Shown here: piece by piece, positions 1-64,000 of the stretch
How the letters are laid out: the number at the start of each line of letters is the position of its first letter
Numbering within the stretch: the stretch's first letter is position 1
From: Thermodesulfobium acidiphilum
GTDB taxonomy: Bacteria; Thermodesulfobiota; Thermodesulfobiia; Thermodesulfobiales; Thermodesulfobiaceae
Assembly: GCF_003057965.1 (NCBI RefSeq)
Contig: NZ_CP020921.1
Coordinates: 1,685,001-1,749,000 of the forward strand
Reading direction: 5' to 3'
DNA length: 64,000 nucleotides
Notes under the pieces: model-generated
What the model saw: only the letters and a program-made list of their open reading frames with translations
Told to the model about the DNA's origin: nothing
Database searches by the model: none
Made by a program: the position numbers and the translations under genes

Positions 1-1080
1 CTTTGGCACCTCTACTGCACTATACAAATCACCAGTATTTATCATCTTTCTTTCTTTTGAGAGAGTAATAAAAGCACTTGCAACGCTTCCAACTGCTTCA
101 ATCTGTCTTGGCGGCGTTGGAATTACTAAATCTGGAGTATCGTCGCTAACTGTCTCCCCATCTGGGAGTTGATCTAAAAGTTGTTTTATTATCTCATTAG
201 ACTGTCTTAACTCTTCCATCCTGCAAAGATATCTATCGTAAACGTCTCCATTTTTACCTGTTGGAACATAAAATTTTACAAAAGGATACGCATCATAAGG
301 TTGATCCCTTCTAAGGTCATAATCGACTCCTGAACCTCTAAGACAAGGACCGGTAAGACCCCAGTTAAGAGCGTCTTCGGCTGAAATTTGTGCAATGCCA
401 ATAGTTCTCTCCATCCATATAGGGTTCTTGGTAAGAAGCGTCTCGTATTCTTGTATCTTTGAAGGAAATACTTTTGTGAATTCTCGCAAACTTTGAACGA
501 ATTCAGGGCTAATATCGCATCTTACCCCACCAATCCTCGCAAAATTTGTAAGAAGCCTCGCACCCACAGTCATTTCAAAGAGATCCAAAAGCCATTCTCT
601 TTCCCTAAAGCAATAGGTAAAGATCGTCATTGCTCCTATATCGAGTGCATGAGTAGCAAGCCATAAAAGATGACTACATATCCTTGACATCTCACAGAAT
701 ATAGTTCTTATAAATTTCGCCCTAATAGGAGCTTCAATCCCAAACAGTTTCTCAATAGCAATAGCATAAGCGGTGTTGTTGGCAGGGCTTGATATATAAT
801 CTAATCTGTCCGTAAGAGGAAGTGCTTGAGCATAGGTCTTAGATTCCATTAACTTTTCTATCCCTCTGTGTAAATAACCTATATGAGGTTCCATACCAAC
901 TATTTCTTCTCCATCAAGTCTAAGCACTAATCTAAGCACACCGTGAGTTGCAGGGTGCTGAGGACCCATGTTCAGAATCATTTCTTTCGTATCGAGATTA
1001 TCCTCAATTTCTGGAAGCATACAAACGTTTTGATCAGTCAAAATCTGTTCTTTAATATCTTTTATCTCCATGCTCCCCAT
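1..1080 (-). CDS. nuoD: NADH-quinone oxidoreductase subunit D (partial, C-terminus beyond window)
   Basis: This is the 49-kDa-type subunit of complex I, which forms part of the quinone-binding cavity at the membrane interface. Reading the minus strand from 1080 gives 360 open codons that run off the window edge. The conserved N-terminal motif [10 protein letters not shown] is present, followed by the family's [14 protein letters not shown] and [12 protein letters not shown] stretches. The ATG at 1080 is preferred because AAGG lies 5 bases upstream; a second in-frame ATG at 1071 is possible. The gene overlaps the end of nuoB. The protein starts almost directly with the NuoD domain, so there is no fused NuoC and no separate nuoC between nuoB and nuoD. 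The assignment is firm; the exact start is not. Confidence 0.93.
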
Positions 1081-1598
1081 ACCATCCTTTCCTTCTTTAT
1101 CTTCTGCTGGAGATATAAAAGAGCATGTAACAGCGCTTCAGGTCTTGGAGGACATCCAGGAAGATACACGTCAACAGGAACAATCTGGTCTACTCCCTGC
1201 AAAACTGAATAGGTATTAAAAATTCCCCCACTATTTGCACAACTTCCCATTGATATTACATATCTTGGTTGTGGCATCTGATCATAAACTCTTCTCAAAA
1301 CTGGAGCCATTTTTAGTGTTACTGTCCCAGCAACAATCATAAGATCTGCTTGTCTGGGCGATGCCCTAAACAGGATACCAAATCTGTCAAGGTCGTTATG
1401 CGGTGCACCAACAGCCATCATCTCAATAGCACAACACGCAAGGCCAAAAGTCATAGGCCAGAGGGACGATACCCTTCCCCAGTTAACAACCCAATTAATA
1501 GCCTTGTCGATGGGAGAGACAATAGTGTTTAATGCCGGAATTGCTTTTACTCCATCAGCAATTTCTATTTCTCTTTCCTTTACCTCGTTTTCGTTCAT
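1062..1598 (-). CDS. nuoB: NADH-quinone oxidoreductase subunit B
   Basis: This complex I subunit carries the terminal 4Fe-4S cluster N2, which hands electrons to quinone. The 178 residues have the expected ligands: the tandem cysteines C55-C56 (in LACCAIEM), C120 (in GSCANSGG) and C149 (in [11 protein letters not shown]). The length is normal for NuoB. A strong AAGGAGG site precedes the ATG. The gene overlaps nuoD by about 19 bases. Upstream lies a 4Fe-4S subunit gene rather than the usual nuoA, with a gap of 115 bases, so this operon does not have the common A-B-C-D order. Confidence 0.95.
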
Positions 1599-1713
1599 AT
1601 CAACCTCCTTGACAGTTACTAGAAATTAAATACACACAATAAATAGTGCAATAAATAACACTAAGTGATAAAAACTTTAAAATATTAACATTTATAATAC
1701 TATCATTTTAGAA

Positions 1714-2220
1714 TTATTTTTTCAAAGGTGATATATTCTTCGCAAATTGCTCTCTTTTAATTTGTGATGCCTCACTGGGAGATATGAATTTCAAAGCACC
1801 TGTCGTACATCCTGTAACACATGCAGGCTCTAGCCCTTGATCGATTCTATCCTTACAATAGTCACATTTCATAACCTTACCCGTCTCTGAATTCCACTGG
1901 GGCACTCCCCAGGGACAGGCAGTAATACAGTTCTTACAACCCACGCATAAATCTTCTTTAACGTAAACAATACCATCTTTTGCTCTTTTTATCATCGCAC
2001 CAGTGGGACATGCATATACACACCATGGTTTTTCGCAATGAAAACATGGCATAAAAACAAAGTGCATTCGGGGAACTCCTTTTACCACCTGCGGACCGGT
2101 TGGAACTATTCTGCACAGTTTTGCACCTTCTGGAGCATTGTTCTTGGTCTTACAGTGAAGTTCACAGGCATAACAGCCTATACACCTTTTCTGATCTTGA
2201 AATATATAATACTTTCCCAC
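1714..2220 (-). CDS. Four-cluster 4Fe-4S ferredoxin subunit of a molybdopterin oxidoreductase
   Basis: This is an electron-transfer subunit of the DmsB/PhsB/HycB type. Sixteen cysteines form four clusters: C13/16/19/23, C59/62/67/71, C92/95/98/102 and C119/122/134/138. It has no signal peptide or membrane segment, so it is probably cytoplasmic unless exported with a partner. It lies 72 bases downstream of the molybdopterin subunit gene on the same strand, which makes it that enzyme's likely electron-transfer partner. nuoB follows after 115 bases. The substrate of the pair cannot be told from sequence alone. Confidence 0.88.
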   Translation of the reverse strand: MGKYYIFQDQKRCIGCYACELHCKTKNNAPEGAKLCRIVPTGPQVVKGVPRMHFVFMPCFHCEKPWCVYACPTGAMIKRAKDGIVYVKEDLCVGCKNCITACPWGVPQWNSETGKVMKCDYCKDRIDQGLEPACVTGCTTGALKFISPSEASQIKREQFAKNISPLKK

Positions 2221-2292
2221 ATTACTCCTCCAAAAATTTTTTATTTAAAAACTACAAGCTCTTTTCTAAATAAAATAGATAATTATTAATAA

Positions 2293-4377
2293 TTATTTCA
2301 CCTTCTTAACAGAAACTGTACATTCCGTAAATGGGCAGTTTCCGCCAATTGCAACCTTTACAAGTCCCTTTTGAAGTCTTACATCAGACACTCCCTTGCC
2401 AAAAGACCTGGTTCTTAAGGGTACATCATCACCAAAGCCATGAAGCATAAAGAGTACATCAGGATGTATATATTTCGTAAGTTTTGCTTTTATATATTGC
2501 TTTTCTCCTTCATTTTCTACCTCAAGAAGATCCCCTTCTTTTATTCCAAGTTCTACTGCTCTATCTTCATGTATATATAGATGATTTTCACTCACATACT
2601 CGTTTAATAGCCTATTGTTTAAAGTAGTTCTGCCCTGAGTGTGCAAAGCGCACTTACTGGTAACTAATCTAAACCTCCCTGGTTTCAGTTCTATTGGTTT
2701 CTCATATGGGATAAAGGAGGGAATACCTACATCTTCTAATTTTTTAGAAATGAATTCTATTTTGCCAGAAGGGGTTTTAAACTTCAAACCATCAACCCTA
2801 TCCCACATTATAGGCTTATCTACCAGTTCAATGTAGCCTTTTTCATTAAAATCTTCTAATTTGTATCCAGTCCCCTCCAATTGCCAGGCAATTAGCTCTT
2901 CTATGCTATTGTAAGGAAAATATTGACCCACTCCAAGTCTGTTTGCAAGTTCTTTGAATATCCACCACCTTGGTCTGGTATCAAACCTTCTTTGAACTGC
3001 TGCCTGTCTTAGAATGTAACCTGGCTTTGGACCATTTCTAGCTATAACATGATCCGTTCTCTCAAGATATGTATCTTCCGGCAAAATCACATCAGAGAAC
3101 CAACCTGTCTCGCTGTAATTTATATCAATAGATACTAATAAATCCAATTTACTAAAAGCGTCTCTAATATAATCTGGATCTGGTAAAGAAGCAAGCGGAT
3201 CGTGTCTGAATACAATATATGCCCTTACAGGATAAGGCTCATCGGTAAGAAGCACGTGAGCTAACTCCTGAGCTAATCCCCATTGCTCGCTAAGATGGGG
3301 ATATTTTGTCCCACAACCGTCAAATCTTGGATCCTTTGGCTTTGGGACCTGAGCTAAAAGCGACTTTAGGGGCTTGCCTACAGCTTCAGGACCTTTATTA
3401 ATAATTAAACCTCCCTTTGCCTCATATGCACCCAGAAGTGCATTAAGAGAACAAATAGCTCGTCTTAAATAAAAATCATTTGAGTACCACGCAGTCATCC
3501 AACCAAGGTGAAATATTACAGATGGCTTGGCATTTCCTACATCGTGAGCTAATTTTACAATTTCGGCTGCAGGGATACCAGTCTCATTTTCAGCAAACTC
3601 AGGAGTATAGAGCTTTACAAAGTTCGAGAGTTCCTCAAAACCTACGGTCCACCTCTTAACAAAGTCAGCATCATAAAGAGAATCCTTTATAATCACGTGT
3701 ATTAAGGCTAGAGCTAAAGCATAATCAGTTCCTGGGTTTATCAAAAAAAACCTATCAGCTTTTGCTGCAGTATAGTTCCACCTAACGTCAATTTGAACAA
3801 GTTTCCCACCATTTTCAATCATATCTATAACGCTTTTTGCCTCCCCCGTAACAAGAGATTCAAGCAAGTTCCTGCCAAAACTAACTAGATACTTACAATT
3901 TTTATAATCATATGTAATACCATTTCTTGCAAGACCCGCTACAGAAAGATGAGCATTGTGAATAGAATTAGAGCATGTTGCATGATGATTAAAGTAATTT
4001 GGAGATCCGATTGCAGCAAGAAAAGTTTTTTCAAATTCGGTAATTGCTCCTCCTCTATCAGACAATACAACGCTCTTCGCCCCATATTTATCAATTATAT
4101 TTTTCAAATTGTCTGCTACATAGTCTAAGGCTTCGTCCCAAGAAACACTTCTCCATTTACCAGACCCTCTTTCTCCGTCACGTATTAAAGGAGTCTGAGG
4201 CCTTTCTGTATCATTTAATAGAGCTTTGCCTGCAGCTCCTCTTGGACATAAATGATACCCCCCTAAAAGATAGGGATTCCCCCAGATGTGTTCAACTTCA
4301 TTTCCATTGACATCAACCACAATAGGGCATCTTCCCGTACACATTGCACAAATACTATAAACCCTCTTGGTACCCAT
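2293..4377 (-). CDS. Molybdopterin oxidoreductase catalytic subunit (DMSO reductase superfamily)
   Basis: This is a bis-MGD molybdenum or tungsten enzyme with an N-terminal 4Fe-4S cluster (C10, C13, C17 and C44, counted from the ATG at 4377). The likely metal ligand is a cysteine at about residue 135, in HHATCSNS, as in the thiosulfate/polysulfide reductase branch. The reading frame extends upstream to a TTG at 4389, but that TTG lies inside the GGAGGA ribosome site, so the ATG at 4377 is the real start. No twin-arginine signal is seen, which suggests a cytoplasmic enzyme. No membrane anchor subunit is adjacent; the four-cluster ferredoxin follows. Substrate candidates include formate or sulfur compounds, but none can be supported from sequence. 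The moeA cluster near 48 kb could supply its cofactor. Confidence 0.87.
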   Translation of the reverse strand: MGTKRVYSICAMCTGRCPIVVDVNGNEVEHIWGNPYLLGGYHLCPRGAAGKALLNDTERPQTPLIRDGERGSGKWRSVSWDEALDYVADNLKNIIDKYGAKSVVLSDRGGAITEFEKTFLAAIGSPNYFNHHATCSNSIHNAHLSVAGLARNGITYDYKNCKYLVSFGRNLLESLVTGEAKSVIDMIENGGKLVQIDVRWNYTAAKADRFFLINPGTDYALALALIHVIIKDSLYDADFVKRWTVGFEELSNFVKLYTPEFAENETGIPAAEIVKLAHDVGNAKPSVIFHLGWMTAWYSNDFYLRRAICSLNALLGAYEAKGGLIINKGPEAVGKPLKSLLAQVPKPKDPRFDGCGTKYPHLSEQWGLAQELAHVLLTDEPYPVRAYIVFRHDPLASLPDPDYIRDAFSKLDLLVSIDINYSETGWFSDVILPEDTYLERTDHVIARNGPKPGYILRQAAVQRRFDTRPRWWIFKELANRLGVGQYFPYNSIEELIAWQLEGTGYKLEDFNEKGYIELVDKPIMWDRVDGLKFKTPSGKIEFISKKLEDVGIPSFIPYEKPIELKPGRFRLVTSKCALHTQGRTTLNNRLLNEYVSENHLYIHEDRAVELGIKEGDLLEVENEGEKQYIKAKLTKYIHPDVLFMLHGFGDDVPLRTRSFGKGVSDVRLQKGLVKVAIGGNCPFTECTVSVKKVK

Positions 4378-4402
4378 AGTCTCCTCCAAAATAATTTAAG
4401 AT

Positions 4403-4432
4403 ATTATAAAACAATTTATTTAAAATTGACAG
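4403..4432 (-). promoter_or_regulatory. Predicted sigma-A type promoter of the molybdopterin oxidoreductase operon
   Basis: On the minus strand a perfect -10 TATAAT (4403-4408) is preceded at 18 bases by CTGTCA (4427-4432), which matches four of six bases of the -35 consensus. It sits about 25 bases upstream of the start codon of the catalytic subunit. Confidence 0.5.
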
Positions 4433-4589
4433 AAAATTTAGACAATGTTTTTTCTTAAGCTATTATATATAATAAGTTACAATTATTAATTAATATATAT
4501 TAATATTTAAGTGTAACAAAAAATTACTAAAAAGTTTATAAGAATTATTTATTATCAAATTTAAAATAGTGATACGATAAGGAGTTATT

Positions 4590-4973
4590 ATGCCAGAAGC
4601 AAGTGGTAAGACATTTGAATTTAAAGACGAATCTCATATTAAAACAGATTTTCTTGAAGGTTTTAGTTTTAGCGCTGAAGAGTATATTAAGATTGAAACT
4701 AAAGAATTTAGTGCAGTCTGCCCCTTTAGTGGATTGCCAGATATTGGGCAGTTAATTATTGAATATTTCCCGGATGGAGGAATTTGTGTAGAGCTTAAGA
4801 GCTTAAAGTACTACCTCACATCATTTAGAAACGTGGGAATATATCAGGAAGCGGCCACAAAAAGAATATACGAAGATTTAAAAAAGCTTTTAAAAACCGA
4901 TAGGCTAAAGGTAACACTTATCTATAACACGAGGGGTGGAATAAACACTTTAACAAGTATGGGAAATTTGTAA
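4590..4973 (+). CDS. queF: NADPH-dependent 7-cyano-7-deazaguanine reductase (QueF)
   Basis: QueF reduces preQ0 to preQ1 in queuosine biosynthesis and belongs to the T-fold family. At 127 residues it is the short, single-domain form. The nucleophilic Cys44 is in CPFSGLPD, with the conserved Asp51. The family signature appears as [14 protein letters not shown] (residues 68-81). RGG near the C-terminus also fits. At the position where QueF normally has His-Glu, this protein has Gln86-Glu87. A clear AAGGAG site precedes the ATG. It is a single gene between divergent and unrelated neighbours. No preQ1 riboswitch was recognised upstream. Confidence 0.88.
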
Positions 4974-5109
4974 ACAAAAACAATAAATAAAACAAATAAT
5001 ATAATAAATTATTCTAATTTTAACAATAAATTTAAGCAAAAAAATAGGACTGCTCAAGTGTTAAAATAGACTTTAAATTAGAAATTTTTAATTTTGGAAG
5101 GGGCTAAAA

Positions 5110-7284
5110 ATGAACATTATTCAGAATTTGATTCAAAATTGGTCCGTGAGAAAAAAACTTCTTTCAATTACTTTGCTCAGCTTTTTAATCTTTGGGCTAA
5201 CACTTATAACCCTTACTTCATTTCAATTTTTTGATAATGGGCACAAAAATGTCAAAGAAAAGCTTCACTACGCAATGGATGCATCAAATGAACTTTTAAA
5301 AAGCTATATGTTAAGTTCAAAAAATATGGCAAAACTTCTTTCGGATAGAGAAAGCGTGATAAAGGGCGTAGAAACAAAAAATTTTGACTTATTAAAAACC
5401 GTACTTGTTCCTTACATAAAAGAATATAAAGATTTATATATAGTTGTCACTGACAACAAGGGAAATGTAATAATCAGAGCGCACTCTTTAAATACTCCAA
5501 CAGGTGATTCCATAGCAAATCAACTAAATATCCAAAAGGCAATTAAAGGAGAAAATACCGTTGGTATTGAAGAAGGGAAGATAGTCAAACTTTCTATTCG
5601 TGCAGGTTCTCCAGTGAGAGACAATAGTGGCAACATCATAGGCGCTGTGAGTGCAGGTTATACGATTTTTGACTCTAACAGGCTTGCAAGCGAAATGAAA
5701 AAACTACTAAACATAGATACTACGTTTACCTTTGGCAATGAAGTAGTTACTTCAACACTTAACAAGGATTTCAAAGGTCAAAAAATTCCTCAAGACATTT
5801 ATGACAGGCTAACCAGGGGCGAAAGCTTTATTCAGAGGTTCAATTTTCTTGGTCATGATTATTATAACGTGCTAGTTCCTCTTAAAAACTCAGACAACAA
5901 AGTTGTAGGTTCTTATATTCTTTCATATCCGCCTTCTCTTATTGACGGTCCTATTTACAACTCTTTAATAATACAAATAATTACGATTATTATTTGTCTC
6001 TTAATCGGTCTTTTGATAATTGGTATAGGAATAGAATTTATCTTGATTAGACCACTTTCAAGAGCAAAGTCTGATATTGACTGTCTTTCCACAGGAGATC
6101 TGTGTTCTGATATAAGCGTCTCATCTAAGGATGAAATAGGCCAAATTGCTCAGGCATCTTTAAAACTTAGGGATAATTTCTCTGAAATATTACACGATAT
6201 AAAAGACGTTTTAAACGATCTGTCGCAGGCCTCAAACAAATTATCAAACCTCTCTTCTGATGCCAGATATGCCTCAAGCGAAAGCGCAAACTATGCAGAA
6301 AAAACTGCTCAAAATTCTGAAGAATTGAGCCAAACGTTAGAAAAATTAAATAATCACGTAAATATTTTGCTTGGCGCTATAGAATCAATTGCAAAAGGCG
6401 CTGAAGACCAAGCAAATTCAGCTTCAAGCGTAGCTGAAAAAATGGGCAAAATTTCAGAAAACGCTCAAATTCTGCTCAAGATTACTAAAGGAGTAGGATC
6501 TCTTGCAACAGAAGCTGAAGAGAAATCAAAAATGGGATCTTTACTAATAGAACAAAACGATTCTTCATCCTTACAAATTTTAAACTCTGTTGAAGACCTT
6601 TCAAAGACTATTCTATCTCTCTCAGAGAGATCAAACGATATAGTAAAAATAGTAGATATCATATCCCAAATTTCCGAGCAAACAAATCTCTTGGCCTTAA
6701 ATGCTGCAATTGAAGCAGCAAGAGCTGGCGATGCAGGAAGAGGTTTTGCAGTAGTAGCAGATGAAGTAAGAAAGCTAGCCGAAGAATCTCAAAGAGCAGC
6801 TAAAAATATTGGAGAACTGATAGAACAAACCAGAAAAGAGACGACGTTGGCTTCAGATGCAATGAAGGCCACCCTCGAAGAGGTAAAAAAGGGTAGAAAT
6901 ATAACTAAAGATTCAAAAGAAGCGTTTGAACAGATAAGCCAAAATATCGAAAGGTTGCTTAAAGAAATACAATCGGCTCAAAGCAACGTAGCCAAAGTTG
7001 AAGAAGATATTAGAAGTATAGAAACCAATATCAGTAACCTTGCGGCCCTTTCACAAGAATATACCGCTAGCACTCAAGAAATGAACGCCTCCACAGCGGA
7101 GCTAAAAAAAGATATAGATGGTCTCTCAGAGATTGCAAAGGAAGGTTCAATTGCAGCCAGTGAAGAATCCGCTCTTGCAAAGGAGTTGAGTTCTATGATG
7201 GGAGATGTAGAAAGCATTTCAAAGAAATTAAACACTAACGTAGAAAAACTAACCGAAAAAACCTCAAAATTTAAAATATTTTAA
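5110..7284 (+). CDS. Methyl-accepting chemotaxis protein with Cache-type sensor
   Basis: This is a classic transmembrane chemoreceptor of 724 residues. It has a first membrane helix at about 17-41, an extracytoplasmic sensor of Cache type at about 45-280, a second helix at about 285-313, a HAMP domain at about 311-365 and a long signalling coiled coil. The hairpin tip that binds CheA and CheW starts near residue 523 ([18 protein letters not shown]). A GGAAGGGG site precedes the ATG. It is transcribed alone and ends at a strong terminator. The ligand is unknown; Cache domains commonly bind small organic acids or amino acids. Confidence 0.93.
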
Positions 7285-7305
7285 AATATAATTAACTAAT
7301 TTTTT

Positions 7306-7365
7306 AAAAAACCATTGCCTAGCAGTACCTAAGTATTAAGAACAGACGTTGGGCAATGGTTTTTT
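7306..7365 (+). terminator. Rho-independent terminator after the chemoreceptor gene
   Basis: The sequence AAAAAACCATTGCC at 7306-7319 pairs with GGCAATGGTTTTTT at 7352-7365, leaving a 32-base loop and a T-tract. It lies just after the chemoreceptor stop codon. The flanking A and T runs would let it work in both directions. Confidence 0.8.
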
Positions 7366-7440
7366 GTATATTTTTATTATTAGAAAATTTCGTATAAAAT
7401 AAGTTATTATTTAAACATTCAAATTATTAAGGAGGTTCTA

Positions 7441-8001
7441 ATGAGCATACTTGAAATCATAAAATCAAGAAGGTCTGTTAGAAAATATAAAGATAAAAAT
7501 GTAGAACCAGAAAAGATAGATCGTCTAATAGAAGCTGCTATATGGGCTCCAAGCGCTATGAATTCCCAACCATGGGCTTTTACAGTAATTCAAGATCGAT
7601 CAACTCTAAAAGTTTTATCAGATAATTCAAAAAAATTTCTTATTGAAAATATGAATAAGTTTAAGGTCCTTGAAAAGTATAAATCTATGTTAGAAAAGGA
7701 TGACTACAATATTTTTTATAATGCACCAGCTTTAATAACTATTTATGCCAAAAGTTATGGCCTATATCCCAAAGAGGATTGCGCACTTGCAGCAGAAAAC
7801 CTTATGCTTGAAGCTCACGCTATTGGCCTTGGAACCTGCTGGATAGGATTTGCAAGAGAGTATATGGATCTGGAAGAAACAAAAACAAAGTTCAATGTGC
7901 CCTTAGACTATAGCGTTGTAGCGCCTATAATTGTAGGATATCCGGAAATATTACCAGCTCATGGTACAAGAAATAGTCCTATAATACTTTATAGAAAATA
8001 A
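7441..8001 (+). CDS. Nitroreductase family protein
   Basis: This is an FMN-dependent oxidoreductase of the nitroreductase fold, 186 residues long. The N-terminal IKSRRSVRKYKDK is the family's FMN-phosphate-binding motif. APSAMNSQPWAF follows at about 37-48 and a Cys-Trp pair (GTCWIG) at about 136. A consensus AAGGAGG precedes the ATG. It heads an operon with the flavodiiron protein 18 bases downstream, which suggests a role in oxygen or redox stress handling. The substrate is not predictable from sequence. Confidence 0.88.
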   Translation: MSILEIIKSRRSVRKYKDKNVEPEKIDRLIEAAIWAPSAMNSQPWAFTVIQDRSTLKVLSDNSKKFLIENMNKFKVLEKYKSMLEKDDYNIFYNAPALITIYAKSYGLYPKEDCALAAENLMLEAHAIGLGTCWIGFAREYMDLEETKTKFNVPLDYSVVAPIIVGYPEILPAHGTRNSPIILYRK

Positions 8002-8019
8002 AAATTAAGGAGGAAAGAT

Positions 8020-9195
8020 ATGAACTGTAAGTTAGCAGATTCACTATACGATATTGGAGCATTAGACTGGGAGATAAGAGATTTTCATGGAGTATATACT
8101 CCGCAGGGCAGCAAGTACAATTCATTTCTTCTCCTAGACGAAAAGATTGCCATTATAGATAGCGTAAAAGAGTGCTACGGCAAAGAAGCAATATGCAAAA
8201 TAAAAGAAATAATAAAAGAAAGAGACGTAGACTATCTTGTATCTTTACACACAGAACCAGATCATGCGGGATCAATAATAGAGTATTTTAAAGAGTTCAA
8301 AAATATTAAATTAGTATGCCTAGAAAAGAATTATGAGTTTATAAAAAATTTTTTGCCAGATCTTGACGATTCAAAAATTTTAGTCCTAAAATCTGGAGAA
8401 AGTTTGTCGCTTGGTGAAAAAACCCTAATCCTAAAATCTCTTCCAATGACCCACTGGCCTGATACCACAAGCGTTTACGTTCCAGAAAAGGGTTGGCTTT
8501 TTACTTCAGACTTCTTCGGGAGCCTTATCTCTATCTCAAGGCCATTTTACGATCAACTACAGTCAGACATATATCCTTTTATAAGAGACTATTTTGCTTT
8601 CTTAATGAGACCATTTGAATCGCTTACAAAAAAGGCTCTTGACTACTATAAATCCCTTAATCCTACCATGATACTGCCTGCACACGGGCCGTTTTATAGA
8701 AAACCAGAAGACATAAAATATATTTTTGAGATTACTGAGAAATTAATAAACGACCCAACAGAAAACAAGGTGATAATTGTTTATACAACCATGTGGCACA
8801 CAACCGAAAAGATGGCAAAACTAATTTCTGAAGGAGCAGGATGCAAAGATGATTGTGAAGTAAAGGTTTTTGACCTAAGAATAGATCCTGTTTCTGTCAT
8901 TATGGGAGAAATTATGACGTGTAAAGCCTTTGCTATAGGCTCACCAACAGTTTATAACGGAGTATTTCCGAACATATTGCCATTGCTGAGATTAATGAGG
9001 CTTCTTAGACTAAAAGGCAAAAAAGCAGTCATATTTGGCTCCTACGGTTGGTCCGGAGGTGCCGTGAAAGAAATAGAAGAAGCCATAAAGCCTCTTGGTG
9101 TAGAAGTGATAGAAAAAATTGAAACAAGATTTTCTTTAAAGCCAGAAGAGATAAAAAAGTGCCTGGAAGTTGGCAAAATGCTGTCTGAGTTATAA
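8020..9195 (+). CDS. Flavodiiron protein (FprA-type A flavoprotein, oxygen or NO reductase)
   Basis: Flavodiiron proteins reduce O2 to water, or NO to N2O, and protect anaerobes. The N-terminal metallo-beta-lactamase-like domain has the diiron ligands His77-x-Glu79-x-Asp81-His82, His145 (MTHWPDT), Asp164 (TSDFFGS) and His222 (LPAHGP). A flavodoxin domain starts at about residue 250 (VIIVYTTMWHTTEKMA). The total of 391 residues is the normal core length without extra rubredoxin modules. An AAGGAGG site precedes the ATG. cimA starts two bases after its stop. Confidence 0.94.
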   Translation: MNCKLADSLYDIGALDWEIRDFHGVYTPQGSKYNSFLLLDEKIAIIDSVKECYGKEAICKIKEIIKERDVDYLVSLHTEPDHAGSIIEYFKEFKNIKLVCLEKNYEFIKNFLPDLDDSKILVLKSGESLSLGEKTLILKSLPMTHWPDTTSVYVPEKGWLFTSDFFGSLISISRPFYDQLQSDIYPFIRDYFAFLMRPFESLTKKALDYYKSLNPTMILPAHGPFYRKPEDIKYIFEITEKLINDPTENKVIIVYTTMWHTTEKMAKLISEGAGCKDDCEVKVFDLRIDPVSVIMGEIMTCKAFAIGSPTVYNGVFPNILPLLRLMRLLRLKGKKAVIFGSYGWSGGAVKEIEEAIKPLGVEVIEKIETRFSLKPEEIKKCLEVGKMLSEL

Positions 9196-9197
9196 CC

Positions 9198-10820
9198 ATG
9201 AAAAGAACACAGAGAAAAATAGAATTATACGATACAACTTTAAGAGACGGTGCTCAACGGGAAGGAATATCTCTAACTCTAGAGGACAAATTAAAAATAG
9301 TTAAGAGATTAGATGATTTTGGTATAGATTATATCGAAGCAGGCTGGCCAGGATCTAATCCAAAAGATGAAAAATTTTTTGAACAGGCAAGGGACTTAAA
9401 ACTTAACTTTTCTAAACTGGTTGCCTTTGGTTCAACTAGAAAGGCAAATACGTCTACAGAAAGTGATAAAAATGTAATATCACTTTTGAACGCCAATACA
9501 AATGTCATCACAATATTTGGAAAATCCTGGGATCTTCACGTTAAAGAAGCCTTAAAAACCACTCTTGATGAAAACTTAAATATGGTCTCAGATACAATAT
9601 CATATCTTAATTCAAAAGGAAAATCAGTCTTCTTCGACGCAGAACATTTTTTCGACGGCTTCAAAAATAATAAAGAGTATGCGCTTGCAGTCCTAAAAAG
9701 GGCAAAAGATGCAAAAGCAAAAAGAATAATTCTGGCAGACACAAATGGTGGCACTTTGCCAGATGAAATTAGAGAAATAATAAGAGAAGTAAAATCTTAT
9801 TTAGGTAAAAATGCTATTCTTGGGATTCACTGTCACAATGACAGCGAGCTTGCTGTAGCAAATTCAATTGTAGCTGTACAAGAAGGGATATTACAGGTTC
9901 AGGGTACAATAAATGGTTTTGGAGAAAGAGCAGGTAATGCAAATCTTTGCTCTTTAATTCCAATCTTACAGCTAAAAATGAAAATTCCTCTCTTTGAAGA
10001 GGAAAAACTAAAGGCTCTAACTCCTCTTTCTAGATTTATAGACGAGATAGCCAATATAACGCCGAATGATCATCAGCCATTTGTAGGAAAATCGGTGTTT
10101 GCTCACAAGGGAGGCATACATGTAAGTGCAGTACTATCAAATCCTAAGACTTACGAACACATAGATCCCGAATTAATTGGGAACAAAAGAAGGGTAGTAA
10201 TTTCTGAACTTTCAGGCACCAGCAACATAATATTCAAGGCAAAGGAAATGGGAATAGATTTAAACAAAAACAGACCTGAAACAAGAAAGATATTATCAAC
10301 TATTAAAGAACTTGAAAACCAAGGATATCAATTTGAAGCAGCTGAGGCGTCTTTTGAGATACTCTTGTGGAAGGGCCTTTGCAAAACTGATGAATTATTC
10401 GATCTTATATATTGGAAAACAACAGTAGAATATAATGAAAGGCTAAAGGAAATTTATGCAGAAGCAGTAATAAAGTTAATTGTGGAAGGCAAAATTAGCC
10501 ACAGCGTCGGGGATGGAAACGGACCAGTTAATGCAATGGACAAGGCCCTTAGATCAGCTTTATCTAATCATTTTCCATCTCTTGAAAAGATACACCTATC
10601 TGATTATAGAGTCCGAGTTCTCGGAGGAAGTTCTGGCACTGGAGCAGGGGTAAGAGTTTTAATAGATCATACAGACTCAGAAGAAACCTGGACAACGCTT
10701 GGAGTATCAAGCAATGTTATTGAAGCAAGCTACATTGCTCTGGTAGACGGCATAGAGTATGGATTGAGAAAGGAAAAGATAAGAAAGGACCTAAAAGAAA
10801 TATCTAAAAAATTCCAATGA
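9198..10820 (+). CDS. cimA: Citramalate synthase (CimA)
   Basis: The enzyme condenses pyruvate with acetyl-CoA to give (R)-citramalate for threonine-independent isoleucine synthesis. It belongs to the LeuA/homocitrate synthase family. The metal-binding N-terminal motif YDTTLRDGAQREG is at about 11-23, with HCHNDSELAVANS near 213. The C-terminal third looks like the LeuA allosteric domain. At 540 residues it has the length of this CimA group rather than LeuA proper. The start is tightly coupled to the flavodiiron gene, and the stop overlaps the next start in ATGA. The pairing with oxygen-defence genes is probably operon packing rather than function. Confidence 0.92.
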   Translation: MKRTQRKIELYDTTLRDGAQREGISLTLEDKLKIVKRLDDFGIDYIEAGWPGSNPKDEKFFEQARDLKLNFSKLVAFGSTRKANTSTESDKNVISLLNANTNVITIFGKSWDLHVKEALKTTLDENLNMVSDTISYLNSKGKSVFFDAEHFFDGFKNNKEYALAVLKRAKDAKAKRIILADTNGGTLPDEIREIIREVKSYLGKNAILGIHCHNDSELAVANSIVAVQEGILQVQGTINGFGERAGNANLCSLIPILQLKMKIPLFEEEKLKALTPLSRFIDEIANITPNDHQPFVGKSVFAHKGGIHVSAVLSNPKTYEHIDPELIGNKRRVVISELSGTSNIIFKAKEMGIDLNKNRPETRKILSTIKELENQGYQFEAAEASFEILLWKGLCKTDELFDLIYWKTTVEYNERLKEIYAEAVIKLIVEGKISHSVGDGNGPVNAMDKALRSALSNHFPSLEKIHLSDYRVRVLGGSSGTGAGVRVLIDHTDSEETWTTLGVSSNVIEASYIALVDGIEYGLRKEKIRKDLKEISKKFQ

Positions 10821-11362
10821 AAAATAGATTTTTGTTTTTCTCTACTATTGGAGAACTCTTTCTTCTTGCTGTAAGCGTTTTTATTTTGAAAAAATTCCAA
10901 CAGATGCCAGATTTTTACATTGATTCACTAGGAATTTACACCTCTGTGTTAGTCGGGGTTCTGGTTTTTTTATTGGGTTTTTATATTTCAAAAGTTTTTT
11001 TGTTTGCAAAAAGAATAGACCAAGTGTTATACATCAATGTATTTAAACAAGCCAGCATTTTAGAAATGTTTTACATATCAGTTCTTAGCGCCTTTTCTGA
11101 AGAGATGTTTTTCAGGGGTCTAATGCAGGAGTTTCTTGGGATATATGCAGCGTCTATTTTCTTTGGGATACTACATACCCCTGAAATAAGTATTAAAGGT
11201 TTGTTTTATGCAATTTACATTTCTTTTATCGGCTTCATTTTAGGAGTGCTCTATACCCAACAGAGCAGTATACTTGCCCCAATGATCGCCCACTTTATAA
11301 TAAACTTCTTAGGAATCATCCATTTAACTCTTTATAACAAGTTTTTAAAAGGGAAAGACTAA
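10817..11362 (+). CDS. CPBP (CAAX) family intramembrane metalloprotease
   Basis: This is a small multi-pass membrane protein of 181 residues with the Abi/CPBP signature: a Glu-Glu pair with a following Arg (SEEMFFRG, about 93-100), a His in FFGILHTPE and a later His in MIAHFIINFLG. These residues form the proposed metal site of this glutamyl-protease family. At least four hydrophobic segments are visible. The start overlaps the cimA stop by four bases. The target is unknown. Confidence 0.82.
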   Translation: MKNRFLFFSTIGELFLLAVSVFILKKFQQMPDFYIDSLGIYTSVLVGVLVFLLGFYISKVFLFAKRIDQVLYINVFKQASILEMFYISVLSAFSEEMFFRGLMQEFLGIYAASIFFGILHTPEISIKGLFYAIYISFIGFILGVLYTQQSSILAPMIAHFIINFLGIIHLTLYNKFLKGKD

Positions 11363-11425
11363 TTTCTATCTTCATGTTAGAAATTATTAAAAAGGCAAAG
11401 GTAGTTTAATTAAAATATATAAACA

Positions 11426-11450
11426 ATTCTTATAAAAGGTTTATAAGAAT
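11426..11450. repeat. Perfect 11-bp inverted repeat with 3-base spacer
   Basis: ATTCTTATAAA at 11426-11436 is the exact reverse complement of TTTATAAGAAT at 11440-11450, with AGG between them. It lies 64 bases after the CPBP gene and just upstream of a strong promoter-like element. It could be a weak, AT-rich terminator for the plus-strand operon or a protein-binding site. There is no proper T-tract. Confidence 0.6.
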
Positions 11451-11453
11451 TTA

Positions 11454-11481
11454 TTCAAAATTCAAAATTTTTTGATATAAT
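11454..11481 (+). promoter_or_regulatory. Extended -10 promoter with no protein gene downstream
   Basis: TGATATAAT (11473-11481) is a perfect extended -10 element. TTCAAA (11454-11459) stands 16 bases upstream and matches four of six bases of the -35 consensus. The next plus-strand sequence holds no open reading frame, only a GC-rich hairpin. The promoter therefore probably drives a small RNA. Confidence 0.5.
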
Positions 11482-11487
11482 ACTTTC

Positions 11488-11545
11488 TGGGTTCCCCCCA
11501 CAGCACGGCCATGAAGGTAAGACTTACTTCATGGCCTCTTTCATT
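11488..11545 (+). ncRNA. Candidate small RNA with a GC-rich hairpin
   Basis: About 7 bases after the extended -10 element, the transcript would begin near a C-rich stretch (GGTTCCCCCCACAGCAC) and then form a hairpin from GGCCATGAAG (11507-11516) and CTTCATGGCC (around 11526-11535). A pyrimidine-rich tail, TCTTTCATT, follows. The hairpin is far more GC-rich than its surroundings. The transcript would run tail to tail into the end of the minus-strand gene that follows. An alternative reading is a terminator shared by the two convergent genes, although the T-tract is weak. The ends are estimates. Confidence 0.35.
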
Positions 11546-11554
11546 GTAAGAAAT

Positions 11555-12610
11555 TTATAAAATCCTTAATAATCCTAATATTATCTCTACGAATATTAAG
11601 ACAACAATTGTAATTTCCAAAAAGTTTGCAATCTTTTGAAAAAAGTCTTCACGTAAAAGCTGATATATGTCTGAAAGAGTCTTAAGATTTCTCTCTAGAG
11701 AATTTTCCCACTCTGACACGTGAAGCTTCAATCCTAGAGATTTATAAATTCTTGCAAGATATAAATCTCCTATCAACTTTAGAGCATTATCTAGCCTTTC
11801 TCTATTAAGTGAAACATTTAAGAAGAAAAGGCTTATTTCTTTTATTGGCGGAAGAAAAATTGATTTTTTCTCAATTATTGATTCGAAGTAGTCCAAACTT
11901 TTATCAAGTATTCTATCTAACGCTCTAATTTGAGCTAATTCAACCTGACTAAATTCAATAATCTCTAAAATATCTTCATAGTCAGCATCGATAACAAAAG
12001 AAGCATTGTAATCTATGATAACCATATCAAATTCATAGTAACTAAGAACTATCTGAGTAGCTTCATCTATTTCCATCTGAGAAAGATTTTCCTTTTCCAT
12101 TCTAAGTATATGCGCTAGAGTTTCTCTATTTTTTTTAAGAAATTCATAAGGTTTAGAATTAATCTCATCAGTTTGAAATACTATGTAGTCTTCATAAATT
12201 AGTTCGTCAAAAGGCTTTTTTAGAGTCTTGGCCAAATAATTTTTAAGTTCAGATACATAACTTAAAACTTTTTCTTCAAGATTGCTATCAAAGAGATCTG
12301 AAGAAATATGCTTTAAATTCACGAATTCAGTCTTACCGTTCCACAAAAGCGAGATTGACACTGCTCCAAAATCAAAAATTTTAAGATTTATATTTGATGG
12401 ATAAAAATCATCAATGATGTCAAAGTCAAAAGGGATATCTAAATTTACAGTAATAGGGGGAGTTTCATATTGAAGCCTTTTGGGAGTGGATTTCGATCTC
12501 CTAAAATTAACCCTTTTTGAAGCATTAAGAAGATTTTGCGCAAGCGCAAGGTTTATTTCTTCAGCTATGTAAAAAGAATAGATTGAAAATATTTTTCCCC
12601 TGAATTCCAT
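11555..12610 (-). CDS. RMD1/YagE family protein (DUF155)
   Basis: This protein has 351 residues. The N-terminal part (about 1-110) has the pattern of the RMD1/DUF155 family, including FDFGAVSISLLWNG. The C-terminal part has the family's conserved run of ARIYKSLGLKLHVSEWE at about 288-304, then a helical stretch and a membrane anchor near residues 328-350 (ITIVVLIFVEIILGLLRIL). In eukaryotes relatives are mitochondrial membrane proteins; the bacterial function is unknown. No good ribosome site is visible before the ATG. The family call rests on recalled pattern and was not searched. Confidence 0.7.
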   Translation of the reverse strand: MEFRGKIFSIYSFYIAEEINLALAQNLLNASKRVNFRRSKSTPKRLQYETPPITVNLDIPFDFDIIDDFYPSNINLKIFDFGAVSISLLWNGKTEFVNLKHISSDLFDSNLEEKVLSYVSELKNYLAKTLKKPFDELIYEDYIVFQTDEINSKPYEFLKKNRETLAHILRMEKENLSQMEIDEATQIVLSYYEFDMVIIDYNASFVIDADYEDILEIIEFSQVELAQIRALDRILDKSLDYFESIIEKKSIFLPPIKEISLFFLNVSLNRERLDNALKLIGDLYLARIYKSLGLKLHVSEWENSLERNLKTLSDIYQLLREDFFQKIANFLEITIVVLIFVEIILGLLRIL

Positions 12611-12702
12611 GATCTGATTTTACTACTAAAATTAAACAAAACAAATATGAAAATAAATTTTATTAAATTCGAAAAACAAAGAAAAAATATATCGTTAAAA
12701 TT

Positions 12703-13119
12703 TTAATTGACAACCTCAAAATTCTTTACATCAATTTCGTTATAAAAAGTATATTTTCCAACCTGCTTGATATTATAGTATCTTCCACTTAATTTCAAAA
12801 TATCATTATTTTTTATTGGAAGCCATCCAAAAGAAAAGCAATTATAAAAGTTACCATTCTTTGTCTTTATCTTAAAAGTGGTATACTTATTTCCCATTCT
12901 TGATGTTCTAAACTTTACATCATATACCCTCCCCTTAACTTTAATATTTCTGAATTCTTCTAAACGTTTAGTATTTTCATAAGTATTTTTGGGATAATTA
13001 TTGTACTTTTGGTAAAAATTAGTTCTATCATTACTAAAACTTCTATAAAAGAACAAGCCTACCAAAAGAAATAAGATAGTCAGTATCCAAAAAATTCTTT
13101 TATTTTTTAAAAAAGGCAT
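12703..13119 (-). CDS. Membrane-anchored protein, possible OB-like fold, unknown function
   Basis: I do not recognise the family. The protein is 138 residues long, very basic, with one N-terminal membrane helix at about 9-26 (FWILTILFLLVGLFFY). The rest, from about residue 55, alternates short beta-like stretches: KVKGRVYDVKF, YTTFKIKTKNG, FYNCFSFGW and KLSGRY. That spacing resembles an OB fold. It would face the periplasm. It is 92 bases from the RMD1-family gene and divergent from the TlpA-like gene. Confidence 0.6.
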   Translation of the reverse strand: MPFLKNKRIFWILTILFLLVGLFFYRSFSNDRTNFYQKYNNYPKNTYENTKRLEEFRNIKVKGRVYDVKFRTSRMGNKYTTFKIKTKNGNFYNCFSFGWLPIKNNDILKLSGRYYNIKQVGKYTFYNEIDVKNFEVVN

Positions 13120-13281
13120 TTAATTTCCCCCAAATATTTTTTAAAATATAATTCTAAAGTTTCGTTTTATTTTAATGCCAAAAGAAAGATACACCGCTTA
13201 ATGTAAGAATAACACAAATAATATTATTATTTTTTTAGATTCTTTTAAAAATTATAGACAGGAGTCTAATTCAATTTTAAT

Positions 13282-13310
13282 TTGAAAAAAGTATATTTTC
13301 TTGTTAAAAT
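13282..13310 (+). promoter_or_regulatory. Predicted sigma-A type promoter of the tlpA-htpX operon
   Basis: TTGAAA at 13282-13287 is followed after 17 bases by TAAAAT at 13305-13310, close to consensus at both boxes with ideal spacing. The start codon of the TlpA-like gene is 29 bases further on. Confidence 0.6.
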
Positions 13311-13339
13311 ATAATAACTGAAAAGTAGGAGAAATTGTC

Positions 13340-13888
13340 TTGAAATATATATTTTTTATCGTGTTGTTAATCGGAATCTTAGCTTTATCTGGATGCGGCC
13401 AAAGGGTTGAACAAAAGGAAACTATAAGAAACGAAAGTGAAAATCAACTAATAGGCAAATTAGCTCCAAACTTCAAACTTAAGGATATGGCTGGTTTTGA
13501 AGTAAATTTATCGCAGTATAGAGGAAAACCATTATTACTGGTTTTTTGGGCAACATGGTGTCCACATTGCAGAGTAGAGATGCCGCAAATCAACAAATTA
13601 TATAAATCATTTAAAGAAGATGTGCTGGTATTTGGAATTAATGAAGAAGACGAAGAAAGTAGAATTTTGAAGTTTATGAGCGATTATCCTTTATCGTTTC
13701 CTATACTTCCCGACAAAAACGGTGAAGTGGCAAGATTATATAAAGTTAATTCAATTCCTGCAGTATTTTTTATAGATCCGTCAGGAGTTATAAGGAATGT
13801 CGATGTTGGCGAAACAAGTATAACTACTATTGAAAATTGGTTAAAACCATATGTAAAGGAGGTAAGATCAAATGGGAGATCAAATTAA
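13340..13888 (+). CDS. TlpA/ResA-like thioredoxin-fold lipoprotein
   Basis: This is an extracytoplasmic thiol-disulfide protein, probably a reductase for cytochrome or envelope protein maturation. The N-terminal signal ends in the lipobox LSGC, with Cys19 as the lipidated residue. The redox motif is Cys74-Pro-His-Cys77 in WATWCPHC. The length of 182 residues fits the ResA/TlpA group. The start is TTG, chosen because AGGAG lies nine bases upstream and because it gives a proper signal peptide. The htpX start codon lies inside its 3' end. Confidence 0.88.
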   Translation: MKYIFFIVLLIGILALSGCGQRVEQKETIRNESENQLIGKLAPNFKLKDMAGFEVNLSQYRGKPLLLVFWATWCPHCRVEMPQINKLYKSFKEDVLVFGINEEDEESRILKFMSDYPLSFPILPDKNGEVARLYKVNSIPAVFFIDPSGVIRNVDVGETSITTIENWLKPYVKEVRSNGRSN

Positions 13889-14726
13889 AACCTTCTTACT
13901 ACTTGGATTGCTAAGCGTTATTTTGATTAGTATGGGAGGCTTAATAGGCGGAAAGGGTGGCCTTTTAATAGCTTTTTTAATCGCATTAAGTATGAACTTT
14001 ATCTCTTACTGGTTTTCTGACAAAATTGTTTTAAAAATGACTGGTGCCAGAGAAGTCTCAAGGGATGAAGCACCAATACTTCACGATATTGTCGAAGAAC
14101 TTGCATACAGAGCAAATATCCCAAAACCAAAAGTATATATTACCAATGACCCTTCGCCTAATGCCTTTGCAACTGGCAGGGATCCTGAACACTCAGCAGT
14201 AGCAGTAACCAGTGGCATACTAAAAATTCTTGATGCAAGGGAATTAAAAGGCGTTTTAGGACACGAAATTGGACACATAAAGCACAGAGATATCTTAATA
14301 TCCAGTCTGGCAGCTGTACTGGCTTCTACAATAACCTTTGTAGCAGATATGGCACGATGGGCAATGTTTTTTGGCATTGATAGAGAAAGAGATGATAACA
14401 ATAATCCTATAGCTCTTGTAGGAAGCATATTAATGCTAATACTTGCCCCAATCGCAGCTATGCTCATTCAATTTGCTATTTCAAGATCTAGAGAATTTCT
14501 TGCTGATGAAGAGGGAGCAAAGCTCTCACGCGATCCTGATGCTTTAGCCGATGCATTAGAAAAATTACATAGAGGAGTAGAATTAATCCCATCAGATGTC
14601 TCTCCTGCTCTCTCTCATATGTATATAGTAAATCCTTTAAAAGGTGATTTTATTGCTAACCTGTTCAGTACTCACCCCCCTTTTGAAGAGAGAATAAGAA
14701 GGCTAAGAAATATGAGAATTTACTAG
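13872..14726 (+). CDS. htpX: Membrane zinc metalloprotease HtpX
   Basis: HtpX degrades misfolded membrane proteins. The M48 zinc motif HEIGH is at 131-135, and the third ligand glutamate is probably in [11 protein letters not shown] (about 213). Two N-terminal membrane helices (about 7-25 and 30-50) and two more hydrophobic segments after the zinc motif fit the family. At 284 residues the length is typical. An AAGGAGG site inside the end of the previous gene serves this ATG; the two genes overlap by 17 bases, so they are translated from one message. Confidence 0.95.
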
Positions 14727-14769
14727 TTTTTATAATTTAAAGCTAATATCTTATTTAAGGAGATTAATT

Positions 14770-15336
14770 TTGGATCAGGAAAAAATAAAAAAAGCAGTTT
14801 ACGATATATTGATAGCAATTGGGGAGGATCCAAACAGAGAAGGGTTGAAGGACACGCCTGAGAGAATAGCAAGGATGTATGAGGAAATATTTTCAGGTAT
14901 AAACGAAGACCCACTTTCAGTGCTCAACGTTGAATATCACGAAAATACTGATGAAATGGTATTAATAAAAGATATACCATTTTATTCAATATGTGAACAC
15001 CATCTTATTCCTTTTATTGGCAGGGCTCACGTCGCCTATCTTCCAAAAGACGGCAGGGTTGTAGGGCTTTCTAAAATTGCAAGAGTTGTAGATATACTAT
15101 CAAAAAAGCCTCAACTTCAAGAAAGGTTAACATCAGACATTGCCAAAACAATAATGAAAGGGCTTAACCCTTTAGGAGTAGCAGTCGTAGTAGAAGCCGA
15201 ACATCTTTGCATGAGCATGAGAGGAATAAAAAAACCAGGACACACTACTGTTACTTCTGCTTTAAGAGGCGCATTTAAGGCCTCTTCTTCAACGAGATCT
15301 GAAGTGCTTAGCCTGATCTTCGGGAGACTTATATGA
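14770..15336 (+). CDS. folE: GTP cyclohydrolase I (FolE)
   Basis: FolE converts GTP to dihydroneopterin triphosphate, the first step of folate synthesis. The zinc ligands are visible as Cys75 and His78 (CEHHLIPF) and Cys147 (CMSMRG). [11 protein letters not shown] follows. The 188 residues are typical. The start codon is TTG, preceded by AAGGAG at good spacing. It begins a folate cluster, folE-folP-folK, with four-base or closer overlaps. Confidence 0.96.
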
Positions 15337-16172
15337 TATTTAAAGCACGTAACAAAAGTTTTGATTTGAAAAAAACTATTATCTTTGGGATTTTAAACGT
15401 AACACCTGATTCATTTTATGACGGCGGCAGGTGGTTTAACCCTGATAATGCAATAAAAAGAGCCTTCGAAATGATTGAAGAAGGTGCAGATATAATTGAT
15501 TTAGGCGGAGAATCTACAAGACCTTTTACAGATCCTACACCGTTAGATGTAGAATTAGAGAGAATCCTGCCCGTTTTAAAAGAACTGGTCAAAAATAATA
15601 TAAGCGTTTCGGTTGACACTTACAAACCAGAAGTAGCGAAAATTGCTCTAGAAGAAGGTGCTATTGTAATCAATGATGTCTTTGGTCTCAGATCTAAAGG
15701 TATGCTAGAGATAATTTCTACATTTAATCCTAAGCCTGGCATAATCATAATGCACATGAAAAAAAACCCTAAAGAGATGCAGGTTAATCCTGAGTATAAC
15801 AATATCTTTAGCGAAATCTCAGAATTTTTACACACTCAAGCAAAAAAGGCTATAAAAGCTGGTTTTACAAAAGAGAACATACTTTTAGATGTTGGCCTTG
15901 GCTTTGGAAAAAGTTTTGAGGATAATTTAAAACTATGTTCAAATTACGAAAGGTTTTTAGAAGACAATTTTCTCCACATCATAGGTCCTTCCAGAAAAAG
16001 TTTTACGGGACTTGTTTCAAATGGCGTTCCTACTGAGGATAGACTACCAGCAACTATTAGCTTATCTAGTATATGTGTTTACAAAGGGGTACATGCACTT
16101 AGAGTTCACGATGTAAAGGAAATAAGACTTGCTTGTGATATGGCTGAAGAAATGAGAAAAATATCTATTTAA
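15333..16172 (+). CDS. folP: Dihydropteroate synthase (FolP)
   Basis: FolP joins p-aminobenzoate to the pterin pyrophosphate and is the sulfonamide target. The hallmark [14 protein letters not shown] is near residues 19-32, with [13 protein letters not shown] near 52-64 and GPSRKSF near 218-224. It has the TIM-barrel length of 279 residues. The ATG overlaps the folE stop and has GGGAGA upstream. The downstream folK start overlaps its stop (TAATG). Confidence 0.96.
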
Positions 16173-16678
16173 TGCCATTTGCCTATTTATCTCTTGGATC
16201 GAATATTGGGTATAGAAAGGAGTATTTTAAGAAAGCAATAAAGTTTTTAAGAAAAAGCTGTTGTGAGGTTGTAACCATTTCACACACATACACTACAGAT
16301 CCTCTAGAAATTACCAATCAACCATACTTTACAAACTGTTTAATAATAGTTAAAACAAAGCTGTCACCTATGTCACTCCTTTATTTGTGCAAACATATAG
16401 AAAAGGAAATAGGCAGGTTTAAGACATTCAGATATGGTCCGAGAGTTATTGACATTGATATATTAAGTTATAATTATTGTATGGGAAATACTGATATGAT
16501 AAAAACATTAAATTTTTCTTATAGCATAGTGAGCAAAGAGTTGACCATTCCACACCCAAAGAATGTGGAAAGGGGTTATATTAATGTTTTATTTAATGAT
16601 GTTCTAGGAAATCCTTATAAGAAATTACAAGGAGTAAATAGAGGGGATAAAATTGGCCACAGAGCTAGTAGAAGTTAA
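16172..16678 (+). CDS. folK: Hydroxymethyldihydropterin pyrophosphokinase (FolK)
   Basis: FolK transfers pyrophosphate from ATP to the pterin that FolP uses. It begins with YLSLGSNIGYR. The signature GPRVIDIDILSY, whose aspartates bind magnesium, is at about 90-101. The 168 residues are within range. Its 3' end overlaps the bifunctional nuclease start by 26 bases. No folB gene is in this cluster. Confidence 0.94.
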   Translation: MPFAYLSLGSNIGYRKEYFKKAIKFLRKSCCEVVTISHTYTTDPLEITNQPYFTNCLIIVKTKLSPMSLLYLCKHIEKEIGRFKTFRYGPRVIDIDILSYNYCMGNTDMIKTLNFSYSIVSKELTIPHPKNVERGYINVLFNDVLGNPYKKLQGVNRGDKIGHRASRS

Positions 16679-17153
16679 AGTTTTGGGTGTAACAATTGAT
16701 CCTACCAATAATCAAACTGTTGTAATATTAAAAGAAATTGACTCAGACAGGGTTTTGCCAATTTGGGTAGGACCGTTTGAAGCCGGAGCAATTGCTATGG
16801 CGATAGAAGGGATAAAACCACCAAGACCCATAGCTTACGATCTTATGAGCGATATCTTACAAATATTTGATTTAAACGTAGTAAAGGTAATTATAGAATC
16901 TTTAAAAGATGGTGTCTTTTATGCTCAGATAGTAATTTCTCAAAATGACAGGGAAGAATATTTAGATTGTAGACCATCAGATTCTATTGCAATTGCAGTG
17001 AGACTGCTTGCCCCCATATACGTCAAAAGAGACCTTTTTGAATCTTCATCAGTAAGCTTTATAAAGAAAGAAATAAATGACGAGGAGGAAGAAACAAAAA
17101 AATTTAAAGATTTCATAAAAAATCTAAAACCTTCCGATTTCAAATGGCATTAA
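16653..17153 (+). CDS. Bifunctional nuclease family protein (DUF151)
   Basis: Members of this family are acid-stable dimers; plant relatives have RNase and DNase activity. The pattern is clear from the start: VEVKVLGVTIDP, VILKEIDSDRVLPIWVG, EAGAIAMAIEG, PRPIAYDLM and DCRPSDSIAIAVR. Length is 166 residues with a charged C-terminal tail. The start is TTG with GAGGGG upstream, inside folK. It is co-transcribed with folate genes and tamB, which does not reveal its role. Confidence 0.88.
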   Translation: MATELVEVKVLGVTIDPTNNQTVVILKEIDSDRVLPIWVGPFEAGAIAMAIEGIKPPRPIAYDLMSDILQIFDLNVVKVIIESLKDGVFYAQIVISQNDREEYLDCRPSDSIAIAVRLLAPIYVKRDLFESSSVSFIKKEINDEEEETKKFKDFIKNLKPSDFKWH

Positions 17154-20100
17154 AATGCGTTAAATATGCCATTGTAAGTGCTGTTATATTATGTATATTA
17201 TGTTTGATCCTTTTCTTGAACACTGATAATATAAAGAGGACTTTTATATATCCTACTATAAGTTCAAATTTACCAGAAGGAACAAACTTCCAATCAGCCG
17301 ACATCGGTTTAAACAAAATTATAATTCATAACGTAAATATTAACGATGACTTTAAAGCAAAAAAGGTTTATATAAGTTTTTCTATTTCACTGATGCCTTT
17401 TAAAATAGTCCCAACTGAAGTTAAAATATACGATGCTTCATTGAATGTAATATTTACTAAAGATAAAGGTTTTTCTTTACCTGAGGATGTTTTAAAAGCA
17501 CTTACCCCAAAGGAGGGGACTCCACCTGCTAATTTTATATTAGATTTTTATAACTCTACATTGGTTATTAAAAACAGCTCGATAATACTTCCTATAAATG
17601 CAATTGGTTTTGTTGAAAATAATTCATTAAATCTTAAAACAGTTTCAAATTCAAATTATGGGGATATAAATTGTACAGTAAAAATTGATCCTGATAAAAA
17701 AGAATTCATATTCGATGCTCACAACGTAGAAGCTAAAGAACTGTTACAGTTTATTAACCTTGATAAAAGAGTAACAATAAAATCGGGTAAAATTTCAGCA
17801 AAGGGTAGCTTTATATTAGAAAAAGATATCCCATTGACAAACATCTACATCTCTTCAGAAAACTTAACAACAGAAGCAAACAATCATGTTTTTGCTGGTC
17901 CTATTAATCTATATATCAACTATCCTAATTTAAATTTAAATTATTTTTCAAAGGAATCTGATTTTGGACCAATAAAAATAAGCCTCATATACAATTTAGA
18001 ATCTGATGGCACTGCTCAAATATTTTTGCCTGAATACCCTTTAAAAGAGCTTGACTGTACTGTAAGCGCCTACTTATATACAAATAGCATTAACTCACCA
18101 TATTTTTATGGTAGGTTTAATGCTAATAATATGTCATTTAATAATATTGAGTTAAAGGATGTAAGTGGTGAAATCAACACAGACGGATATTCTTCGCATG
18201 GCACACTGGAGGCCACACTCTATGATTATCCAATATCCGGAGGATATGCCATTAGTGGCGACAAATTCGCATTTGTAGGTAATTATAGAAATATTAACTT
18301 TACCCTTCACAAAATAAACAACCTGGCACAAGTCCAGGGCGATTTTTTATTCAATTATAGGCAGATTCCTTTTAACTCGATTATTAACTTATCAAAAAAT
18401 CCTATAGACTTTTCAGGAACAATAGGATCGGGAAATCTTTCAGGAAGTATTGTAAAAAACACACTTTTATCAAAGGTAGAGTTAAATCTTAAAGACTTTC
18501 TTGACATAGAAAGCGGCCATGCAAAACTCAATATAAATTATTCTTCAAACACTGGTTTAAATTCAAAGGTTAACTTTGCAATGCTAACAAGATATGGGGC
18601 TTACTTGAAGGGAATAGGATCTGTTTCAGCCAGAAATCTTAGCAACATGGAATTCGACTTTTCTTTATTTTCTGGCACAAATGAAGCCAATATAAAAGGC
18701 AATCAGAATAAATTTATCGCAAGTGGTAAGGATATTTCTATTGACGCATTATATCAACTATCTCCTTTTACATTTGAAGAGGGAAGGTTAATTAAAAAAC
18801 CAAATTTAAATTTTTTATACAACATTGGAACAATAAGAGGCTTTCCACGACCCCCCTCAAACAAAATCCTGTATCAGGTATATTCAATAGATTTAAACAA
18901 TGGTACTACAATACTCTCGCCTGAATCATATCTCTCATTTTATCAAAGTATTATAAAAAGCATAAAACCCTATCAACCACCTGTTTATCTAAAAGGCACT
19001 ACATCATTTGAGATAAGTTACGACAATGGAAATTGGAAGGGAGAAACAAGTATAAAAAATTTTTATTCAAATTTTTATTCATTTTCCAAAGCAAAAGTAA
19101 GATTTCATGGCAATAACAATGAATTTTTTATTGACTATGCTGATATCTACAAGGACTCTGGAGAATTAAGTTTTTCAGGCTTTATAACTCCTGTTTTAAA
19201 TATTAGTGGAAGAACAAAGAATTATCCGATAGAATTTGAAGGTTTTAATTTACTAGCCGACTCTACATTTAATTTCTATCATTCAGAATCGTCAACTAAA
19301 GGTGCAATAAATCTTAATTCTAATAACATCTCTTACAACGGGAAAAGTGGCGGAAAACTATCTATGGATGTTTCTTTAAATTATCCTTTTCTAAAAGTAA
19401 ACAATCTCTCACTTGAACACGATGGGCACACAGCAACTCTTAAAGGTACGCTCCCCATGAACAAAAAAGCACTCAAAAGTAATGAGACCACTGACTTAAA
19501 GCTTTCAATATCAAATTCAAGCATTGCCTTGCTTTCCTTTTTGTTGCCAAAAAATATGTCTATAAAATCAAGTGAAGGAAGTATAGATCTTAAGGTATCT
19601 GGCAGTTTTGATTCACCAACTCTTAGTGGGAACGCCAACATACCTAATATGACAATACTTGTAAACAATCAAGAGATTAAATTAAAAGATTTCAATGCAA
19701 AGCTTACTGGCGATGAAATAAATCTAGCAGGATATCTTATTGAAAACGGTGGCATTGCAAGTTTAGAGGGTCATATAAACGGCACATCAAAAAATCTTGA
19801 TATAACTATTTTAGGGAAGAACTTTAATGCAAATTTTGGAAAAACTTATAATGGTTTAGCAGATTTTTATTTAAATCTAGGTGGAAGTATTTTTGACCCG
19901 GTCTTAAAAGGTAATATTAATTTAATAAAGGGCCATATGGGTTTTCCAAACAACAGTGCCTCTGTTTTACCAAATATTAAATTGAATCTTAACATAAATA
20001 TTGGACGAGATGTTGATCTTCGAAATGATTTTTATACCCTATATCCTTCTGGAAGTGTCAAAGTAGAAGGTACTTTAAACAACCCGATTATATTCGCAGA

Positions 20101-20680
20101 TCTAAACATCAATTCAGGGAGAATTTCTGTTTTTGATCAACCATTCCAAATTACAAGAGGTAATATTAAATATACGCCTCTTGCTCACACTGTAAATATT
20201 TTGGCCCAAAGCAGCATATCAGAATACAAGGTATATCTTACGGTAAGCGGACAATTAGAGAATCCAAAGCTTTCCTTCTCGTCAGTTCCAGAATTAAGCG
20301 AATCCCAGATAATAGCATTAATTGGTACCGGCAAAAACCCGGTTACTTATGCCTCAACTGTAGCAGCAATGTCGCCAATAACCGCCGTATCACAAGCTCA
20401 GGGAATATTATTTGAACCTATAAAACAGGCATTAGGATTATCCCGATTATCCTTTGGGATGTCTGTTGATGGCAAACCAGAAATCACAGTTTCAAAATCC
20501 TGGAATAAAAAAATTTCAACCTCTGTTACCTACACGCTTGGGACAAAACCTCAGGCCACCTATCAAGCTGATCTACAACTCTCAAAAGCTACATCCCTTG
20601 TTATAAGGAATTCGATAACAGACAACATATCGTTCAATAGAGGCACCTTTGTGGGTTTATATTACAGATTTAGATTTTAA
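17144..20680 (+). CDS. TamB-like translocation and assembly module / AsmA-like inner membrane protein
   Basis: TamB-type proteins span the periplasm from an N-terminal anchor and take part in lipid or outer membrane protein transport between membranes. The protein has 1178 residues. One membrane helix at about 7-27 is followed by a very long stretch of repeated beta strands, and the C-terminal 350 residues match the conserved TamB domain (GSVKVEGTLNNPIIFADLNI, RGNIKYTPLAHTVNI and ESQIIALIGTGKNP). The gene overlaps the nuclease gene by 10 bases. It is strong evidence for an outer membrane. It is somewhat shorter than E. coli TamB. Confidence 0.88.
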   Translation: MALKCVKYAIVSAVILCILCLILFLNTDNIKRTFIYPTISSNLPEGTNFQSADIGLNKIIIHNVNINDDFKAKKVYISFSISLMPFKIVPTEVKIYDASLNVIFTKDKGFSLPEDVLKALTPKEGTPPANFILDFYNSTLVIKNSSIILPINAIGFVENNSLNLKTVSNSNYGDINCTVKIDPDKKEFIFDAHNVEAKELLQFINLDKRVTIKSGKISAKGSFILEKDIPLTNIYISSENLTTEANNHVFAGPINLYINYPNLNLNYFSKESDFGPIKISLIYNLESDGTAQIFLPEYPLKELDCTVSAYLYTNSINSPYFYGRFNANNMSFNNIELKDVSGEINTDGYSSHGTLEATLYDYPISGGYAISGDKFAFVGNYRNINFTLHKINNLAQVQGDFLFNYRQIPFNSIINLSKNPIDFSGTIGSGNLSGSIVKNTLLSKVELNLKDFLDIESGHAKLNINYSSNTGLNSKVNFAMLTRYGAYLKGIGSVSARNLSNMEFDFSLFSGTNEANIKGNQNKFIASGKDISIDALYQLSPFTFEEGRLIKKPNLNFLYNIGTIRGFPRPPSNKILYQVYSIDLNNGTTILSPESYLSFYQSIIKSIKPYQPPVYLKGTTSFEISYDNGNWKGETSIKNFYSNFYSFSKAKVRFHGNNNEFFIDYADIYKDSGELSFSGFITPVLNISGRTKNYPIEFEGFNLLADSTFNFYHSESSTKGAINLNSNNISYNGKSGGKLSMDVSLNYPFLKVNNLSLEHDGHTATLKGTLPMNKKALKSNETTDLKLSISNSSIALLSFLLPKNMSIKSSEGSIDLKVSGSFDSPTLSGNANIPNMTILVNNQEIKLKDFNAKLTGDEINLAGYLIENGGIASLEGHINGTSKNLDITILGKNFNANFGKTYNGLADFYLNLGGSIFDPVLKGNINLIKGHMGFPNNSASVLPNIKLNLNINIGRDVDLRNDFYTLYPSGSVKVEGTLNNPIIFADLNINSGRISVFDQPFQITRGNIKYTPLAHTVNILAQSSISEYKVYLTVSGQLENPKLSFSSVPELSESQIIALIGTGKNPVTYASTVAAMSPITAVSQAQGILFEPIKQALGLSRLSFGMSVDGKPEITVSKSWNKKISTSVTYTLGTKPQATYQADLQLSKATSLVIRNSITDNISFNRGTFVGLYYRFRF

Positions 20681-20774
20681 AACTTTACAGAAACTTGAGA
20701 TAATTTAATTTATCCCTTAAGCCCATAAATAACCTTCTAAAACCACGAAAGGTTAGATGATTAATATGAACTGA

Positions 20775-22469
20775 TTATAAATTCGAAGATTTTAATGTTT
20801 CAACAAGTAACTTTAACCCCAATAAAAATACTAACACAAAGCCCAAAACTCCAGGCAAAGGATATCCAAATATTTTAAGGGTAGTTTGAAATTGAAAAAG
20901 CATTGATGAACCTATCACTAAAGATGCAATTATAATAGCAAGGCTAAGACGGTTTCCTACTTTATCCATATGATTAATAAGACTTTCCAATCCCCTATGA
21001 TCTAAGTTAATCGTAATATTGTCATCTTTAAGCTTTAAAAAGATTTCTCTTAAGTTAGAAGGTAATTCCTTGAAAAGTGAGGCTGTATCTTCAAGGATGA
21101 AAGAAAATTCTTTAGAAATTCTGGAAAGATTAATATTTTTTAATATGAGATTTTTAATATGAGATTTTAGATACTCTATCATGTTAAACTCTGGATAAAG
21201 CACTCTACCAATTCCTTCATGAATTACTAAAGTTCTCAACATTAATACTAGATATGTAGGAAAACGAATTTTATACTTTCTAATTATGTCTAAAAATTCT
21301 TCAATCAACGTCCCTACTTTAAGATCTTTCAAAGGAACTTCATAATATCGTTCTAAAAAATCAAACAAATCAATTCTAAAGTTTATTATATCTTTTGGTG
21401 CTGGGGCCATATTAAGGTTTAAGATAGCTTTTATTAACAAATCTACATCTTTATCTAAAATAGCTTTTAAAATATTGATAAGCCAATCTACAATAGTATC
21501 ATCAAGAATACCCACCATTCCAAAATCTACAAAAGCCATTACATTATTATTTAGAAGGAATATATTCCCAGGATGAGGATCCGCATGAAAAAAATGGCAT
21601 TCAAAAATCTCTCTAAGGATAAAATGAGCGCCGTTAAGAGCAACGCATTTTTTGTCCACATTTAAATCGGGAAAGCTATCTATTTCAGAAAGTTTATAAC
21701 CTTTTATGTATTCCATTGTCAAAACCTTTGGTGCAGACAAATCCCAGTAAACTTTCGGAAAATAAATTGTTTGATCGTTTTTAAAACACTTCCTAAATCG
21801 CTCAATATTGCGTCCTTCTCTAATAAAATCTAATTCTTTACGAATTGTTTTAGCAAATTCATCGACAATTCTATCAGGTTCATAATAACCGATTTCTGGA
21901 AAGTGTTTTTTTAATAAAAAAGCAAAGTCATATAAAATTTTGATATCTGCTTCAATAATCTTTTCTATCCCTGGTCTTTGAACTTTAACGGCCACTTCCT
22001 CTTTACTGTTAGTTACGGCTTTGTGCACCTGGGCCAAAGAACCTGCAGCTATGGGTACTTCATCAAAAGAAGTGAACATTTCTTCAAGGGGCCTTTTAAA
22101 CTGATTTTCTATGACTTCTCTAACCTTTACAAAAGAAAATGGGGGAACATTATCTTGTAATTTGCTTAATTCCTCTATAAATTGATGAGGGAGAAGGTCC
22201 GGTCTACAGCTTAATATTTGACCAAATTTTATAAAAGTAGGCCCTAGTTCCTCTAAAGCTAGGCGCACTCTTTCTGGTGTAGAAAGACGCTCTATACCTG
22301 CTTTTTCCTTTTTGGCAGCTCCCTTTTGCCAGAAAATAAAAAGCTTAAATCTTAGACGTTCTTCAACTTTATCAAGAACATCCTCGAAGCCATAGCGAAT
22401 TAAAATTGAAAATATCGTTAAATATCGTTTTAGTTCCCTATAATTTCTTCCTATTTTTAGTAGTAACAC
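20775..22469 (-). CDS. ABC1/UbiB-family atypical kinase (AarF-like)
   Basis: UbiB-family proteins support isoprenoid quinone synthesis or membrane lipid homeostasis. The atypical kinase motifs are AGSLAQVHKA near 142, KVQRPGI near 162, HADPHPGNI near 296 and VDFGMVG near 316. Two C-terminal hydrophobic segments at about 505-560 anchor it. It has 564 residues. The most upstream start is GTG at 22469, with no clear ribosome site, so the start is uncertain; translation may be coupled to the phasin-like gene ending 15 bases before it. Confidence 0.9.
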   Translation of the reverse strand: MLLLKIGRNYRELKRYLTIFSILIRYGFEDVLDKVEERLRFKLFIFWQKGAAKKEKAGIERLSTPERVRLALEELGPTFIKFGQILSCRPDLLPHQFIEELSKLQDNVPPFSFVKVREVIENQFKRPLEEMFTSFDEVPIAAGSLAQVHKAVTNSKEEVAVKVQRPGIEKIIEADIKILYDFAFLLKKHFPEIGYYEPDRIVDEFAKTIRKELDFIREGRNIERFRKCFKNDQTIYFPKVYWDLSAPKVLTMEYIKGYKLSEIDSFPDLNVDKKCVALNGAHFILREIFECHFFHADPHPGNIFLLNNNVMAFVDFGMVGILDDTIVDWLINILKAILDKDVDLLIKAILNLNMAPAPKDIINFRIDLFDFLERYYEVPLKDLKVGTLIEEFLDIIRKYKIRFPTYLVLMLRTLVIHEGIGRVLYPEFNMIEYLKSHIKNLILKNINLSRISKEFSFILEDTASLFKELPSNLREIFLKLKDDNITINLDHRGLESLINHMDKVGNRLSLAIIIASLVIGSSMLFQFQTTLKIFGYPLPGVLGFVLVFLLGLKLLVETLKSSNL

Positions 22470-22484
22470 AGATTAATAATTATT

Positions 22485-22775
22485 TTAAGAATTTTTCTTT
22501 TCTATTTCATCAAGTCTCTTTAAAATTTTATCCATATCATCTTTAGTAGGTAAACCCATTTCAGATATAGTTTTTTTAACTGTTTCAGATACTTTTTGTG
22601 TCAACTCTTTTTCTTGCTTATCTATATGTTTAAGAAGTTTATCCACTACCTTATACTTTTCTTCTTTTGCAATCTCACCTCTCTTAACCAATTCATCAAC
22701 CAATTTCTCAGCTCTTTCTCTAGTAATATCCATCACACCAAGCCCCATCAACAAAGCTTTGTTAATTAAATCCAT
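22485..22775 (-). CDS. Phasin-family-like coiled-coil protein
   Basis: This small helical protein of 96 residues resembles the phasin/PhaF-like group often found next to ubiB genes (DITRERAEKLVDELVKRGEI). It has an N-terminal helix, a charged middle and a C-terminal coiled coil rich in Lys, Glu and Asp. AAGGAGG precedes the ATG. It is the first gene of a two-gene operon with the UbiB-like kinase. A structural or regulatory helper role is an inference. Confidence 0.72.
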   Translation of the reverse strand: MDLINKALLMGLGVMDITRERAEKLVDELVKRGEIAKEEKYKVVDKLLKHIDKQEKELTQKVSETVKKTISEMGLPTKDDMDKILKRLDEIEKKNS

Positions 22776-22950
22776 CCCTTTTACCTCCTTAAATAAAACT
22801 AGTAGAATTAACTAAAGTCACTTTAATTATCAATTTTACTACCAGTATATTAATTTTAAATAAGACCTATAATAGGTTTAAAAATATAAAATAAATAGTA
22901 TGTTTCTATTACATTGTTTATTAATAAATCATATATTTGTGGCTACTTCA

Positions 22951-22959
22951 TGTTAGAAT
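22951..22959 (+). promoter_or_regulatory. Extended -10 promoter of the SRP RNA
   Basis: TGTTAGAAT is an extended -10 element ending six bases before the RNA's predicted 5' end. No convincing -35 box is seen at normal spacing. Confidence 0.5.
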
Positions 22960-22964
22960 ATTAT

Positions 22965-23230
<266 letters not shown>

Positions 23231-23282
23231 TAAATAATACTTAATACTTATTTTTAATTTTAATATTTCGAGAAAGGATGTT

Positions 23283-23675
23283 ATGCTAATAGCAGATGAC
23301 TGGTGTTTTGCTTGTGGAAAAGCTAACCCACTAGGGCTTCGTCTTGAAATATCTCAAGACGAGGAAAGCGTGCTCACAACCTTTCAATTTCAAAAAAGCC
23401 ATCAAGGATGGAATAATATTGTACACGGTGGAATAATATCGACGATTTTAGATGAATTGAGCACCTGGGCAGCTGTTAGATTAGGATACAAGGTAGTAAC
23501 AGCTCAGCTAACGGTAAAATTTAAAAAACCTATTTATATAGGTACCAATGTAATGGTGTCTGCTAGAGTGACTGAAGACAAGGGACGTCTAATTTATGCC
23601 CAATCTCAAATAGAAAGTATCGACAAAACCATATTATATGCTACTGGGTTGGCTACTTTATCAATTATAAGATGA
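23283..23675 (+). CDS. PaaI-like hotdog-fold thioesterase
   Basis: This is a 130-residue hotdog protein. The N-terminal DDWCFACGKANPLGLRLEI is typical of a PaaI-like subgroup, and VHGGIISTILDELSTWA holds the active-site region (about 50-66). GAAAGGA precedes the ATG. It follows the SRP RNA and its stop overlaps the smpB start. It should hydrolyse an acyl-CoA; the substrate is unknown. Confidence 0.86.
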   Translation: MLIADDWCFACGKANPLGLRLEISQDEESVLTTFQFQKSHQGWNNIVHGGIISTILDELSTWAAVRLGYKVVTAQLTVKFKKPIYIGTNVMVSARVTEDKGRLIYAQSQIESIDKTILYATGLATLSIIR

Positions 23676-24118
23676 GCAGTTTTTCCCCTATAATAGAAAA
23701 CAGAAAAGCACGATTTGAATACGAGATACTTGAAACTCTTGAAACTGGGATAGAGCTCAAGGGTACAGAAGTAAAGTCGCTTCGCCTTGGCAAAGCTTCT
23801 TTTTCTGGGTCGTATTGTCAAGTTGAAAAGGGAGAGCTTTGGATATATGATTTTCACATATCCCCCTATGAACAGGGGAATATTTTTAATCTTGATCCTA
23901 AAAGAAAGAGGAAACTTCTTGCGCACAGAGGTGAAATATTTAGGTTATATAATGCTGTAAAGCGTAAGGGACTTACATTAATACCACTAAAGCTATATTG
24001 GAAAAGAGGAATGGCAAAAGTTCAAGTTGGGCTTGCTAGGGGTAAAAAGTTATATGATAAAAGAGAGAGTATCAAAAAAAGAACAATGGAAAAGGAAAGT
24101 AGGAGAGGAGACTACTAA
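23672..24118 (+). CDS. smpB: SsrA-binding protein SmpB
   Basis: SmpB binds tmRNA and rescues stalled ribosomes. The family pattern is complete: NRKARFEYEI near the N-terminus, GIELKGTEVKSLRLGKAS near 28-45, and the basic C-terminal tail GLARGKKLYDKRESIKKR. The length of 148 residues is typical. The start overlaps the preceding stop. sppA follows after 18 bases. Confidence 0.96.
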   Translation: MSSFSPIIENRKARFEYEILETLETGIELKGTEVKSLRLGKASFSGSYCQVEKGELWIYDFHISPYEQGNIFNLDPKRKRKLLAHRGEIFRLYNAVKRKGLTLIPLKLYWKRGMAKVQVGLARGKKLYDKRESIKKRTMEKESRRGDY

Positions 24119-24136
24119 TTATGAAGAGGCCAAAAG

Positions 24137-25006
24137 ATGTTTAAAAGGCTTGGTTTGGCATTTGCTTTTCTTCTAGTATTAATTGTCGTTTTTTCTTTGG
24201 GATACATCTCAGCAAAACTCAAACCACCCGGAGTAAAAGTGGGTTACATCGAAATTAATGGGACAATAAACAATCAAACAAGTGAATCTGTATCATCAGC
24301 AATTAGAAAGGCCAAGCAAGATCCAAATATCAGGGGAATATTATTAAGGGTAAATAGCCCTGGCGGTTCGGTTGGCGCCAGCCAGGAAATATTTGAAACT
24401 CTAATGAATTACAAAGAAAGCACAGGAAGGCCTATCATTGTATCCATGGGAGATGTAGCTGCTTCTGGTGGTTATTACGTATCTATAGCTGGCGATAAAA
24501 TTTTTGCCTTACCATCTACTCTTACGGGTAGTATTGGGGTAATTTCCAACATATTAGACATTCACGATCTCATGAAAAAAATTGGAGTAAAAGAAGAAAC
24601 GCTAAAAACAGGTGAATACAAGGATACAGGCTCTATATTTAGATCTCTTACACCACAAGACAAAGAATATTTGATGGGGCTTATCGGAGACGCATATGGT
24701 CAATTTTTATACGACGTTTCAACAAGACGCAATATACCAATTGATAAACTAAGAACCATTGCTGATGGCAGAGTATTTTCTGGAGCAAAAGCAAAGTCTC
24801 TTGGGTTAATAGATGAACTTGGTACGCTTAACGACACCATAGATTATATGAAAAATCTATTAGGAGCTAAAAAGATTACATTAGAAAAATTAAACAATAA
24901 AGGTATTTTAGAAGAACTTATGGGCACTTCCTCAAAAACAGATATAGAACAAAAAAACTTTTTGATATATGCTCTATCTGTTTTAAAAAACAGTTTACTA
25001 AAATAA
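24137..25006 (+). CDS. sppA: Signal peptide peptidase SppA
   Basis: SppA is a membrane-bound serine protease that clears cleaved signal peptides. One membrane helix lies at about 5-26. The catalytic serine is Ser110 in GDVAASGGYYVS and the general-base lysine is Lys162 in GEYKDTGS. RVNSPGGS near 71-78 and GSIGVI near 131 also match. At 289 residues it is the short, Bacillus-like form. Confidence 0.93.
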   Translation: MFKRLGLAFAFLLVLIVVFSLGYISAKLKPPGVKVGYIEINGTINNQTSESVSSAIRKAKQDPNIRGILLRVNSPGGSVGASQEIFETLMNYKESTGRPIIVSMGDVAASGGYYVSIAGDKIFALPSTLTGSIGVISNILDIHDLMKKIGVKEETLKTGEYKDTGSIFRSLTPQDKEYLMGLIGDAYGQFLYDVSTRRNIPIDKLRTIADGRVFSGAKAKSLGLIDELGTLNDTIDYMKNLLGAKKITLEKLNNKGILEELMGTSSKTDIEQKNFLIYALSVLKNSLLK

Positions 25007-25031
25007 AAAAATTAAGTTCAGGAGGTTATTG

Positions 25032-25382
25032 GTGTCTAAAATTGGCAATTCATCTGAAGTTAAAAGCGAAAAGATGGAAGTAGACGGTGCAAAGGGTGCA
25101 AGCATTAAATGGCTTATAACGCCTAAAGACGGTGCACCTAATTTTTCAATGAGATTGATCATTATTGAACCAAATGGACAAAGCCCCGCTCATTCGCACG
25201 ATTTTGAGCACGAGATGTTTATATTAGAAGGAGAAGCAACTGTAGTCTCAGATAACTCAGAGACAAAAGTATCAGAGGGATCATTTATTTTTATAAAGCC
25301 AGGAGAATTTCATACAGTTAAAAATACTGGAACAAAAGTTTGCAAGTTTCTGTGTATGATACCAAATTATTCCATAAAGTAA
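25032..25382 (+). CDS. Cupin-domain protein
   Basis: This is a single cupin barrel of about 116 residues. The metal-binding first motif reads HSHDFEHEMFILEGEA, and the second is near GEFHTVKNTG. The GTG at 25032 is chosen over the TTG at 25029 because it leaves a six-base gap after AGGAGG. A second cupin gene starts 10 bases after its stop. Function is unknown; such proteins are sensors, isomerases or dioxygenases. Confidence 0.85.
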   Translation: MSKIGNSSEVKSEKMEVDGAKGASIKWLITPKDGAPNFSMRLIIIEPNGQSPAHSHDFEHEMFILEGEATVVSDNSETKVSEGSFIFIKPGEFHTVKNTGTKVCKFLCMIPNYSIK

Positions 25383-25392
25383 GGGTGAAATA

Positions 25393-25773
25393 ATGTTACC
25401 AAGATTAAAAAATTTAAACAAACTAGTTTTTGAAAGAAAAAATGGCATAAATAAAAAGGTTGTCTTTTCTCCAAACACAGATGGCAATCATTTTTTGTCA
25501 TTACATCTATATGAGGGAGTACCAGGAGAAGAAATCAAACTCGATACAGAAGTAGGCGATGAAATAATTGTTGTAATTAATGGGAGTTTGAAAGTAAATA
25601 TTAATGATATTGAATATCATATAAAAAAGGATATGTCTATTCTTTTACCATCAGGCAGAAGCTACCAACTTATAATCGAAGGAGGAGAACCACTAAAGGC
25701 TTTTGTAATAGGTTGTGAGCAATGTCTTCTCGCAAACGAACAAAAAAAAGAATACGAATTAATAAAAGGATAA
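25393..25773 (+). CDS. Cupin-like protein, unknown function
   Basis: This 126-residue protein has the beta-strand spacing of a cupin (GDEIIVVINGSLKVNIND, then DMSILLPSGRSYQLIIEGG) but lacks the histidine-rich first metal motif of its neighbour, so it may not bind metal. Cys residues near the C-terminus (CEQCLL) are notable. A GGGTG site precedes the ATG. It pairs with the upstream cupin, and ribE follows after 16 bases. Confidence 0.72.
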   Translation: MLPRLKNLNKLVFERKNGINKKVVFSPNTDGNHFLSLHLYEGVPGEEIKLDTEVGDEIIVVINGSLKVNINDIEYHIKKDMSILLPSGRSYQLIIEGGEPLKAFVIGCEQCLLANEQKKEYELIKG

Positions 25774-25789
25774 GAATAGATAGAGAGAT

Positions 25790-26383
25790 ATGTTTACAGG
25801 TATTATAGAGGACGTTGGCCAAATAATTTCTTTTTCTCCACAGGGGTATGGATACAAAATAAAGATTTCTTTCAAAAAACAATTTGATGATTTAAAAATT
25901 TCTGATTCTATAGCAGTTGACGGTGTTTGCCTGACAGTAACAAAGATAAACGGTCAATCCTTTGAAGCTGATATCTCAAAAGAAACCGTTTCTGTTACTA
26001 CTTTTAAGCATTTGAAAGCTGGGATGAAAGTAAACCTTGAAAGAGCAATGAAACATGACTCGAGATTCGGAGGGCATATTGTGCTGGGTCATGTAGATGG
26101 TGTAGGAAAAATTACATCTATCAAGAATGAAAAGTTGAATGCGATACTCACTATAGAATTTCCTCCTCCACTGAAAAAGTATATAGCCCACAAAGGTTCT
26201 ATAGCTGTAAACGGAATTAGTTTGACCATAGCTGCTGTAAAAGAAAATTCTTTTGATGTGGCACTCATACCTTTAACTATCAAGGAGACTTCTCTCTCAG
26301 ATAAGAAGGTGGGCTCACCCGTCAATATTGAAGTTGACGTTATATCAAGATATATTGAAAACTTGTTAAAGTATAAGGATTAA
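25790..26383 (+). CDS. ribE: Riboflavin synthase alpha chain
   Basis: The enzyme dismutates two lumazines to riboflavin. The N-terminus MFTGIIEDVG is diagnostic. The two lumazine-binding repeats are visible, each with a VDGVCLTV or VNGISLTI segment (about 44 and 142) and a GHVDGVG motif between them. The 197 residues are typical. No other riboflavin genes are near, and no FMN riboswitch was seen. The next gene starts directly after the stop. Confidence 0.95.
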   Translation: MFTGIIEDVGQIISFSPQGYGYKIKISFKKQFDDLKISDSIAVDGVCLTVTKINGQSFEADISKETVSVTTFKHLKAGMKVNLERAMKHDSRFGGHIVLGHVDGVGKITSIKNEKLNAILTIEFPPPLKKYIAHKGSIAVNGISLTIAAVKENSFDVALIPLTIKETSLSDKKVGSPVNIEVDVISRYIENLLKYKD

Positions 26384-27037
26384 TTGACAAAAGAAATTGA
26401 TCTTATAAAAAGTTATAGAATTTTATATGATTTTTTGGGTCCTCAAGGTTGGTGGCCAGCCGATACACCTTTGGAAGTTGCAGTTGGAGCTATTCTTACG
26501 CAAAATACCTCATGGCAAAATGTAGAAAAAGCTATCTTTAATTTAAAACAAAAAAAATTAATGAATCTAAACGCACTAGTTGAAATTAATCCAGACGAAC
26601 TAGCAATGTTTATTAAACCTGCTGGATATTACAACATAAAATCCAAAAGATTAAAAAATTTTGTATCAAAAATATACAAAAATTTTAAAACAATCGAAGA
26701 AATTAAAAAATTAGAACTCATTGAGGCAAGGAGATTTCTTCTGGGAATAAACGGGATTGGATATGAAACTGCTGACTCTATTCTTCTTTATGCTCTTGAA
26801 TATCCAATATTTGTAATTGACACGTACACTCTAAGATGGCTTGAAAGATTCAATATAAAGTTTTCTGGCAACAAAAGGGTTATTTACCACAAATCGCAGG
26901 ATTTTTTTATGAAGAACTTGCCCAATGAAACTAGGCTGTTCAAAGAATATCACGCTTTAATTGTGAAACTCGGAAAAGAATTTTGTAAGAAGAAACCAAA
27001 CTGCAAAAAATGCCCCTTCTTCATCAAAGCTCAATAA
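26384..27037 (+). CDS. HhH-GPD DNA glycosylase, endonuclease III / MagIII-like
   Basis: This base-excision repair enzyme has 217 residues. The N-terminal LTQNTSWQNVEKAI is the family start, and the helix-hairpin-helix reads GINGIGYETADSILLYA near 123-139. The catalytic Asp is in VIDTYTLRWLER. At the Lys position of Nth (GRKTA), this protein has Glu (GYETA), as in the monofunctional 3-methyladenine glycosylases, so lyase activity is unlikely. The C-terminal iron-sulfur motif keeps three cysteines (CKKKPNCKKC) but ends before the fourth. The start is TTG, directly after the ribE stop. The 3' end overlaps the convergent emrB gene by 14 bases. Confidence 0.82.
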   Translation: MTKEIDLIKSYRILYDFLGPQGWWPADTPLEVAVGAILTQNTSWQNVEKAIFNLKQKKLMNLNALVEINPDELAMFIKPAGYYNIKSKRLKNFVSKIYKNFKTIEEIKKLELIEARRFLLGINGIGYETADSILLYALEYPIFVIDTYTLRWLERFNIKFSGNKRVIYHKSQDFFMKNLPNETRLFKEYHALIVKLGKEFCKKKPNCKKCPFFIKAQ

Positions 27038-28670
27038 TACTTTCTGTAGCCTTTGAATCTTCTCTATTTTTCAGTTTATCAGGTCTAGTATCTCTAATTA
27101 AAAGGCTAAACAAAGTGGCTACAATAAACAAAAAGAGTATCCAAAAAAAAGTAGTATTATAAGCCATTATAGCAGCGTGAAGATCAATGTAGTTGCTCAA
27201 AATAGCGAAGGTTTTGTCTGGCAAATCAGCAGGGGTTGAACCTGCATTTTGCATCAAAGCGCCACTTATATCTGCAAACCAGTTGCTTAGTATTGGAGAT
27301 GTAGTAGCAGGACTAACCAGAGAACTCTGTGTATAAAATGGGTTATTTGTAACAATATGCTCTACCATATATGCTCTGTTTATAGTGGTGGAATTTTCAA
27401 GCATTGTGGCAAAAACTGCTATCCCAACGCTGCCACAAACAGTTCTTATAAGATTAAAAAGTCCAGATGCTCCAAACATATACTTTCTTTCAACAGTCAT
27501 TAAAGCTGCAGTGCTTAAAGATACAAATATAAACGCAAATGCAATTCCCTGAATTAACTGAGGAATCAATATGTCCCAGGCATTGATATCTAGATTCATT
27601 ACAGTTAGAGGATAAAAGCTAATTGCAGCCAATACTGTGGCAATAAAGATCATCTTTTTCGGCCCCAAAAAATTGTATATTCTTCCAGCAAGTGGCATAG
27701 CAAAAGCCATAGCGAGACTTCTTGGCATAAGAGCTAAACCTGATTCCATAACTGAGTAACCAAGAACGCTTTCAAATAACATTGGCAATAAAAACAAACT
27801 TCCGAAAAGTCCCATACCAAAAATGCCGCCAAGCATTGTAGCACTGGTAAAGGATAAATCCTTTAAAACTCTTAACTCTACAATAGGTTTATCAGTTTTT
27901 AATTCCCAAATTATAAACAATATAAGAGAGACTGCGCTGGTAATGGCAAGTTTTACTATAAAATCAGATTCAAACCACGAATTTTCCTGACCCTTTTCAA
28001 GCATTATTTGCAAGGTCGAAAGACCCACCGTCATCAACATAAGACCTACATAATCAATTTTGCCGGTGTGCCTTTCTCGATCAAGAGATTCTTTTAAAAA
28101 GAGAGAGATTAGTATTAGATCTAATATTATAAACGGCATATTTATATAAAAGATCCAGTTCCAGCTATAGTTATCAGTTATATACCCACCAAGTGTTGGC
28201 CCAATACCTGGCCCCAAAACAACTCCCATACCAAAAACTCCCATAGCTTTACCCTGTTCTTCTGGGGGAAACGTTTCTCTAAGAATTGCCTGTGACATAG
28301 GAATTAGAGCACCACCACCTATGCCTTGAATAACTCTAAAAAGGATCATCGATTCCATATTCCAGGCAAGACCACACAAAAAAGAACCTACTCCAAAAAT
28401 AATTACGCTAAAAGTAAAAAATCTTACCTTACCAAACAAGTCGCTTAGAAAACCAATTGCAGGCATTACAACTACGTTTGACAACATGTACGCTGTTGAA
28501 ACCCAGGTTATTTCAGTAACTGACGCTCCAAGAGAACCCCTCATATTTGGTAAAGCAACGTTTACAATGCTCGTGTCAAGAGCAGCTATTAACGTGCTAA
28601 TCATTATTGTAAGGGTTACCATCCATTTATTTGGCAAAGTAGTATCCTTAGGCATTATTAATAATTTCAC
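27024..28670 (-). CDS. DHA2-family multidrug efflux transporter (EmrB-like)
   Basis: This is a 14-helix major facilitator drug:proton antiporter of 548 residues. The first helix holds ALDTSIVNVALP, and the antiporter motif C reads GVVLGPGIGPTLGG near residues 149-162. It is the inner-membrane pump of an EmrAB-type system, with the adaptor gene 106 bases upstream. The start is uncertain: the frame opens with GTG at 28670, where GAGG is very close, and an in-frame ATG is at 28655. Confidence 0.91.
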   Translation of the reverse strand: MKLLIMPKDTTLPNKWMVTLTIMISTLIAALDTSIVNVALPNMRGSLGASVTEITWVSTAYMLSNVVVMPAIGFLSDLFGKVRFFTFSVIIFGVGSFLCGLAWNMESMILFRVIQGIGGGALIPMSQAILRETFPPEEQGKAMGVFGMGVVLGPGIGPTLGGYITDNYSWNWIFYINMPFIILDLILISLFLKESLDRERHTGKIDYVGLMLMTVGLSTLQIMLEKGQENSWFESDFIVKLAITSAVSLILFIIWELKTDKPIVELRVLKDLSFTSATMLGGIFGMGLFGSLFLLPMLFESVLGYSVMESGLALMPRSLAMAFAMPLAGRIYNFLGPKKMIFIATVLAAISFYPLTVMNLDINAWDILIPQLIQGIAFAFIFVSLSTAALMTVERKYMFGASGLFNLIRTVCGSVGIAVFATMLENSTTINRAYMVEHIVTNNPFYTQSSLVSPATTSPILSNWFADISGALMQNAGSTPADLPDKTFAILSNYIDLHAAIMAYNTTFFWILFLFIVATLFSLLIRDTRPDKLKNREDSKATESIIEL

Positions 28671-28776
28671 ATCCTCAGAATTGAATAAAGTAGATACATA
28701 AATAAATTAAAGTTTATTTAAATCCCAGAAAGAAAGTTTTAATCTAACCTATTAAGTTTATAAAAGAATATGCCAA

Positions 28777-29862
28777 CTAAAATCCTGTATCGACATAAGG
28801 ATTTACTGAAAGCCCAGGATAAAGAGGATGTTTCGGATCATATGGGCTATCAATTGCTATCCTTACGGGTACCCTCTGAACAACTTTGACGAAGTTTCCT
28901 GTGGCATTTTCCGGAGGCAAAAGGCTAAATACTGCTCCAGTTCCTGGTTGGAAGCTTTCAACGTGTCCCTCAAACTTAATTCCAGGATACGCATCAACAT
29001 ATATGTCCACCTTTTGACCTACTCTCATCTTATCAAGTTGAGTTTCTTTAAAGTTTGCAGTAACCCATAAGTCATTTTTCTTTACCAAAATAAATAAAGT
29101 TTGTCCGGGTACAGCATAATTTCCTACTTCTGCAAACTTTTTTGCGATATAACCATCTTCTGGCGCATAAATTTTCGTTCTTTTAACATTAATAAGAGCC
29201 TGATCTAGATTCGCTTTAGCTTCTTTAATAGCATATAAAGCTGTAACTTTTTGTGCTCTAATGGTATCTAGAGCTGCCTTTGCCCGAGTAACGGCTTTTT
29301 GAGCAGCTTTCATAGCAGCTACAGCCGTCTTTTCCTTGGTAAGATAGGTATCATAAACATCAGCAGAAACTGCATTTTGTTTATATAAGTCTTCATACCT
29401 CACCCTCTCTTTTTGCGCAAGTTCCGCCTGTGCCTCAGCTGATGAATAATTATCCATTGCTTGTTGCAGCGCCGCCTCAGCTTGTTTTTCAGAACTTTCA
29501 AGCTCATTGATAGTTGCTTTAGCTTTATTAAGTGCAGCCTCATTTAGATTAAGAGCATTTGTATAATCAGAGGTTTCAATTTCAGCGATAACCTGGCCCT
29601 TTTTTACTTCTTGGTATCTCTCTACATTAACTGCAACAATCTTGCCCGATATCTGAGGTGAGATATAAATATACGTACCCTCAATATATGCATCGTCTGT
29701 GCTCTGGTGAGTAAGAGAATAAACTATTTTTTGATAAGCAAAGGGAGAAAGTAAAGCGAGCACAACTAAAATAAATATAAGGAAACCTTTTTTAGAAGGC
29801 TTTTTTGGTTGTAGGAGTTTAAATTTAGTCCTGACATTATTTTCTTTAGGTTGGTCTGACAT
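28777..29862 (-). CDS. HlyD/EmrA-family efflux adaptor protein
   Basis: This is the periplasmic adaptor of the EmrAB-type pump. An N-terminal membrane helix lies at about 27-47, then a biotinyl-lipoyl half motif (GKIVAVNVERYQEVKKGQVI), a long alanine-rich coiled-coil hairpin at about 100-225, and the second lipoyl half (IYAPEDGYIAKKFAEVGNYA). The 361 residues are typical. AGGAGG precedes the ATG. A promoter with an embedded palindrome lies upstream. An outer membrane partner is not encoded here. Confidence 0.91.
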   Translation of the reverse strand: MSDQPKENNVRTKFKLLQPKKPSKKGFLIFILVVLALLSPFAYQKIVYSLTHQSTDDAYIEGTYIYISPQISGKIVAVNVERYQEVKKGQVIAEIETSDYTNALNLNEAALNKAKATINELESSEKQAEAALQQAMDNYSSAEAQAELAQKERVRYEDLYKQNAVSADVYDTYLTKEKTAVAAMKAAQKAVTRAKAALDTIRAQKVTALYAIKEAKANLDQALINVKRTKIYAPEDGYIAKKFAEVGNYAVPGQTLFILVKKNDLWVTANFKETQLDKMRVGQKVDIYVDAYPGIKFEGHVESFQPGTGAVFSLLPPENATGNFVKVVQRVPVRIAIDSPYDPKHPLYPGLSVNPYVDTGF

Positions 29863-29898
29863 AATTCCTCCTAAATAGTTTCTTATTGATAAAGTATT

Positions 29899-29927
29899 AT
29901 TTTAGTAAATACTGACCAATCAGTCAA
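29899..29927 (-). promoter_or_regulatory. emrAB promoter with embedded palindromic (TetR-like) operator
   Basis: On the minus strand TTGACT (29922-29927) and TAAAAT (29899-29904) are spaced by exactly 17 bases. The inverted repeat ACTGA-CCAA-TCAGT (29911-29924) covers part of the -35 box and the spacer. A repressor bound there would block RNA polymerase. The half-site spacing and position resemble sites of TetR-family efflux regulators; no regulator gene is in the window. Confidence 0.6.
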
Positions 29928-30062
29928 CCACATAATTCTATGCAAAAATAGCCTAACTTCAAGGGTACAATTATTGATGTATCTAAAACGTTTTATTGAT
30001 AGTTTGTTTCTATAAATAACTAAATTTTTTGAAAACAAAAAGAATTCTAATGAAAAAAGATA

Positions 30063-30089
30063 TTTACAATGTCTTTAAAGTGATATAAT
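30063..30089 (+). promoter_or_regulatory. Extended -10 promoter of the universal stress gene
   Basis: TGATATAAT at 30081-30089 is a perfect extended -10 element, and TTTACA at 30063-30068 gives a short 15-base spacer. The usp start codon is 34 bases downstream with AAGGAGG before it. Confidence 0.55.
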
Positions 30090-30123
30090 TATATTTAGTA
30101 AATAATTTAAGGAGGCGTTTGAC

Positions 30124-30540
30124 ATGGATCGGAAGTCTGTTTTGGTAGCCTTTAAGAACTTTAAGGGAGATAGATCCGTTTTGAAAGAGGCTACAAGGAT
30201 TGCAAGGTCAAATAATGCTGTCGTTTATCTTCTGAACATAGTCGAGCGCTCTAGTTTCCTTGGGGTATATAACCCGGATGCAGAAGAAGAACTTCTTAAA
30301 AGGGCAGAAAGTGAGATAGAAAAAGCGAAAGACTATCTTAAATCAGAAGGTGTCGAGGCGTTAGGACTTGTGAAATTTGGCGAAAGAAGCGAAATTATAT
30401 GCGACGTTGCAAAAAAGATAAAACCAGTAAGGATTGTAATTGGAAACAGAGGGCTTAGGGGTATAAAAAGGCTTTTATTTGGCGGGGTACCAGAAAGAGT
30501 AGTAAAAACCTCTCCTTGTCCTGTATATGTTGTAGAATAG
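30124..30540 (+). CDS. Universal stress protein (UspA family)
   Basis: This is a small cytoplasmic nucleotide-binding stress protein of 138 residues. The ATP-binding signature near the C-terminus is visible (GNRGLRGIKRLLFGGVPERV, about 109-128), followed by SPCPVYVV. It has its own promoter and terminator and so is monocistronic. Confidence 0.9.
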   Translation: MDRKSVLVAFKNFKGDRSVLKEATRIARSNNAVVYLLNIVERSSFLGVYNPDAEEELLKRAESEIEKAKDYLKSEGVEALGLVKFGERSEIICDVAKKIKPVRIVIGNRGLRGIKRLLFGGVPERVVKTSPCPVYVVE

Positions 30541-30556
30541 CTGAAAAACAGATTTT

Positions 30557-30585
30557 ACCCCCGAAGTGAATTTCGGGGGTTTTTA
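30557..30585 (+). terminator. Rho-independent terminator between usp and alaS
   Basis: ACCCCCGAA (30557-30565) and TTCGGGGGT (30572-30580) form a perfect 9-bp stem with a six-base loop, followed by a T run. It ends the usp transcript. The convergent alaS gene ends four bases later, so it may serve both. Confidence 0.88.
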
Positions 30586-30588
30586 TAT

Positions 30589-33153
30589 TTATACGGTCTT
30601 CAAAAAATCTTTCAAAGCGTTGATAGCAAAATCAAGCTTGTTGATATCTTTAATTCCACCCTGTACAACTTTGTCTCGGCCTCCAGATCCTCCACCTGTG
30701 ACATTTGTAATAATCTTGGCTAATTCTTTTGCACTAATACCTTTTGACACCTTATCTGAAATTGACAATACAAAATTAGCACCTTGGTCGTTGACTGAAT
30801 AAATAAATAGTATCAGGTTATCAAAATGATTTCTAGCTAAATCTACAAAAAAGAGCATATCCTCTTTAGTGCAGCCATTTAAATTTTCAGAATATAAGGA
30901 AAATTTCCCAATCTCTTCTGCAGCAAGATTGTTAGCCCTTATTCTCAAATAATTCATGGTAACTTCTTTAAGTCGTTTTTTAGTTTCATCCAGATCTTTT
31001 ATGATAGAAATAGACTTTTTCACTGGAAAACCACTTGCATCTAAAATTTTATCTATTTCATCAAGGTTTTTTCTTTTTTGTTGAAAATATTTTAAAGCTT
31101 TAATTCCAGTAAACGCTTCAATCCTTCTAACAGAACTTGCAATAGATTCTTGTTTTACAATAGCAAACATGCCAATTTCACCTGTCATTTTCACATGAGT
31201 GCCTCCACACAACTCTGAAGAAACGCTGTCAATATTTACCACTCTAACCTTAGATTTATACTTGTCCGAAAACAAGGCTATAGCACCTGATTTTATTGCA
31301 TCTTCAAGATTCATCTCTTGAACTGTAACTTTATAATTTTTCATTATTATTTTATTTACAGATATTTCAATATCAGATATATCCTCATCAGACAAAGCAT
31401 TCGAAAAAAAGTCAAATCTTAATAGTTCATCCGAAACAAATGAGCCTCTTTGGCTAACAGCCTCACCAAATTTCTCTCTAAGAACAGCGTGTAAAATATG
31501 AGTACAGGTATGATTGCTCGAGGACAAACTTCTTCGGTTTATATCGATTTCAGCTTCTATGGAGTCCCCAGCGCAAAAACTTCCAGATTCTACTTTCCCA
31601 AAATGAAATATTGCATCCTTTTCCTTTTGCACATTTATAACTCTAAAGGTAGAATTTTTGGATACAATATAACCGATATCAGAAATTTGACCTCCGCTTT
31701 CCGGGTAAAAAGGGGTCTTATCCAAAACAATATATCCTTCTTCACCGAAAGAAAGGCTCCTTACTTCGTTATTACTTTTGTATATACCCAATATTTTTGA
31801 ACCAGTCTTAAAATTATCATAGCCAACAAATTCTGTAGTAAGAGATGTGGTTATAACCTCGTTTACAAACTGTGACCCCTGTCTGGAAAGATTTTTTCTT
31901 TGTATCAATAATTCGTTAAATCCCTCAATATCAACGCCTACATTAAATTCTGCAGCCATTTCTTTGGTTAACTCAACAGGGAAGCCATAAGTGTCATAAA
32001 GCATGAATGCAATTTCTCCAGAAACAATGCCATCTTTTCTAATTTGGGGCACTAATTTATTGAAAATGCTTAAACCATCTTTGAGACTTTGGGAAAATTT
32101 TTCTTCTTCCGCTCTTATAGCATCTATAATATATTCTTTTTTCTCAAAAAGCTCAGGATATGAATGACGGTATATATCAGAAACAGTTGGAACTGCCTTA
32201 TATATGAATGGAATCTGATACCCTGACAGGTGTGAAAGGGTAAGAGCCCTTCTCAAAAGTCTTCTAACTACGTAGCCTCTTCCCTCATTTGAAGGGAGTA
32301 CTCCATCAGATATTGCAAAAACAGCGCCTCTTAGATGATCAGACATAACTCGCAATGGGATAATTCCTTTCCCTTTATATTCTATTCCAGTAATAGAAGA
32401 GATCTTTTCAATAATAGGATATATTAAATCTGTCTCATAATTTGAATCCTTTCCTTGTAAAACTGAAGCTATCCTTTCAAGACCCATTCCGGTATCTATA
32501 CCTTTTTTGCTAAGCAATGTTAAGTTAGATTCTTCATCCCTATTGTATTGCATAAAAACGAGGTTCCAAATTTCAAGGAACCTATCACAATCACAAAGTG
32601 GAGAACAATCAGATCTCTTACAACCAAAGTTTTCTCCTCTATCATAATATATTTCAGAACAAGGACCACATGGACCTACAGGCCCAGCAGACCAAAAATT
32701 ATCCTTTTCACCCGATCTATAAATCTTTTCAGCAGGTATATCTAAAGACCTCCAAATTTCATAGGACTCATCGTCATCCTTGTATATAGTTATAAAAAGT
32801 CTTTCCTTTTGTAAATGTAAAACTTCTGTAACAAAAACCCACGCAAAAGGGATAGCCTTTTCTTTAAAGTAGTCACCAAAAGAAAAGTTACCTAACATCT
32901 CAAAGAATGTATGATGTCTAGCAGTTTTTCCCACTTCTTCAATATCATTGGTTCTCAAACATTTTTGAGAAGTTGCCGCCCTCTTAAAAGGCGGTTCTTC
33001 TCTCCCCAAAAAATATGGTTTAAACGGAACCATGCCTGCAATTGTAAACAAAATTGTTGGATCTTCCGGAACAAGCGAAAAGCTTGGTAAAACAGTATGA
33101 CCTCTATCTTTAAAATAATTTAAAAAAAGGCGTCTAATATCATCTGAAGTCAA
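30589..33153 (-). CDS. alaS: Alanyl-tRNA synthetase
   Basis: AlaS charges tRNA-Ala and edits mischarged Ser and Gly. The N-terminal catalytic core begins with IRRLFLNYFKDRGH and PTILFTIAGMVPFKP. The editing domain zinc site shows as SSNHTCTHILHAVL and SSELCGGTHV. The C-terminal domain ends with the GGGSGGRDKVVQGG motif. The 854 residues are close to the usual length. The start is TTG, supported by GGAGG nine bases upstream. Confidence 0.96.
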   Translation of the reverse strand: MTSDDIRRLFLNYFKDRGHTVLPSFSLVPEDPTILFTIAGMVPFKPYFLGREEPPFKRAATSQKCLRTNDIEEVGKTARHHTFFEMLGNFSFGDYFKEKAIPFAWVFVTEVLHLQKERLFITIYKDDDESYEIWRSLDIPAEKIYRSGEKDNFWSAGPVGPCGPCSEIYYDRGENFGCKRSDCSPLCDCDRFLEIWNLVFMQYNRDEESNLTLLSKKGIDTGMGLERIASVLQGKDSNYETDLIYPIIEKISSITGIEYKGKGIIPLRVMSDHLRGAVFAISDGVLPSNEGRGYVVRRLLRRALTLSHLSGYQIPFIYKAVPTVSDIYRHSYPELFEKKEYIIDAIRAEEEKFSQSLKDGLSIFNKLVPQIRKDGIVSGEIAFMLYDTYGFPVELTKEMAAEFNVGVDIEGFNELLIQRKNLSRQGSQFVNEVITTSLTTEFVGYDNFKTGSKILGIYKSNNEVRSLSFGEEGYIVLDKTPFYPESGGQISDIGYIVSKNSTFRVINVQKEKDAIFHFGKVESGSFCAGDSIEAEIDINRRSLSSSNHTCTHILHAVLREKFGEAVSQRGSFVSDELLRFDFFSNALSDEDISDIEISVNKIIMKNYKVTVQEMNLEDAIKSGAIALFSDKYKSKVRVVNIDSVSSELCGGTHVKMTGEIGMFAIVKQESIASSVRRIEAFTGIKALKYFQQKRKNLDEIDKILDASGFPVKKSISIIKDLDETKKRLKEVTMNYLRIRANNLAAEEIGKFSLYSENLNGCTKEDMLFFVDLARNHFDNLILFIYSVNDQGANFVLSISDKVSKGISAKELAKIITNVTGGGSGGRDKVVQGGIKDINKLDFAINALKDFLKTV

Positions 33154-33213
33154 TTGATAAACCTCCTACACTACAATCTAAAAAATTAATATTATATTAT
33201 TATATAAACAAAA

Positions 33214-33852
33214 TTACATAAAGCGTAAAACTTCATTAACACTTTTACGCCTTGGCGCAGCCAAATCTTTTATCGCAGGCTTACCTAGAGGTATAGTAGC
33301 AACAATTCTGTCGGCTTCTTGAATCCCAAGAATTTTGCCCATTTCCTTTCTTGCAATATTTGGTGCAGTCATCCAACAACTTCCATAACCTAATATATGT
33401 GCAGCAATTTGAAGTTGCAAAATACTTGCTGAAACGCTTTGTATTGATGCCTCATATGCAAAGGACGGTTCATCCTCTTCTACAAAATATTCGTTAATAA
33501 AGTCCATTACTGACTTATAAGGCTTCGCAATAGCAAATATTACAACGGGAGCTTCTTTGAAGAAAGTAAAATAAAAACTCGATTTTGAAATAAGTTTTAT
33601 CTGTCTTGTATCTTTTTCTTTATCAAGAGTAGATGCTAGAAATTCAAGTTTTTTAAGTACTGCGTTTGCAAGTTCTTCCTTTAAAGAGTTGTCGTAAACC
33701 GCTATATATTCCCAAGGTTGAGAATTTGTAGCAGATGGGGACATAGTAGCGATATATATAATCTTTTCTATATCCTCTTTCGGGACCGGATCAGGTAAAA
33801 ACTTTCTATGGGATCGACGATCTAAAAGAATGTTAATAAAGTCTTTTTGCAT
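33214..33852 (-). CDS. Nitroreductase family protein
   Basis: This is a second FMN-dependent nitroreductase-fold protein, 212 residues from the chosen start. The N-terminal DRRSHRKFLPDPV and the SPSATNSQPWEYIAV stretch match the family, with GYGSCWMTAP near 140. Three ATG codons follow one another at 33858, 33855 and 33852; the last is chosen because it stands six bases after GGGAGG. It lies between alaS and the slipin gene on the same strand. The substrate is unknown. Confidence 0.86.
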   Translation of the reverse strand: MQKDFINILLDRRSHRKFLPDPVPKEDIEKIIYIATMSPSATNSQPWEYIAVYDNSLKEELANAVLKKLEFLASTLDKEKDTRQIKLISKSSFYFTFFKEAPVVIFAIAKPYKSVMDFINEYFVEEDEPSFAYEASIQSVSASILQLQIAAHILGYGSCWMTAPNIARKEMGKILGIQEADRIVATIPLGKPAIKDLAAPRRKSVNEVLRFM

Positions 33853-33921
33853 CATCATCCTCCCTTACATAATTTTACAAAAAAGTTACTTAAAAGATAC
33901 AGGTTTAAAATTTTAAAATGT

Positions 33922-34728
33922 TTATTTATCCTCTTTTTCTACGCTTTGCAAATATGCAGGATTGAAAATATGGCTTAAAAGATTTATCGGAATAGGAAGT
34001 ATGGTAGTCGTATTTCTCTCTGGCGAAATATCGGCAATTGTCTGTAAAAATCTAAGTTGAATAGTTAAGGGATTTTGTGCCATAACTTCAGCAGCCTGTT
34101 TTAACTTCTCTGATGCCTGAAATTCTCCATCTGCAATAATAACCTTTGCTCTTCTGAGCCTTTCTGCTTCAGCCTGTTTGGCTATAGCTCTTTGCATCTC
34201 TTGAGGTATTTCAACATCTTTTAGCTCAACCACGCTTACCTTAATGCCCCATGGATTGGTTTGTTCATCTATAATTTGTTGAAGTCTGTGGTTTATAGCT
34301 TCTCTTTGTGACAACATTTCATCAAGTTCAGATTGACCAAGAACCGATCTTAAAGTTGTTTGCGCAATTTGGGAAGTAGCTCTTACAAAATTCTCAACCT
34401 TGAGCACTCCAAGTTCCGGATCTACTAATCTAAAATATACTACTGCATTCACTCTGACCGGAACATTATCTTTTGTAATGATCTCCTGTGGAGGAACGTC
34501 CATCGTAATAGTCCTCAGATCTACCTTTACCATTCTTTCAACAAATGGGATCAAGAGTATAAGACCAGGCCCTCTTACCCCTACAAACCTACCCAATCTA
34601 AAAACAACACCTCTTTCATACTCCTGAGTAATTCTTATAGCGCTTGGAAGAACTATTGCAGTTACAAGTATTACAAACAAAATAAAAATTAAAACTGAGC
34701 TAAAAGCAAATCTAACAACCTCGTACAT
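33922..34728 (-). CDS. Slipin (SPFH/band 7 membrane protein)
   Basis: Slipins are stomatin-like scaffolds of membrane microdomains. One N-terminal membrane segment lies at about 8-29, then the SPFH domain ([23 protein letters not shown] and [17 protein letters not shown]), then a coiled coil ([27 protein letters not shown]). The length is 268 residues. Its neighbour 61 bases upstream is an NfeD protease, the standard genomic partner of slipins, which in archaea cleaves the slipin C-terminus. Confidence 0.92.
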
Positions 34729-34789
34729 ATTAGCCTCCTCTCAAAGCTTTTTTTAATTAATTGAAAAGTTAATTATATAACTTAAGCTT

Positions 34790-36082
34790 TTATGTCCTTT
34801 TTACTTTAAGGACAATTCCCTCTTTACCTACTATTCTCACGGTATCACCAACCTTATAAACCTGATCATCTATTGGCTTTGCGCTCCAAAGTTCTCCATC
34901 AAAAAAAACTAAAAGTAGCTTTGCACCATCTCTCACATCTTTTACTTCAGCTTCTTTATCAATAAGATAAGAAGAATCTATAAATGGCTTTTTTCTTCTA
35001 GTTCCTAGAACAAGATAAAAAAGTATAGCTATTAATAAACCAGTCAGTATAGCTGCTGGAATTACAACTGTAAGAACTGATGGATAGCCTAATCTCTCAG
35101 AGGGTTCAAAAATCATGAACATTCCAAAAACTAAACTTATAATACCGCCAATAGTCAAAATACCAAAAGATGAAACAAAAATCTCCGTCACAAAAAGAAT
35201 AACAGCAAATCCAACAAAAAGTAATCCCGTAATATTAAATGGTAGATTACCAAGCGCAAAAAATGACAACACAACACATATAAAACCAATAATTCCAGGG
35301 AAGATTAACCCAGGACTTGCCAACTCAAATATAATTCCATAAATTCCAACCATCATTAATATGCTTGCTACAGTAGGGTTTGAAATAAGATGCAAAAAAT
35401 TTTCGAAAAAGGACATTTTATAATATACAAAATTTGGCTCTAAATTAAGAACTATTTTATTGTTATCAGCTATAACTGTTCTGCCATTTGCTTGAGAAAC
35501 CAAAGAATCTAAATCTTTAGCCACAATATCTATTACGCCTTCTTTAATTGCCTCTGAATCGTTTAGGCTTTGGCTATTTAATACCGCGCTTTGAGCCCAA
35601 TTCTCATTTCTTCCGTGAATTTTTGCAAGGCTTCTAATATATGAAGCAGCATCTTGAGTTGCCTTTTCAAGCAAAGTTTTATCGTTTCCCCCTCCAATCA
35701 TCACAGGGTGAGCAGCACCTATAGAAGTATTTGGTGACATAACAGCCAGAGAAGACGCCTCTACAATAAAAGTACCCGCCGATGCAGCTCTTGCGCCAGA
35801 TGGATATACAAAGCTTGCAACAGGTACCTTTGACTTTAAAATAGATTGAACTATCTCTCTCATAGACTGATCAAGACCGCCAGGTGTATCAAGTTCTATT
35901 ACTACAAGTGACATATTTTTATTATTTGCGCTCTCAATACCACTCTTAACGTATCTTGCTATTACAGGATCTATTGCACCATTGACATGTAAAACCAATA
36001 TCTCTCCTGCACAAGCCTTATTAAAAAGAGAGAAAGTAAAGAGAAACAAAAACGCTATGATTGTAAAATTAAAATATCTCAT
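34790..36082 (-). CDS. NfeD-family membrane serine protease (NfeD1b type)
   Basis: The 430-residue protein joins a ClpP-like protease domain to membrane helices and a C-terminal OB-fold NfeD domain. A signal peptide covers about 1-25. The protease part shows VVIELDTPGGLDQSMREIV near 59-77 and the catalytic serine in GARAASAGTFI near 100-110. Four or five membrane helices follow at about 232-360. It is paired with the slipin gene. The start has only a weak ribosome site and begins just after the previous gene's stop. Confidence 0.9.
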   Translation of the reverse strand: MRYFNFTIIAFLFLFTFSLFNKACAGEILVLHVNGAIDPVIARYVKSGIESANNKNMSLVVIELDTPGGLDQSMREIVQSILKSKVPVASFVYPSGARAASAGTFIVEASSLAVMSPNTSIGAAHPVMIGGGNDKTLLEKATQDAASYIRSLAKIHGRNENWAQSAVLNSQSLNDSEAIKEGVIDIVAKDLDSLVSQANGRTVIADNNKIVLNLEPNFVYYKMSFFENFLHLISNPTVASILMMVGIYGIIFELASPGLIFPGIIGFICVVLSFFALGNLPFNITGLLFVGFAVILFVTEIFVSSFGILTIGGIISLVFGMFMIFEPSERLGYPSVLTVVIPAAILTGLLIAILFYLVLGTRRKKPFIDSSYLIDKEAEVKDVRDGAKLLLVFFDGELWSAKPIDDQVYKVGDTVRIVGKEGIVLKVKRT

Positions 36083-36084
36083 AA

Positions 36085-37278
36085 CTAATTAACCACTATT
36101 TGAATGTGCAAGGGACCAATTGCGTAAGTATCTTCTGCCGCAAGAATGCTAATTTTAACGCTACCCTGATAGGACAAATTTTTAATATTTCTTATCGCAT
36201 TATAAAGAACAGGATATGATACGTTTCCAACAGTTCCAGTTAAAGGATCTGGAACAATCCCCCTTAACTTAGCAACATGATTAGTTTCCTGCAGTAAAGC
36301 GCCCAGCTTAGCAAGAAGTAAATTGCTGTCAAGATTTGGGTCTACTTCAGCAGATACTATTGTCTCGCCCTTTCTAAAAACAAGATTGTTTTCAAAAACT
36401 TGAAGAGAGGCAAGAATATGTTTCTCACCAACCACGACATTGCCTTCAGAAAGTATCCTCACTGCAAATTGAATATTATTTTTTGCCATCAAATTAATAG
36501 AATTAATAACATTTTGCTTTGGAATAAAAAGAACAGTATCAGTATTTTGTAAACCCAATTCATTTATAAGAATAGAATTGGTTTTTTGTATAAAGTCATT
36601 TAGCTCGCTTTCACAAACTGATTTATCTCCTCCTTGTATAATTGTTTGGGCAATTATCTGATGAGCCTCAAATTGAAGTTTACCAGTTCTAAGAGATTGG
36701 ATTGATGCCTTTAACTTATCCAACAAAGCTTTTGATGAACTAATATCGTTTAATAAATTCTCCTTTTCAGAATTTAAAGAAGCAATTTTTTCATCTAGCA
36801 GAGATTTTTGATATTCCATTTCCTTTATATGAGAGAGAGCTAGCTTATTTTCTTTTTTTAAGTTTATGGTATCTAAAATTAGCTTTTGTTTTTCCCTATT
36901 AACGTTATTTAAATCAAACTTGAGATTTTTTAACTCTTTTGAACTTTTATTATATTCATGTAAAAGCCTTTCCTTTTCTTGAGTCAAATTATCTTTTTCT
37001 TTTGTAAGAACAGAAATCTCTTCCTTTAGTGTTTGAAGGCCAAAAAGAGCTACCCTTGCATTTTGAGAAAGTGACAGCATAATAACAACAGTTATTGCAG
37101 CTATTAAAATCCCTGAACTAACAGACATAAAGGTCGCAGTATGTTTGGGCCTTAAACCAAAAACAGAAAGCTTTTTTTTACCAGCCTTTTTCCCTAATTT
37201 ATCTGCAATGTAAGCAACTATCGCGCTAAGAATAAGAAGAATGGGAATAAAATAAAATCCTAATTCTAAGTGTCCCAC
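36085..37278 (-). CDS. DUF3084-domain membrane coiled-coil protein
   Basis: This protein has two N-terminal membrane helices (about 6-26 and 47-70) separated by KLGKKAGKKKLSVFGLRPKH, the conserved mark of DUF3084 proteins. A long coiled coil (about 80-195) and a globular C-terminal domain follow. The function is unknown; the shape suggests an envelope scaffold. The start is GTG and overlaps the LptF/G permease gene by 13 bases, so it belongs to the envelope operon. Confidence 0.82.
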   Translation of the reverse strand: MGHLELGFYFIPILLILSAIVAYIADKLGKKAGKKKLSVFGLRPKHTATFMSVSSGILIAAITVVIMLSLSQNARVALFGLQTLKEEISVLTKEKDNLTQEKERLLHEYNKSSKELKNLKFDLNNVNREKQKLILDTINLKKENKLALSHIKEMEYQKSLLDEKIASLNSEKENLLNDISSSKALLDKLKASIQSLRTGKLQFEAHQIIAQTIIQGGDKSVCESELNDFIQKTNSILINELGLQNTDTVLFIPKQNVINSINLMAKNNIQFAVRILSEGNVVVGEKHILASLQVFENNLVFRKGETIVSAEVDPNLDSNLLLAKLGALLQETNHVAKLRGIVPDPLTGTVGNVSYPVLYNAIRNIKNLSYQGSVKISILAAEDTYAIGPLHIQIVVN

Positions 37279-38363
37279 TTGACAACCATAAATATTCCAA
37301 AAATTGTAATTAGTATATCTGCTCCGAATGAGGCTATAAAGGGAGGAAGATAATTCATATAACCCAGAGTTGTAAATAGGCTAAAAATTAGATAATAAAA
37401 AAGAACAGTAGTTATAGCAATGCCAAAACCTATAACAGACGACTTTCTTTCGGAAGCTATGCCAAAGGCAACACCTATACAAGCAAAAGCAAAGCATGCA
37501 AATGGAAGAGAAAGTTTGTTATATAAATCAACGTACAAAGACTTATCAACAATATCTCTGGAATTTGAAAGATAGCTCAGTAATTCAAAAAAGCTCATAT
37601 CTCTAGGCTTTTTTGTAGGCAAAGCCTTTACAGTTTGAGGCAAAACCCCAAGAGGAACAATTAACTTTTCGAAATCAAGTCTGCCCATAATAATGCCATC
37701 CTTAGAAAATTCATAAGACAATCCTTTTGATGCTACCCACCGGTTACCCGTAAATGAAAGTTTGCTAGAATATATCGTTCTTTTCAAGAATTCATTATCA
37801 AATTCCTGGATATAAACGTCCTGTAAAGACATTGTAGCAGGTTTATATTCTTTTGCGAAGATTATAAATTTTGGTTGAGGGCTGTCAGGAGGTAACTTAA
37901 ATAAAACATTTTGTCTTTCAGTATTAAGTTCTTTTTTTAGGTCCTTTGCAATAATATATCTGCTTTTATCTAACAAAGGATAGGCTAGTTTTTCAAATGT
38001 AAAAAAAGAGACTATTGAAAAAAAAATGCCAATTATTATGAAAGGAAAAGAAAATTTAAGGACAGATAAACCTGCAGATCTTAGAGCCACAAGCTCCCAA
38101 TTTGATGAAATCCTGGAAACTGCCATCAAGACTCCTAAAAGAGTTGCCATTGGGAAAGCAAAAGCTATAGAATAAGGCAATCCACATGCAGCAAGTTTTA
38201 CACCTGTTAGAAATGACCCTTGATTGTCAGCAACTAATTTGATGGTTCTCATTGATTCCCCTGCCAGCATCAACCCAGAAAAAGCAAGAAGACCAAAGAA
38301 AAAAAAAGGCAAAAAATCTTTTAGTATATAAGACCAAAAAAGTTTATTTAAGAGAAGCTTCAT
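37266..38363 (-). CDS. LptF/LptG-family permease (YjgP/YjgQ), lipopolysaccharide export
   Basis: LptF and LptG form the membrane part of the ABC transporter that lifts LPS to the outer membrane. The protein has 365 residues with membrane helices at both ends (about 13-33, 55-80, 100-122, then 275-362) around a periplasmic beta domain. The family's FAFPMATLLGVLMAVSRISS is near 68-87. Only one such permease is here and no lptB, so the partner genes are elsewhere or it acts as a homodimer. The start overlaps the lptA stop (ATGA). Confidence 0.87.
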   Translation of the reverse strand: MKLLLNKLFWSYILKDFLPFFFFGLLAFSGLMLAGESMRTIKLVADNQGSFLTGVKLAACGLPYSIAFAFPMATLLGVLMAVSRISSNWELVALRSAGLSVLKFSFPFIIIGIFFSIVSFFTFEKLAYPLLDKSRYIIAKDLKKELNTERQNVLFKLPPDSPQPKFIIFAKEYKPATMSLQDVYIQEFDNEFLKRTIYSSKLSFTGNRWVASKGLSYEFSKDGIIMGRLDFEKLIVPLGVLPQTVKALPTKKPRDMSFFELLSYLSNSRDIVDKSLYVDLYNKLSLPFACFAFACIGVAFGIASERKSSVIGFGIAITTVLFYYLIFSLFTTLGYMNYLPPFIASFGADILITIFGIFMVVKWDT

Positions 38364-38923
38364 TGCCCTGTGCTTGTATTATTTTCTAAAAAATTGTTCG
38401 TCTCTTTTTTTGAGGAGGCTTCTACATTGGCAGATTTTACGTTTGTTCCTTCAATCTTACCGGTTTTTAAATTTATAGAGAACTTATCACCTATCATTTT
38501 TGAAGAAGGAGAACCAATTGAAGCGTTTCCAATTAAAGTGGCTACATCATCAGATAAAGTTAACTCATTACACGAGAAGGAATACTGCTTATATACGCCA
38601 TCTTTAACGTCAAAAGCATCCACATTAGTTTTGTTGTCTGATTTCTTCAAAATAATTTTTTTCGCTAAAAAACTCATATCTTTACCGCTTAACTTGCCAT
38701 CAAAAAGATCCAGAACAGACTTATTAGGATAATATTCTGCTTTTTCACCAGTAAACCCATAGTCCTTGTAGCTAATTACAACATTTCCTTCGGCAACCCA
38801 CGTGCCTGAACCAAAATCAAGATAGACCTGGTCTGCTTTTACATTTGGCGTCTCAGCAAGAGAAACTCCTGTGAGAAAAAATAAAGTTACAAAAAAAGCT
38901 AAAAGAAATCTTATAAAATTCAA
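38360..38923 (-). CDS. LptA/OstA-like periplasmic LPS-transport protein
   Basis: LptA-like proteins form the periplasmic beta-jellyroll bridge for LPS. A signal peptide (about 1-23, ending SLAE) leads to the OstA-type repeat: VKADQVYLDFGSGTWVAEGN and VVISYKDYGFTGEKAEYYP. The frame extends to a TTG at 38935, but that codon is part of the GGAGGA ribosome site; the TTG at 38923, four bases after it, is the likely start and gives 187 residues. It may also be LptC-like; the domain fits both. It begins the operon lptA-lptF/G-DUF3084-nfeD-slipin. Confidence 0.8.
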   Translation of the reverse strand: MNFIRFLLAFFVTLFFLTGVSLAETPNVKADQVYLDFGSGTWVAEGNVVISYKDYGFTGEKAEYYPNKSVLDLFDGKLSGKDMSFLAKKIILKKSDNKTNVDAFDVKDGVYKQYSFSCNELTLSDDVATLIGNASIGSPSSKMIGDKFSINLKTGKIEGTNVKSANVEASSKKETNNFLENNTSTGQ

Positions 38924-39085
38924 ATTTTCCTCCAAAATTAAGTATTTTAGCTTTTAAAACTACTGTTTTTGGCTATCAACTATTACATTATATATTATAA
39001 ATGAAATAAGATTAGATTTGTTTTAAAAAGTAAAAAAACAAATCAAATAAATTATAAACATCTCCGCCTTTAAATAAATAGTTGG

Positions 39086-39114
39086 TTGACAAAAGTCGAT
39101 AATTATACTAAATT
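39086..39114 (+). promoter_or_regulatory. Predicted promoter of the ferrous iron uptake operon
   Basis: TTGACA (39086-39091) and TAAATT (39109-39114) are spaced by 17 bases. An overlapping alternative is TTGGTT (39082-39087) with TATACT (39104-39109) at 16 bases. Both would start transcription at about 39116-39121, at the edge of a palindrome. Confidence 0.5.
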
Positions 39115-39120
39115 TTAATT

Positions 39121-39136
39121 GTTAGTCAAAACTAAC
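39121..39136 (+). promoter_or_regulatory. Palindromic operator at the feo transcription start (metal-repressor-like)
   Basis: GTTAGT-CAAA-ACTAAC is a perfect 6-bp inverted repeat located between the -10 box and the ribosome site. The TTAG...CTAA arms resemble sites of DtxR/IdeR-type iron repressors more than a Fur box, but the identity of the regulator is inferred. Binding here would block feo transcription when iron is plentiful. Confidence 0.5.
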
Positions 39137-39150
39137 TTTGGAGGAAAATT

Positions 39151-39327
39151 ATGGATTTTTTATTTATTTTATTGGTAGGCATTATTTCCTTTTTTGTGTT
39201 ATATAAAATTTTTTCTAAAAGAAAAAGTATGTGTGACAGTTGCCCTAACAAAGTTTGTAAAACAAAAGATTTTAGCTGTTGCGATTTAGAAACCCTTCCC
39301 AAGGAGGAAAAAAATGGTTCTAAATAA
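39151..39327 (+). CDS. Small Cys-rich membrane protein of the feo operon (FeoB-associated type)
   Basis: This 58-residue gene is short enough to be missed. It begins with ATG after GGAGG, has one membrane helix at about 2-19, then a cytoplasmic tail with five cysteines (MCDSCPNKVCK and FSCCDLE). This layout matches the small FeoB-associated cysteine-rich membrane proteins. It is the first gene of the operon and overlaps feoA by 14 bases. A role in iron handling or FeoB complex formation is inferred from context. Confidence 0.8.
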   Translation: MDFLFILLVGIISFFVLYKIFSKRKSMCDSCPNKVCKTKDFSCCDLETLPKEEKNGSK

Positions 39328-39541
39328 GGCTTTGAAGAACAAAAAATATAGAGTGATTGACATAAAATTGGACGAAAAGCTTGCAAGAAGGTTGCAAGAG
39401 TTGGGAATAGTAAAGGGTGGAAAAATTCACATGATAAGAAAGGCTCCTCTGGGAGATCCTATACACATCTGTGTAAACGGACAAAATATTTCATTAAGGG
39501 ATTCGGTTTGTTCAGGCATCGTTATAGAAGAAGACAAATAG
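39314..39541 (+). CDS. feoA: Ferrous iron transport protein A (FeoA)
   Basis: FeoA is a small SH3-like cytoplasmic partner of FeoB. The 75 residues carry the family pattern LARRLQELGIVKGGKIHMIRKAPLGDP and a C-terminal LRDSVCSGIVIEED. AAGGAGG precedes the ATG inside the end of the small Cys-rich gene. feoB starts within its 3' end. Confidence 0.92.
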   Translation: MVLNKALKNKKYRVIDIKLDEKLARRLQELGIVKGGKIHMIRKAPLGDPIHICVNGQNISLRDSVCSGIVIEEDK

Positions 39542-41670
39542 ACAATTTAAGCGAAAAAACCATAAAGATTGCATTTGTAGGAAACCCTAATGTAGGCAAA
39601 TCAGCTCTCATAAATGCACTATCTGGCTCAAACCTGAAGGTTGGCAATTGGCCAGGGGTCACAGTTGAAAAAAAGGAAGCAAATATTATTATAAATAACC
39701 AGTTGTTTTCTCTGGTAGACTTGCCAGGCGCATATTCTTTAAATCCTTTCTCTTTAGAGGAAAAAATAACCAGAGATTTTTTAATTAATGAAAGGCCAGA
39801 CTTAATAGTAAACGTAGTAGATAGCAACCAACTCGAAAAAAGTCTTTTTTTAACTTTCGCGTTATCAGAATTTGAGATACCTATGATAATAGCCCTAAAC
39901 TTTTTTGATGAAATGATCAAAAACAAGACAGAAATAGATCTTAAAAGGTTAAGTGATCTTTTATCAGTAGAAATAGTTCCTACATCAGGAATAAAAGGAA
40001 TTGGCATAGATGAACTTAAAAGAGCAATATACAAAACTGCAAATGAAAGAAATTTGCCAAATATTCTCTTTGAAGAAGAACTTGACAAGAGGTTTAAACG
40101 TATAAAAGAGATATTATCTGACAGAAGAGAAAAATTAGGTTATCCCCTATCCTTTGTAGCTGCAAGGATTCTAGAAAACAACCAGCAAATGATAAGCGAA
40201 TTAAGTGACAAAAAGCTTCTTGATAAAAGCGTTTTGGATTATGCCGTTGGCAACACAACATATATTGAATCAAGATATAAGCTTATATCTTCGATATGTA
40301 AAAAAATTTTAAAAAGACATAAAGATAATAATGAATTAACTCAAAAAATTGATGCAATACTTTTAAACAAATTTTTAGGTTTGCCACTATTTTTTATTAT
40401 GATGTTTATAGTATTTAAACTCACCTTTGATCTGTCAAAACCATTTGTAGACTTCACCGGTTATTTTATAAATGATTACGTTGGAAAGTATACAATTTAT
40501 CTCCTATGGTTTTTACCAGATATATTTAAATCTCTTATAAAGGAAGCTATCATAGGCGGTGTAGGTTCGGTAATAAGTTTCTTCCCACTAATAGGAATTT
40601 TCTTTTTATTTATATCAATTCTTGAAGAAAGTGGTTATATGACAAGAGCAGCTTTTCTTATTGACAAGATCATGAGTTCGATTGGATTAAGCGGCAAAGT
40701 ATTTATTCCTCTTATACTTGGTTTTGGATGCAACGTACCTGCTATTTATGCCACAAGAGGCCTTGATTCCCAAAAGGATAGACTCCTTGCTGGCCTTATG
40801 ATACCACTAATGTCTTGTTCAGCAAGACTGCCAGTATATCTTTTGTTTACTGCTGCTTTTTTCGAAAACTTCAAGGAGTTAATAATACTTGGATTATATT
40901 TCCTGGGCGCTTTTATAGCAATAATACTTGTCATATTGTTACAAGTTTCAGTTCCCTCTTTAAAAATGGATTCTACGCCGTTTATATTAGAATTACCGCC
41001 ATACAGAATCCCTCCTTTAAAATTTCTCTTAAAACTCACAGGTTTTAGAGTAAAGTCTTTCGTAAGAAAGGCTGGTTCTGTAATACTATTCACAATGATA
41101 CTTGTGTGGAGCGTAAACTCTTTGCCGTACAACGCACCTAGTGGAGAAAGTTACCTTGCACAGGGTTCAAAAGCAATTTCATTTATATTTGCGCCTGCTG
41201 GCTTTGATAAATGGGAAGCAGTTGCAACTCTTTTGCCAAGCGTGGTTGCTAAAGAGGCAGTCATTGGAACTCTAGGACAAATACTCGAAGGAGAACGAGT
41301 AAGTTCGGGCTCAGTAAAAGATTCAGAAGAATACAATTTTTCAAGTGATACTTTAAAAGTAATTGTAAAATTTAAAGATTCTTTTATTGAAGCCGCATCA
41401 AATCTCTTAAATTTCTTTACAATTACATCATTTCAAGAAAAAGAAAAAAATGAAGGACTCATAAACAGGTTAAAAACTTTATTTACGCCGCTTTCAGCTC
41501 TATCCTTTATGATATTCATTTTACTCTTTGTGCCGTGTATTGTTACTATTAGCGTCTTAATTCAAGAATATGGTATAAAGTGGACTATCTTTGAAATCTG
41601 TATATTATTGGTAATTTCATATAGCGTTTCTACCTTAGTTTACCAAACCGGGAAATTATTTGTACGTTGA
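39508..41670 (+). CDS. feoB: Ferrous iron transporter B (FeoB)
   Basis: FeoB is the GTP-gated Fe(II) transporter of the inner membrane. The N-terminal G domain has the G1 loop GNPNVGKS at 25-32, LVDLPGAYSL and a Thr in WPGVTVEK. The two Gate regions and about eight or more membrane helices follow from about 285. The 720 residues are typical. The only in-frame start candidate near the G domain is TTG at 39508, with AAGGG upstream, giving a 34-base overlap with feoA. The 3' end overlaps the convergent comF-like gene by 31 bases. Confidence 0.94.
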   Translation: MFRHRYRRRQIDNLSEKTIKIAFVGNPNVGKSALINALSGSNLKVGNWPGVTVEKKEANIIINNQLFSLVDLPGAYSLNPFSLEEKITRDFLINERPDLIVNVVDSNQLEKSLFLTFALSEFEIPMIIALNFFDEMIKNKTEIDLKRLSDLLSVEIVPTSGIKGIGIDELKRAIYKTANERNLPNILFEEELDKRFKRIKEILSDRREKLGYPLSFVAARILENNQQMISELSDKKLLDKSVLDYAVGNTTYIESRYKLISSICKKILKRHKDNNELTQKIDAILLNKFLGLPLFFIMMFIVFKLTFDLSKPFVDFTGYFINDYVGKYTIYLLWFLPDIFKSLIKEAIIGGVGSVISFFPLIGIFFLFISILEESGYMTRAAFLIDKIMSSIGLSGKVFIPLILGFGCNVPAIYATRGLDSQKDRLLAGLMIPLMSCSARLPVYLLFTAAFFENFKELIILGLYFLGAFIAIILVILLQVSVPSLKMDSTPFILELPPYRIPPLKFLLKLTGFRVKSFVRKAGSVILFTMILVWSVNSLPYNAPSGESYLAQGSKAISFIFAPAGFDKWEAVATLLPSVVAKEAVIGTLGQILEGERVSSGSVKDSEEYNFSSDTLKVIVKFKDSFIEAASNLLNFFTITSFQEKEKNEGLINRLKTLFTPLSALSFMIFILLFVPCIVTISVLIQEYGIKWTIFEICILLVISYSVSTLVYQTGKLFVR

Positions 41671-42284
41671 CTTTTTTTATAGTTTTCCCAAAAAAGTGGT
41701 GAGACAGCAAAAACCAAAGAATAAACTATTTTAGAACCTGATCTGGTTAATTCTTTGTATGCACTTCTTAAAGTCGCTCCTGAAGTTATAACATCATCAA
41801 TTAATAGCACTCTTTCAGGACTTAATTCTGCTTTAAAACAGTCTTCAACATTAAGGCTTCTTTCACGAAAATACAAAAGATGCTGTTTTTTTGTCTCCCT
41901 TATCTTTTGAAATTTATATATAGGAAGTCTCTTTTCTTTAGAGATATTGCTTACAATTCTGTCAAGATGGGAGCGTCCAAACTTGTCATCAGGAATACAC
42001 GAAAGATAAAATCCATCAAATTTTTTATCTTTTAGAAATCTCAAAACTAATTTAGATATCTCTTCCATTGCTATCGAGTCTGATTTTGCTTTTATTACTA
42101 AATCTTTAAATTTATCCTTATATATACCAATAGAAAAAGATTTTTTAAAAGGAGGATAAAAAAACTCAAAGGCTTTTTCAAACGTTGAACTACAGTTTGA
42201 ACAAACATATTTAAGACTCAAATCGTCACACAAAATACAATGCCCCCCAAACAGGAGGGCAAAAAAATCTTTTAAGATTTGCAA
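41640..42284 (-). CDS. ComF-family phosphoribosyltransferase-like protein
   Basis: ComF-like proteins are linked to DNA uptake and fork restart. A zinc-finger-like start (GHCILCDDLSLKYVCSNC, about 14-31) precedes the PRT domain, whose PRPP-binding loop is RVLLIDDVITSGATLRSA near 163-180. Length is 214 residues. The start is TTG at 42284 with only a weak AGAG site, and it follows metK closely, so coupling is likely. Confidence 0.86.
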   Translation of the reverse strand: MQILKDFFALLFGGHCILCDDLSLKYVCSNCSSTFEKAFEFFYPPFKKSFSIGIYKDKFKDLVIKAKSDSIAMEEISKLVLRFLKDKKFDGFYLSCIPDDKFGRSHLDRIVSNISKEKRLPIYKFQKIRETKKQHLLYFRERSLNVEDCFKAELSPERVLLIDDVITSGATLRSAYKELTRSGSKIVYSLVFAVSPLFWENYKKSQRTNNFPVW

Positions 42285-42306
42285 GGTTAAACTCTGAATT
42301 TAAAGT

Positions 42307-43500
42307 TTAATTTAAACCCTTTTTGAGCTCATCAACCTTATCTAACTTTTCCCAGGTAACTCCCAGATCAACTCTACCCATATGACCATACGCAGCAAGT
42401 GGCCTATATATAGGGCGTCTAAGATCTAATTGATTGATGATAGACCTTGGTCTAAAATCAAAAATATCTTTAACTAGTTCTTCTATCCTTTCCTCTGGCA
42501 GATTATTAGTACCAAATGTGTCTATCATTATTGAAAGCGGATTAGCTTTTCCTATAGCATAAGACACTTGAATCTCAACTCTTGACGCAAGTCCTGCTGC
42601 TACAATGTTTTTTGCTACATATCTTGCATAATATGCACCAGATCTATCAACCTTTGTAGGGTCCTTACCAGAAAATGCTCCTCCTCCGTGTCTGGCCATG
42701 CCTCCATAGGTATCTACAATTATTTTTCTACCAGTCAAACCAGAATCTCCTTGTGGACCACCAATCACAAACCTACCAGATGGGTTAATTAATATCTTCA
42801 TTGAATCATCCCTCAAATTCTCTGGAATTACTGGCATAATAACCTTTTCTACTACCTCTTTTTCAATTTCCTCATTCTCAACATCTGGTTTGTGCTGAGT
42901 AGATATAAGAACAGTATCAACTCTTATTGGTCTAAAACCCTCATATTCTACAGTAACCTGTGTTTTACCATCAGGTCTTAAGAAAGGGATTATTCTATTT
43001 TTTCTGACAAAAGCTAACCTTTTGGCTAAATTATGGGCAAGTGTAATAGGGAGCGGCATATATTCTTCTGTCTCATCACAGGCAAATCCGTATACCATAC
43101 CCTGATCTCCTGCCCCAAGTTCTTCTTCAGGCGCACTAACTTTTTCACCACGTTTTTCCAAAGCCACGTCAACTCCATGAGCTATATCGGGCGATTGTGG
43201 ATCTATAGAAGTCAGAACTGCACAAGTTTCGCTATCAAATCCGTATTTTGCCCTGGTATAACCGACCTCTTTAATAGTCTTTCTGATAATACTAGGGATG
43301 TCTACATACGTCTTTGTAGTGATCTGCCCAACTACTAACACCAAACCTGTAGCAACAGTGGTCTCAGCTGCAACTCTCCCAGTTGGATCATCTTCTATAA
43401 TTGCGTCAAGAATGGCGTCGGAAATCTGATCTGCAATTTTATCCGGGTGGCCTTCTGTAACGGATTCTGAGGTGAAAAAATAATGCTTGTTTTGGATCAA
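42307..43500 (-). CDS. metK: S-adenosylmethionine synthetase (MetK)
   Basis: MetK makes S-adenosylmethionine from methionine and ATP. Diagnostic motifs are [24 protein letters not shown] near residues 9-32 (shown in two parts: [13 protein letters not shown] and [11 protein letters not shown]), [12 protein letters not shown] near 120 and [19 protein letters not shown] near 260. The 397 residues are typical. The start is TTG with AGGAGG eight bases upstream. No SAM riboswitch was seen in the 118 bases before it. Confidence 0.96.
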
Positions 43501-43618
43501 TTTTTGTACCTCCTGAAGATTAAATTTTAATTCACATTATCAAATATTTATAAGAAAATTGCAAGCATTACAATTCATTCGTGGCAATTTAAGAATTATA
43601 TTCAAGTAAATCCAAAAT

Positions 43619-44869
43619 TTATTCTGTTGACCAGTTATTAATAGCGTTATTTATATCGGGCCAAATTTCAGGAATCAAATCAGAAAGAACTTTCCCTTCT
43701 TCAAAGAGAATTTGCTTTCTGGTAACCCACGTTTCATTTTGATGTAGGCGAAAGGATATTTCTTTCTTTATATTGTCTGACCAAACCATTTTACCCTCTA
43801 CGTCAATAAGCTTAAAATTCACGTCCATAAGAATCTTTTTTTTAGGAGATAAAGACAAAAATCTTCCGATCCACCAGGAACCACCAAAGGATGGTAAACT
43901 CAAAAGATCAAGAACCGCTCCAGGGCTTGACGCTATTGGCTGAGGTAACAAAAGAGGTTGAGGGAAGTTTGGAACGTGAGAAATAGTTGTAACCAAAAAG
44001 AGCGTTTCTTCAGGCCTAAATCCCATTTTATCTGCTATAAAGGCCCTTGAATCAGTAGACATATCCGCAGGATTGAACGCAGCAACGTCTTGAAAGGACA
44101 AAAGCATGACATCACTTTTGTACTTTTTTAAAGAATCTACAAACATCTTCATAGGGAAAGGTGTCTCTTCATAAGAAGCAAGATATATTCCATTTTTTGC
44201 TTGAGGAGGAAAAACTATAATTGATGGCACAACTCCTAAAGTTTTTCTCCCAAGAGGATAATATGGAGCATTTAGTGCTCTAACTCCAGATAAAAACGGC
44301 TTTAGTGCAACTTTTATCTCGCTGTGTAAATATTTAAGATAGTTGACTTCTCTGAATCTTTGAGGAAATCCACCTGGTAAATATTTAACAGGGCCAGAAT
44401 TAAACGTTTTTATATTCCTTTGAGCAACTCCATAAATTAAGTCCCCCGTCTTTGCGTTATAAATTCTGATTTCAAGCCAAATATTTATTTCATACTTATC
44501 AAAAATTAAATTTGGAAGGTTAACTATATCAACAAGGTGTATAATTGGCAAGACTACTATATCATCATTATTAACATTTCCCAAAGCAAAATATGCACAA
44601 GACATAATAAATTCTTTATTTATCCCATTAAATTTCTTTTCAAATAATTTAACATCATCAGCGTCCATATATTTAAGGGAATATCCTGGGAGCGTATTAT
44701 CAAACGCTCTTATTTGTGATTCAGAATATCCGGGATCTTCATCCAAAAAAGTTGTCTCAGCAAGATAAGGAAGTATTACAGCCTTTTTCTCATTAGCAGG
44801 ACTTGCATTAGCTTTTAAAACTAAAGCACAAAAAACTAAAAACGCTAGTAACAAAATTTTTAATCTCAT
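43619..44869 (-). CDS. Secreted protein of unknown function with internal duplication
   Basis: I do not recognise the family. A signal peptide (about 1-22, cut after ANA) is followed by two halves with the same layout. The first half has AVILPYL, SLKYMDADDVKLF, DDIVVLPIIHLVD and IWLEIRIYNAKTGDLIYG. The second has SIIVFPP, DVMLLSFQDVAAF, ETLFLVTTISHVP and LMDVNFKLIDVEGKMVWS. Each half resembles the alpha/beta lipoprotein fold of CsgG or TolB N-terminal type, though no lipobox is present. It lies upstream of metK on the same strand. A periplasmic or outer-membrane-associated role is likely. Confidence 0.7.
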   Translation of the reverse strand: MRLKILLLAFLVFCALVLKANASPANEKKAVILPYLAETTFLDEDPGYSESQIRAFDNTLPGYSLKYMDADDVKLFEKKFNGINKEFIMSCAYFALGNVNNDDIVVLPIIHLVDIVNLPNLIFDKYEINIWLEIRIYNAKTGDLIYGVAQRNIKTFNSGPVKYLPGGFPQRFREVNYLKYLHSEIKVALKPFLSGVRALNAPYYPLGRKTLGVVPSIIVFPPQAKNGIYLASYEETPFPMKMFVDSLKKYKSDVMLLSFQDVAAFNPADMSTDSRAFIADKMGFRPEETLFLVTTISHVPNFPQPLLLPQPIASSPGAVLDLLSLPSFGGSWWIGRFLSLSPKKKILMDVNFKLIDVEGKMVWSDNIKKEISFRLHQNETWVTRKQILFEEGKVLSDLIPEIWPDINNAINNWSTE

Positions 44870-45032
44870 ATTAGTATTTTATCAGAAAAAGTTAAAAATC
44901 AATTAAAATATATGTTAACTATTCTGAATATTTAGAAAAATTTTATTTTTTTAGTATACCAGGAGATTAGATGTTAAAATTCATTAAATATTATAGTTAA
45001 ATTATTTCATTTGAAAATCATAGGAGGAATAA

Positions 45033-46130
45033 ATGTCTTCAGAAGAAAGGTTAAAGGAAGCAATAAATTATTTTGGAGAAGAAGAGCTAAAATTATCAAA
45101 GTTACTTACAGAAGAAGAAAAGAGATGGATATATGATTTTTTTGATAAACTTTCAAAAGAACTCGATTTCGCCGTAACAATATCCGATCCGGAGGGAACT
45201 CCTGTTATACCTCCAATAAATCATTCTGACTTGTGCGGGAAAATTATACGAGCTACAGAAAAGGGGTTCACACGATGTAAACAAGAAGCAGCAAAGCGTG
45301 GCAAAGATGCAATGGAACAAGGCAAGCCACAATATTACTTTTGTCATGCAAATATTCAAGACTTTATAGTTCCAGTTCTATTATATGGAAAAAGAATAGG
45401 AAATATTGCAGGGGGACAGTGTTTGCCCAAAGAACCCGATAAAGAAATGATAGAACACTTTAGAAAGTATTTTACTGAAATTGGGGTAGAAAACATAGAA
45501 GAAGCCCTTAAAACTTTAAAAACTGCCCACATAAATTCAAGAGAAAGAATAGGAAATTTTACTATAATGTTCGACGCTCTTGGGAAAATTATCTCAAATT
45601 ATCTTATGTTTCAAGTCGAAGCAAAGATAGAAGAGATGAAATTATTCGAAACTATAGACAAAAACCAAAAAATATCTTCTTCCTTAACCCAAACACTTAA
45701 CTCACTATCAGCAACTTCTGAAGAATTAGCCGCTTCAAGTGAAGAAACCGCTGCCATTGTCAACGAAGCAAGAAACAAATTGGACGAAACTGAGGCTATA
45801 AATACTTTTATCAAAAAGATTGCAAATCAAACAAGACTACTTGGTTTAAATGCTGCAATAGAAGCATCCAGAGCAGGTGTACATGGTAAGGGATTTGGAG
45901 TTGTGGCAAGTGAAATACAAAAACTTGCTACCGAGTCTATGAAATTTGCCAATAAAATAAACGAAACATTAACTGAAATAAATATATCAGTAAAACAAAT
46001 TCTCGAAAGCTCTCAAAATATAGCTAAAGTATCGGAAGATCAAGCAATATCTATAAATGAGATATCAAAAGTAGCAGAAGAATTATATGTAATTTCAGAA
46101 AAACTTTTAAAAATAAGAAATGCTAAATAA
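45033..46130 (+). CDS. Soluble chemoreceptor with PocR sensor domain and short signalling helix
   Basis: The N-terminal part (about 15-190) is a PocR domain with its cysteines ([20 protein letters not shown] and [11 protein letters not shown]). A short methyl-accepting signalling domain follows: the tip [20 protein letters not shown] near 267-286, then [17 protein letters not shown]. There is no membrane segment, so it works in the cytoplasm. PocR domains are thought to bind small hydrocarbons or metabolites such as propanediol. AGGAGG precedes the ATG. It ends directly against the convergent HdeA-like gene. Confidence 0.86.
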
Positions 46131-46733
46131 TTATTTTTTCTCCAATTTATTATATAGTTCATGAAGTGAATCATAAAAACTTTCATTTGGATCCTTACAT
46201 ACCAAATTTTTCATAAATCCAGCCAGGGTACCAGCGCTTTGATCGTCGACCACGTCAACTTCATCCGGCCTATAAGCGGCTGTATACCCAAGGCCCCATA
46301 TCAGGGCGTATCCTACAAGGTCGTCAGAGGTTGTATCATTTGCATCAAGGGAAGTCAAAAACGCTTTACATGTATACTGTTTTGGATTAAATATTGCTAC
46401 ATCCTCACCATTCTTTGAACTTCTTACATATTTAAAAGTAAAATATTTTCTGATAAATTCAACAAAAGATGTGTTCAAATTTTGAGAGCAGCTTTCATTC
46501 AAATCATTAGCTAGAGACTTTAACATATCGCTATTCAAAGACATAAGGCTTTCATCTTTAAAAGTTAGAAAACCCCAGGCCCATAATGTCTGCAAAGCTA
46601 CGCTACCAGAATCATTTGAATAGCTCTGGACAAAATCCTTACAAGTATATATGTTTGGGTCGAATCCTTGAGCAAAAACAGTAGAACTAAAGATCAGGAA
46701 AAAAAATAAAAACAATAGTATTATCTTTTTCAT
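46131..46733 (-). CDS. Exported protein with two HdeA-like (acid chaperone) domains
   Basis: A signal peptide covers about 1-21 (cut after FAQ). Two copies of an HdeA-like unit follow. Unit one runs from about 27 to 98 with Cys31 and Cys82; unit two runs from about 117 to 197 with Cys122 and Cys179. Each starts with YTCK(D/A)F, has a middle (W/G)GF or GLGY helix and ends with the second cysteine and a charged helix. HdeA protects periplasmic proteins at low pH and normally has one such unit with one disulfide. It is the last gene after moeA, an MPT-binding gene and dsrE. Confidence 0.75.
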   Translation of the reverse strand: MKKIILLFLFFFLIFSSTVFAQGFDPNIYTCKDFVQSYSNDSGSVALQTLWAWGFLTFKDESLMSLNSDMLKSLANDLNESCSQNLNTSFVEFIRKYFTFKYVRSSKNGEDVAIFNPKQYTCKAFLTSLDANDTTSDDLVGYALIWGLGYTAAYRPDEVDVVDDQSAGTLAGFMKNLVCKDPNESFYDSLHELYNKLEKK

Positions 46734-46754
46734 TTTTTGCTCCCTCTTTTGTAT

Positions 46755-47105
46755 TTACGGCTTTATATATGAAAACCCTAAATCTTGAAGTCTTACAATC
46801 TCGGTAATACCTGCTTTAACAACCTTAGCCCAATCAAATACCACTTTCTTATCTATCTTATAAAAACTTAGAGCGTTATTGCAAAATTCAAAGGTAACCC
46901 TCTTTTCAGATAACTCTTTCATATTAAGCTCAAGTTCGCCCCTTAATTCATTTGTTAAAATTAATACACCTGCCGAGTTAGCTACAACCCTTATATCGAA
47001 CTCACTTTCACCTGATATATCGTTAATAAAATTATTAATATTCTTTAAAGCAACTGGCCAATCTTCTAACTTTGAAACGTGAAAACATACTTTGAATAGA
47101 TTCAT
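46755..47105 (-). CDS. DsrE-family protein
   Basis: This 116-residue protein has the DsrE-like fold: KVCFHVSKLEDWPVALKNINNF at the start (about 5-26), a middle VTFEFCNNALSFYKI with a conserved cysteine (Cys75 or so), and a C-terminal GITEIVRLQDLGFSYIKP. Relatives act in sulfur transfer or are of unknown role. The start overlaps the end of the upstream MPT-binding gene. Confidence 0.8.
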   Translation of the reverse strand: MNLFKVCFHVSKLEDWPVALKNINNFINDISGESEFDIRVVANSAGVLILTNELRGELELNMKELSEKRVTFEFCNNALSFYKIDKKVVFDWAKVVKAGITEIVRLQDLGFSYIKP

Positions 47106-48082
47106 CTTAACAAACCTCCGTGTCCAGAATGTCTAATCATCTCAAAGGTAATCCTCAAACCAGCAAAAGCAAGCTGTCCAAACAAGTCAAATGCCCCTGG
47201 TTCGAATCTCAGTGCACCACCAGGAATACCAAAAATTGGAATATCATTAAAATAGGCCACAAGGAACATTGCACCAGGTGAAAGTGGCGCACCATAACTT
47301 ACTACAGCTGCACCAGATCTTCTTACTCCTTCAGCAGAAACGTCATCTGGACTCATCCCACCAGTTATAATTATAACCTGAGCTTTATTTTGAACAAACT
47401 TTAAAATAGTATTAGAAATTAAATCAGGATCATCTGGTAAACATTCCCTCATAAATACTTCAGAATTAAACTTTGCTACCTTACTCACAATTAGCGGGGT
47501 AAATGAATCCTCTTTTCTACCATAATAAATCTCTGATCCAGTAACAATCAGACCTACTTTCATGCTTATAAAAGGATGAAGAGTTAGAACTTTCCCAAGA
47601 TTTTTGCACTCACCCTCAATTAATTCTATTTCTCTTTTCTTTACAACTAATCCTTGAACCTTTGCTTTTGCAACAATTCTACCTTCTTCAACTACAGTAT
47701 TGCTTTTAAGAGTAGCCACAAAGGTATCTCCTCTTGAGTTTATAGCATCGAGTTGCCTTACCCTAACTTTAAAAAGTCCCTTTTTTGTTGCAATCACATC
47801 AGCCCAGGCTTCACCAGGCATTTTAACAATCAGATTATCGCCAGATATCGCCCTTGCAAGCCTTAAAGCAGCCTCATCTTCATGAAGTTCGTCTTCAGCA
47901 ATTTTTAAATCCCATATAAAATCTTTGCCGATCTCTTTCAAAATAGGTATATCATCGGCAGTAATGACATGCCCTCTTCTAAAAACAGCCTCTTTGTGCT
48001 TGCCAGGAATAATTCTCGTTAGGTCATATCCTAGTGTCATTCCAACACTTTCTTCAATTGGCACCCTTTTAGAATGATACAC
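47102..48082 (-). CDS. Molybdopterin-binding protein (MoaB/MogA-like domain)
   Basis: The C-terminal half is a MoCF domain: VGLIVTGSEIYYGRKEDSF near 177-195, IIITGGMSPDDVSAEGVRRS near 235-254 and a GIPGGALRFEPGAFD stretch. The N-terminal 150 residues (VPIEESVGMTLGYDLTRIIPG) resemble the companion domain seen in small MoeA-like proteins. The start is GTG with GGAGG upstream. It follows moeA by one base pair or so, indicating a molybdenum cofactor operon. Confidence 0.85.
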   Translation of the reverse strand: MYHSKRVPIEESVGMTLGYDLTRIIPGKHKEAVFRRGHVITADDIPILKEIGKDFIWDLKIAEDELHEDEAALRLARAISGDNLIVKMPGEAWADVIATKKGLFKVRVRQLDAINSRGDTFVATLKSNTVVEEGRIVAKAKVQGLVVKKREIELIEGECKNLGKVLTLHPFISMKVGLIVTGSEIYYGRKEDSFTPLIVSKVAKFNSEVFMRECLPDDPDLISNTILKFVQNKAQVIIITGGMSPDDVSAEGVRRSGAAVVSYGAPLSPGAMFLVAYFNDIPIFGIPGGALRFEPGAFDLFGQLAFAGLRITFEMIRHSGHGGLLR

Positions 48083-48083
48083 T

Positions 48084-49247
48084 TTAAACCTCCAAAGAAA
48101 ATTCGAATACCTTTACTTTAGTTCCTGTATCCTGTGGTGGGCCAGGATTTAACATAGCAATATGGGTCATATCTCTAAAACCCCTAAGAGAATGGCTGTG
48201 TTGTGAAAATTTTTTGAAATAAAATTTATTGCCAATCATAGTACCTCTTAAAAATCTTACTTCTTTAGAAGACTTATTAAAGGCCTCGCCAAGCACGCTC
48301 TCAAAAGATTTAAACCTATAATCCTGGCCAGAAAGCAAAAATATTAAGGGCCTTATAAAAAGAAAAAATCCCAAGGCAGCAGCCCAAACGTTGCCAGACA
48401 AACCAAAGTAATAAGTTTTATGTTTCTTAAAAGCCATTAAAGACTTACCTGGTTGCATTTTTACTCTCCAAAAAATTGGATCAAATATTTTTTGGACAAC
48501 AGGGAAAAGGCCGTCACTAGAATCAAATGATGCATTCCCAAAAGAAATTATAATATCTGAATCATCCAGCGCTCTCTTCAATTCATCTTCAATCTCGTAA
48601 TTATACCTACATATGAGGTTTCTTTGAATTTTTATATGAGGCCTTTTTAAAATTGCTTCAAATGTTGGCGTTAAAAAATCTTTATACAAACCTTCTTCCT
48701 CACAACTTACAAGTTCTTTTCCTACTGCAAGTAAAGATACCCTAACCTTTTCAAAAACCTTTACTTTAGTCTTATTAACTCTACAAAAAGTAGCGAAATC
48801 AAAGGGAGAGATCTTCGAACCATTATAAGAAACAATTGATCCTGCTTCATACTCTTCGCTTTTTTTAAATATGTTTCTCCCCTCTAAGGGTATTTTTTTA
48901 ATATAAACAATATCAGAACTTACTAAAGTGTCTTCAATCAGAACCACAGCATTGCTCCCATTTGGGAGAATTGAGCCTGTAGAAACCTTTACAGCTTCGT
49001 TTTGAGAAATTTCTCCTAAAAAGGGGCTGTCTGTTCTAGACTCACCAATTATTTTACACCTGTCACTACATGGTAGTTTTATTGCAAAACCATCCATAGC
49101 AGCCAGGTTTCTCGCTGGTATATCTTCTTCTACTTTAACATCTTCAGCTAGTATTCTGCCTATTGAGTCCCTGATAGGAACATATTCTGTTTTCAAAAGA
49201 GGAGCATTTTGCAATATTAATAATTTAGCTTTCTCAACGTCAATCAC
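48084..49247 (-). CDS. moeA: Molybdopterin molybdenumtransferase (MoeA)
   Basis: MoeA inserts molybdate into molybdopterin. The N-terminal part has the usual IGRILAEDVKVEEDIPARNLAAMDGFA run (shown in two parts: IGRILAEDVKVEEDIPAR and NLAAMDGFA). STGSILPNGSNAVVLIED follows at about 90-107. The central MoCF domain includes VRVSLLAVGKEL and a degenerate DDSDIIISFGNASFDSSDG. The C-terminal domain is present. Length is 387 residues. The start is GTG with AAAGGGA upstream. With its neighbour it forms a cofactor pair that could serve the molybdopterin enzyme at 2.3-4.4 kb. Confidence 0.88.
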   Translation of the reverse strand: MIDVEKAKLLILQNAPLLKTEYVPIRDSIGRILAEDVKVEEDIPARNLAAMDGFAIKLPCSDRCKIIGESRTDSPFLGEISQNEAVKVSTGSILPNGSNAVVLIEDTLVSSDIVYIKKIPLEGRNIFKKSEEYEAGSIVSYNGSKISPFDFATFCRVNKTKVKVFEKVRVSLLAVGKELVSCEEEGLYKDFLTPTFEAILKRPHIKIQRNLICRYNYEIEDELKRALDDSDIIISFGNASFDSSDGLFPVVQKIFDPIFWRVKMQPGKSLMAFKKHKTYYFGLSGNVWAAALGFFLFIRPLIFLLSGQDYRFKSFESVLGEAFNKSSKEVRFLRGTMIGNKFYFKKFSQHSHSLRGFRDMTHIAMLNPGPPQDTGTKVKVFEFSLEV

Positions 49248-49294
49248 ATTAAATCCCTTTCTCTATATTTAATGATCCGATCAAAATTTTTGTT

Positions 49295-49846
49295 CTACGA
49301 ACTAATTCTGTCAGATTTTTTTAATATTACGTGATAAATTGAAGGCGTTAGATCTTCCATATGAATCAGATCAAATCCTGAAAATATAAGCGTACCCAAC
49401 AATAGATCTTCCTTTACCCTAACTACAGCTGGCGGTCCAAAATCTTCTTTCCTTTCCTTTTTCCACTCAATTACCGATAGTATCCCTGTAGATTTTAACC
49501 AATTGTTTATCTTTTTCAAAATTAAAGGAGCATCTTCTAATTCGTGATATACAGACGACATTATTACAAGATCAAAATATTCTTGCTGAAACTCTAAATC
49601 TTCAAAACTCGAATTAAGAACAATTAGGTTGTTTATATTTTCACTTTTTGCACGATTTAACATTACGTTTAAAACATCAGCATTTTTATCAACAGCAAAT
49701 ACCGTCCCCTTAGGAAGCATCTTTGCACATGGTATAGAAATTGCTCCTACTCCACAACCAAAATCTAATACCCTTAGATCGTCTTTAATTATTATTTCTT
49801 CTAAAACCCTATTAACGTCTATAAACTGTGATATGTCCTTGTACAA
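49295..49846 (-). CDS. Class I SAM-dependent methyltransferase
   Basis: This is a 183-residue Rossmann-fold methyltransferase. Motif I is VLDFGCGVGAISIPCAK at about 23-39, the acidic residue of motif II is in VFAVDKN, and the later motif reads FDLVIMSSVYHELEDAP near 82-98. The start is TTG with AGGAGGG upstream. The substrate is unknown. It stands just upstream of moeA on the same strand. Confidence 0.88.
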   Translation of the reverse strand: MYKDISQFIDVNRVLEEIIIKDDLRVLDFGCGVGAISIPCAKMLPKGTVFAVDKNADVLNVMLNRAKSENINNLIVLNSSFEDLEFQQEYFDLVIMSSVYHELEDAPLILKKINNWLKSTGILSVIEWKKERKEDFGPPAVVRVKEDLLLGTLIFSGFDLIHMEDLTPSIYHVILKKSDRISS

Positions 49847-50078
49847 TTCTAATACCCTCCTAGAAAACTCTTTAACATTATAACGCTAAAAACTAAATTG
49901 TAGTTTTTAAACAATTTATTAATAAATTTTATTACTTTATAAACAATATTCAAACCTGATTCGAGTTTTTAGAACACTTTATTACAGTCTTATTTTATAA
50001 TTTAGTTATCTTATAAAGCAATCTATAGTATTATAAAATATATGATTTTTAAAATAAGATCTCTAAGGAGCTTGAAAA

Positions 50079-50900
50079 ATGGACAATTACGATTGGATTA
50101 AAAAAATATTACAGAAAATAAAAGAAAGAAAACCACTAATTCACCACATTACAAATTATGTTGCAATGAATGATAGTGCAAACGTAACGCTTGCAATTGG
50201 TGCACTTCCAATAATGGCATTGGAAGAAGTTGAATTAGATGATATTACAAATATGGCTTCAGCAGTGTTGTTAAACATTGGAACTCTAAAGCAAGATGAA
50301 ATAAATCACATGCTCCTTGCCGGGAAATATGCAAATTTTAAAAATATTCCCCTGATTCTAGATCCCGTAGGAGCTGGGGCAAGCAAGTTTAGAACAAGAA
50401 CAGCAAAAAACCTCCTGAAAACTCTAAAAATAAGCATTATAAAGGGAAATTCCTTTGAGATATCAACTCTTATTGATCTGCCTGCTGAAGGTATTGGAGT
50501 AGATGCCATTTCTTCTAATAAAAATTATGCCAATATAGCTAAAGAAGCTGCAAAGAAATATAAATCCATAGTTTTGGTAACAGGAGAAAAAGACTTCGTG
50601 AGCGATGGCGAAAGGGTATTTGAAATTGAAGGCGGAAGTTTTTTGATGTCAAAAGTAACTGGTTGTGGCTGTATGTTAGGATCCATTGTTGCCTGTTTTG
50701 CGGCTATAGAAAGAGAAAATTTATTGATAGCTTCTCTTGGAGCAAGTATATTTTTCAAATCAGTTGGGAAATTAGCAGAACAAAGAAGTACATTGCCTGG
50801 TTCATTTAGAAATAGTTTAATAGATTCAGCATATCTAATTTCAAACGACGAGGAGAAATTAAACGCGATTTGGAGGGAAAAAAATGACCCTGTATGCTAA
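50079..50900 (+). CDS. thiM: Hydroxyethylthiazole kinase (ThiM)
   Basis: ThiM phosphorylates the thiazole moiety for thiamine salvage. The pattern is clear: PLIHHITNYVAMNDSANVTLAIGA near residues 18-41, with PLILDPVGAGASKFR and VTGCGCMLGS (the anion hole and catalytic Cys) near 206. The 273 residues are typical. AAGGAG precedes the ATG. No TPP riboswitch was recognised in the 232-base gap upstream. The acylphosphatase gene overlaps its end. Confidence 0.93.
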   Translation: MDNYDWIKKILQKIKERKPLIHHITNYVAMNDSANVTLAIGALPIMALEEVELDDITNMASAVLLNIGTLKQDEINHMLLAGKYANFKNIPLILDPVGAGASKFRTRTAKNLLKTLKISIIKGNSFEISTLIDLPAEGIGVDAISSNKNYANIAKEAAKKYKSIVLVTGEKDFVSDGERVFEIEGGSFLMSKVTGCGCMLGSIVACFAAIERENLLIASLGASIFFKSVGKLAEQRSTLPGSFRNSLIDSAYLISNDEEKLNAIWREKNDPVC

Positions 50901-51153
50901 AGTAATAGGAAAGGTTCAAGGAGTATATTTTAGGGCTTTCACTCAAAAGGTAGCTAGAAATTTAGGGCTCAAAGGTACGGTTAGAAATCTTAGAGATGGT
51001 TCTGTAGAGGTTATAGCAGTTGGTGAAGAAGAAAAGATAAATGAGCTACTAAAAGAATTAAAGAGAGGATCCCCCGGTTCAAAAGTAATTGACATAGAAG
51101 TGAAAAAAGACTTAAACGATTTAGATTTTAAAGACTTTAAAATCGTTTATTAA
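50884..51153 (+). CDS. acyP: Acylphosphatase
   Basis: This small enzyme of 89 residues hydrolyses acyl phosphates. The signature GKVQGVYFRAFTQKVA at 8-23 includes the phosphate-binding Arg, and the catalytic Asn is in GTVRNLRDGSVEV. GGAGGG precedes the ATG. The gene overlaps thiM by 17 bases and is convergent with fliY. Confidence 0.94.
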   Translation: MTLYAKVIGKVQGVYFRAFTQKVARNLGLKGTVRNLRDGSVEVIAVGEEEKINELLKELKRGSPGSKVIDIEVKKDLNDLDFKDFKIVY

Positions 51154-51176
51154 ATATAATTAAAAAATAATTAAAA

Positions 51177-52331
51177 TTAAATCTTTTCCAATCTCTCTCT
51201 GGGGCTTATTATCTCAGTAATCCTTATACCGAAATTCTCATCTATAACTACCACTTCACCTCGAGCTATTAATTCATCGTTTATCATAACCTCAAGAGCC
51301 TCTCCTGCAAGTTTGTTTAACTCAATAACAGACCCAGACCTTAATTCTAATACCTCCTTTAGCGTCATTTTTGCGTTACCAAGCGAGACGCTAAGCTCAA
51401 GTGGTATATTTAAAAGATTTTCAATATTAATTGAATCACCCTGAGGCGATGGTTGAAGCTGTTGGAATTGAGCTTGAGAAGCTTGTATTTGTGGCTGCTG
51501 TTGATATGTAGGTGGCGGCGAATAACTATGTGGTGGTGGTGGATAATTGTAAGGATTTTGTTGCGGAGCTTGTGGTGGATATGAATAGGATTGTTGAACT
51601 CCTGACTGGTAAGTGGAAGAATTAATATTTGCAGAAGTAACAGCATTTAAATGTTGTGAATCATTTTGAAATGTCATAGTAGCGCTTTGACTTTCTGATG
51701 ATGAAACTTTTGATGAATTATCATCTTGTGTTTCAAGCATAGCCTTAACCTTATTAACGGCCATTTGAGCCATTTTTTGTGCTACAGGTTCAGATAATAT
51801 CATAACCAACTTTGTTTGGAAAACGTTTTCTCCTGTAAAATCAAATAATACCTCTACAGCTTCTTTTCCTAATGCTATCTGCTTCAAGGATTCAACAATC
51901 GGCTGTTCGTCAAAATTAATTACACTAGGAGGCATTATATTAATCCTACCACCTAAAAGGCTAGCCAGAGCCGTTGAGGCTGCCCCCATCATTTGGTTCA
52001 TAGCTTCTTGCAAAGCTGACTCGGCAAGTTCATCGAATGGAAGTTCTGGATTTCCCTCCCCACCCATCATAAGATCAGCAATAATTGAACCATCAGTTTT
52101 TTTGACAACAAGCAACGAAGAACCCTCAATTTCGCCCTCATAGCCTATCATCACGCCAATAGAATTGTCTTCGAAATCAGCTGCTATCTGTTCAATATCG
52201 CTTATGTCTACCATCGGCGAGGTTATTGATATTTTCTTATTAACCAATTGAGAAAGAGTAGTTGCAGCGGACCCCATTGCCATATTTAATACTTCACCTA
52301 TTGCATCTATTTGCTCATCAGTTAGTTTCAT
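51177..52331 (-). CDS. fliY: Flagellar motor switch phosphatase FliY (CheC-like plus FliN)
   Basis: FliY is part of the switch complex and dephosphorylates CheY-P. The CheC-like part keeps two phosphatase motifs of the form D/S-x3-E-x2-N-x22-P: Asp9-Glu13-Asn16-Pro39, and a second one around residues 105-136 (SALQEAMNQ). A linker rich in Pro, Gln, Tyr and Ser follows at about 225-290. The C-terminal FliN domain has LNIPLELSVSLGNAKMTL and VVVIDENFGIRITEI. The length is 384 residues. It is the last gene of the flagellar operon in this window. Confidence 0.94.
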   Translation of the reverse strand: MKLTDEQIDAIGEVLNMAMGSAATTLSQLVNKKISITSPMVDISDIEQIAADFEDNSIGVMIGYEGEIEGSSLLVVKKTDGSIIADLMMGGEGNPELPFDELAESALQEAMNQMMGAASTALASLLGGRINIMPPSVINFDEQPIVESLKQIALGKEAVEVLFDFTGENVFQTKLVMILSEPVAQKMAQMAVNKVKAMLETQDDNSSKVSSSESQSATMTFQNDSQHLNAVTSANINSSTYQSGVQQSYSYPPQAPQQNPYNYPPPPHSYSPPPTYQQQPQIQASQAQFQQLQPSPQGDSINIENLLNIPLELSVSLGNAKMTLKEVLELRSGSVIELNKLAGEALEVMINDELIARGEVVVIDENFGIRITEIISPRERLEKI

Positions 52332-52335
52332 AAGT

Positions 52336-53307
52336 TCATTCCCTCAGCACATCAGTAATTTTTATTGCCAAATTTTTACCAACCCTTCCAGGCACTCCTA
52401 AAAATTTCAGCTTCTTTTCTATTTTAACATCAAGCGGTTTATCAACCTTTGTATCTAACAATAGAGTGTCACCTATCCTTAAATTAATCAAGTCTCTCAA
52501 GAGAATATGCATATGACCCAAACAGACCTGTAAGTTAACTATTACGTTCAAAACGTGCTGGTAAACGTATTCTTTTTCTATATCATTTTCTGCCTTTTTC
52601 TTTACAAAAAATCTTTGAGCAGAAAGATGATTAACTATTGGCTCTAACAAACTATATGGAATTGCTAAAGACATTATACCACTAAGGTCTCCGATACCTA
52701 TATCCATAGTTATTAACACAACCATTTCGTTTGCTGGAACAATTTGTGCGAATTCAGGGTTTGTTTCTGTTCCTACGAAGCTAAGACTTACGGGATAGAC
52801 TGTTCTCCATGCCTCTTCAAGAGCTACAAGATGCCTATCAACAATCTTAGCAATCAAAGCATTTTCTATGTCAGTTGGAGCCCTTGGACTAGGTGGCGGA
52901 AGCCCAGAACCACCTAACAATCTATCCACAAGAGCTAATGTAATATTTAGATTCATTTCCAAAACCATTGAAAGTCCTGTACTTTCCCAACTAATTATTA
53001 CAATCATTGCAGGAGGAATTAGCGAGTTTATAAATTCTTCATATGGGACTTGATCTATTGCAGAAAAATCTAACCTCATACTACCTCTTACCAGGCTTGA
53101 AAGAGAAGTTGCTACCAACCTTCCATACGTTTCATGAATCAATTCAAGCGTTCTAAGATGATCCCTTGAAAATTTACTAGGTCTTTTGAAGTCATAAGTC
53201 TTTACAGTCTTTTCTGGTTCTTTTTCAAGTAAATCAGCACTAACTTGACCTGTATTAAAGGCATTCAGGATTGCATCTATTTCATCTTGACTTAAAACAT
53301 CAGCCAT
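52336..53307 (-). CDS. fliM: Flagellar motor switch protein FliM
   Basis: FliM binds CheY-P and forms the middle of the C ring. The N-terminal CheY-binding peptide is LSQDEIDAILNAF (residues 5-17). The middle domain includes GSMRLDFSAIDQVPYEEFI, and the C-terminal SPOA domain is intact. The length is 323 residues. Its ATG shares a base with the motA stop (TAATG), so motB and fliL, which usually lie between them, are absent here. Confidence 0.95.
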   Translation of the reverse strand: MADVLSQDEIDAILNAFNTGQVSADLLEKEPEKTVKTYDFKRPSKFSRDHLRTLELIHETYGRLVATSLSSLVRGSMRLDFSAIDQVPYEEFINSLIPPAMIVIISWESTGLSMVLEMNLNITLALVDRLLGGSGLPPPSPRAPTDIENALIAKIVDRHLVALEEAWRTVYPVSLSFVGTETNPEFAQIVPANEMVVLITMDIGIGDLSGIMSLAIPYSLLEPIVNHLSAQRFFVKKKAENDIEKEYVYQHVLNVIVNLQVCLGHMHILLRDLINLRIGDTLLLDTKVDKPLDVKIEKKLKFLGVPGRVGKNLAIKITDVLRE

Positions 53308-54101
53308 TATGCACTAACTCTTTCCTTTTCTTTTTGTGTTTCATATGCTAGCCTTAGCGTTGGAGGCAAAAATACCTTCAATTTTTCCTCTATTATCCTT
53401 GGGTTATCTCCTGCCTGTATTGAGAGTATACCTTCCATTATCATTGTCTTAATTTGCGCTTCCTCCTTACTCCTTACGCCCAATTTCCCAGCAATGGGCA
53501 AAAACACAAGATTGGCCACACCCACGCCATATAAAGTAGCTATGAAGGCACCAGCAATCGCCTGGCTGACGCCGCTTGGGTCTTCCAGATTTGCTAGCAT
53601 GTGAACAAGACCCATAACAGTACCAAGAATACCTAAAGTAGGTGCAAATCCCCCTAATCCTATAAAGAAATTTTCACCCAACTTGTGTCTTGCTTCCATT
53701 ATTTCTAAATCATTTTCTAAAATTGCCCTAACCAGTTCTGGATCAACAGCATCTACTACCAGTTGAACCCCCCTCTTCATAAACAGATCATCAACACCCT
53801 CAAGCTCAGCCTCAAGGGATAATAGGCCTTCTCTCCTGGCCTTTTCTGCAAGTCTAACAATTTGATCTATAACTTTCACCGGGTTATCCTTTGGCGCAAA
53901 AAATGCCTTTCTAACTATTTTTGGGACCATTTTTAATTGATCTACAGTTGTGTTTATGACTACAGCACCAGTAGTACCACCAAGTACTAGCACAAATGCA
54001 GGCAAGCTCAGATAATGGGAAAACGAGCCACCCTCAATAATAACAGATAAAGTTATAGATCCAAAAGCAATGATAAAACCTGCAATTGTTGCTATGTCCA
54101 T
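53307..54101 (-). CDS. motA: Flagellar motor protein MotA
   Basis: MotA is the ring-forming part of the proton-driven stator. The 264 residues have four membrane helices at about 5-22, 33-52, 150-168 and 183-203, with a large cytoplasmic loop. The GSFSHYLSLPAFVLVLGGTT stretch and LGGFAPTLGILGTVMGLVH are typical. AAGGA precedes the ATG. MotB is not encoded in the window. Confidence 0.95.
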   Translation of the reverse strand: MDIATIAGFIIAFGSITLSVIIEGGSFSHYLSLPAFVLVLGGTTGAVVINTTVDQLKMVPKIVRKAFFAPKDNPVKVIDQIVRLAEKARREGLLSLEAELEGVDDLFMKRGVQLVVDAVDPELVRAILENDLEIMEARHKLGENFFIGLGGFAPTLGILGTVMGLVHMLANLEDPSGVSQAIAGAFIATLYGVGVANLVFLPIAGKLGVRSKEEAQIKTMIMEGILSIQAGDNPRIIEEKLKVFLPPTLRLAYETQKEKERVSA

Positions 54102-54104
54102 ATA

Positions 54105-54332
54105 TTAATCCTTGTTTTCAGATGTATTTTGCATCCTAGCTTTAACAAACCTTAAACCTATCTTTTTATTATAATCGATTATCTTTTCTACTATTTCTTC
54201 GGGAGACTCCTTCACCATAAATTTTTTACCTGTAAAGAGAGTTATAGTTGTATCAGGCGAACTCTCTATAGATTCTATCAGATCAGAATTCAAAATAAAT
54301 TCTGCATCGTTTAGTTTTGTTAATTTTATCAT
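54105..54332 (-). CDS. flbD: Flagellar protein FlbD
   Basis: FlbD is a 60-80-residue protein found between the hook genes and motA in many flagellar operons; its role is unclear. The 75 residues show the family pattern MIKLTKLNDAEFILNSDLIE and a TLFTGKKFMVKESPEEI stretch. It overlaps the end of the upstream hook-basal gene by four bases. Confidence 0.9.
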   Translation of the reverse strand: MIKLTKLNDAEFILNSDLIESIESSPDTTITLFTGKKFMVKESPEEIVEKIIDYNKKIGLRFVKARMQNTSENKD

Positions 54333-55096
54333 ACTATAAGTCCTATTGCAGTCTTAAGCATATTATCACTCGTAGTAATGGCTTGAGCATTTACCTGATA
54401 AGTTCTCTCGTAATCTATTAAATTGGTCATTTGGGTTGCAAGATCAGTATTTGAACCTTCTAACGCATTTTGGATTATTGAATAATTGCTACTAAGTGTT
54501 ACCGGACTGCCTGAATTTATAGAAGCACTAAAATTATTTCCTCCGACGTTTATAAGAGCATTTTTATTTATAAAATCAACCACCATAATTTTTCCATCTA
54601 AAACGGATTGACCATTTGTGAAATTCGAATAAACAGAACCGTCCGGATTGACTGTAAAATTTACAAAATTTTTAGCAGTAGTATTTATATTTATGTTGCC
54701 ATTTGTGCCCTGTACATACAAACCATCGACAGTCACAAGGTTACCATTGCTATCCAGGCTAAAGGATCCATCCCTCGTGTAATAGGTTTTTGTACCGTCA
54801 GAAACAACAAAGAAACCGCTTCCGTTGATTGCAAGATCCGTAGGGTTATTAGTTGTTAGAACTGGTCCTTGAGTAAACGAGAACGATGTAGAATTAAGCT
54901 TAGAACCTATTCCGATTTGAAGAGGATTTGTCCTTGAGGTTGCAAATGAAAGTTCCTGTGATAAGATATCAGCAAAAGTAGGATTGCTTTCTTTGAATCC
55001 GGTCGTATTAACGTTTGAAATATTGTTTGCTACCACATCTAGGGCGCTTTGGCTGGACAAAGCGCCGCTTGTAGCGGTAAAAATAGAATTATCCAT
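54329..55096 (-). CDS. Flagellar hook-basal body protein, FlgG/FlgF-like
   Basis: This is a rod- or hook-type protein of 255 residues, secreted by the flagellar export apparatus without a cleaved signal. It has the N-terminal rod motif (ALDVVANNISNVNTTGFK, about 18-35), the central TDLAINGSGFFVV and the C-terminal NTDLATQMTNLIDYERTYQVNAQ. FlgF or FlgG is the best match by length; the two cannot be separated here. AGGAGG precedes the ATG. It follows flgE. Confidence 0.88.
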   Translation of the reverse strand: MDNSIFTATSGALSSQSALDVVANNISNVNTTGFKESNPTFADILSQELSFATSRTNPLQIGIGSKLNSTSFSFTQGPVLTTNNPTDLAINGSGFFVVSDGTKTYYTRDGSFSLDSNGNLVTVDGLYVQGTNGNININTTAKNFVNFTVNPDGSVYSNFTNGQSVLDGKIMVVDFINKNALINVGGNNFSASINSGSPVTLSSNYSIIQNALEGSNTDLATQMTNLIDYERTYQVNAQAITTSDNMLKTAIGLIV

Positions 55097-55126
55097 AACT
55101 TTAACCTCCTAAAAATTCGCAAACTC

Positions 55127-56815
55127 CTACGGGGCAGCTTTTAACGATAATAGTTCCTGAAGCATTTGATCTGATGTAGTTATAACTCTTGCGTTTGCCT
55201 CATAACCTCTTTCGGTAGTAATCAAATTCGTAAACTGCTGAGAAAGGTCTACATTGGACATCTCAAGGGCGCTTGGAATAATTGTTCCAATACCACCAGA
55301 ACCAGCAGCACCAATTTGTGCAGTTCCAGAATTCGAAGAAGTGCTATATATGTTTGATCCGTTACTGGTTAAGCCTGATGGATTTGGGAAATTGGCAAGT
55401 GCAATCTGACCTATAGCATTTGTAAGGCCATTAGAATAAGTACCGGTAATAACACCTGACTGATCTATTGAATAGCTCTGTAAAGAACCAGAAGAATAAC
55501 CATCTTGACTGGCAAAGTTCAGACTGGAAGAGCCTCCATATTGTGTCATGCCAAAAAAGTTAATTGTGGGAGTCCATGGAGTAGATGCACCAGTAGATGG
55601 ATTTATTAAAAGTGTTGCTGTAGAGCTAGAAGGAGTTGGATAAGTAGTCGTAACATTTGAAAGCGAACCATTAGAGTTAAAAGTTAAGGTTCCATAACCA
55701 GAAGTAGCATAAACATTTGACACAGGAGTAGTACCTACATCAGTAGGTACATAAGAAAAACCATTAAGCCCTGTAGCAGCACCTGTAGAACCATCATTTT
55801 CAGTAATTTGGAGCCAGTTAGTGCCATAAGTTCCTGTTGGATCCACCAGTTTTGACTGCAGGTTAACACTTCCAGGTGTTGTAGTGCTATTGCTTGCTAC
55901 AAAATAGTTCTTTAGTATTTGATCGTTATTTATAGCGTTTATAACCTTTTGTTCTATAGTGGAAGGGCTATCACCATTTTGAACCGTAATAGTTAAGTTG
56001 TATGGTACATTGTCGCCAACAATACTCTGAATTGCATAACCATTAAAAGAAAGAGTTATGTTGCCAGTTTGAGTAGCCCCTATGGGAGCAGAAGAAGCAG
56101 TCTTACTGGGAACATTAGCCGATGGAAGTGTCGTTAGAGTTCTCCACTTCCACGTGTTTTGAGCTCCAGTTGGAGTTATAACTGTAGTAACAGAGTGAGA
56201 TACACCAAGAGAATCATATATTGCTCCAGATGAAGTAACGGCATATGGCGTACTGGAAGTTGAAGTGTTCGCATATTGGGATGCGTCAAGATTTCCCGTC
56301 ATGGTAATGTTGTTTGACTGTTTTGCTGGCATGGATTGTCCTATAGGAATTTTTAGATCAGATACAGGACCTGAAGGATTCACTACTCCACTAGAGTCAG
56401 CTTGCCAGCCTTGAACTTTGAGACCTGCGCTGTTTACGAGATTTCCGTTTGCATCTACATTAAATGAGCCGTCTCTAGTATAGAAATTTTGAGAGCCGTT
56501 ATTCACAATAAAAAAGCCGTTACCCTGTATAGCAAGATCAGTATTTACTCCAGTATTTTCAGTAGAGGAGCTGGTAAAAGGGGTAGAAATAGCAGCAATT
56601 TGAGTGCCCAAACCAATTTGCATTGGGTTAATCCCCCCCAAACCGTTTTGAGGAGCTGAAGCCCCGCTCAAAGTTTGAGAAAGCATCTGAGAAAAAGTAA
56701 CTGTACTTGCCTTAAAACCAATCGTATTAACGTTTGCAATGTTGTTGCCTATAACGTCCATAGCCGTCTGGTTATTTTGTAAACCACTAACAGCAGAAGA
56801 CATAGCTCTTAACAT
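55127..56815 (-). CDS. flgE: Flagellar hook protein FlgE
   Basis: FlgE polymerises into the hook. The 562 residues keep the conserved ends (MDVIGNNIANVNTIGFK at about 19-35; NVDLSQQFTNLITTERGYEANA near 525-546) around a large variable, Thr/Ser/Asn-rich middle. The TDLAIQGNGFFIVN motif is near 90-103. AAGGAGG precedes the ATG. It lies in the order flgD, flagellar operon protein, flgE, as in related bacteria. Confidence 0.94.
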   Translation of the reverse strand: MLRAMSSAVSGLQNNQTAMDVIGNNIANVNTIGFKASTVTFSQMLSQTLSGASAPQNGLGGINPMQIGLGTQIAAISTPFTSSSTENTGVNTDLAIQGNGFFIVNNGSQNFYTRDGSFNVDANGNLVNSAGLKVQGWQADSSGVVNPSGPVSDLKIPIGQSMPAKQSNNITMTGNLDASQYANTSTSSTPYAVTSSGAIYDSLGVSHSVTTVITPTGAQNTWKWRTLTTLPSANVPSKTASSAPIGATQTGNITLSFNGYAIQSIVGDNVPYNLTITVQNGDSPSTIEQKVINAINNDQILKNYFVASNSTTTPGSVNLQSKLVDPTGTYGTNWLQITENDGSTGAATGLNGFSYVPTDVGTTPVSNVYATSGYGTLTFNSNGSLSNVTTTYPTPSSSTATLLINPSTGASTPWTPTINFFGMTQYGGSSSLNFASQDGYSSGSLQSYSIDQSGVITGTYSNGLTNAIGQIALANFPNPSGLTSNGSNIYSTSSNSGTAQIGAAGSGGIGTIIPSALEMSNVDLSQQFTNLITTERGYEANARVITTSDQMLQELLSLKAAP

Positions 56816-56868
56816 ATTTTACCCTCCTTAAATTTTTCGAGGGCCTCCGACATGCGGTCCAGCCCATT

Positions 56869-57222
56869 TTATAATATTATTGCACTATCAATATTTGTAA
56901 AAACATTATCCTTTAAGTTCTCTTGACTTACAGCAGTTATAATCGTTTTGCTTTTTGGATTGACTACAAAAGCCTTGTTGTCCATAAGCACAAGAGATTC
57001 TTTTGAACCCTTTTTTGCAAGCCTTTCCATAGCATAGTTCATTCTTGAAATATCTTGAGAGCTAAGGCTTATACCCCTTGATTCAAGGCGCTTTGAGGCA
57101 TGATTGGTAAAGTTTATACTGCTAATTTCGTTATTTAATATCTCAGCAAAACTTGAATCTGACTGAAGTTTTGTAAAACTCTTATTTGAAATGCCTTGTC
57201 CTTGAATTTTGTCTATCTTCAT
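56869..57222 (-). CDS. Flagellar operon protein (TIGR02530 type)
   Basis: This 117-residue protein has the FTNHASKRLESRGISLS stretch (about 38-54) and a LVLMDNKAFVVNPKSKTIITA stretch (shown in two parts: LVLMDNKAFVVNP and KSKTIITA). These mark a family always found between flgD and flgE; some members resemble a FliK-like or hook assembly factor. Its role is not established. It overlaps the flgD stop (ATGA). Confidence 0.85.
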   Translation of the reverse strand: MKIDKIQGQGISNKSFTKLQSDSSFAEILNNEISSINFTNHASKRLESRGISLSSQDISRMNYAMERLAKKGSKESLVLMDNKAFVVNPKSKTIITAVSQENLKDNVFTNIDSAIIL

Positions 57223-57638
57223 AAAACGCTTACTATGTTAGAAAGATTTATAGTAGAACCGTTATCTAAAACTAAAGATGGATTGTTATTACTTATAGTT
57301 ACCTGAGTAACTGTAGCGCTTTGTGTGCTGTTGTCAGCAGCTGTATATTGAATTTTTTTACCTATTAAGCTAGTAGCATATAGGTTATTTATGTTTACCA
57401 CAGATTCTTGAACAGCATTACTCATGTTTGTCATCTGTTGTGTGGTAGTAAGAGCTGATAACTCATTCATAAATTCACTTGTACTCATAGCATTAAGTGG
57501 ATCTTGATTTTTTAGTTGAGCAATCAAAAGAGTCAAAAAAGCATTGGTGTTTGCCAGGCTATTAGCGCTTGAACTTGAACTAGAATTAGAACTTGTACTG
57601 ACATTATTACTCGTCGAACCAACGCTTGAAACTGACAT
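57219..57638 (-). CDS. flgD: Flagellar hook assembly protein FlgD
   Basis: FlgD is the scaffold cap for hook growth. The N-terminal Ser-rich stretch leads to the conserved FLTLLIAQLKNQDPLNAM (about 35-52) and EFMNELSALTTTQQM. At 139 residues it is a short FlgD that ends after the ATVTQV region and lacks the larger C-terminal domains. AAGGAGG precedes the ATG. Confidence 0.92.
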   Translation of the reverse strand: MSVSSVGSTSNNVSTSSNSSSSSSANSLANTNAFLTLLIAQLKNQDPLNAMSTSEFMNELSALTTTQQMTNMSNAVQESVVNINNLYATSLIGKKIQYTAADNSTQSATVTQVTISNNNPSLVLDNGSTINLSNIVSVL

Positions 57639-57656
57639 TTCAATACCTCCTTTTTC

Positions 57657-59306
57657 TTATACTCTTATATCAACACCGTCTTTAAGACTTTGAATACCCG
57701 TTATAAGTGCAGTATCTAAAGAAACGTTATTATTATTATTTAAAGGATAAATTACATGACTGAAATTCTGGTTAAACCCCTGGTCCTTCTGGTCGGAATT
57801 TATATAGACATTTACATTATTTGGCGCAAAGCCATTTGATTGTAAAATCTGTCTAAAATCTTGCATATTCGATAAAATAGCGTGTTTTGCAAGATCGTCT
57901 ACAACAAAAAAGGTCATGTTTACGGAATTTGTAGCCCTATCAAGTGATACGTTTAGCTTTACTTTACCCAGATCTGGTGGTTCTAGTAAAAATTCTATGT
58001 CTTTTGGAGAATTAAATCTCAAATCCTGCATCATGTTCTGGATCTTTTGATATGCGTCCAGTGAAATGGAATGATACGACATGCTCTGGTTTGGCGTTAC
58101 AATATTATTGATTATTGACAATTGGGGACCTAGCAAATTTGAAGAGATAGCTTCATTGGCATCTGTTAATTTGTTTTCAGATGAGTTAGACAAAGAATTT
58201 GCCTGATTAAAACCAGAGGCTATTTGCCCAGAGAGAAGGTTAGCAACCGTAATTTGAGAGTTCACAGAAGAAGGGATACTTAGGTTACTGAGTATCTGAG
58301 AAGTTATAGTGTTTGAGATATTTTGTGCTACAGACTGATTCTGATAATTAAAAGCTTGTTGATTTAAGTTCTGAGAAGATGTTAGAGTTCCTGTAATAGA
58401 GCTTGATAAATTTGGTTGATTTATAAAGACTTGAGAATTTAATGCTAACTGTGAAGTACTAAATGATTTGTCAGAAATAGTCTGCAAATTTTGTGAAAGA
58501 TTTGACAAAGTATTTAAAGAACTAGAGTTTATTAAAGTAGTATCATTTTCTCCAGAATTATCCTGAGAAATATTTGTAGAGCTTTGCAAAGCCTGAATAG
58601 AGTTTAAATTAAAAGGAGTGCTATTCTGAGCTAACTGACTAGAAGGGGTTAAATTAGCAGTTTGAATAAGTGTGCTTTGAGACGTTGATTGTGCTTGAGG
58701 AACAGTTAATTGAGATTCTAATAAGAAGGGGCTTTGAGTATTTGTTTGTATAGTACTTAATACATTAGAGTTATTCTGAATATTGATTGCACCGTTACTT
58801 GCTTGAGAACTTAAGACAGGAGAAGAATTTAAAATATCAGCTAACTGTAGAGGAATTATTTGAGCATCTTGCAATGGCCCCAAGATTTGGATATCTGGTT
58901 GAGTTAGAGTAGGGTTGCTTTTGTTAGTTTGATCTTTTAAAGCACTTTGAGCGCTATTTTGATCCTGAGACAAATTTAAACCCAAAACAACAGGGATTTG
59001 ACCTGACAAATTTATAACAGGCATCTGATTTGGCATCTGAATAAGTACCAAAGAAGATTGTATTTGGCCAGAAACGCTTTGATCGCTACTTTCACTTCCT
59101 GGTTGTAATTGAGATTTTGGATTAGTAGTTTGGATATTAATTTGTGAGCTTTGGGCTGTATTGACTTCGTTTTGGGCAAATTCGCTAACAAGTTGTTCTA
59201 AAATTGAAGAAAAAACCTCATCTTGCGAGATAGATGATTGATTCGGATTCGGCACAGAATTGCCCGACTGCAATATAGGTAGATTTGCCAAAGGCGAAGA
59301 GTTCAA
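57657..59306 (-). CDS. fliK: Flagellar hook-length control protein FliK
   Basis: FliK measures hook length and switches export specificity. Most of the 549 residues are low-complexity, rich in Ser, Gln, Asn and Leu, as expected of the ruler part. The conserved C-terminal domain reads LRFNSPKDIEFLLEPPDLGK and LNVSLDRATNSVNMTFFV (about 430-470). The start is TTG with AAAGGAGG upstream. It is the first flagellar gene of this operon. Confidence 0.88.
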   Translation of the reverse strand: MNSSPLANLPILQSGNSVPNPNQSSISQDEVFSSILEQLVSEFAQNEVNTAQSSQINIQTTNPKSQLQPGSESSDQSVSGQIQSSLVLIQMPNQMPVINLSGQIPVVLGLNLSQDQNSAQSALKDQTNKSNPTLTQPDIQILGPLQDAQIIPLQLADILNSSPVLSSQASNGAINIQNNSNVLSTIQTNTQSPFLLESQLTVPQAQSTSQSTLIQTANLTPSSQLAQNSTPFNLNSIQALQSSTNISQDNSGENDTTLINSSSLNTLSNLSQNLQTISDKSFSTSQLALNSQVFINQPNLSSSITGTLTSSQNLNQQAFNYQNQSVAQNISNTITSQILSNLSIPSSVNSQITVANLLSGQIASGFNQANSLSNSSENKLTDANEAISSNLLGPQLSIINNIVTPNQSMSYHSISLDAYQKIQNMMQDLRFNSPKDIEFLLEPPDLGKVKLNVSLDRATNSVNMTFFVVDDLAKHAILSNMQDFRQILQSNGFAPNNVNVYINSDQKDQGFNQNFSHVIYPLNNNNNVSLDTALITGIQSLKDGVDIRV

Positions 59307-59372
59307 ACTTTCACCTCCTTTCTATCTTCAAAATTATATATTTCCTTATTAGAAAATATCTTCTCTTATGAT

Positions 59373-59400
59373 TTATCGACAAAAATACTAATTTTATTTA
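59373..59400 (-). promoter_or_regulatory. Candidate sigma-28 (FliA) promoter of the flagellar operon
   Basis: On the minus strand TAAA (59397-59400) is followed after 16 bases by GTCGATAA (59373-59380), one mismatch from the sigma-28 -10 consensus GCCGATAA; the usual gap is 15. It lies between gmhA and fliK, about 67 bases upstream of the fliK start. Confidence 0.4.
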
Positions 59401-59423
59401 AAAAGGGGTAGAAATCTAAAAGG

Positions 59424-60014
59424 TCAGGCAGATTTTGAGGTAAGGATCTTTTCAACCATGTCACAGATTATGTGCTCAATCATAATATGACATTCCTGTA
59501 TTCTTGGAACGTTTTTTGACGGAACGCTTATACAGATATCAGATAGTTTTTCCATTTCATTTCCAGCCATACCTGTAAGCGAGATTGTGCTTATATGATA
59601 AAGTTGAGCAATTCTTAGCGCCTTTATTAAATTTTTAGAATTCCCACTTGTCGAAATGGCAAAAAAGACGTCACCCATTTCACCTAGCGCTTCAATCTGT
59701 CTTGCAAAAATGCTTTCATATCCAAAATCATTTGAAATAGCTGTAATAATTGAAGTATCAGTAGTAAGGGCTATAGCTTTTAGAGCTTTCCTTTCCAACA
59801 AAAATCTACCAACAAACTCTGCTGCAATGTGCTGTGAATCAGCAGCACTACCACCATTTCCCGCAATCAAAAGTTTTTTCCCAGACCTTAGCGCTGCAGA
59901 TATAACTTTAACGCTCATTTTAACAGTTTCTAAAAATCTATCATCAGAAAGCAACTTATCTTTTAACTCCAGGGCTTCAGATATTGCTTTTCTGATTTCA
60001 TCCTCTACAATCAT
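59424..60014 (-). CDS. gmhA: Phosphoheptose isomerase (GmhA-like SIS protein)
   Basis: GmhA converts sedoheptulose-7-phosphate to the heptose-7-phosphate precursor of LPS core or other heptose glycans. The SIS domain has GNGGSAADSQHIAAEFVGRF near 52-71, AISNDFGYESIFARQ near 91 and GDVFFAISTSGNS near 116. The metal-site residues appear in the C-terminal QECHIMIEHIICDMVE. The length is 196 residues. It overlaps the glycosyltransferase stop by four bases. No gmhB or hldE is in the window. Confidence 0.9.
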   Translation of the reverse strand: MIVEDEIRKAISEALELKDKLLSDDRFLETVKMSVKVISAALRSGKKLLIAGNGGSAADSQHIAAEFVGRFLLERKALKAIALTTDTSIITAISNDFGYESIFARQIEALGEMGDVFFAISTSGNSKNLIKALRIAQLYHISTISLTGMAGNEMEKLSDICISVPSKNVPRIQECHIMIEHIICDMVEKILTSKSA

Positions 60015-62398
60015 TTACTTTTCCTTTCAAAAAAGTTGAGCATCTCTTTAGAAAAATTTTGGATAGAAAACTTTTCCATGACAAAAGCTCTTGCCCTTTC
60101 TCCAAGTTCTCTGGCAAAATCTCTATCTTTAGCCAATTTCAACATTGCACTATACAATTCATCTTCATCAGGGAGAGCCCACTCCCAATCTGGATTATAT
60201 CCCGAGCTATTTTGACCTATTTTTTCGAACTTATAATTTAAAAGTATAGAATTGTCTTTATTCATAAACTCAAGGTTACCACCGTATGCTGTAGCAATAA
60301 CTGGTTTTCCAAGCCACATAGCTTCTATTAGAGGAAGGGCCATGCCTTCACAACTGTGCGGAGAAACGTATGCATCTGCAGCATTTAATATAGTAATATA
60401 TCCATCTCTGTTCGTAGTCTCATCCACAAATACAACGTTGTCAGTAATACCCAATTCTTTAATGTATTTTGCGAGTTTTACTTGATTTTCAGAATATTTT
60501 GCAGCCTGAAAGGTCTTAAATATTAAATATACATCGCTATATTCTCTTACAACCCTCGAAAGAGCCCTTAAAAGCAAAAACGGTCTTTTTCTGTCAAAAT
60601 CTCTGAAAAAGTCCAGTATAAACATAAAAACAAAAGAGTCATAAAAACCAAAGGTTGCTCGAAGATTCTTTCTGTGTTGTAATATTCTCCAATCGTAAGT
60701 GAATGGATACAAAAACTTATATACCTTTTTCCCTCCCGCTTTAATTAAAGCGCTTTTTACAAAATCTGAATAACACATAACTTCATCTACCAAAGAAAAG
60801 GCCTTAGGGTCATCAAAATACCTATCAAATTCCCAGTTCCAGATTGCAGATGTTCTGCCTTTGAAAATATTGCTTGATATATCTTTAAGATAAGCCAAAT
60901 CTTCTGAATTAATAAAAAATATTGTGTTATTAAATGATAGATTATTAACGTTAAAACAAGCAATATTTTTAATTTCCTCTTCAGAAACTCTCAAATTTGA
61001 TGTAACGGGCAAAAAGAAAAGCGAACACGGAATACCCAGTGAAGATGCCTTTCTAAAAAAGGATCTTGCTTGAACCCCAAGCCCAATCTTCGATTCAAAA
61101 AACCCAACGATGTTTATTCCAAAAGGGCTATGCTCAATACGAGATGTATCAGTAAGGTTGTAATTAACCCTTAAGATATCCTTCAATGTTACAGTACTTA
61201 TTATGCCAGTCATAGAAAAAGTCAAGCGTAAATCCAGTCTTGACTCAATCACACATCTTGCAAACCTACTTATAGAGCTGTATTTTGTGTGCAGAAAAGA
61301 AAGTATTGCCCTTACATTTTCTCTGTCAGGTAAATATGGATTCCTAAATCTCTTAAATATTTCTTCTGAATATCTTCTTCTTACTTCAAGAGGTATCCTA
61401 ATTCTTGTTAATGGAAGGTACTCAAAATAATATGGTAATTCCTCAAATTTTCTTTTATTTTGGAAAAAACTTTTGTTATAGTACTCGTTTACTAACTTTA
61501 TATACGATTTATTTATTGATCCAAAAAAGCTTACGTGATCGAATAGAAATAAATCATCCAGATAAAACCCACTAAATTCAAAAAGTGATATCTTCTTGAG
61601 AAGATTTTTTCTATTTACAAAATAATTAGATTCTTTAAATATGATATCTTCTTTTTTAACATTATAAAAGGTCAGAGTATACTGCAAATCATCTAATTCA
61701 AGATATTTTAGCTTTGATATCTCTTTCCTGTGAAAATAGGAGATATTAGCTTCAGTATTTTTTAAAGCAAATATCGATTCTTTGAAACGAATTACATCAT
61801 AATCATCCAAAAGATCGTATAAGCCCTTTACATCAGAAAGGCAGAAGATATTTTTCGATAAGTACAAACTTTTTTTAAATCCAACATAAGCAAAATATTC
61901 AAAAACATATGACAAAATCCAGTTTTTCGACTCATCCTTAGTAGATGTCCAAAGAACTTTATGCATATCCCTACATGAAATTTCTGACAAAAGTTCACAC
62001 AAAAAGAAAAATTTAATACCTCTAGATACCAATTCGTTAAAGAGTCTAAATTCTCTAATATCCTTTAAAAGGTCTACAACTACAACTACAAATTCAATGT
62101 CTGGATTGTTTTTTAGAAAACTATCCCTTAAATTTAGGGCATAGTGCATTTCGTCTTTGTTAATTATAGTAAACGCAACATCTTTGTGTTGAACAGGAAT
62201 CTTGGGAGAATAGTCAAAATTTATCTTAACGACTCTTAGATCTTCCCATAAATCCTTTGCTTTAAAAATCTCATATTTTATCTTTTCTAATCCCTTGCTT
62301 AACGAAGAAGCAAACCCCTTTTTCTGATAATTTTTTAAGGACTTTCTAAACGAAATATATCTTGAGAGCGAACTTTTAAATAACGTGTTTTTAAACAT
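60011..62398 (-). CDS. Two-domain glycosyltransferase, C-terminal GT4 type
   Basis: The C-terminal part (about 430-790) is a GT-B glycosyltransferase of family 4. It has the nucleotide-sugar motif with Glu684 and Glu692 (SCEGMALPLIEAM), IFKTFQAAKYSEN and NVVFVDETTNRDGYITILNAADAYVSP (shown in part: NAADAYVSPH). The N-terminal part (about 45-300) resembles a GT-A-like domain (VAFTIINKDEMHYALNLRDS, then FVVVVVDLL), so this is a probable fusion of two transferases. It contains no membrane segment. With gmhA it could build a heptose-containing glycan for LPS or for flagellin. The ATG comes one base after the stop of the upstream selenoprotein gene and has no strong ribosome site. Confidence 0.8.
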   Translation of the reverse strand: MFKNTLFKSSLSRYISFRKSLKNYQKKGFASSLSKGLEKIKYEIFKAKDLWEDLRVVKINFDYSPKIPVQHKDVAFTIINKDEMHYALNLRDSFLKNNPDIEFVVVVVDLLKDIREFRLFNELVSRGIKFFFLCELLSEISCRDMHKVLWTSTKDESKNWILSYVFEYFAYVGFKKSLYLSKNIFCLSDVKGLYDLLDDYDVIRFKESIFALKNTEANISYFHRKEISKLKYLELDDLQYTLTFYNVKKEDIIFKESNYFVNRKNLLKKISLFEFSGFYLDDLFLFDHVSFFGSINKSYIKLVNEYYNKSFFQNKRKFEELPYYFEYLPLTRIRIPLEVRRRYSEEIFKRFRNPYLPDRENVRAILSFLHTKYSSISRFARCVIESRLDLRLTFSMTGIISTVTLKDILRVNYNLTDTSRIEHSPFGINIVGFFESKIGLGVQARSFFRKASSLGIPCSLFFLPVTSNLRVSEEEIKNIACFNVNNLSFNNTIFFINSEDLAYLKDISSNIFKGRTSAIWNWEFDRYFDDPKAFSLVDEVMCYSDFVKSALIKAGGKKVYKFLYPFTYDWRILQHRKNLRATFGFYDSFVFMFILDFFRDFDRKRPFLLLRALSRVVREYSDVYLIFKTFQAAKYSENQVKLAKYIKELGITDNVVFVDETTNRDGYITILNAADAYVSPHSCEGMALPLIEAMWLGKPVIATAYGGNLEFMNKDNSILLNYKFEKIGQNSSGYNPDWEWALPDEDELYSAMLKLAKDRDFARELGERARAFVMEKFSIQNFSKEMLNFFERKSK

Positions 62399-62399
62399 A

Positions 62400-62675
62400 T
62401 TAAGTTACCACTATAAGTTCTTTGAAAAATAAAAATTTTTTCAAACCAATTCTTGTCTTATTTTTAAGATTTAATTCTTTAGGTATATAAATTTCTATTC
62501 CCTCCTGTTCAAAAACTTTATATGCTATTCCTTCCAAAGGCTCTCCAACTCTAACTGAAGGAGGTAAAGGGACCCTGCTTCAAGAAAAGCAAGACGAAGC
62601 ATTTATAAAAAAAATCTTTGATCCCTTTGATTTTATGTATTCTTTAGCCTCTTTATCAAATTCAAATTTAGGCAT
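62400..62675 (-). CDS. Predicted selenoprotein 2, Cys-x-x-Sec motif (in-frame TGA at codon 32)
   Basis: This is a 91-residue frame with one internal TGA at 62580-62582, read as selenocysteine. GGAGG stands five bases before the ATG. Residues 29-32 are C-F-S-U. After the TGA the frame stays open for 59 codons and holds PPSVRVGEP, IEIYIPKEL and KKFLFFKELIVV. The protein aligns with the gene just upstream: same Cys29 and Sec32, same P-S-V-R-x-G-x-P and Y-(I/V)-P-K. It has no signal peptide. It resembles small proteins I recall as a Cys/Sec-motif seleno-family with a HesB-like look; this was not verified. It overlaps the upstream gene by eight bases and ends one base before the glycosyltransferase ATG. 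Confidence 0.8.
62556..62582 (-). promoter_or_regulatory. Candidate SECIS hairpin of selenoprotein 2
   Basis: The RNA from the TGA onward can fold with TGAAG pairing to CTTCA, a C-C mismatch, then AGG pairing to CCT, around a nine-base loop starting with G. The apical loop begins six bases after the TGA, closer than in E. coli fdhF. It is a plausible bacterial SECIS but would need a model search. Confidence 0.45.
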
Positions 62676-62970
62676 TTTTACCTCCATCTAAAGCATATAT
62701 AAAAATATATTCCTTACCATAGGAACTTGTCTTTGCATCGATCACAAGATCTTTATCGTAAAAAAAATTTTTCGGCACATATACAACAACATCATCAAAA
62801 AATATACAATTATATTTATCAAATTCTTTCTTAGGTCTTCCCCATCTAACTGATGGTATTCCTGAACCAGTCCCTCAAGTGCTACACAACAAATCCCTCG
62901 ATGGCAAGACATATATTTCTTTGCCACTCTTCTCAATTAATTTAATTGCCTTTTTAGTTAAAGATATCAT
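62668..62970 (-). CDS. Predicted selenoprotein 1, Cys-x-x-Sec motif (in-frame TGA at codon 32)
   Basis: This is a 100-residue frame from ATG 62970 to TAA 62668, with a single TGA at 62875-62877. Residues 29-32 are C-S-T-U. The 68 codons after the TGA include GIPSVRWGRP, VVVYVPKNFF and a C-terminal YIFIYALDGG. Codon 32 and the Cys three residues before it match the downstream gene exactly, so this pair is not explained by a random stop or frameshift. No strong ribosome site precedes the ATG. The protein has no signal peptide and is probably a cytoplasmic thiol-selenol redox protein. A different frame here (from 62936) has no such similarity. Confidence 0.78.
62851..62877 (-). promoter_or_regulatory. 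Candidate SECIS hairpin of selenoprotein 1
   Basis: From the TGA onward TGGT pairs with ACCA around an eight-base loop (TCAGGAAT). The TGA itself can pair with TCA, with a five-base bulge between. The TGA-to-TCA span is 27 bases, the same as in the second gene. The stem is weak, so support is modest. Confidence 0.35.
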
Positions 62971-63054
62971 TATATATCATATATATTAAATCATATTAAC
63001 ATTTAAGAGTGAAGACCCAAAAGATATCATTAACACAAATTTATACACAAATTT
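62960..63054. repeat. Direct repeats between the divergent selenoprotein and TPR genes
   Basis: AAAGATATCATTA occurs at 62960-62972 and again at 63020-63032. The first copy contains the selenoprotein 1 start codon; the second opens a 14-codon frame on the minus strand (62986-63030) beginning Met-Ile-Ser like the gene itself. ACACAAATTT occurs at 63033-63042 and 63045-63054, a 12-base step. These may be regulator sites or a leader. The rest of the gap to 63108 is plain AT-rich sequence. Confidence 0.4.
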
Positions 63055-63108
63055 TAAAAAATAAGATAATATTTATAAAGTTAGTAAATAAAAATTTTTG
63101 GAGGAATT

Positions 63109-63978
63109 ATGTCATTAACCGATTACAAAGAAAAGCTTCAAAATGCTGTTGACCTAGTAAATAAGAACGAGCTTGACCAGGGAAGAAAAGTATTACAAGA
63201 ATTAATTGATGAGCTTCATGAAAATCAAACAAACGAAGAAAAAGATATCCTTGCAACCGCACTGGATATACGAAGCCTTATTAGAGCCTATGGTAGAGAT
63301 TTTGAGGGTTCCATGAAGGACCTTGACGAATCGATTGCTCTTAGGAAATTTCTTTTTAGCGAAAAGTTTAGTAAAAATCAGGAAGACATTGCGAGACTAT
63401 TAACTCACAAGGGAATAAACCTAGGACAAATAGGTAAGCTTGACGAAGCCCTCTCTCAAATCAAGGAAGCAATTAATTTGTATGAAGAGTGTTATAAAGA
63501 TGGTTCGCTTTCCAACACTGGACTCTATACCCATGCCCTAAATCAACTCGCAATTACACAAAAAAATATGAACAATTTCGAATCTTCCTTTGAAGCTTTC
63601 AACAAAGCTATTGATATTTTAGAAAAGGAAGTAAAAGTTGATAACTCTCTTAACTTAGACCTTGCTGTAACTTATATGAACAGGGGCATAAACAATGTAG
63701 AAACATCAAAAACTCAGGACTCAATCGACGATTTTAGGAAAAGTATTGACATTGTTATAGATTCACTAAAAGAAAGGCCAGAACTTGTCGGACTTTACTC
63801 GAGGCTGGTATATTACTCCATTCTTTCAATGGCAAGATCAGGCCTTATATTGCCAGATAAGTTGGAAAAATTTAAAACAGAATCAGAATACGTGTTTAAT
63901 ACATATGGCATGACTGAGGAAGCAGAGTTTTGGATGACTAAAATCGGTGAACTATTTGCCCCACCACAAAGTTCTTGA
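63109..63978 (+). CDS. TPR-like helical repeat protein, unknown function
   Basis: This soluble 289-residue protein is built of helix pairs. TPR-like units are seen around 85-130 (GINLGQIGKLDEALSQIKEA), 140-175 (NQLAITQKNMNNFESSFEAF) and 185-215 (MNRGINNVETSKTQDSIDDF). There is no signal peptide. A GGAGG site precedes the ATG. It is divergent from the selenoprotein operon. TPR proteins usually bind other proteins; the partner is unknown. The 22 bases after its stop end the window. Confidence 0.8.
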   Translation: MSLTDYKEKLQNAVDLVNKNELDQGRKVLQELIDELHENQTNEEKDILATALDIRSLIRAYGRDFEGSMKDLDESIALRKFLFSEKFSKNQEDIARLLTHKGINLGQIGKLDEALSQIKEAINLYEECYKDGSLSNTGLYTHALNQLAITQKNMNNFESSFEAFNKAIDILEKEVKVDNSLNLDLAVTYMNRGINNVETSKTQDSIDDFRKSIDIVIDSLKERPELVGLYSRLVYYSILSMARSGLILPDKLEKFKTESEYVFNTYGMTEEAEFWMTKIGELFAPPQSS

Positions 63979-64000
63979 GGCCCAGGTTGTTAGACCCTTG

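Follow-up and report, generated by a model that had tools for sequence, protein, structure and literature searches.

Organization of the locus

The window analysed, a stretch of 64,000 nucleotides from the closed 1.77 Mb genome of Thermodesulfobium acidiphilum, harbours two adjacent small genes on its minus strand, designated here A and B (Table 1). Each of them contains a single in-frame TGA at codon 32, preceded by Cys at codon 29 (C-S-T-U in A and C-F-S-U in B), exactly as claimed in an earlier note made from the sequence of this DNA. The same note expected standard gene prediction to leave the stretch empty or to call a wrong frame. Indeed, if TGA is taken to terminate translation, no ORF of 100 aa is present in the ∼710 bases that separate the glycosyltransferase gene from the TPR gene, and both genes are lost by ordinary gene calling.

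The ATG of gene B is located within the last codons of gene A, resulting in an overlap of 8 bases, and is preceded by a Shine-Dalgarno-like GGAGG; the A-B tandem is probably translationally coupled. A gap of a single base separates the stop of gene B from the ATG of the glycosyltransferase gene (62398), the end of which is in turn overlapped by a gmhA-like gene, followed by flagellar genes. At the congeneric locus L031 both the TPR and the glycosyltransferase flanks are kept. The Rfam scan of the region for known RNA gave chance matches only.

Table 1. Features of the predicted selenoprotein gene pair and its surroundings, in window coordinates.
Feature	Position	Strand	Evidence
Gene A, predicted CC/Se-motif (IscA/HesB-fold) selenoprotein, 100 aa, C29-S-T-U32; ATG at 62970, TAA stop at 62668	62668..62970	-	Frame reading, family profiles, AF2 model
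Predicted Sec UGA codon of gene A (codon 32)	62875..62877	-	TGA in 4/4 congeneric genomes
Gene B, predicted CC/Se-motif selenoprotein, 91 aa, C29-F-S-U32; ATG at 62675, TAA stop at 62400	62400..62675	-	NF041239 match, AF2 model
Predicted Sec UGA codon of gene B (codon 32)	62580..62582	-	TGA in 4/4 congeneric genomes
SECIS-like hairpin of A, loop AGUUA, 23 nt after UGA, G at +28 (62850)	62840..62857	-	Agrees with published bSECIS rules
SECIS-like hairpin of B, loop AGUUA/AGUUC, same register as A, weaker bulged stem	62545..62562	-	Consensus with A
Glycosyltransferase, 795 aa, group 1 domain near C-terminus	60011..62398	-	PF00534, E 8e-16
gmhA-like phosphoheptose isomerase	59424..60014	-	TIGR00441, 203 bits (cut-off 209)
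Divergent TPR-repeat protein, upstream boundary of the transcription unit	63109..63978	+	PF13424; same place in congeneric L031

Decoding of the in-frame TGA codons

The evidence for recoding, the family membership, the conservation and the fold resemblance presented here are all computed. The genes named in the earlier note as a check on the selenocysteine reading were all found in the genome: selB adjoins the gene of tRNA-Sec (selC, TCA anticodon), selA is present, and so is selD, which itself contains an in-frame TGA. An in-frame TGA is also carried by a formate-dehydrogenase-like gene of the same genome.

The likeness of the residues downstream of the TGA, on which the earlier note had relied, was reproduced by a BLASTP alignment of A with B that runs across this codon (E 1e-5, in a single comparison), and relatives likewise align past the TGA, their residue at this place being Sec or Cys. 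An independent profile was built from 55 family sequences, with no sequence of A or B included. The part following the TGA alone scored 24.4 bits (A) and 42.8 bits (B) against this profile, the best of 1000 shuffled versions of each reaching 8.2 and 6.0 bits, respectively; the whole of gene A scored 42.2 bits (E 3e-12). A and B were found in tandem, both with their TGAs, in all four genomes of the genus; in the fourth of these only B exceeded the profile threshold, and A was taken from the adjoining sequence. The segment LLCSTUGTGSGIPSVRWGRPK is invariant in A across the four genomes, and the dN/dS values beyond the TGA are 0.12–0.28 for A and 0–0.10 for B, with changes that are mostly synonymous and without indels. 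A sequencing error at both codons, which the note had named as a possible refutation, is excluded because the same TGAs are present in four genomes. The reading of TGA as selenocysteine is thus supported by the Sec machinery, the conserved TGAs, the downstream homology and purifying selection, and A and B are very probably genuine Cys-x-x-Sec selenoproteins with a predicted IscA-like fold, in which UGA would be decoded as Sec by SelB and tRNA-Sec.

Evidence of readthrough does not by itself give the identity of the inserted residue, and UGA might instead be read as another amino acid through near-cognate suppression, or be reassigned. This is very unlikely, given that tRNA-Sec, SelA, SelB and SelD are all present, that relatives have Cys or Sec at the UGA position, and that most of the family has its loop in the same register, with G at +28; moreover, UGA does not appear to be reassigned as a whole, because three congeners use it to terminate gene B. 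Although TGA is formally a stop in table 11, it is hardly credible that the two genes have decayed, or that their frames end at TGA and yield only the first 31 residues, a reading refuted in practice by the conservation of both TGAs in four genomes, with purifying selection and homology beyond them, and opposed by the overlap of the start of B with the end of full-length A and by the presence of the Sec machinery.

SECIS-like hairpins

According to the published rules, bSECIS elements have a stem of 4–16 bp and a loop of 3–9 nt whose first two nucleotides include a G, and are located 16–37 nt from the UGA (PMC13188914). The hairpin of gene A, with its stem of 5–7 bp, agrees with all of these rules. 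The loop and distance of the hairpin of gene B are as in A; its stem is bulged, and in this strain the MFE fold is a different one. The consensus of A and B, comprising eight sequences, contains six pairs, one of them compensatory, with 96% of the cells paired. The folding energies in the genus of the window are only modestly better than those of synonymous shuffles, and here the hairpin is regarded as supportive, not as proof of a SECIS. As for the stem score for AG[U/G]U loops, set up after the sequences had been inspected and taken as supportive only, values as high as that of A were obtained for ∼0.1% of TGAs; B scored low.

Numbered from the U of the UGA codon, the apical loops of most Sec relatives, like that of A, open at position 27 or 28; they read CGUGUAU, AGGU or AGUU with a G at 28, a register common to most of the family. 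Decoding would be helped by such a hairpin, in whose apical loop a G occupies position 28 in this numbering. Sec members with a CxU motif were also observed in another, unrelated genome group (L040, L043 and L044), where a fully paired stem of 8 bp, capped by a GGUC loop, is found 17 nt after the UGA.

Family membership and distribution

Gene B matches NCBIfam NF041239 with 59.6 bits, above the curated cut-off of 40, and gene A with 36.2 bits (E 4.8e-9), just under it, which suggests that the latter is a diverged relative and not a member in the strict sense. The suspicion voiced in the earlier note that the family may already be known proved correct: the CC/Se motif family (seleno)protein NF041239 is tabulated as CxxU in a 2026 review and predicted in Moorella (PMC13188914), and it is listed also in PMC9312934. 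It is a hypothetical protein predicted in Moorella thermoacetica, to which the tables consulted assign no function. A and B therefore add members to a predicted family that is already on record and do not represent a new kind of selenoprotein. They share with NF041239 the length, the profile match over the whole length, the CxxU motif and the Sec/Cys exchange, but differ in that two Sec copies here form an overlapping tandem, followed by a glycosyltransferase gene. At the family position, where A and B have CSTU and CFSU, the relatives carry CGGU, CGSU, CCG or TCV. The Cys-x-x-Sec motif is also common to the redox selenoproteins GrdA and the SelW-like proteins; Pfam and NCBIfam scans gave no match of A or B to these families.

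Among 399 sampled genomes of the phylum of Pelosinus propionicus, 89 carry the family, most with one TGA. Elsewhere the family is seldom encountered: a domain-wide set of 386 genomes gave 7 carriers, and the genus of the window accounts for four of these. Pelosinus has the CC form of the family and no selB over the cut-off. With a four-row alignment as profile, only two loci were found in the genome contigs. The combination of a tandem pair with a glycosyltransferase, singled out in the earlier note as unfamiliar, stands in part: the layout A-B-glycosyltransferase is real, but tandem or clustered sets of the family are present also at L068, L097 and L098, and the glycosyltransferase hardly recurs as a neighbour.

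Two further paralogs are encoded in the same genome. At L017:1501-1785 (plus strand) lies a Cys paralog (GTCVGDIKFPPSV), with 91 bits to NF041239; with it, the family is represented in this genome by both a Cys form and Sec forms. The other, at L020:1369-1731 (minus strand), is a remote paralog of 120 aa with CGAU and one in-frame TGA. It is kept, as C-G-A/S-U, in four of four congeneric genomes (L020, L034, L035 and L036), scores only 18.3 bits (E 0.0018) against NF041239, and failed the post hoc stem score mentioned above.

Predicted fold and possible function

AlphaFold2 models computed from five-row alignments had pLDDT values of 84.6 for B and 80.5 for A. The best PDB matches of both models in Foldseek were IscA, SufA and related proteins, with TM of about 0.5–0.6, probability near 1, an E value of 1.9e-3 at best, which is marginal, and 10–15% identity. 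In agreement with this, hhalign of 63 family sequences against IscA, SufA, HI1723 and Aq1857 gave a probability of 82% (E 1e-5), and the Sec column falls on the first cluster Cys of IscA. A sequence search of the PDB with the family alignment as query returned nothing useful. From these models and alignments, A and B are predicted to adopt an IscA/SufA (HesB)-like fold. The HesB-like selenoprotein TIGR01911 is likewise small and named after the HesB/IscA fold, and its Sec is expected at the place of the first cluster Cys; its motif, however, is UxGP as opposed to CxxU in A and B, neither of which matched TIGR01911 in the NCBIfam scan with E up to 1.

The relatives at L058, L062 and L073 have trxA directly downstream, and those at L102, L105 and L106 are adjoined by a CoA-disulfide reductase-rhodanese fusion, with a NUDIX hydrolase also there. 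No thioredoxin gene adjoins A and B in this genome. Because some relatives adjoin thioredoxin genes, thiol/selenol redox chemistry is pointed to, and the most likely role of A and B would be that of a thioredoxin-linked thiol/selenol redox protein, or of one involved in sulfane-sulfur handling. Redox chemistry at the Cys/Sec pair seems reasonably likely; thioredoxin as the partner is put forward more tentatively, on the strength of gene neighbourhood. The pair would serve as a redox site in the form of a Se-S bond, as a selenol, or with sulfane sulfur or a metal bound to it, and it would probably be reduced by the thioredoxin system.

A and B might alternatively be specialised for the synthesis of heptose or envelope glycan, together with the glycosyltransferase and GmhA as operon partners. 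The tight coupling of A, B, the glycosyltransferase and gmhA is consistent with such a role, as are the flanks kept at L031 and a CgeB-like glycosyltransferase that adjoins one distant member (L039). With this one exception, however, the glycosyltransferase does not recur and is missing from the most frequent neighbour families of the sampled relatives; the neighbour therefore says little on function, and it was set aside as a functional partner. We consider the envelope-glycan role rather unlikely.

It is also unlikely that A and B are A-type Fe-S carriers with a selenolate ligand, working like IscA and SufA. The predicted fold and the position of Sec in the column of the first cluster Cys would suit a carrier, whereas the C-terminal CxC of the A-type carriers is absent from both proteins, with no Cys after residue 32 in B and one in A. 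Nor did A or B match PF01521 (Fe-S_biosyn) in Pfam; one relative showed a sub-threshold match (E 0.15). Since the CxC that completes the cluster site is missing, A and B are most likely not carriers of Fe-S clusters.

If the thioredoxin-linked thiol/selenol redox reading is carried further, the CC/Se family may be a branch of the IscA/HesB fold that has given up the carrying of clusters in favour of selenol redox (or sulfane-sulfur) chemistry; A and B would form a hetero-oligomer that has two Cys-x-x-Sec sites, and in other branches two Sec residues would be adjacent (UU) at the same site. We offer this as a speculative conjecture. The fold, the family-wide SECIS-like loop register and the neighbours together yield a testable hypothesis for a predicted selenoprotein family that is listed with no function. 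All three are additions, not found stated in the literature, the coverage of which was incomplete.

Relatives with two adjacent UGA codons

The family membership of A and B is ordinary; the most unusual observation lies outside the window. Eight relatives (L087, L089, L090, L091, L092, L093, L094 and L095) contain two adjacent in-frame UGA codons, predicted to encode Sec-Sec. The table of the review gives one Sec for the NF041239 family (PMC13188914), and literature searches on adjacent Sec residues, with incomplete coverage, found nothing usable. Such relatives pose the question of how one SECIS could serve two adjacent UGA codons. Family sequence continues downstream of the UGA pair (UUxAFYAPSGxxGKP in most), and a conserved hairpin of 7–8 bp is located ∼24 nt after the first UGA codon, its loop being mostly GGN at position 28. 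One example, L094:1076-1372 (plus strand), scores 35.4 bits against the family profile, just below the cut-off. Five of these relatives were included in the tree, where they group in a single clade (99/97).

Follow-up and report, generated by a model that had tools for sequence, protein, structure and literature searches.

In fdhF of E. coli, the loop of the SECIS element begins about 17-18 nt from the UGA. A consensus for bacterial SECIS elements forms part of the description of the bSECIS model (PMC13188914) and comprises a stem of 4-16 bp, a loop of 3-9 nt with a G within its first two positions, a distance of 16-37 nt from the UGA and an energy threshold of -7.5 kcal/mol. According to the same description, some putative SECIS elements fail the model, and on the ribosome the SECIS becomes unwound in its lower part (PMC13188914). 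Table 1 of that paper lists NF041239, with the motif CxxU, among the known selenoprotein families; within the accessible text of the literature searched, NF041239 is named in PMC13188914 alone.

The window analysed here is a stretch of 64,000 nucleotides from Thermodesulfobium acidiphilum, whose genome consists of one contig of 1.77 Mb. Our main reading is that two genes on the minus strand of the window, A and B, are small overlapping selenoprotein genes of the CC/Se type (HesB/IscA-like in predicted fold), which would be served by an ordinary SelB and by ordinary SECIS elements with an AGUU loop 23 nt from the UGA, and that a further stem starting at the TGA itself is a by-product. We give this reading a probability of roughly 0.85. 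It is built on computed observations, i.e. the conserved TGA, the family match, the Sec machinery and the conserved loop with its spacing, and from these we infer that SelB binds the hairpins of both genes and that Sec is inserted.

Both genes are whole open reading frames if the TGA is taken as selenocysteine. Gene A (62668..62970, minus strand) encodes a relative of the CC/Se motif proteins of 100 amino acids with the motif CSTU, and its in-frame selenocysteine UGA is located at 62875..62877 (minus strand). Gene B (62400..62687, minus strand), an open reading frame of 95 amino acids with the motif CFSU, has its in-frame UGA at 62580..62582 (minus strand). The true start of gene B is likely to be the ATG at 62675 behind GGAGG, giving 91 amino acids, and the stop codon of gene A probably overlaps the gene B start. 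Orthologs of both genes were found in 4/4 genomes of the phylum (G000-G003, where G000 is the window's genome), with the UGA at the same place in all four for either gene. The internal TGAs of genes A and B very probably encode selenocysteine.

The gene B protein scores 59.4 bits against the NCBIfam model NF041239 ('CC/Se motif family (seleno)protein'), above the curated cut-off of 40, whereas the gene A protein stays below this cut-off with 36.2 bits (E 4.8e-9). Both resemble the family in length, in the CxxU motif and in having Sec or Cys at one position, and judged by its score gene A would be a relative of NF041239 rather than a filed member. A Pfam search with genes A and B gave no match at a meaningful score. 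A Cys paralogue (L017, G000:C1:1065489-1065764), present in 4/4 genomes, carries Cys at the Sec position; it reads IGTC there and so lacks the initial Cys of CxxU.

An AlphaFold2 model of the gene B protein, made from 17 relatives, reached a pLDDT of 81.5, with the stretch around Sec (residues 32-35) poorly predicted. The protein alignment comprised 17 sequences and 122 columns, leaving out three proteins of a further gene, C, and the homolog L064 (both described below). A Foldseek search with the model gave a best E value of 3.4e-3 at a TM of about 0.5 and no match at E of 0.001 or below; ranks 1-5 and 7-10 were IscA, SufA, DsrR and Fe-S biosynthesis entries or structural-genomics entries of that kind. 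Compared with the predicted fold, IscA (1r94) gave a Z of 8.5 and an rmsd of 3.2 over 84 residues at 10% identity, and DsrR (2k4z) a Z of 8.0 and an rmsd of 4.0 over 88 residues. The gene B chain is accordingly modelled as a HesB/IscA fold, which speaks to fold and not to function; in sequence it differs from IscA, SufA and DsrR, with 10-14% identity.

Sec insertion is within the capacity of the host, as selA, selB, selD and tRNA-Sec are all present. The selA gene, and selD with an in-frame TGA of its own, were each found in 4/4 genomes of the phylum, a tRNA-Sec with anticodon UCA was recognised at 77.5 bits, and a formate-dehydrogenase-like gene with an in-frame TGA is carried by G000, G001 and G003. 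About 20 nt separate the tRNA-Sec gene (L009 1501-1594) from selB (L001 1489-3369), which follows it on the same strand. The full-length SelB protein scores 365.1 bits against TIGR00475, above the equivalog cut-off of 242.25, and contains SelB-wing_3 (PF09107) at 57.9 bits (cut-off 23.2). Its last domain aligns over RK...LE..D...FT.R.G with 1wsu, 1lva and 2ply, which we take to be Moorella SelB, and with 2pjp, which we take to be E. coli SelB. In the region before the winged helix no Pfam match above cut-off was found; SelB may have diverged ahead of its last domain, with no hint of altered recognition. The first-pass annotation had suggested a diverged SelB as a possible reader of these elements, which finds no support here: the C-terminal winged helix of the host SelB appears ordinary, with no sign of divergence.

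A hairpin with an AGUU loop follows the UGA in both genes. In gene A the putative apical SECIS hairpin (62842..62856, minus strand) reads CCAUC-AGUUA-GAUGG, as given by folding and 4/4 orthologs, and RNAalifold adds a possible lower stem in which 62863-62861 pair with 62835-62833 (62833..62863, minus strand). For gene B the probable apical hairpin of the SECIS is CUCCUUC-AGUUA-GAG(UU)GGAG at 62543..62563 (minus strand), where loop and closing pairs are found in 4/4 orthologs and in the consensus of A and B. The loop starts 23 nt from the UGA in 8/8 copies of the two genes and reads AGUUA in all of them except two gene B orthologs with AGUUC; an ungapped alignment from the UGA leaves CCxUC-AGUUA/C-GA common to A and B. 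With the eight A and B sequences as input, RNAalifold returned the AGUU hairpin with six pairs (columns 21-26/32-38, -4.86 kcal/mol), and the same hairpin was chosen for gene A alone and, plus a small hairpin upstream, for gene B alone. The fraction of cells paired in it is 96.4% for gene A (32-61% in slid versions) and 92.9% for gene B (43-61%), while the 3-pair core is paired in 24/24 cells as against 4-63% when slid. The 18-nt fold of gene A (62840-62857) has an energy of -6.3 kcal/mol and a z of -3.98, and 0/200 shuffles were as good.

The covariation for the AGUU hairpins comes from two pairs. Pair 24-34 of the A and B consensus is A-U, C-G or U-G, with one two-sided change, and in the lower stem of gene A, RNAalifold found one pair changed on both sides from A-U to U-A (2 and 2 sequences). 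Within the two hairpins 2 of 10 conserved codons differ synonymously among orthologs, outside them 60 of 135, and in the corresponding segment of the Cys paralogue 4/4, all of these being raw counts of small numbers. The comparison with the Cys paralogue points to a constraint beyond the protein. The AGUU bases encode the conserved protein motif PSVR, and therefore part of the AGUU conservation is protein-driven.

Like the elements of the bacterial consensus, those of A and B lie in the coding region 3' of the UGA and have a loop of 5 nt, within the range of 3-9 nt, which shows G then U with the G in the first two positions; the spacing of 23 nt is within 16-37 nt in all copies. The upper stem has 5-7 pairs. 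In gene A these are contiguous (5 in G000 and 7 in G001-G003), within the range of 4-16 bp, and in gene B there are 6-7 pairs with a bulge of 1-2 nt and fewer than 4 contiguous pairs at the AGUU loop. The differences from the consensus are this bulged stem of gene B and the energies, as the window copies do not clearly reach the threshold and gene B of the window falls short of it. The E. coli fdhF element shares the G-U of the loop and the position of the hairpin after the UGA, and it is read by SelB, as those of A and B would be. Compared with fdhF, the loop of A and B stands some 5 nt farther downstream of the UGA, whereas gene C and the fdh genes of the genus have a spacing of 18 nt.

A loop of this type is found throughout the genus. 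We searched at a distance of 16-37 nt from the UGA for an AG(G/U)U loop on a stem of at least 4 pairs that may contain one bulge, a motif chosen post hoc; it is present at 18/18 selenocodons of the genus (4 of A, 4 of B, 3 of C, 4 of selD and 3 of fdh) and, as background, at 67 of the window's 2232 TGAs. Across these five gene families the distance of the loop from the UGA is 18-26 nt: AGUUU at 18 nt in gene C (at least 114 amino acids, CGSU or CGAU), AGGUG at 26 nt in selD, and AGUUUA/G at 18 nt in fdh, where the stem varies between GACC/GGUC and GGCC/GGCC. The fdh set covers 3/4 genomes, the G002 contig beginning inside the gene. Gene C (L027, L028, L029) is a third gene with an in-frame TGA, scoring 24.8 bits to NF041239; it is present in 3/4 genomes and was not found in the window's genome at E 0.001.

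Three homologs with Sec, belonging to another class (L061-L063), have an 8-bp stem with a GGUC loop 17 nt after the UGA. The PSVR motif is lost in these proteins where the hairpin sits, and the RNA element may have displaced it. A fourth such homolog, L064, has its locus cut by a contig end and stands outside the RNA comparison. The class searches gave 1/147 genomes around G178 and 4/9 around G171, and the wide search 7/386. One candidate from a deltaproteobacterial MAG (L032) was dropped, having a 14-residue match and frames without a relative. Pairing of an upstream AACUG/GACUG with the loop CAGUU occurs in 4/4 copies of gene A and 2/3 of gene C and has no counterpart in gene B, selD or fdh; it was set aside because it is not general. 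A scan of the whole window with Rfam at gathering thresholds gave no SECIS family, a result of little weight as Rfam may lack a bacterial SECIS model; the sole Rfam match in the window is a bacterial large SRP RNA at 22964-23230 (plus strand, 155.7 bits).

Single-sequence folding and energy give results against the AGUU hairpin. Over 57 nt, its pair probability in gene B of the window is 0.00-0.01 at both 37 and 55 C, and in gene A of the window it comes to 0.25 (37 C); weak values were also seen for gene B of G001 (0.22-0.35) and gene A of G003 (0.24-0.60). Leaving out the UGA plus the 9 nt behind it, an assumed footprint that mimics the ribosome, raised the probability in gene A to 0.98 and gave no rescue in gene B of the window. 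The 21 bases of the gene B hairpin fold at -3.9 kcal/mol (z -0.68), short of the -7.5 threshold. The gene A hairpin alone has -9.0 kcal/mol in G001 and G002, -6.2 in G003 and -4.7 in G000, and the G000 copy, folded together with its lower stem over the 45 nt that begin 9 nt past the UGA, reaches -7.7 kcal/mol. A strict version of the published model with a contiguous stem misses the AGUU element in all copies of genes B and C, which speaks against claiming that every element passes that model. For gene B of the window our claim is that the element would work like a bacterial SECIS without passing the energy filter, and the case for it is comparative.

The first-pass annotation had suggested a compact hairpin starting at each TGA as a possible SECIS variant. 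A hairpin does follow both TGAs, but the conserved one is not the one starting there. The stem seen in gene B (62556..62582, minus strand) is exactly as it was described: within the 27 bases from 62582 to 62556 there are 5+3 pairs, together with a single C-C mismatch, around a loop of 9 nt whose first base is G. When the window's gene B is folded as a single sequence, no hairpin ranks above this one (-7.3 kcal/mol alone, z -1.37), and it is included in the 80-nt minimum; this favours taking it for a SECIS variant whose loop is near, suited to a diverged SelB. In gene B of the window, single-sequence folding offers no better fold elsewhere, and it is the comparative evidence, with the AGUU hairpin in 8/8 copies, that does. 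At least as good a fold was reached by 19/200 shuffles, and the 5+3 pattern, gene B included, is shown by 5 of the 2232 window TGAs (both strands) at the identical span and by 41 of them at some span of 22-44 nt; the stem is unusual, not striking, and weakly above chance. For gene A the weaker stem (62851..62877, minus strand) holds insofar as 6/9 positions of the equivalent 27 bases pair, but it is unconserved, and these bases have their minimum in a different structure (-4.1 kcal/mol, z 0.18). The complete pattern occurs in 1/4 gene B orthologs, 0/4 gene A orthologs and 0/13 other selenocodons, i.e. 1/21 in total. Pairing that had been expected to persist among homologs decays in gene B from 8 of 9 stem positions in G000 to 7 in G001, 6 in G002 and 5 in G003, with no two-sided change in any pair and no compensation within gene B. 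When A and B are taken together, pair 9-19 does change on both sides (U-A in four A copies, G-C in three B copies), and the covariation score of 0.107 is lower than the scores after a slide of 2 columns (0.223) or 3 (0.375). In gene A the stem pairs 65.6% of cells as against 71.9% after the 3-column slide, and the two pairs of the TGA-adjacent stem that were followed never exceed a probability of 0.09 across the 21 selenocodons (57 nt). The loops were said to be nearer to the TGA than in E. coli, which is true only of this unconserved stem and not of the conserved loop. With the SelB C-terminal domain looking ordinary as well, a TGA-adjacent SECIS variant is, on the comparison with relatives, not supported and extremely improbable.

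In gene B the TGA-adjacent stem shares bases of its 3' arm with the conserved hairpin, namely with the 5' arm and the first loop base of the latter, so that the two structures exclude each other. The stem might in that case compete with the SECIS and tune readthrough in this species only, as the shared bases and the mutual exclusion in G000 would allow, and the AGUU hairpin is disfavoured by folding in gene B of G000 and not of G002 or G003. We nevertheless consider this very unlikely, given that the stem is lost in orthologs, that the shuffles mentioned above fold as well, and that a stem using the UGA could not persist with the UGA in the A site. It is very unlikely that the contest between a UGA-anchored stem and a weakened gene B SECIS makes Sec insertion conditional, e.g. 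on temperature or ribosome spacing. A reading of the TGAs as genuine stops or as errors of sequencing, with the downstream parts separate or dead, would agree with TGA being a normal stop and with gene A scoring below the family cut-off; it is hardly credible in view of the identical TGA codon in 4/4 genomes for both genes, the protein conserved on either side of it, the Cys at the Sec position of the paralogue and the complete Sec machinery. Under the main reading, ordinary SECIS elements in two selenoprotein genes, SelB with Sec-tRNA-Sec would bind the AGUU hairpin, some 23 nt beyond the UGA, as the ribosome reaches that codon. Once the UGA is in the ribosomal A site the TGA-adjacent stem would be opened, and this stem would be a by-product whose 3' arm shares the 5' arm of the conserved hairpin.

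A supposed variant of SECIS and SelB is thereby removed, as the stem picked by eye in one sequence had made use of the conserved element's 5' arm. Two tandem selenoprotein genes of the CC/Se type are recorded, neither of which appears whole in the table-11 list of open reading frames. The genus-wide rule of an AG(U/G)U loop is usable for finding further selenoprotein genes of the genus.
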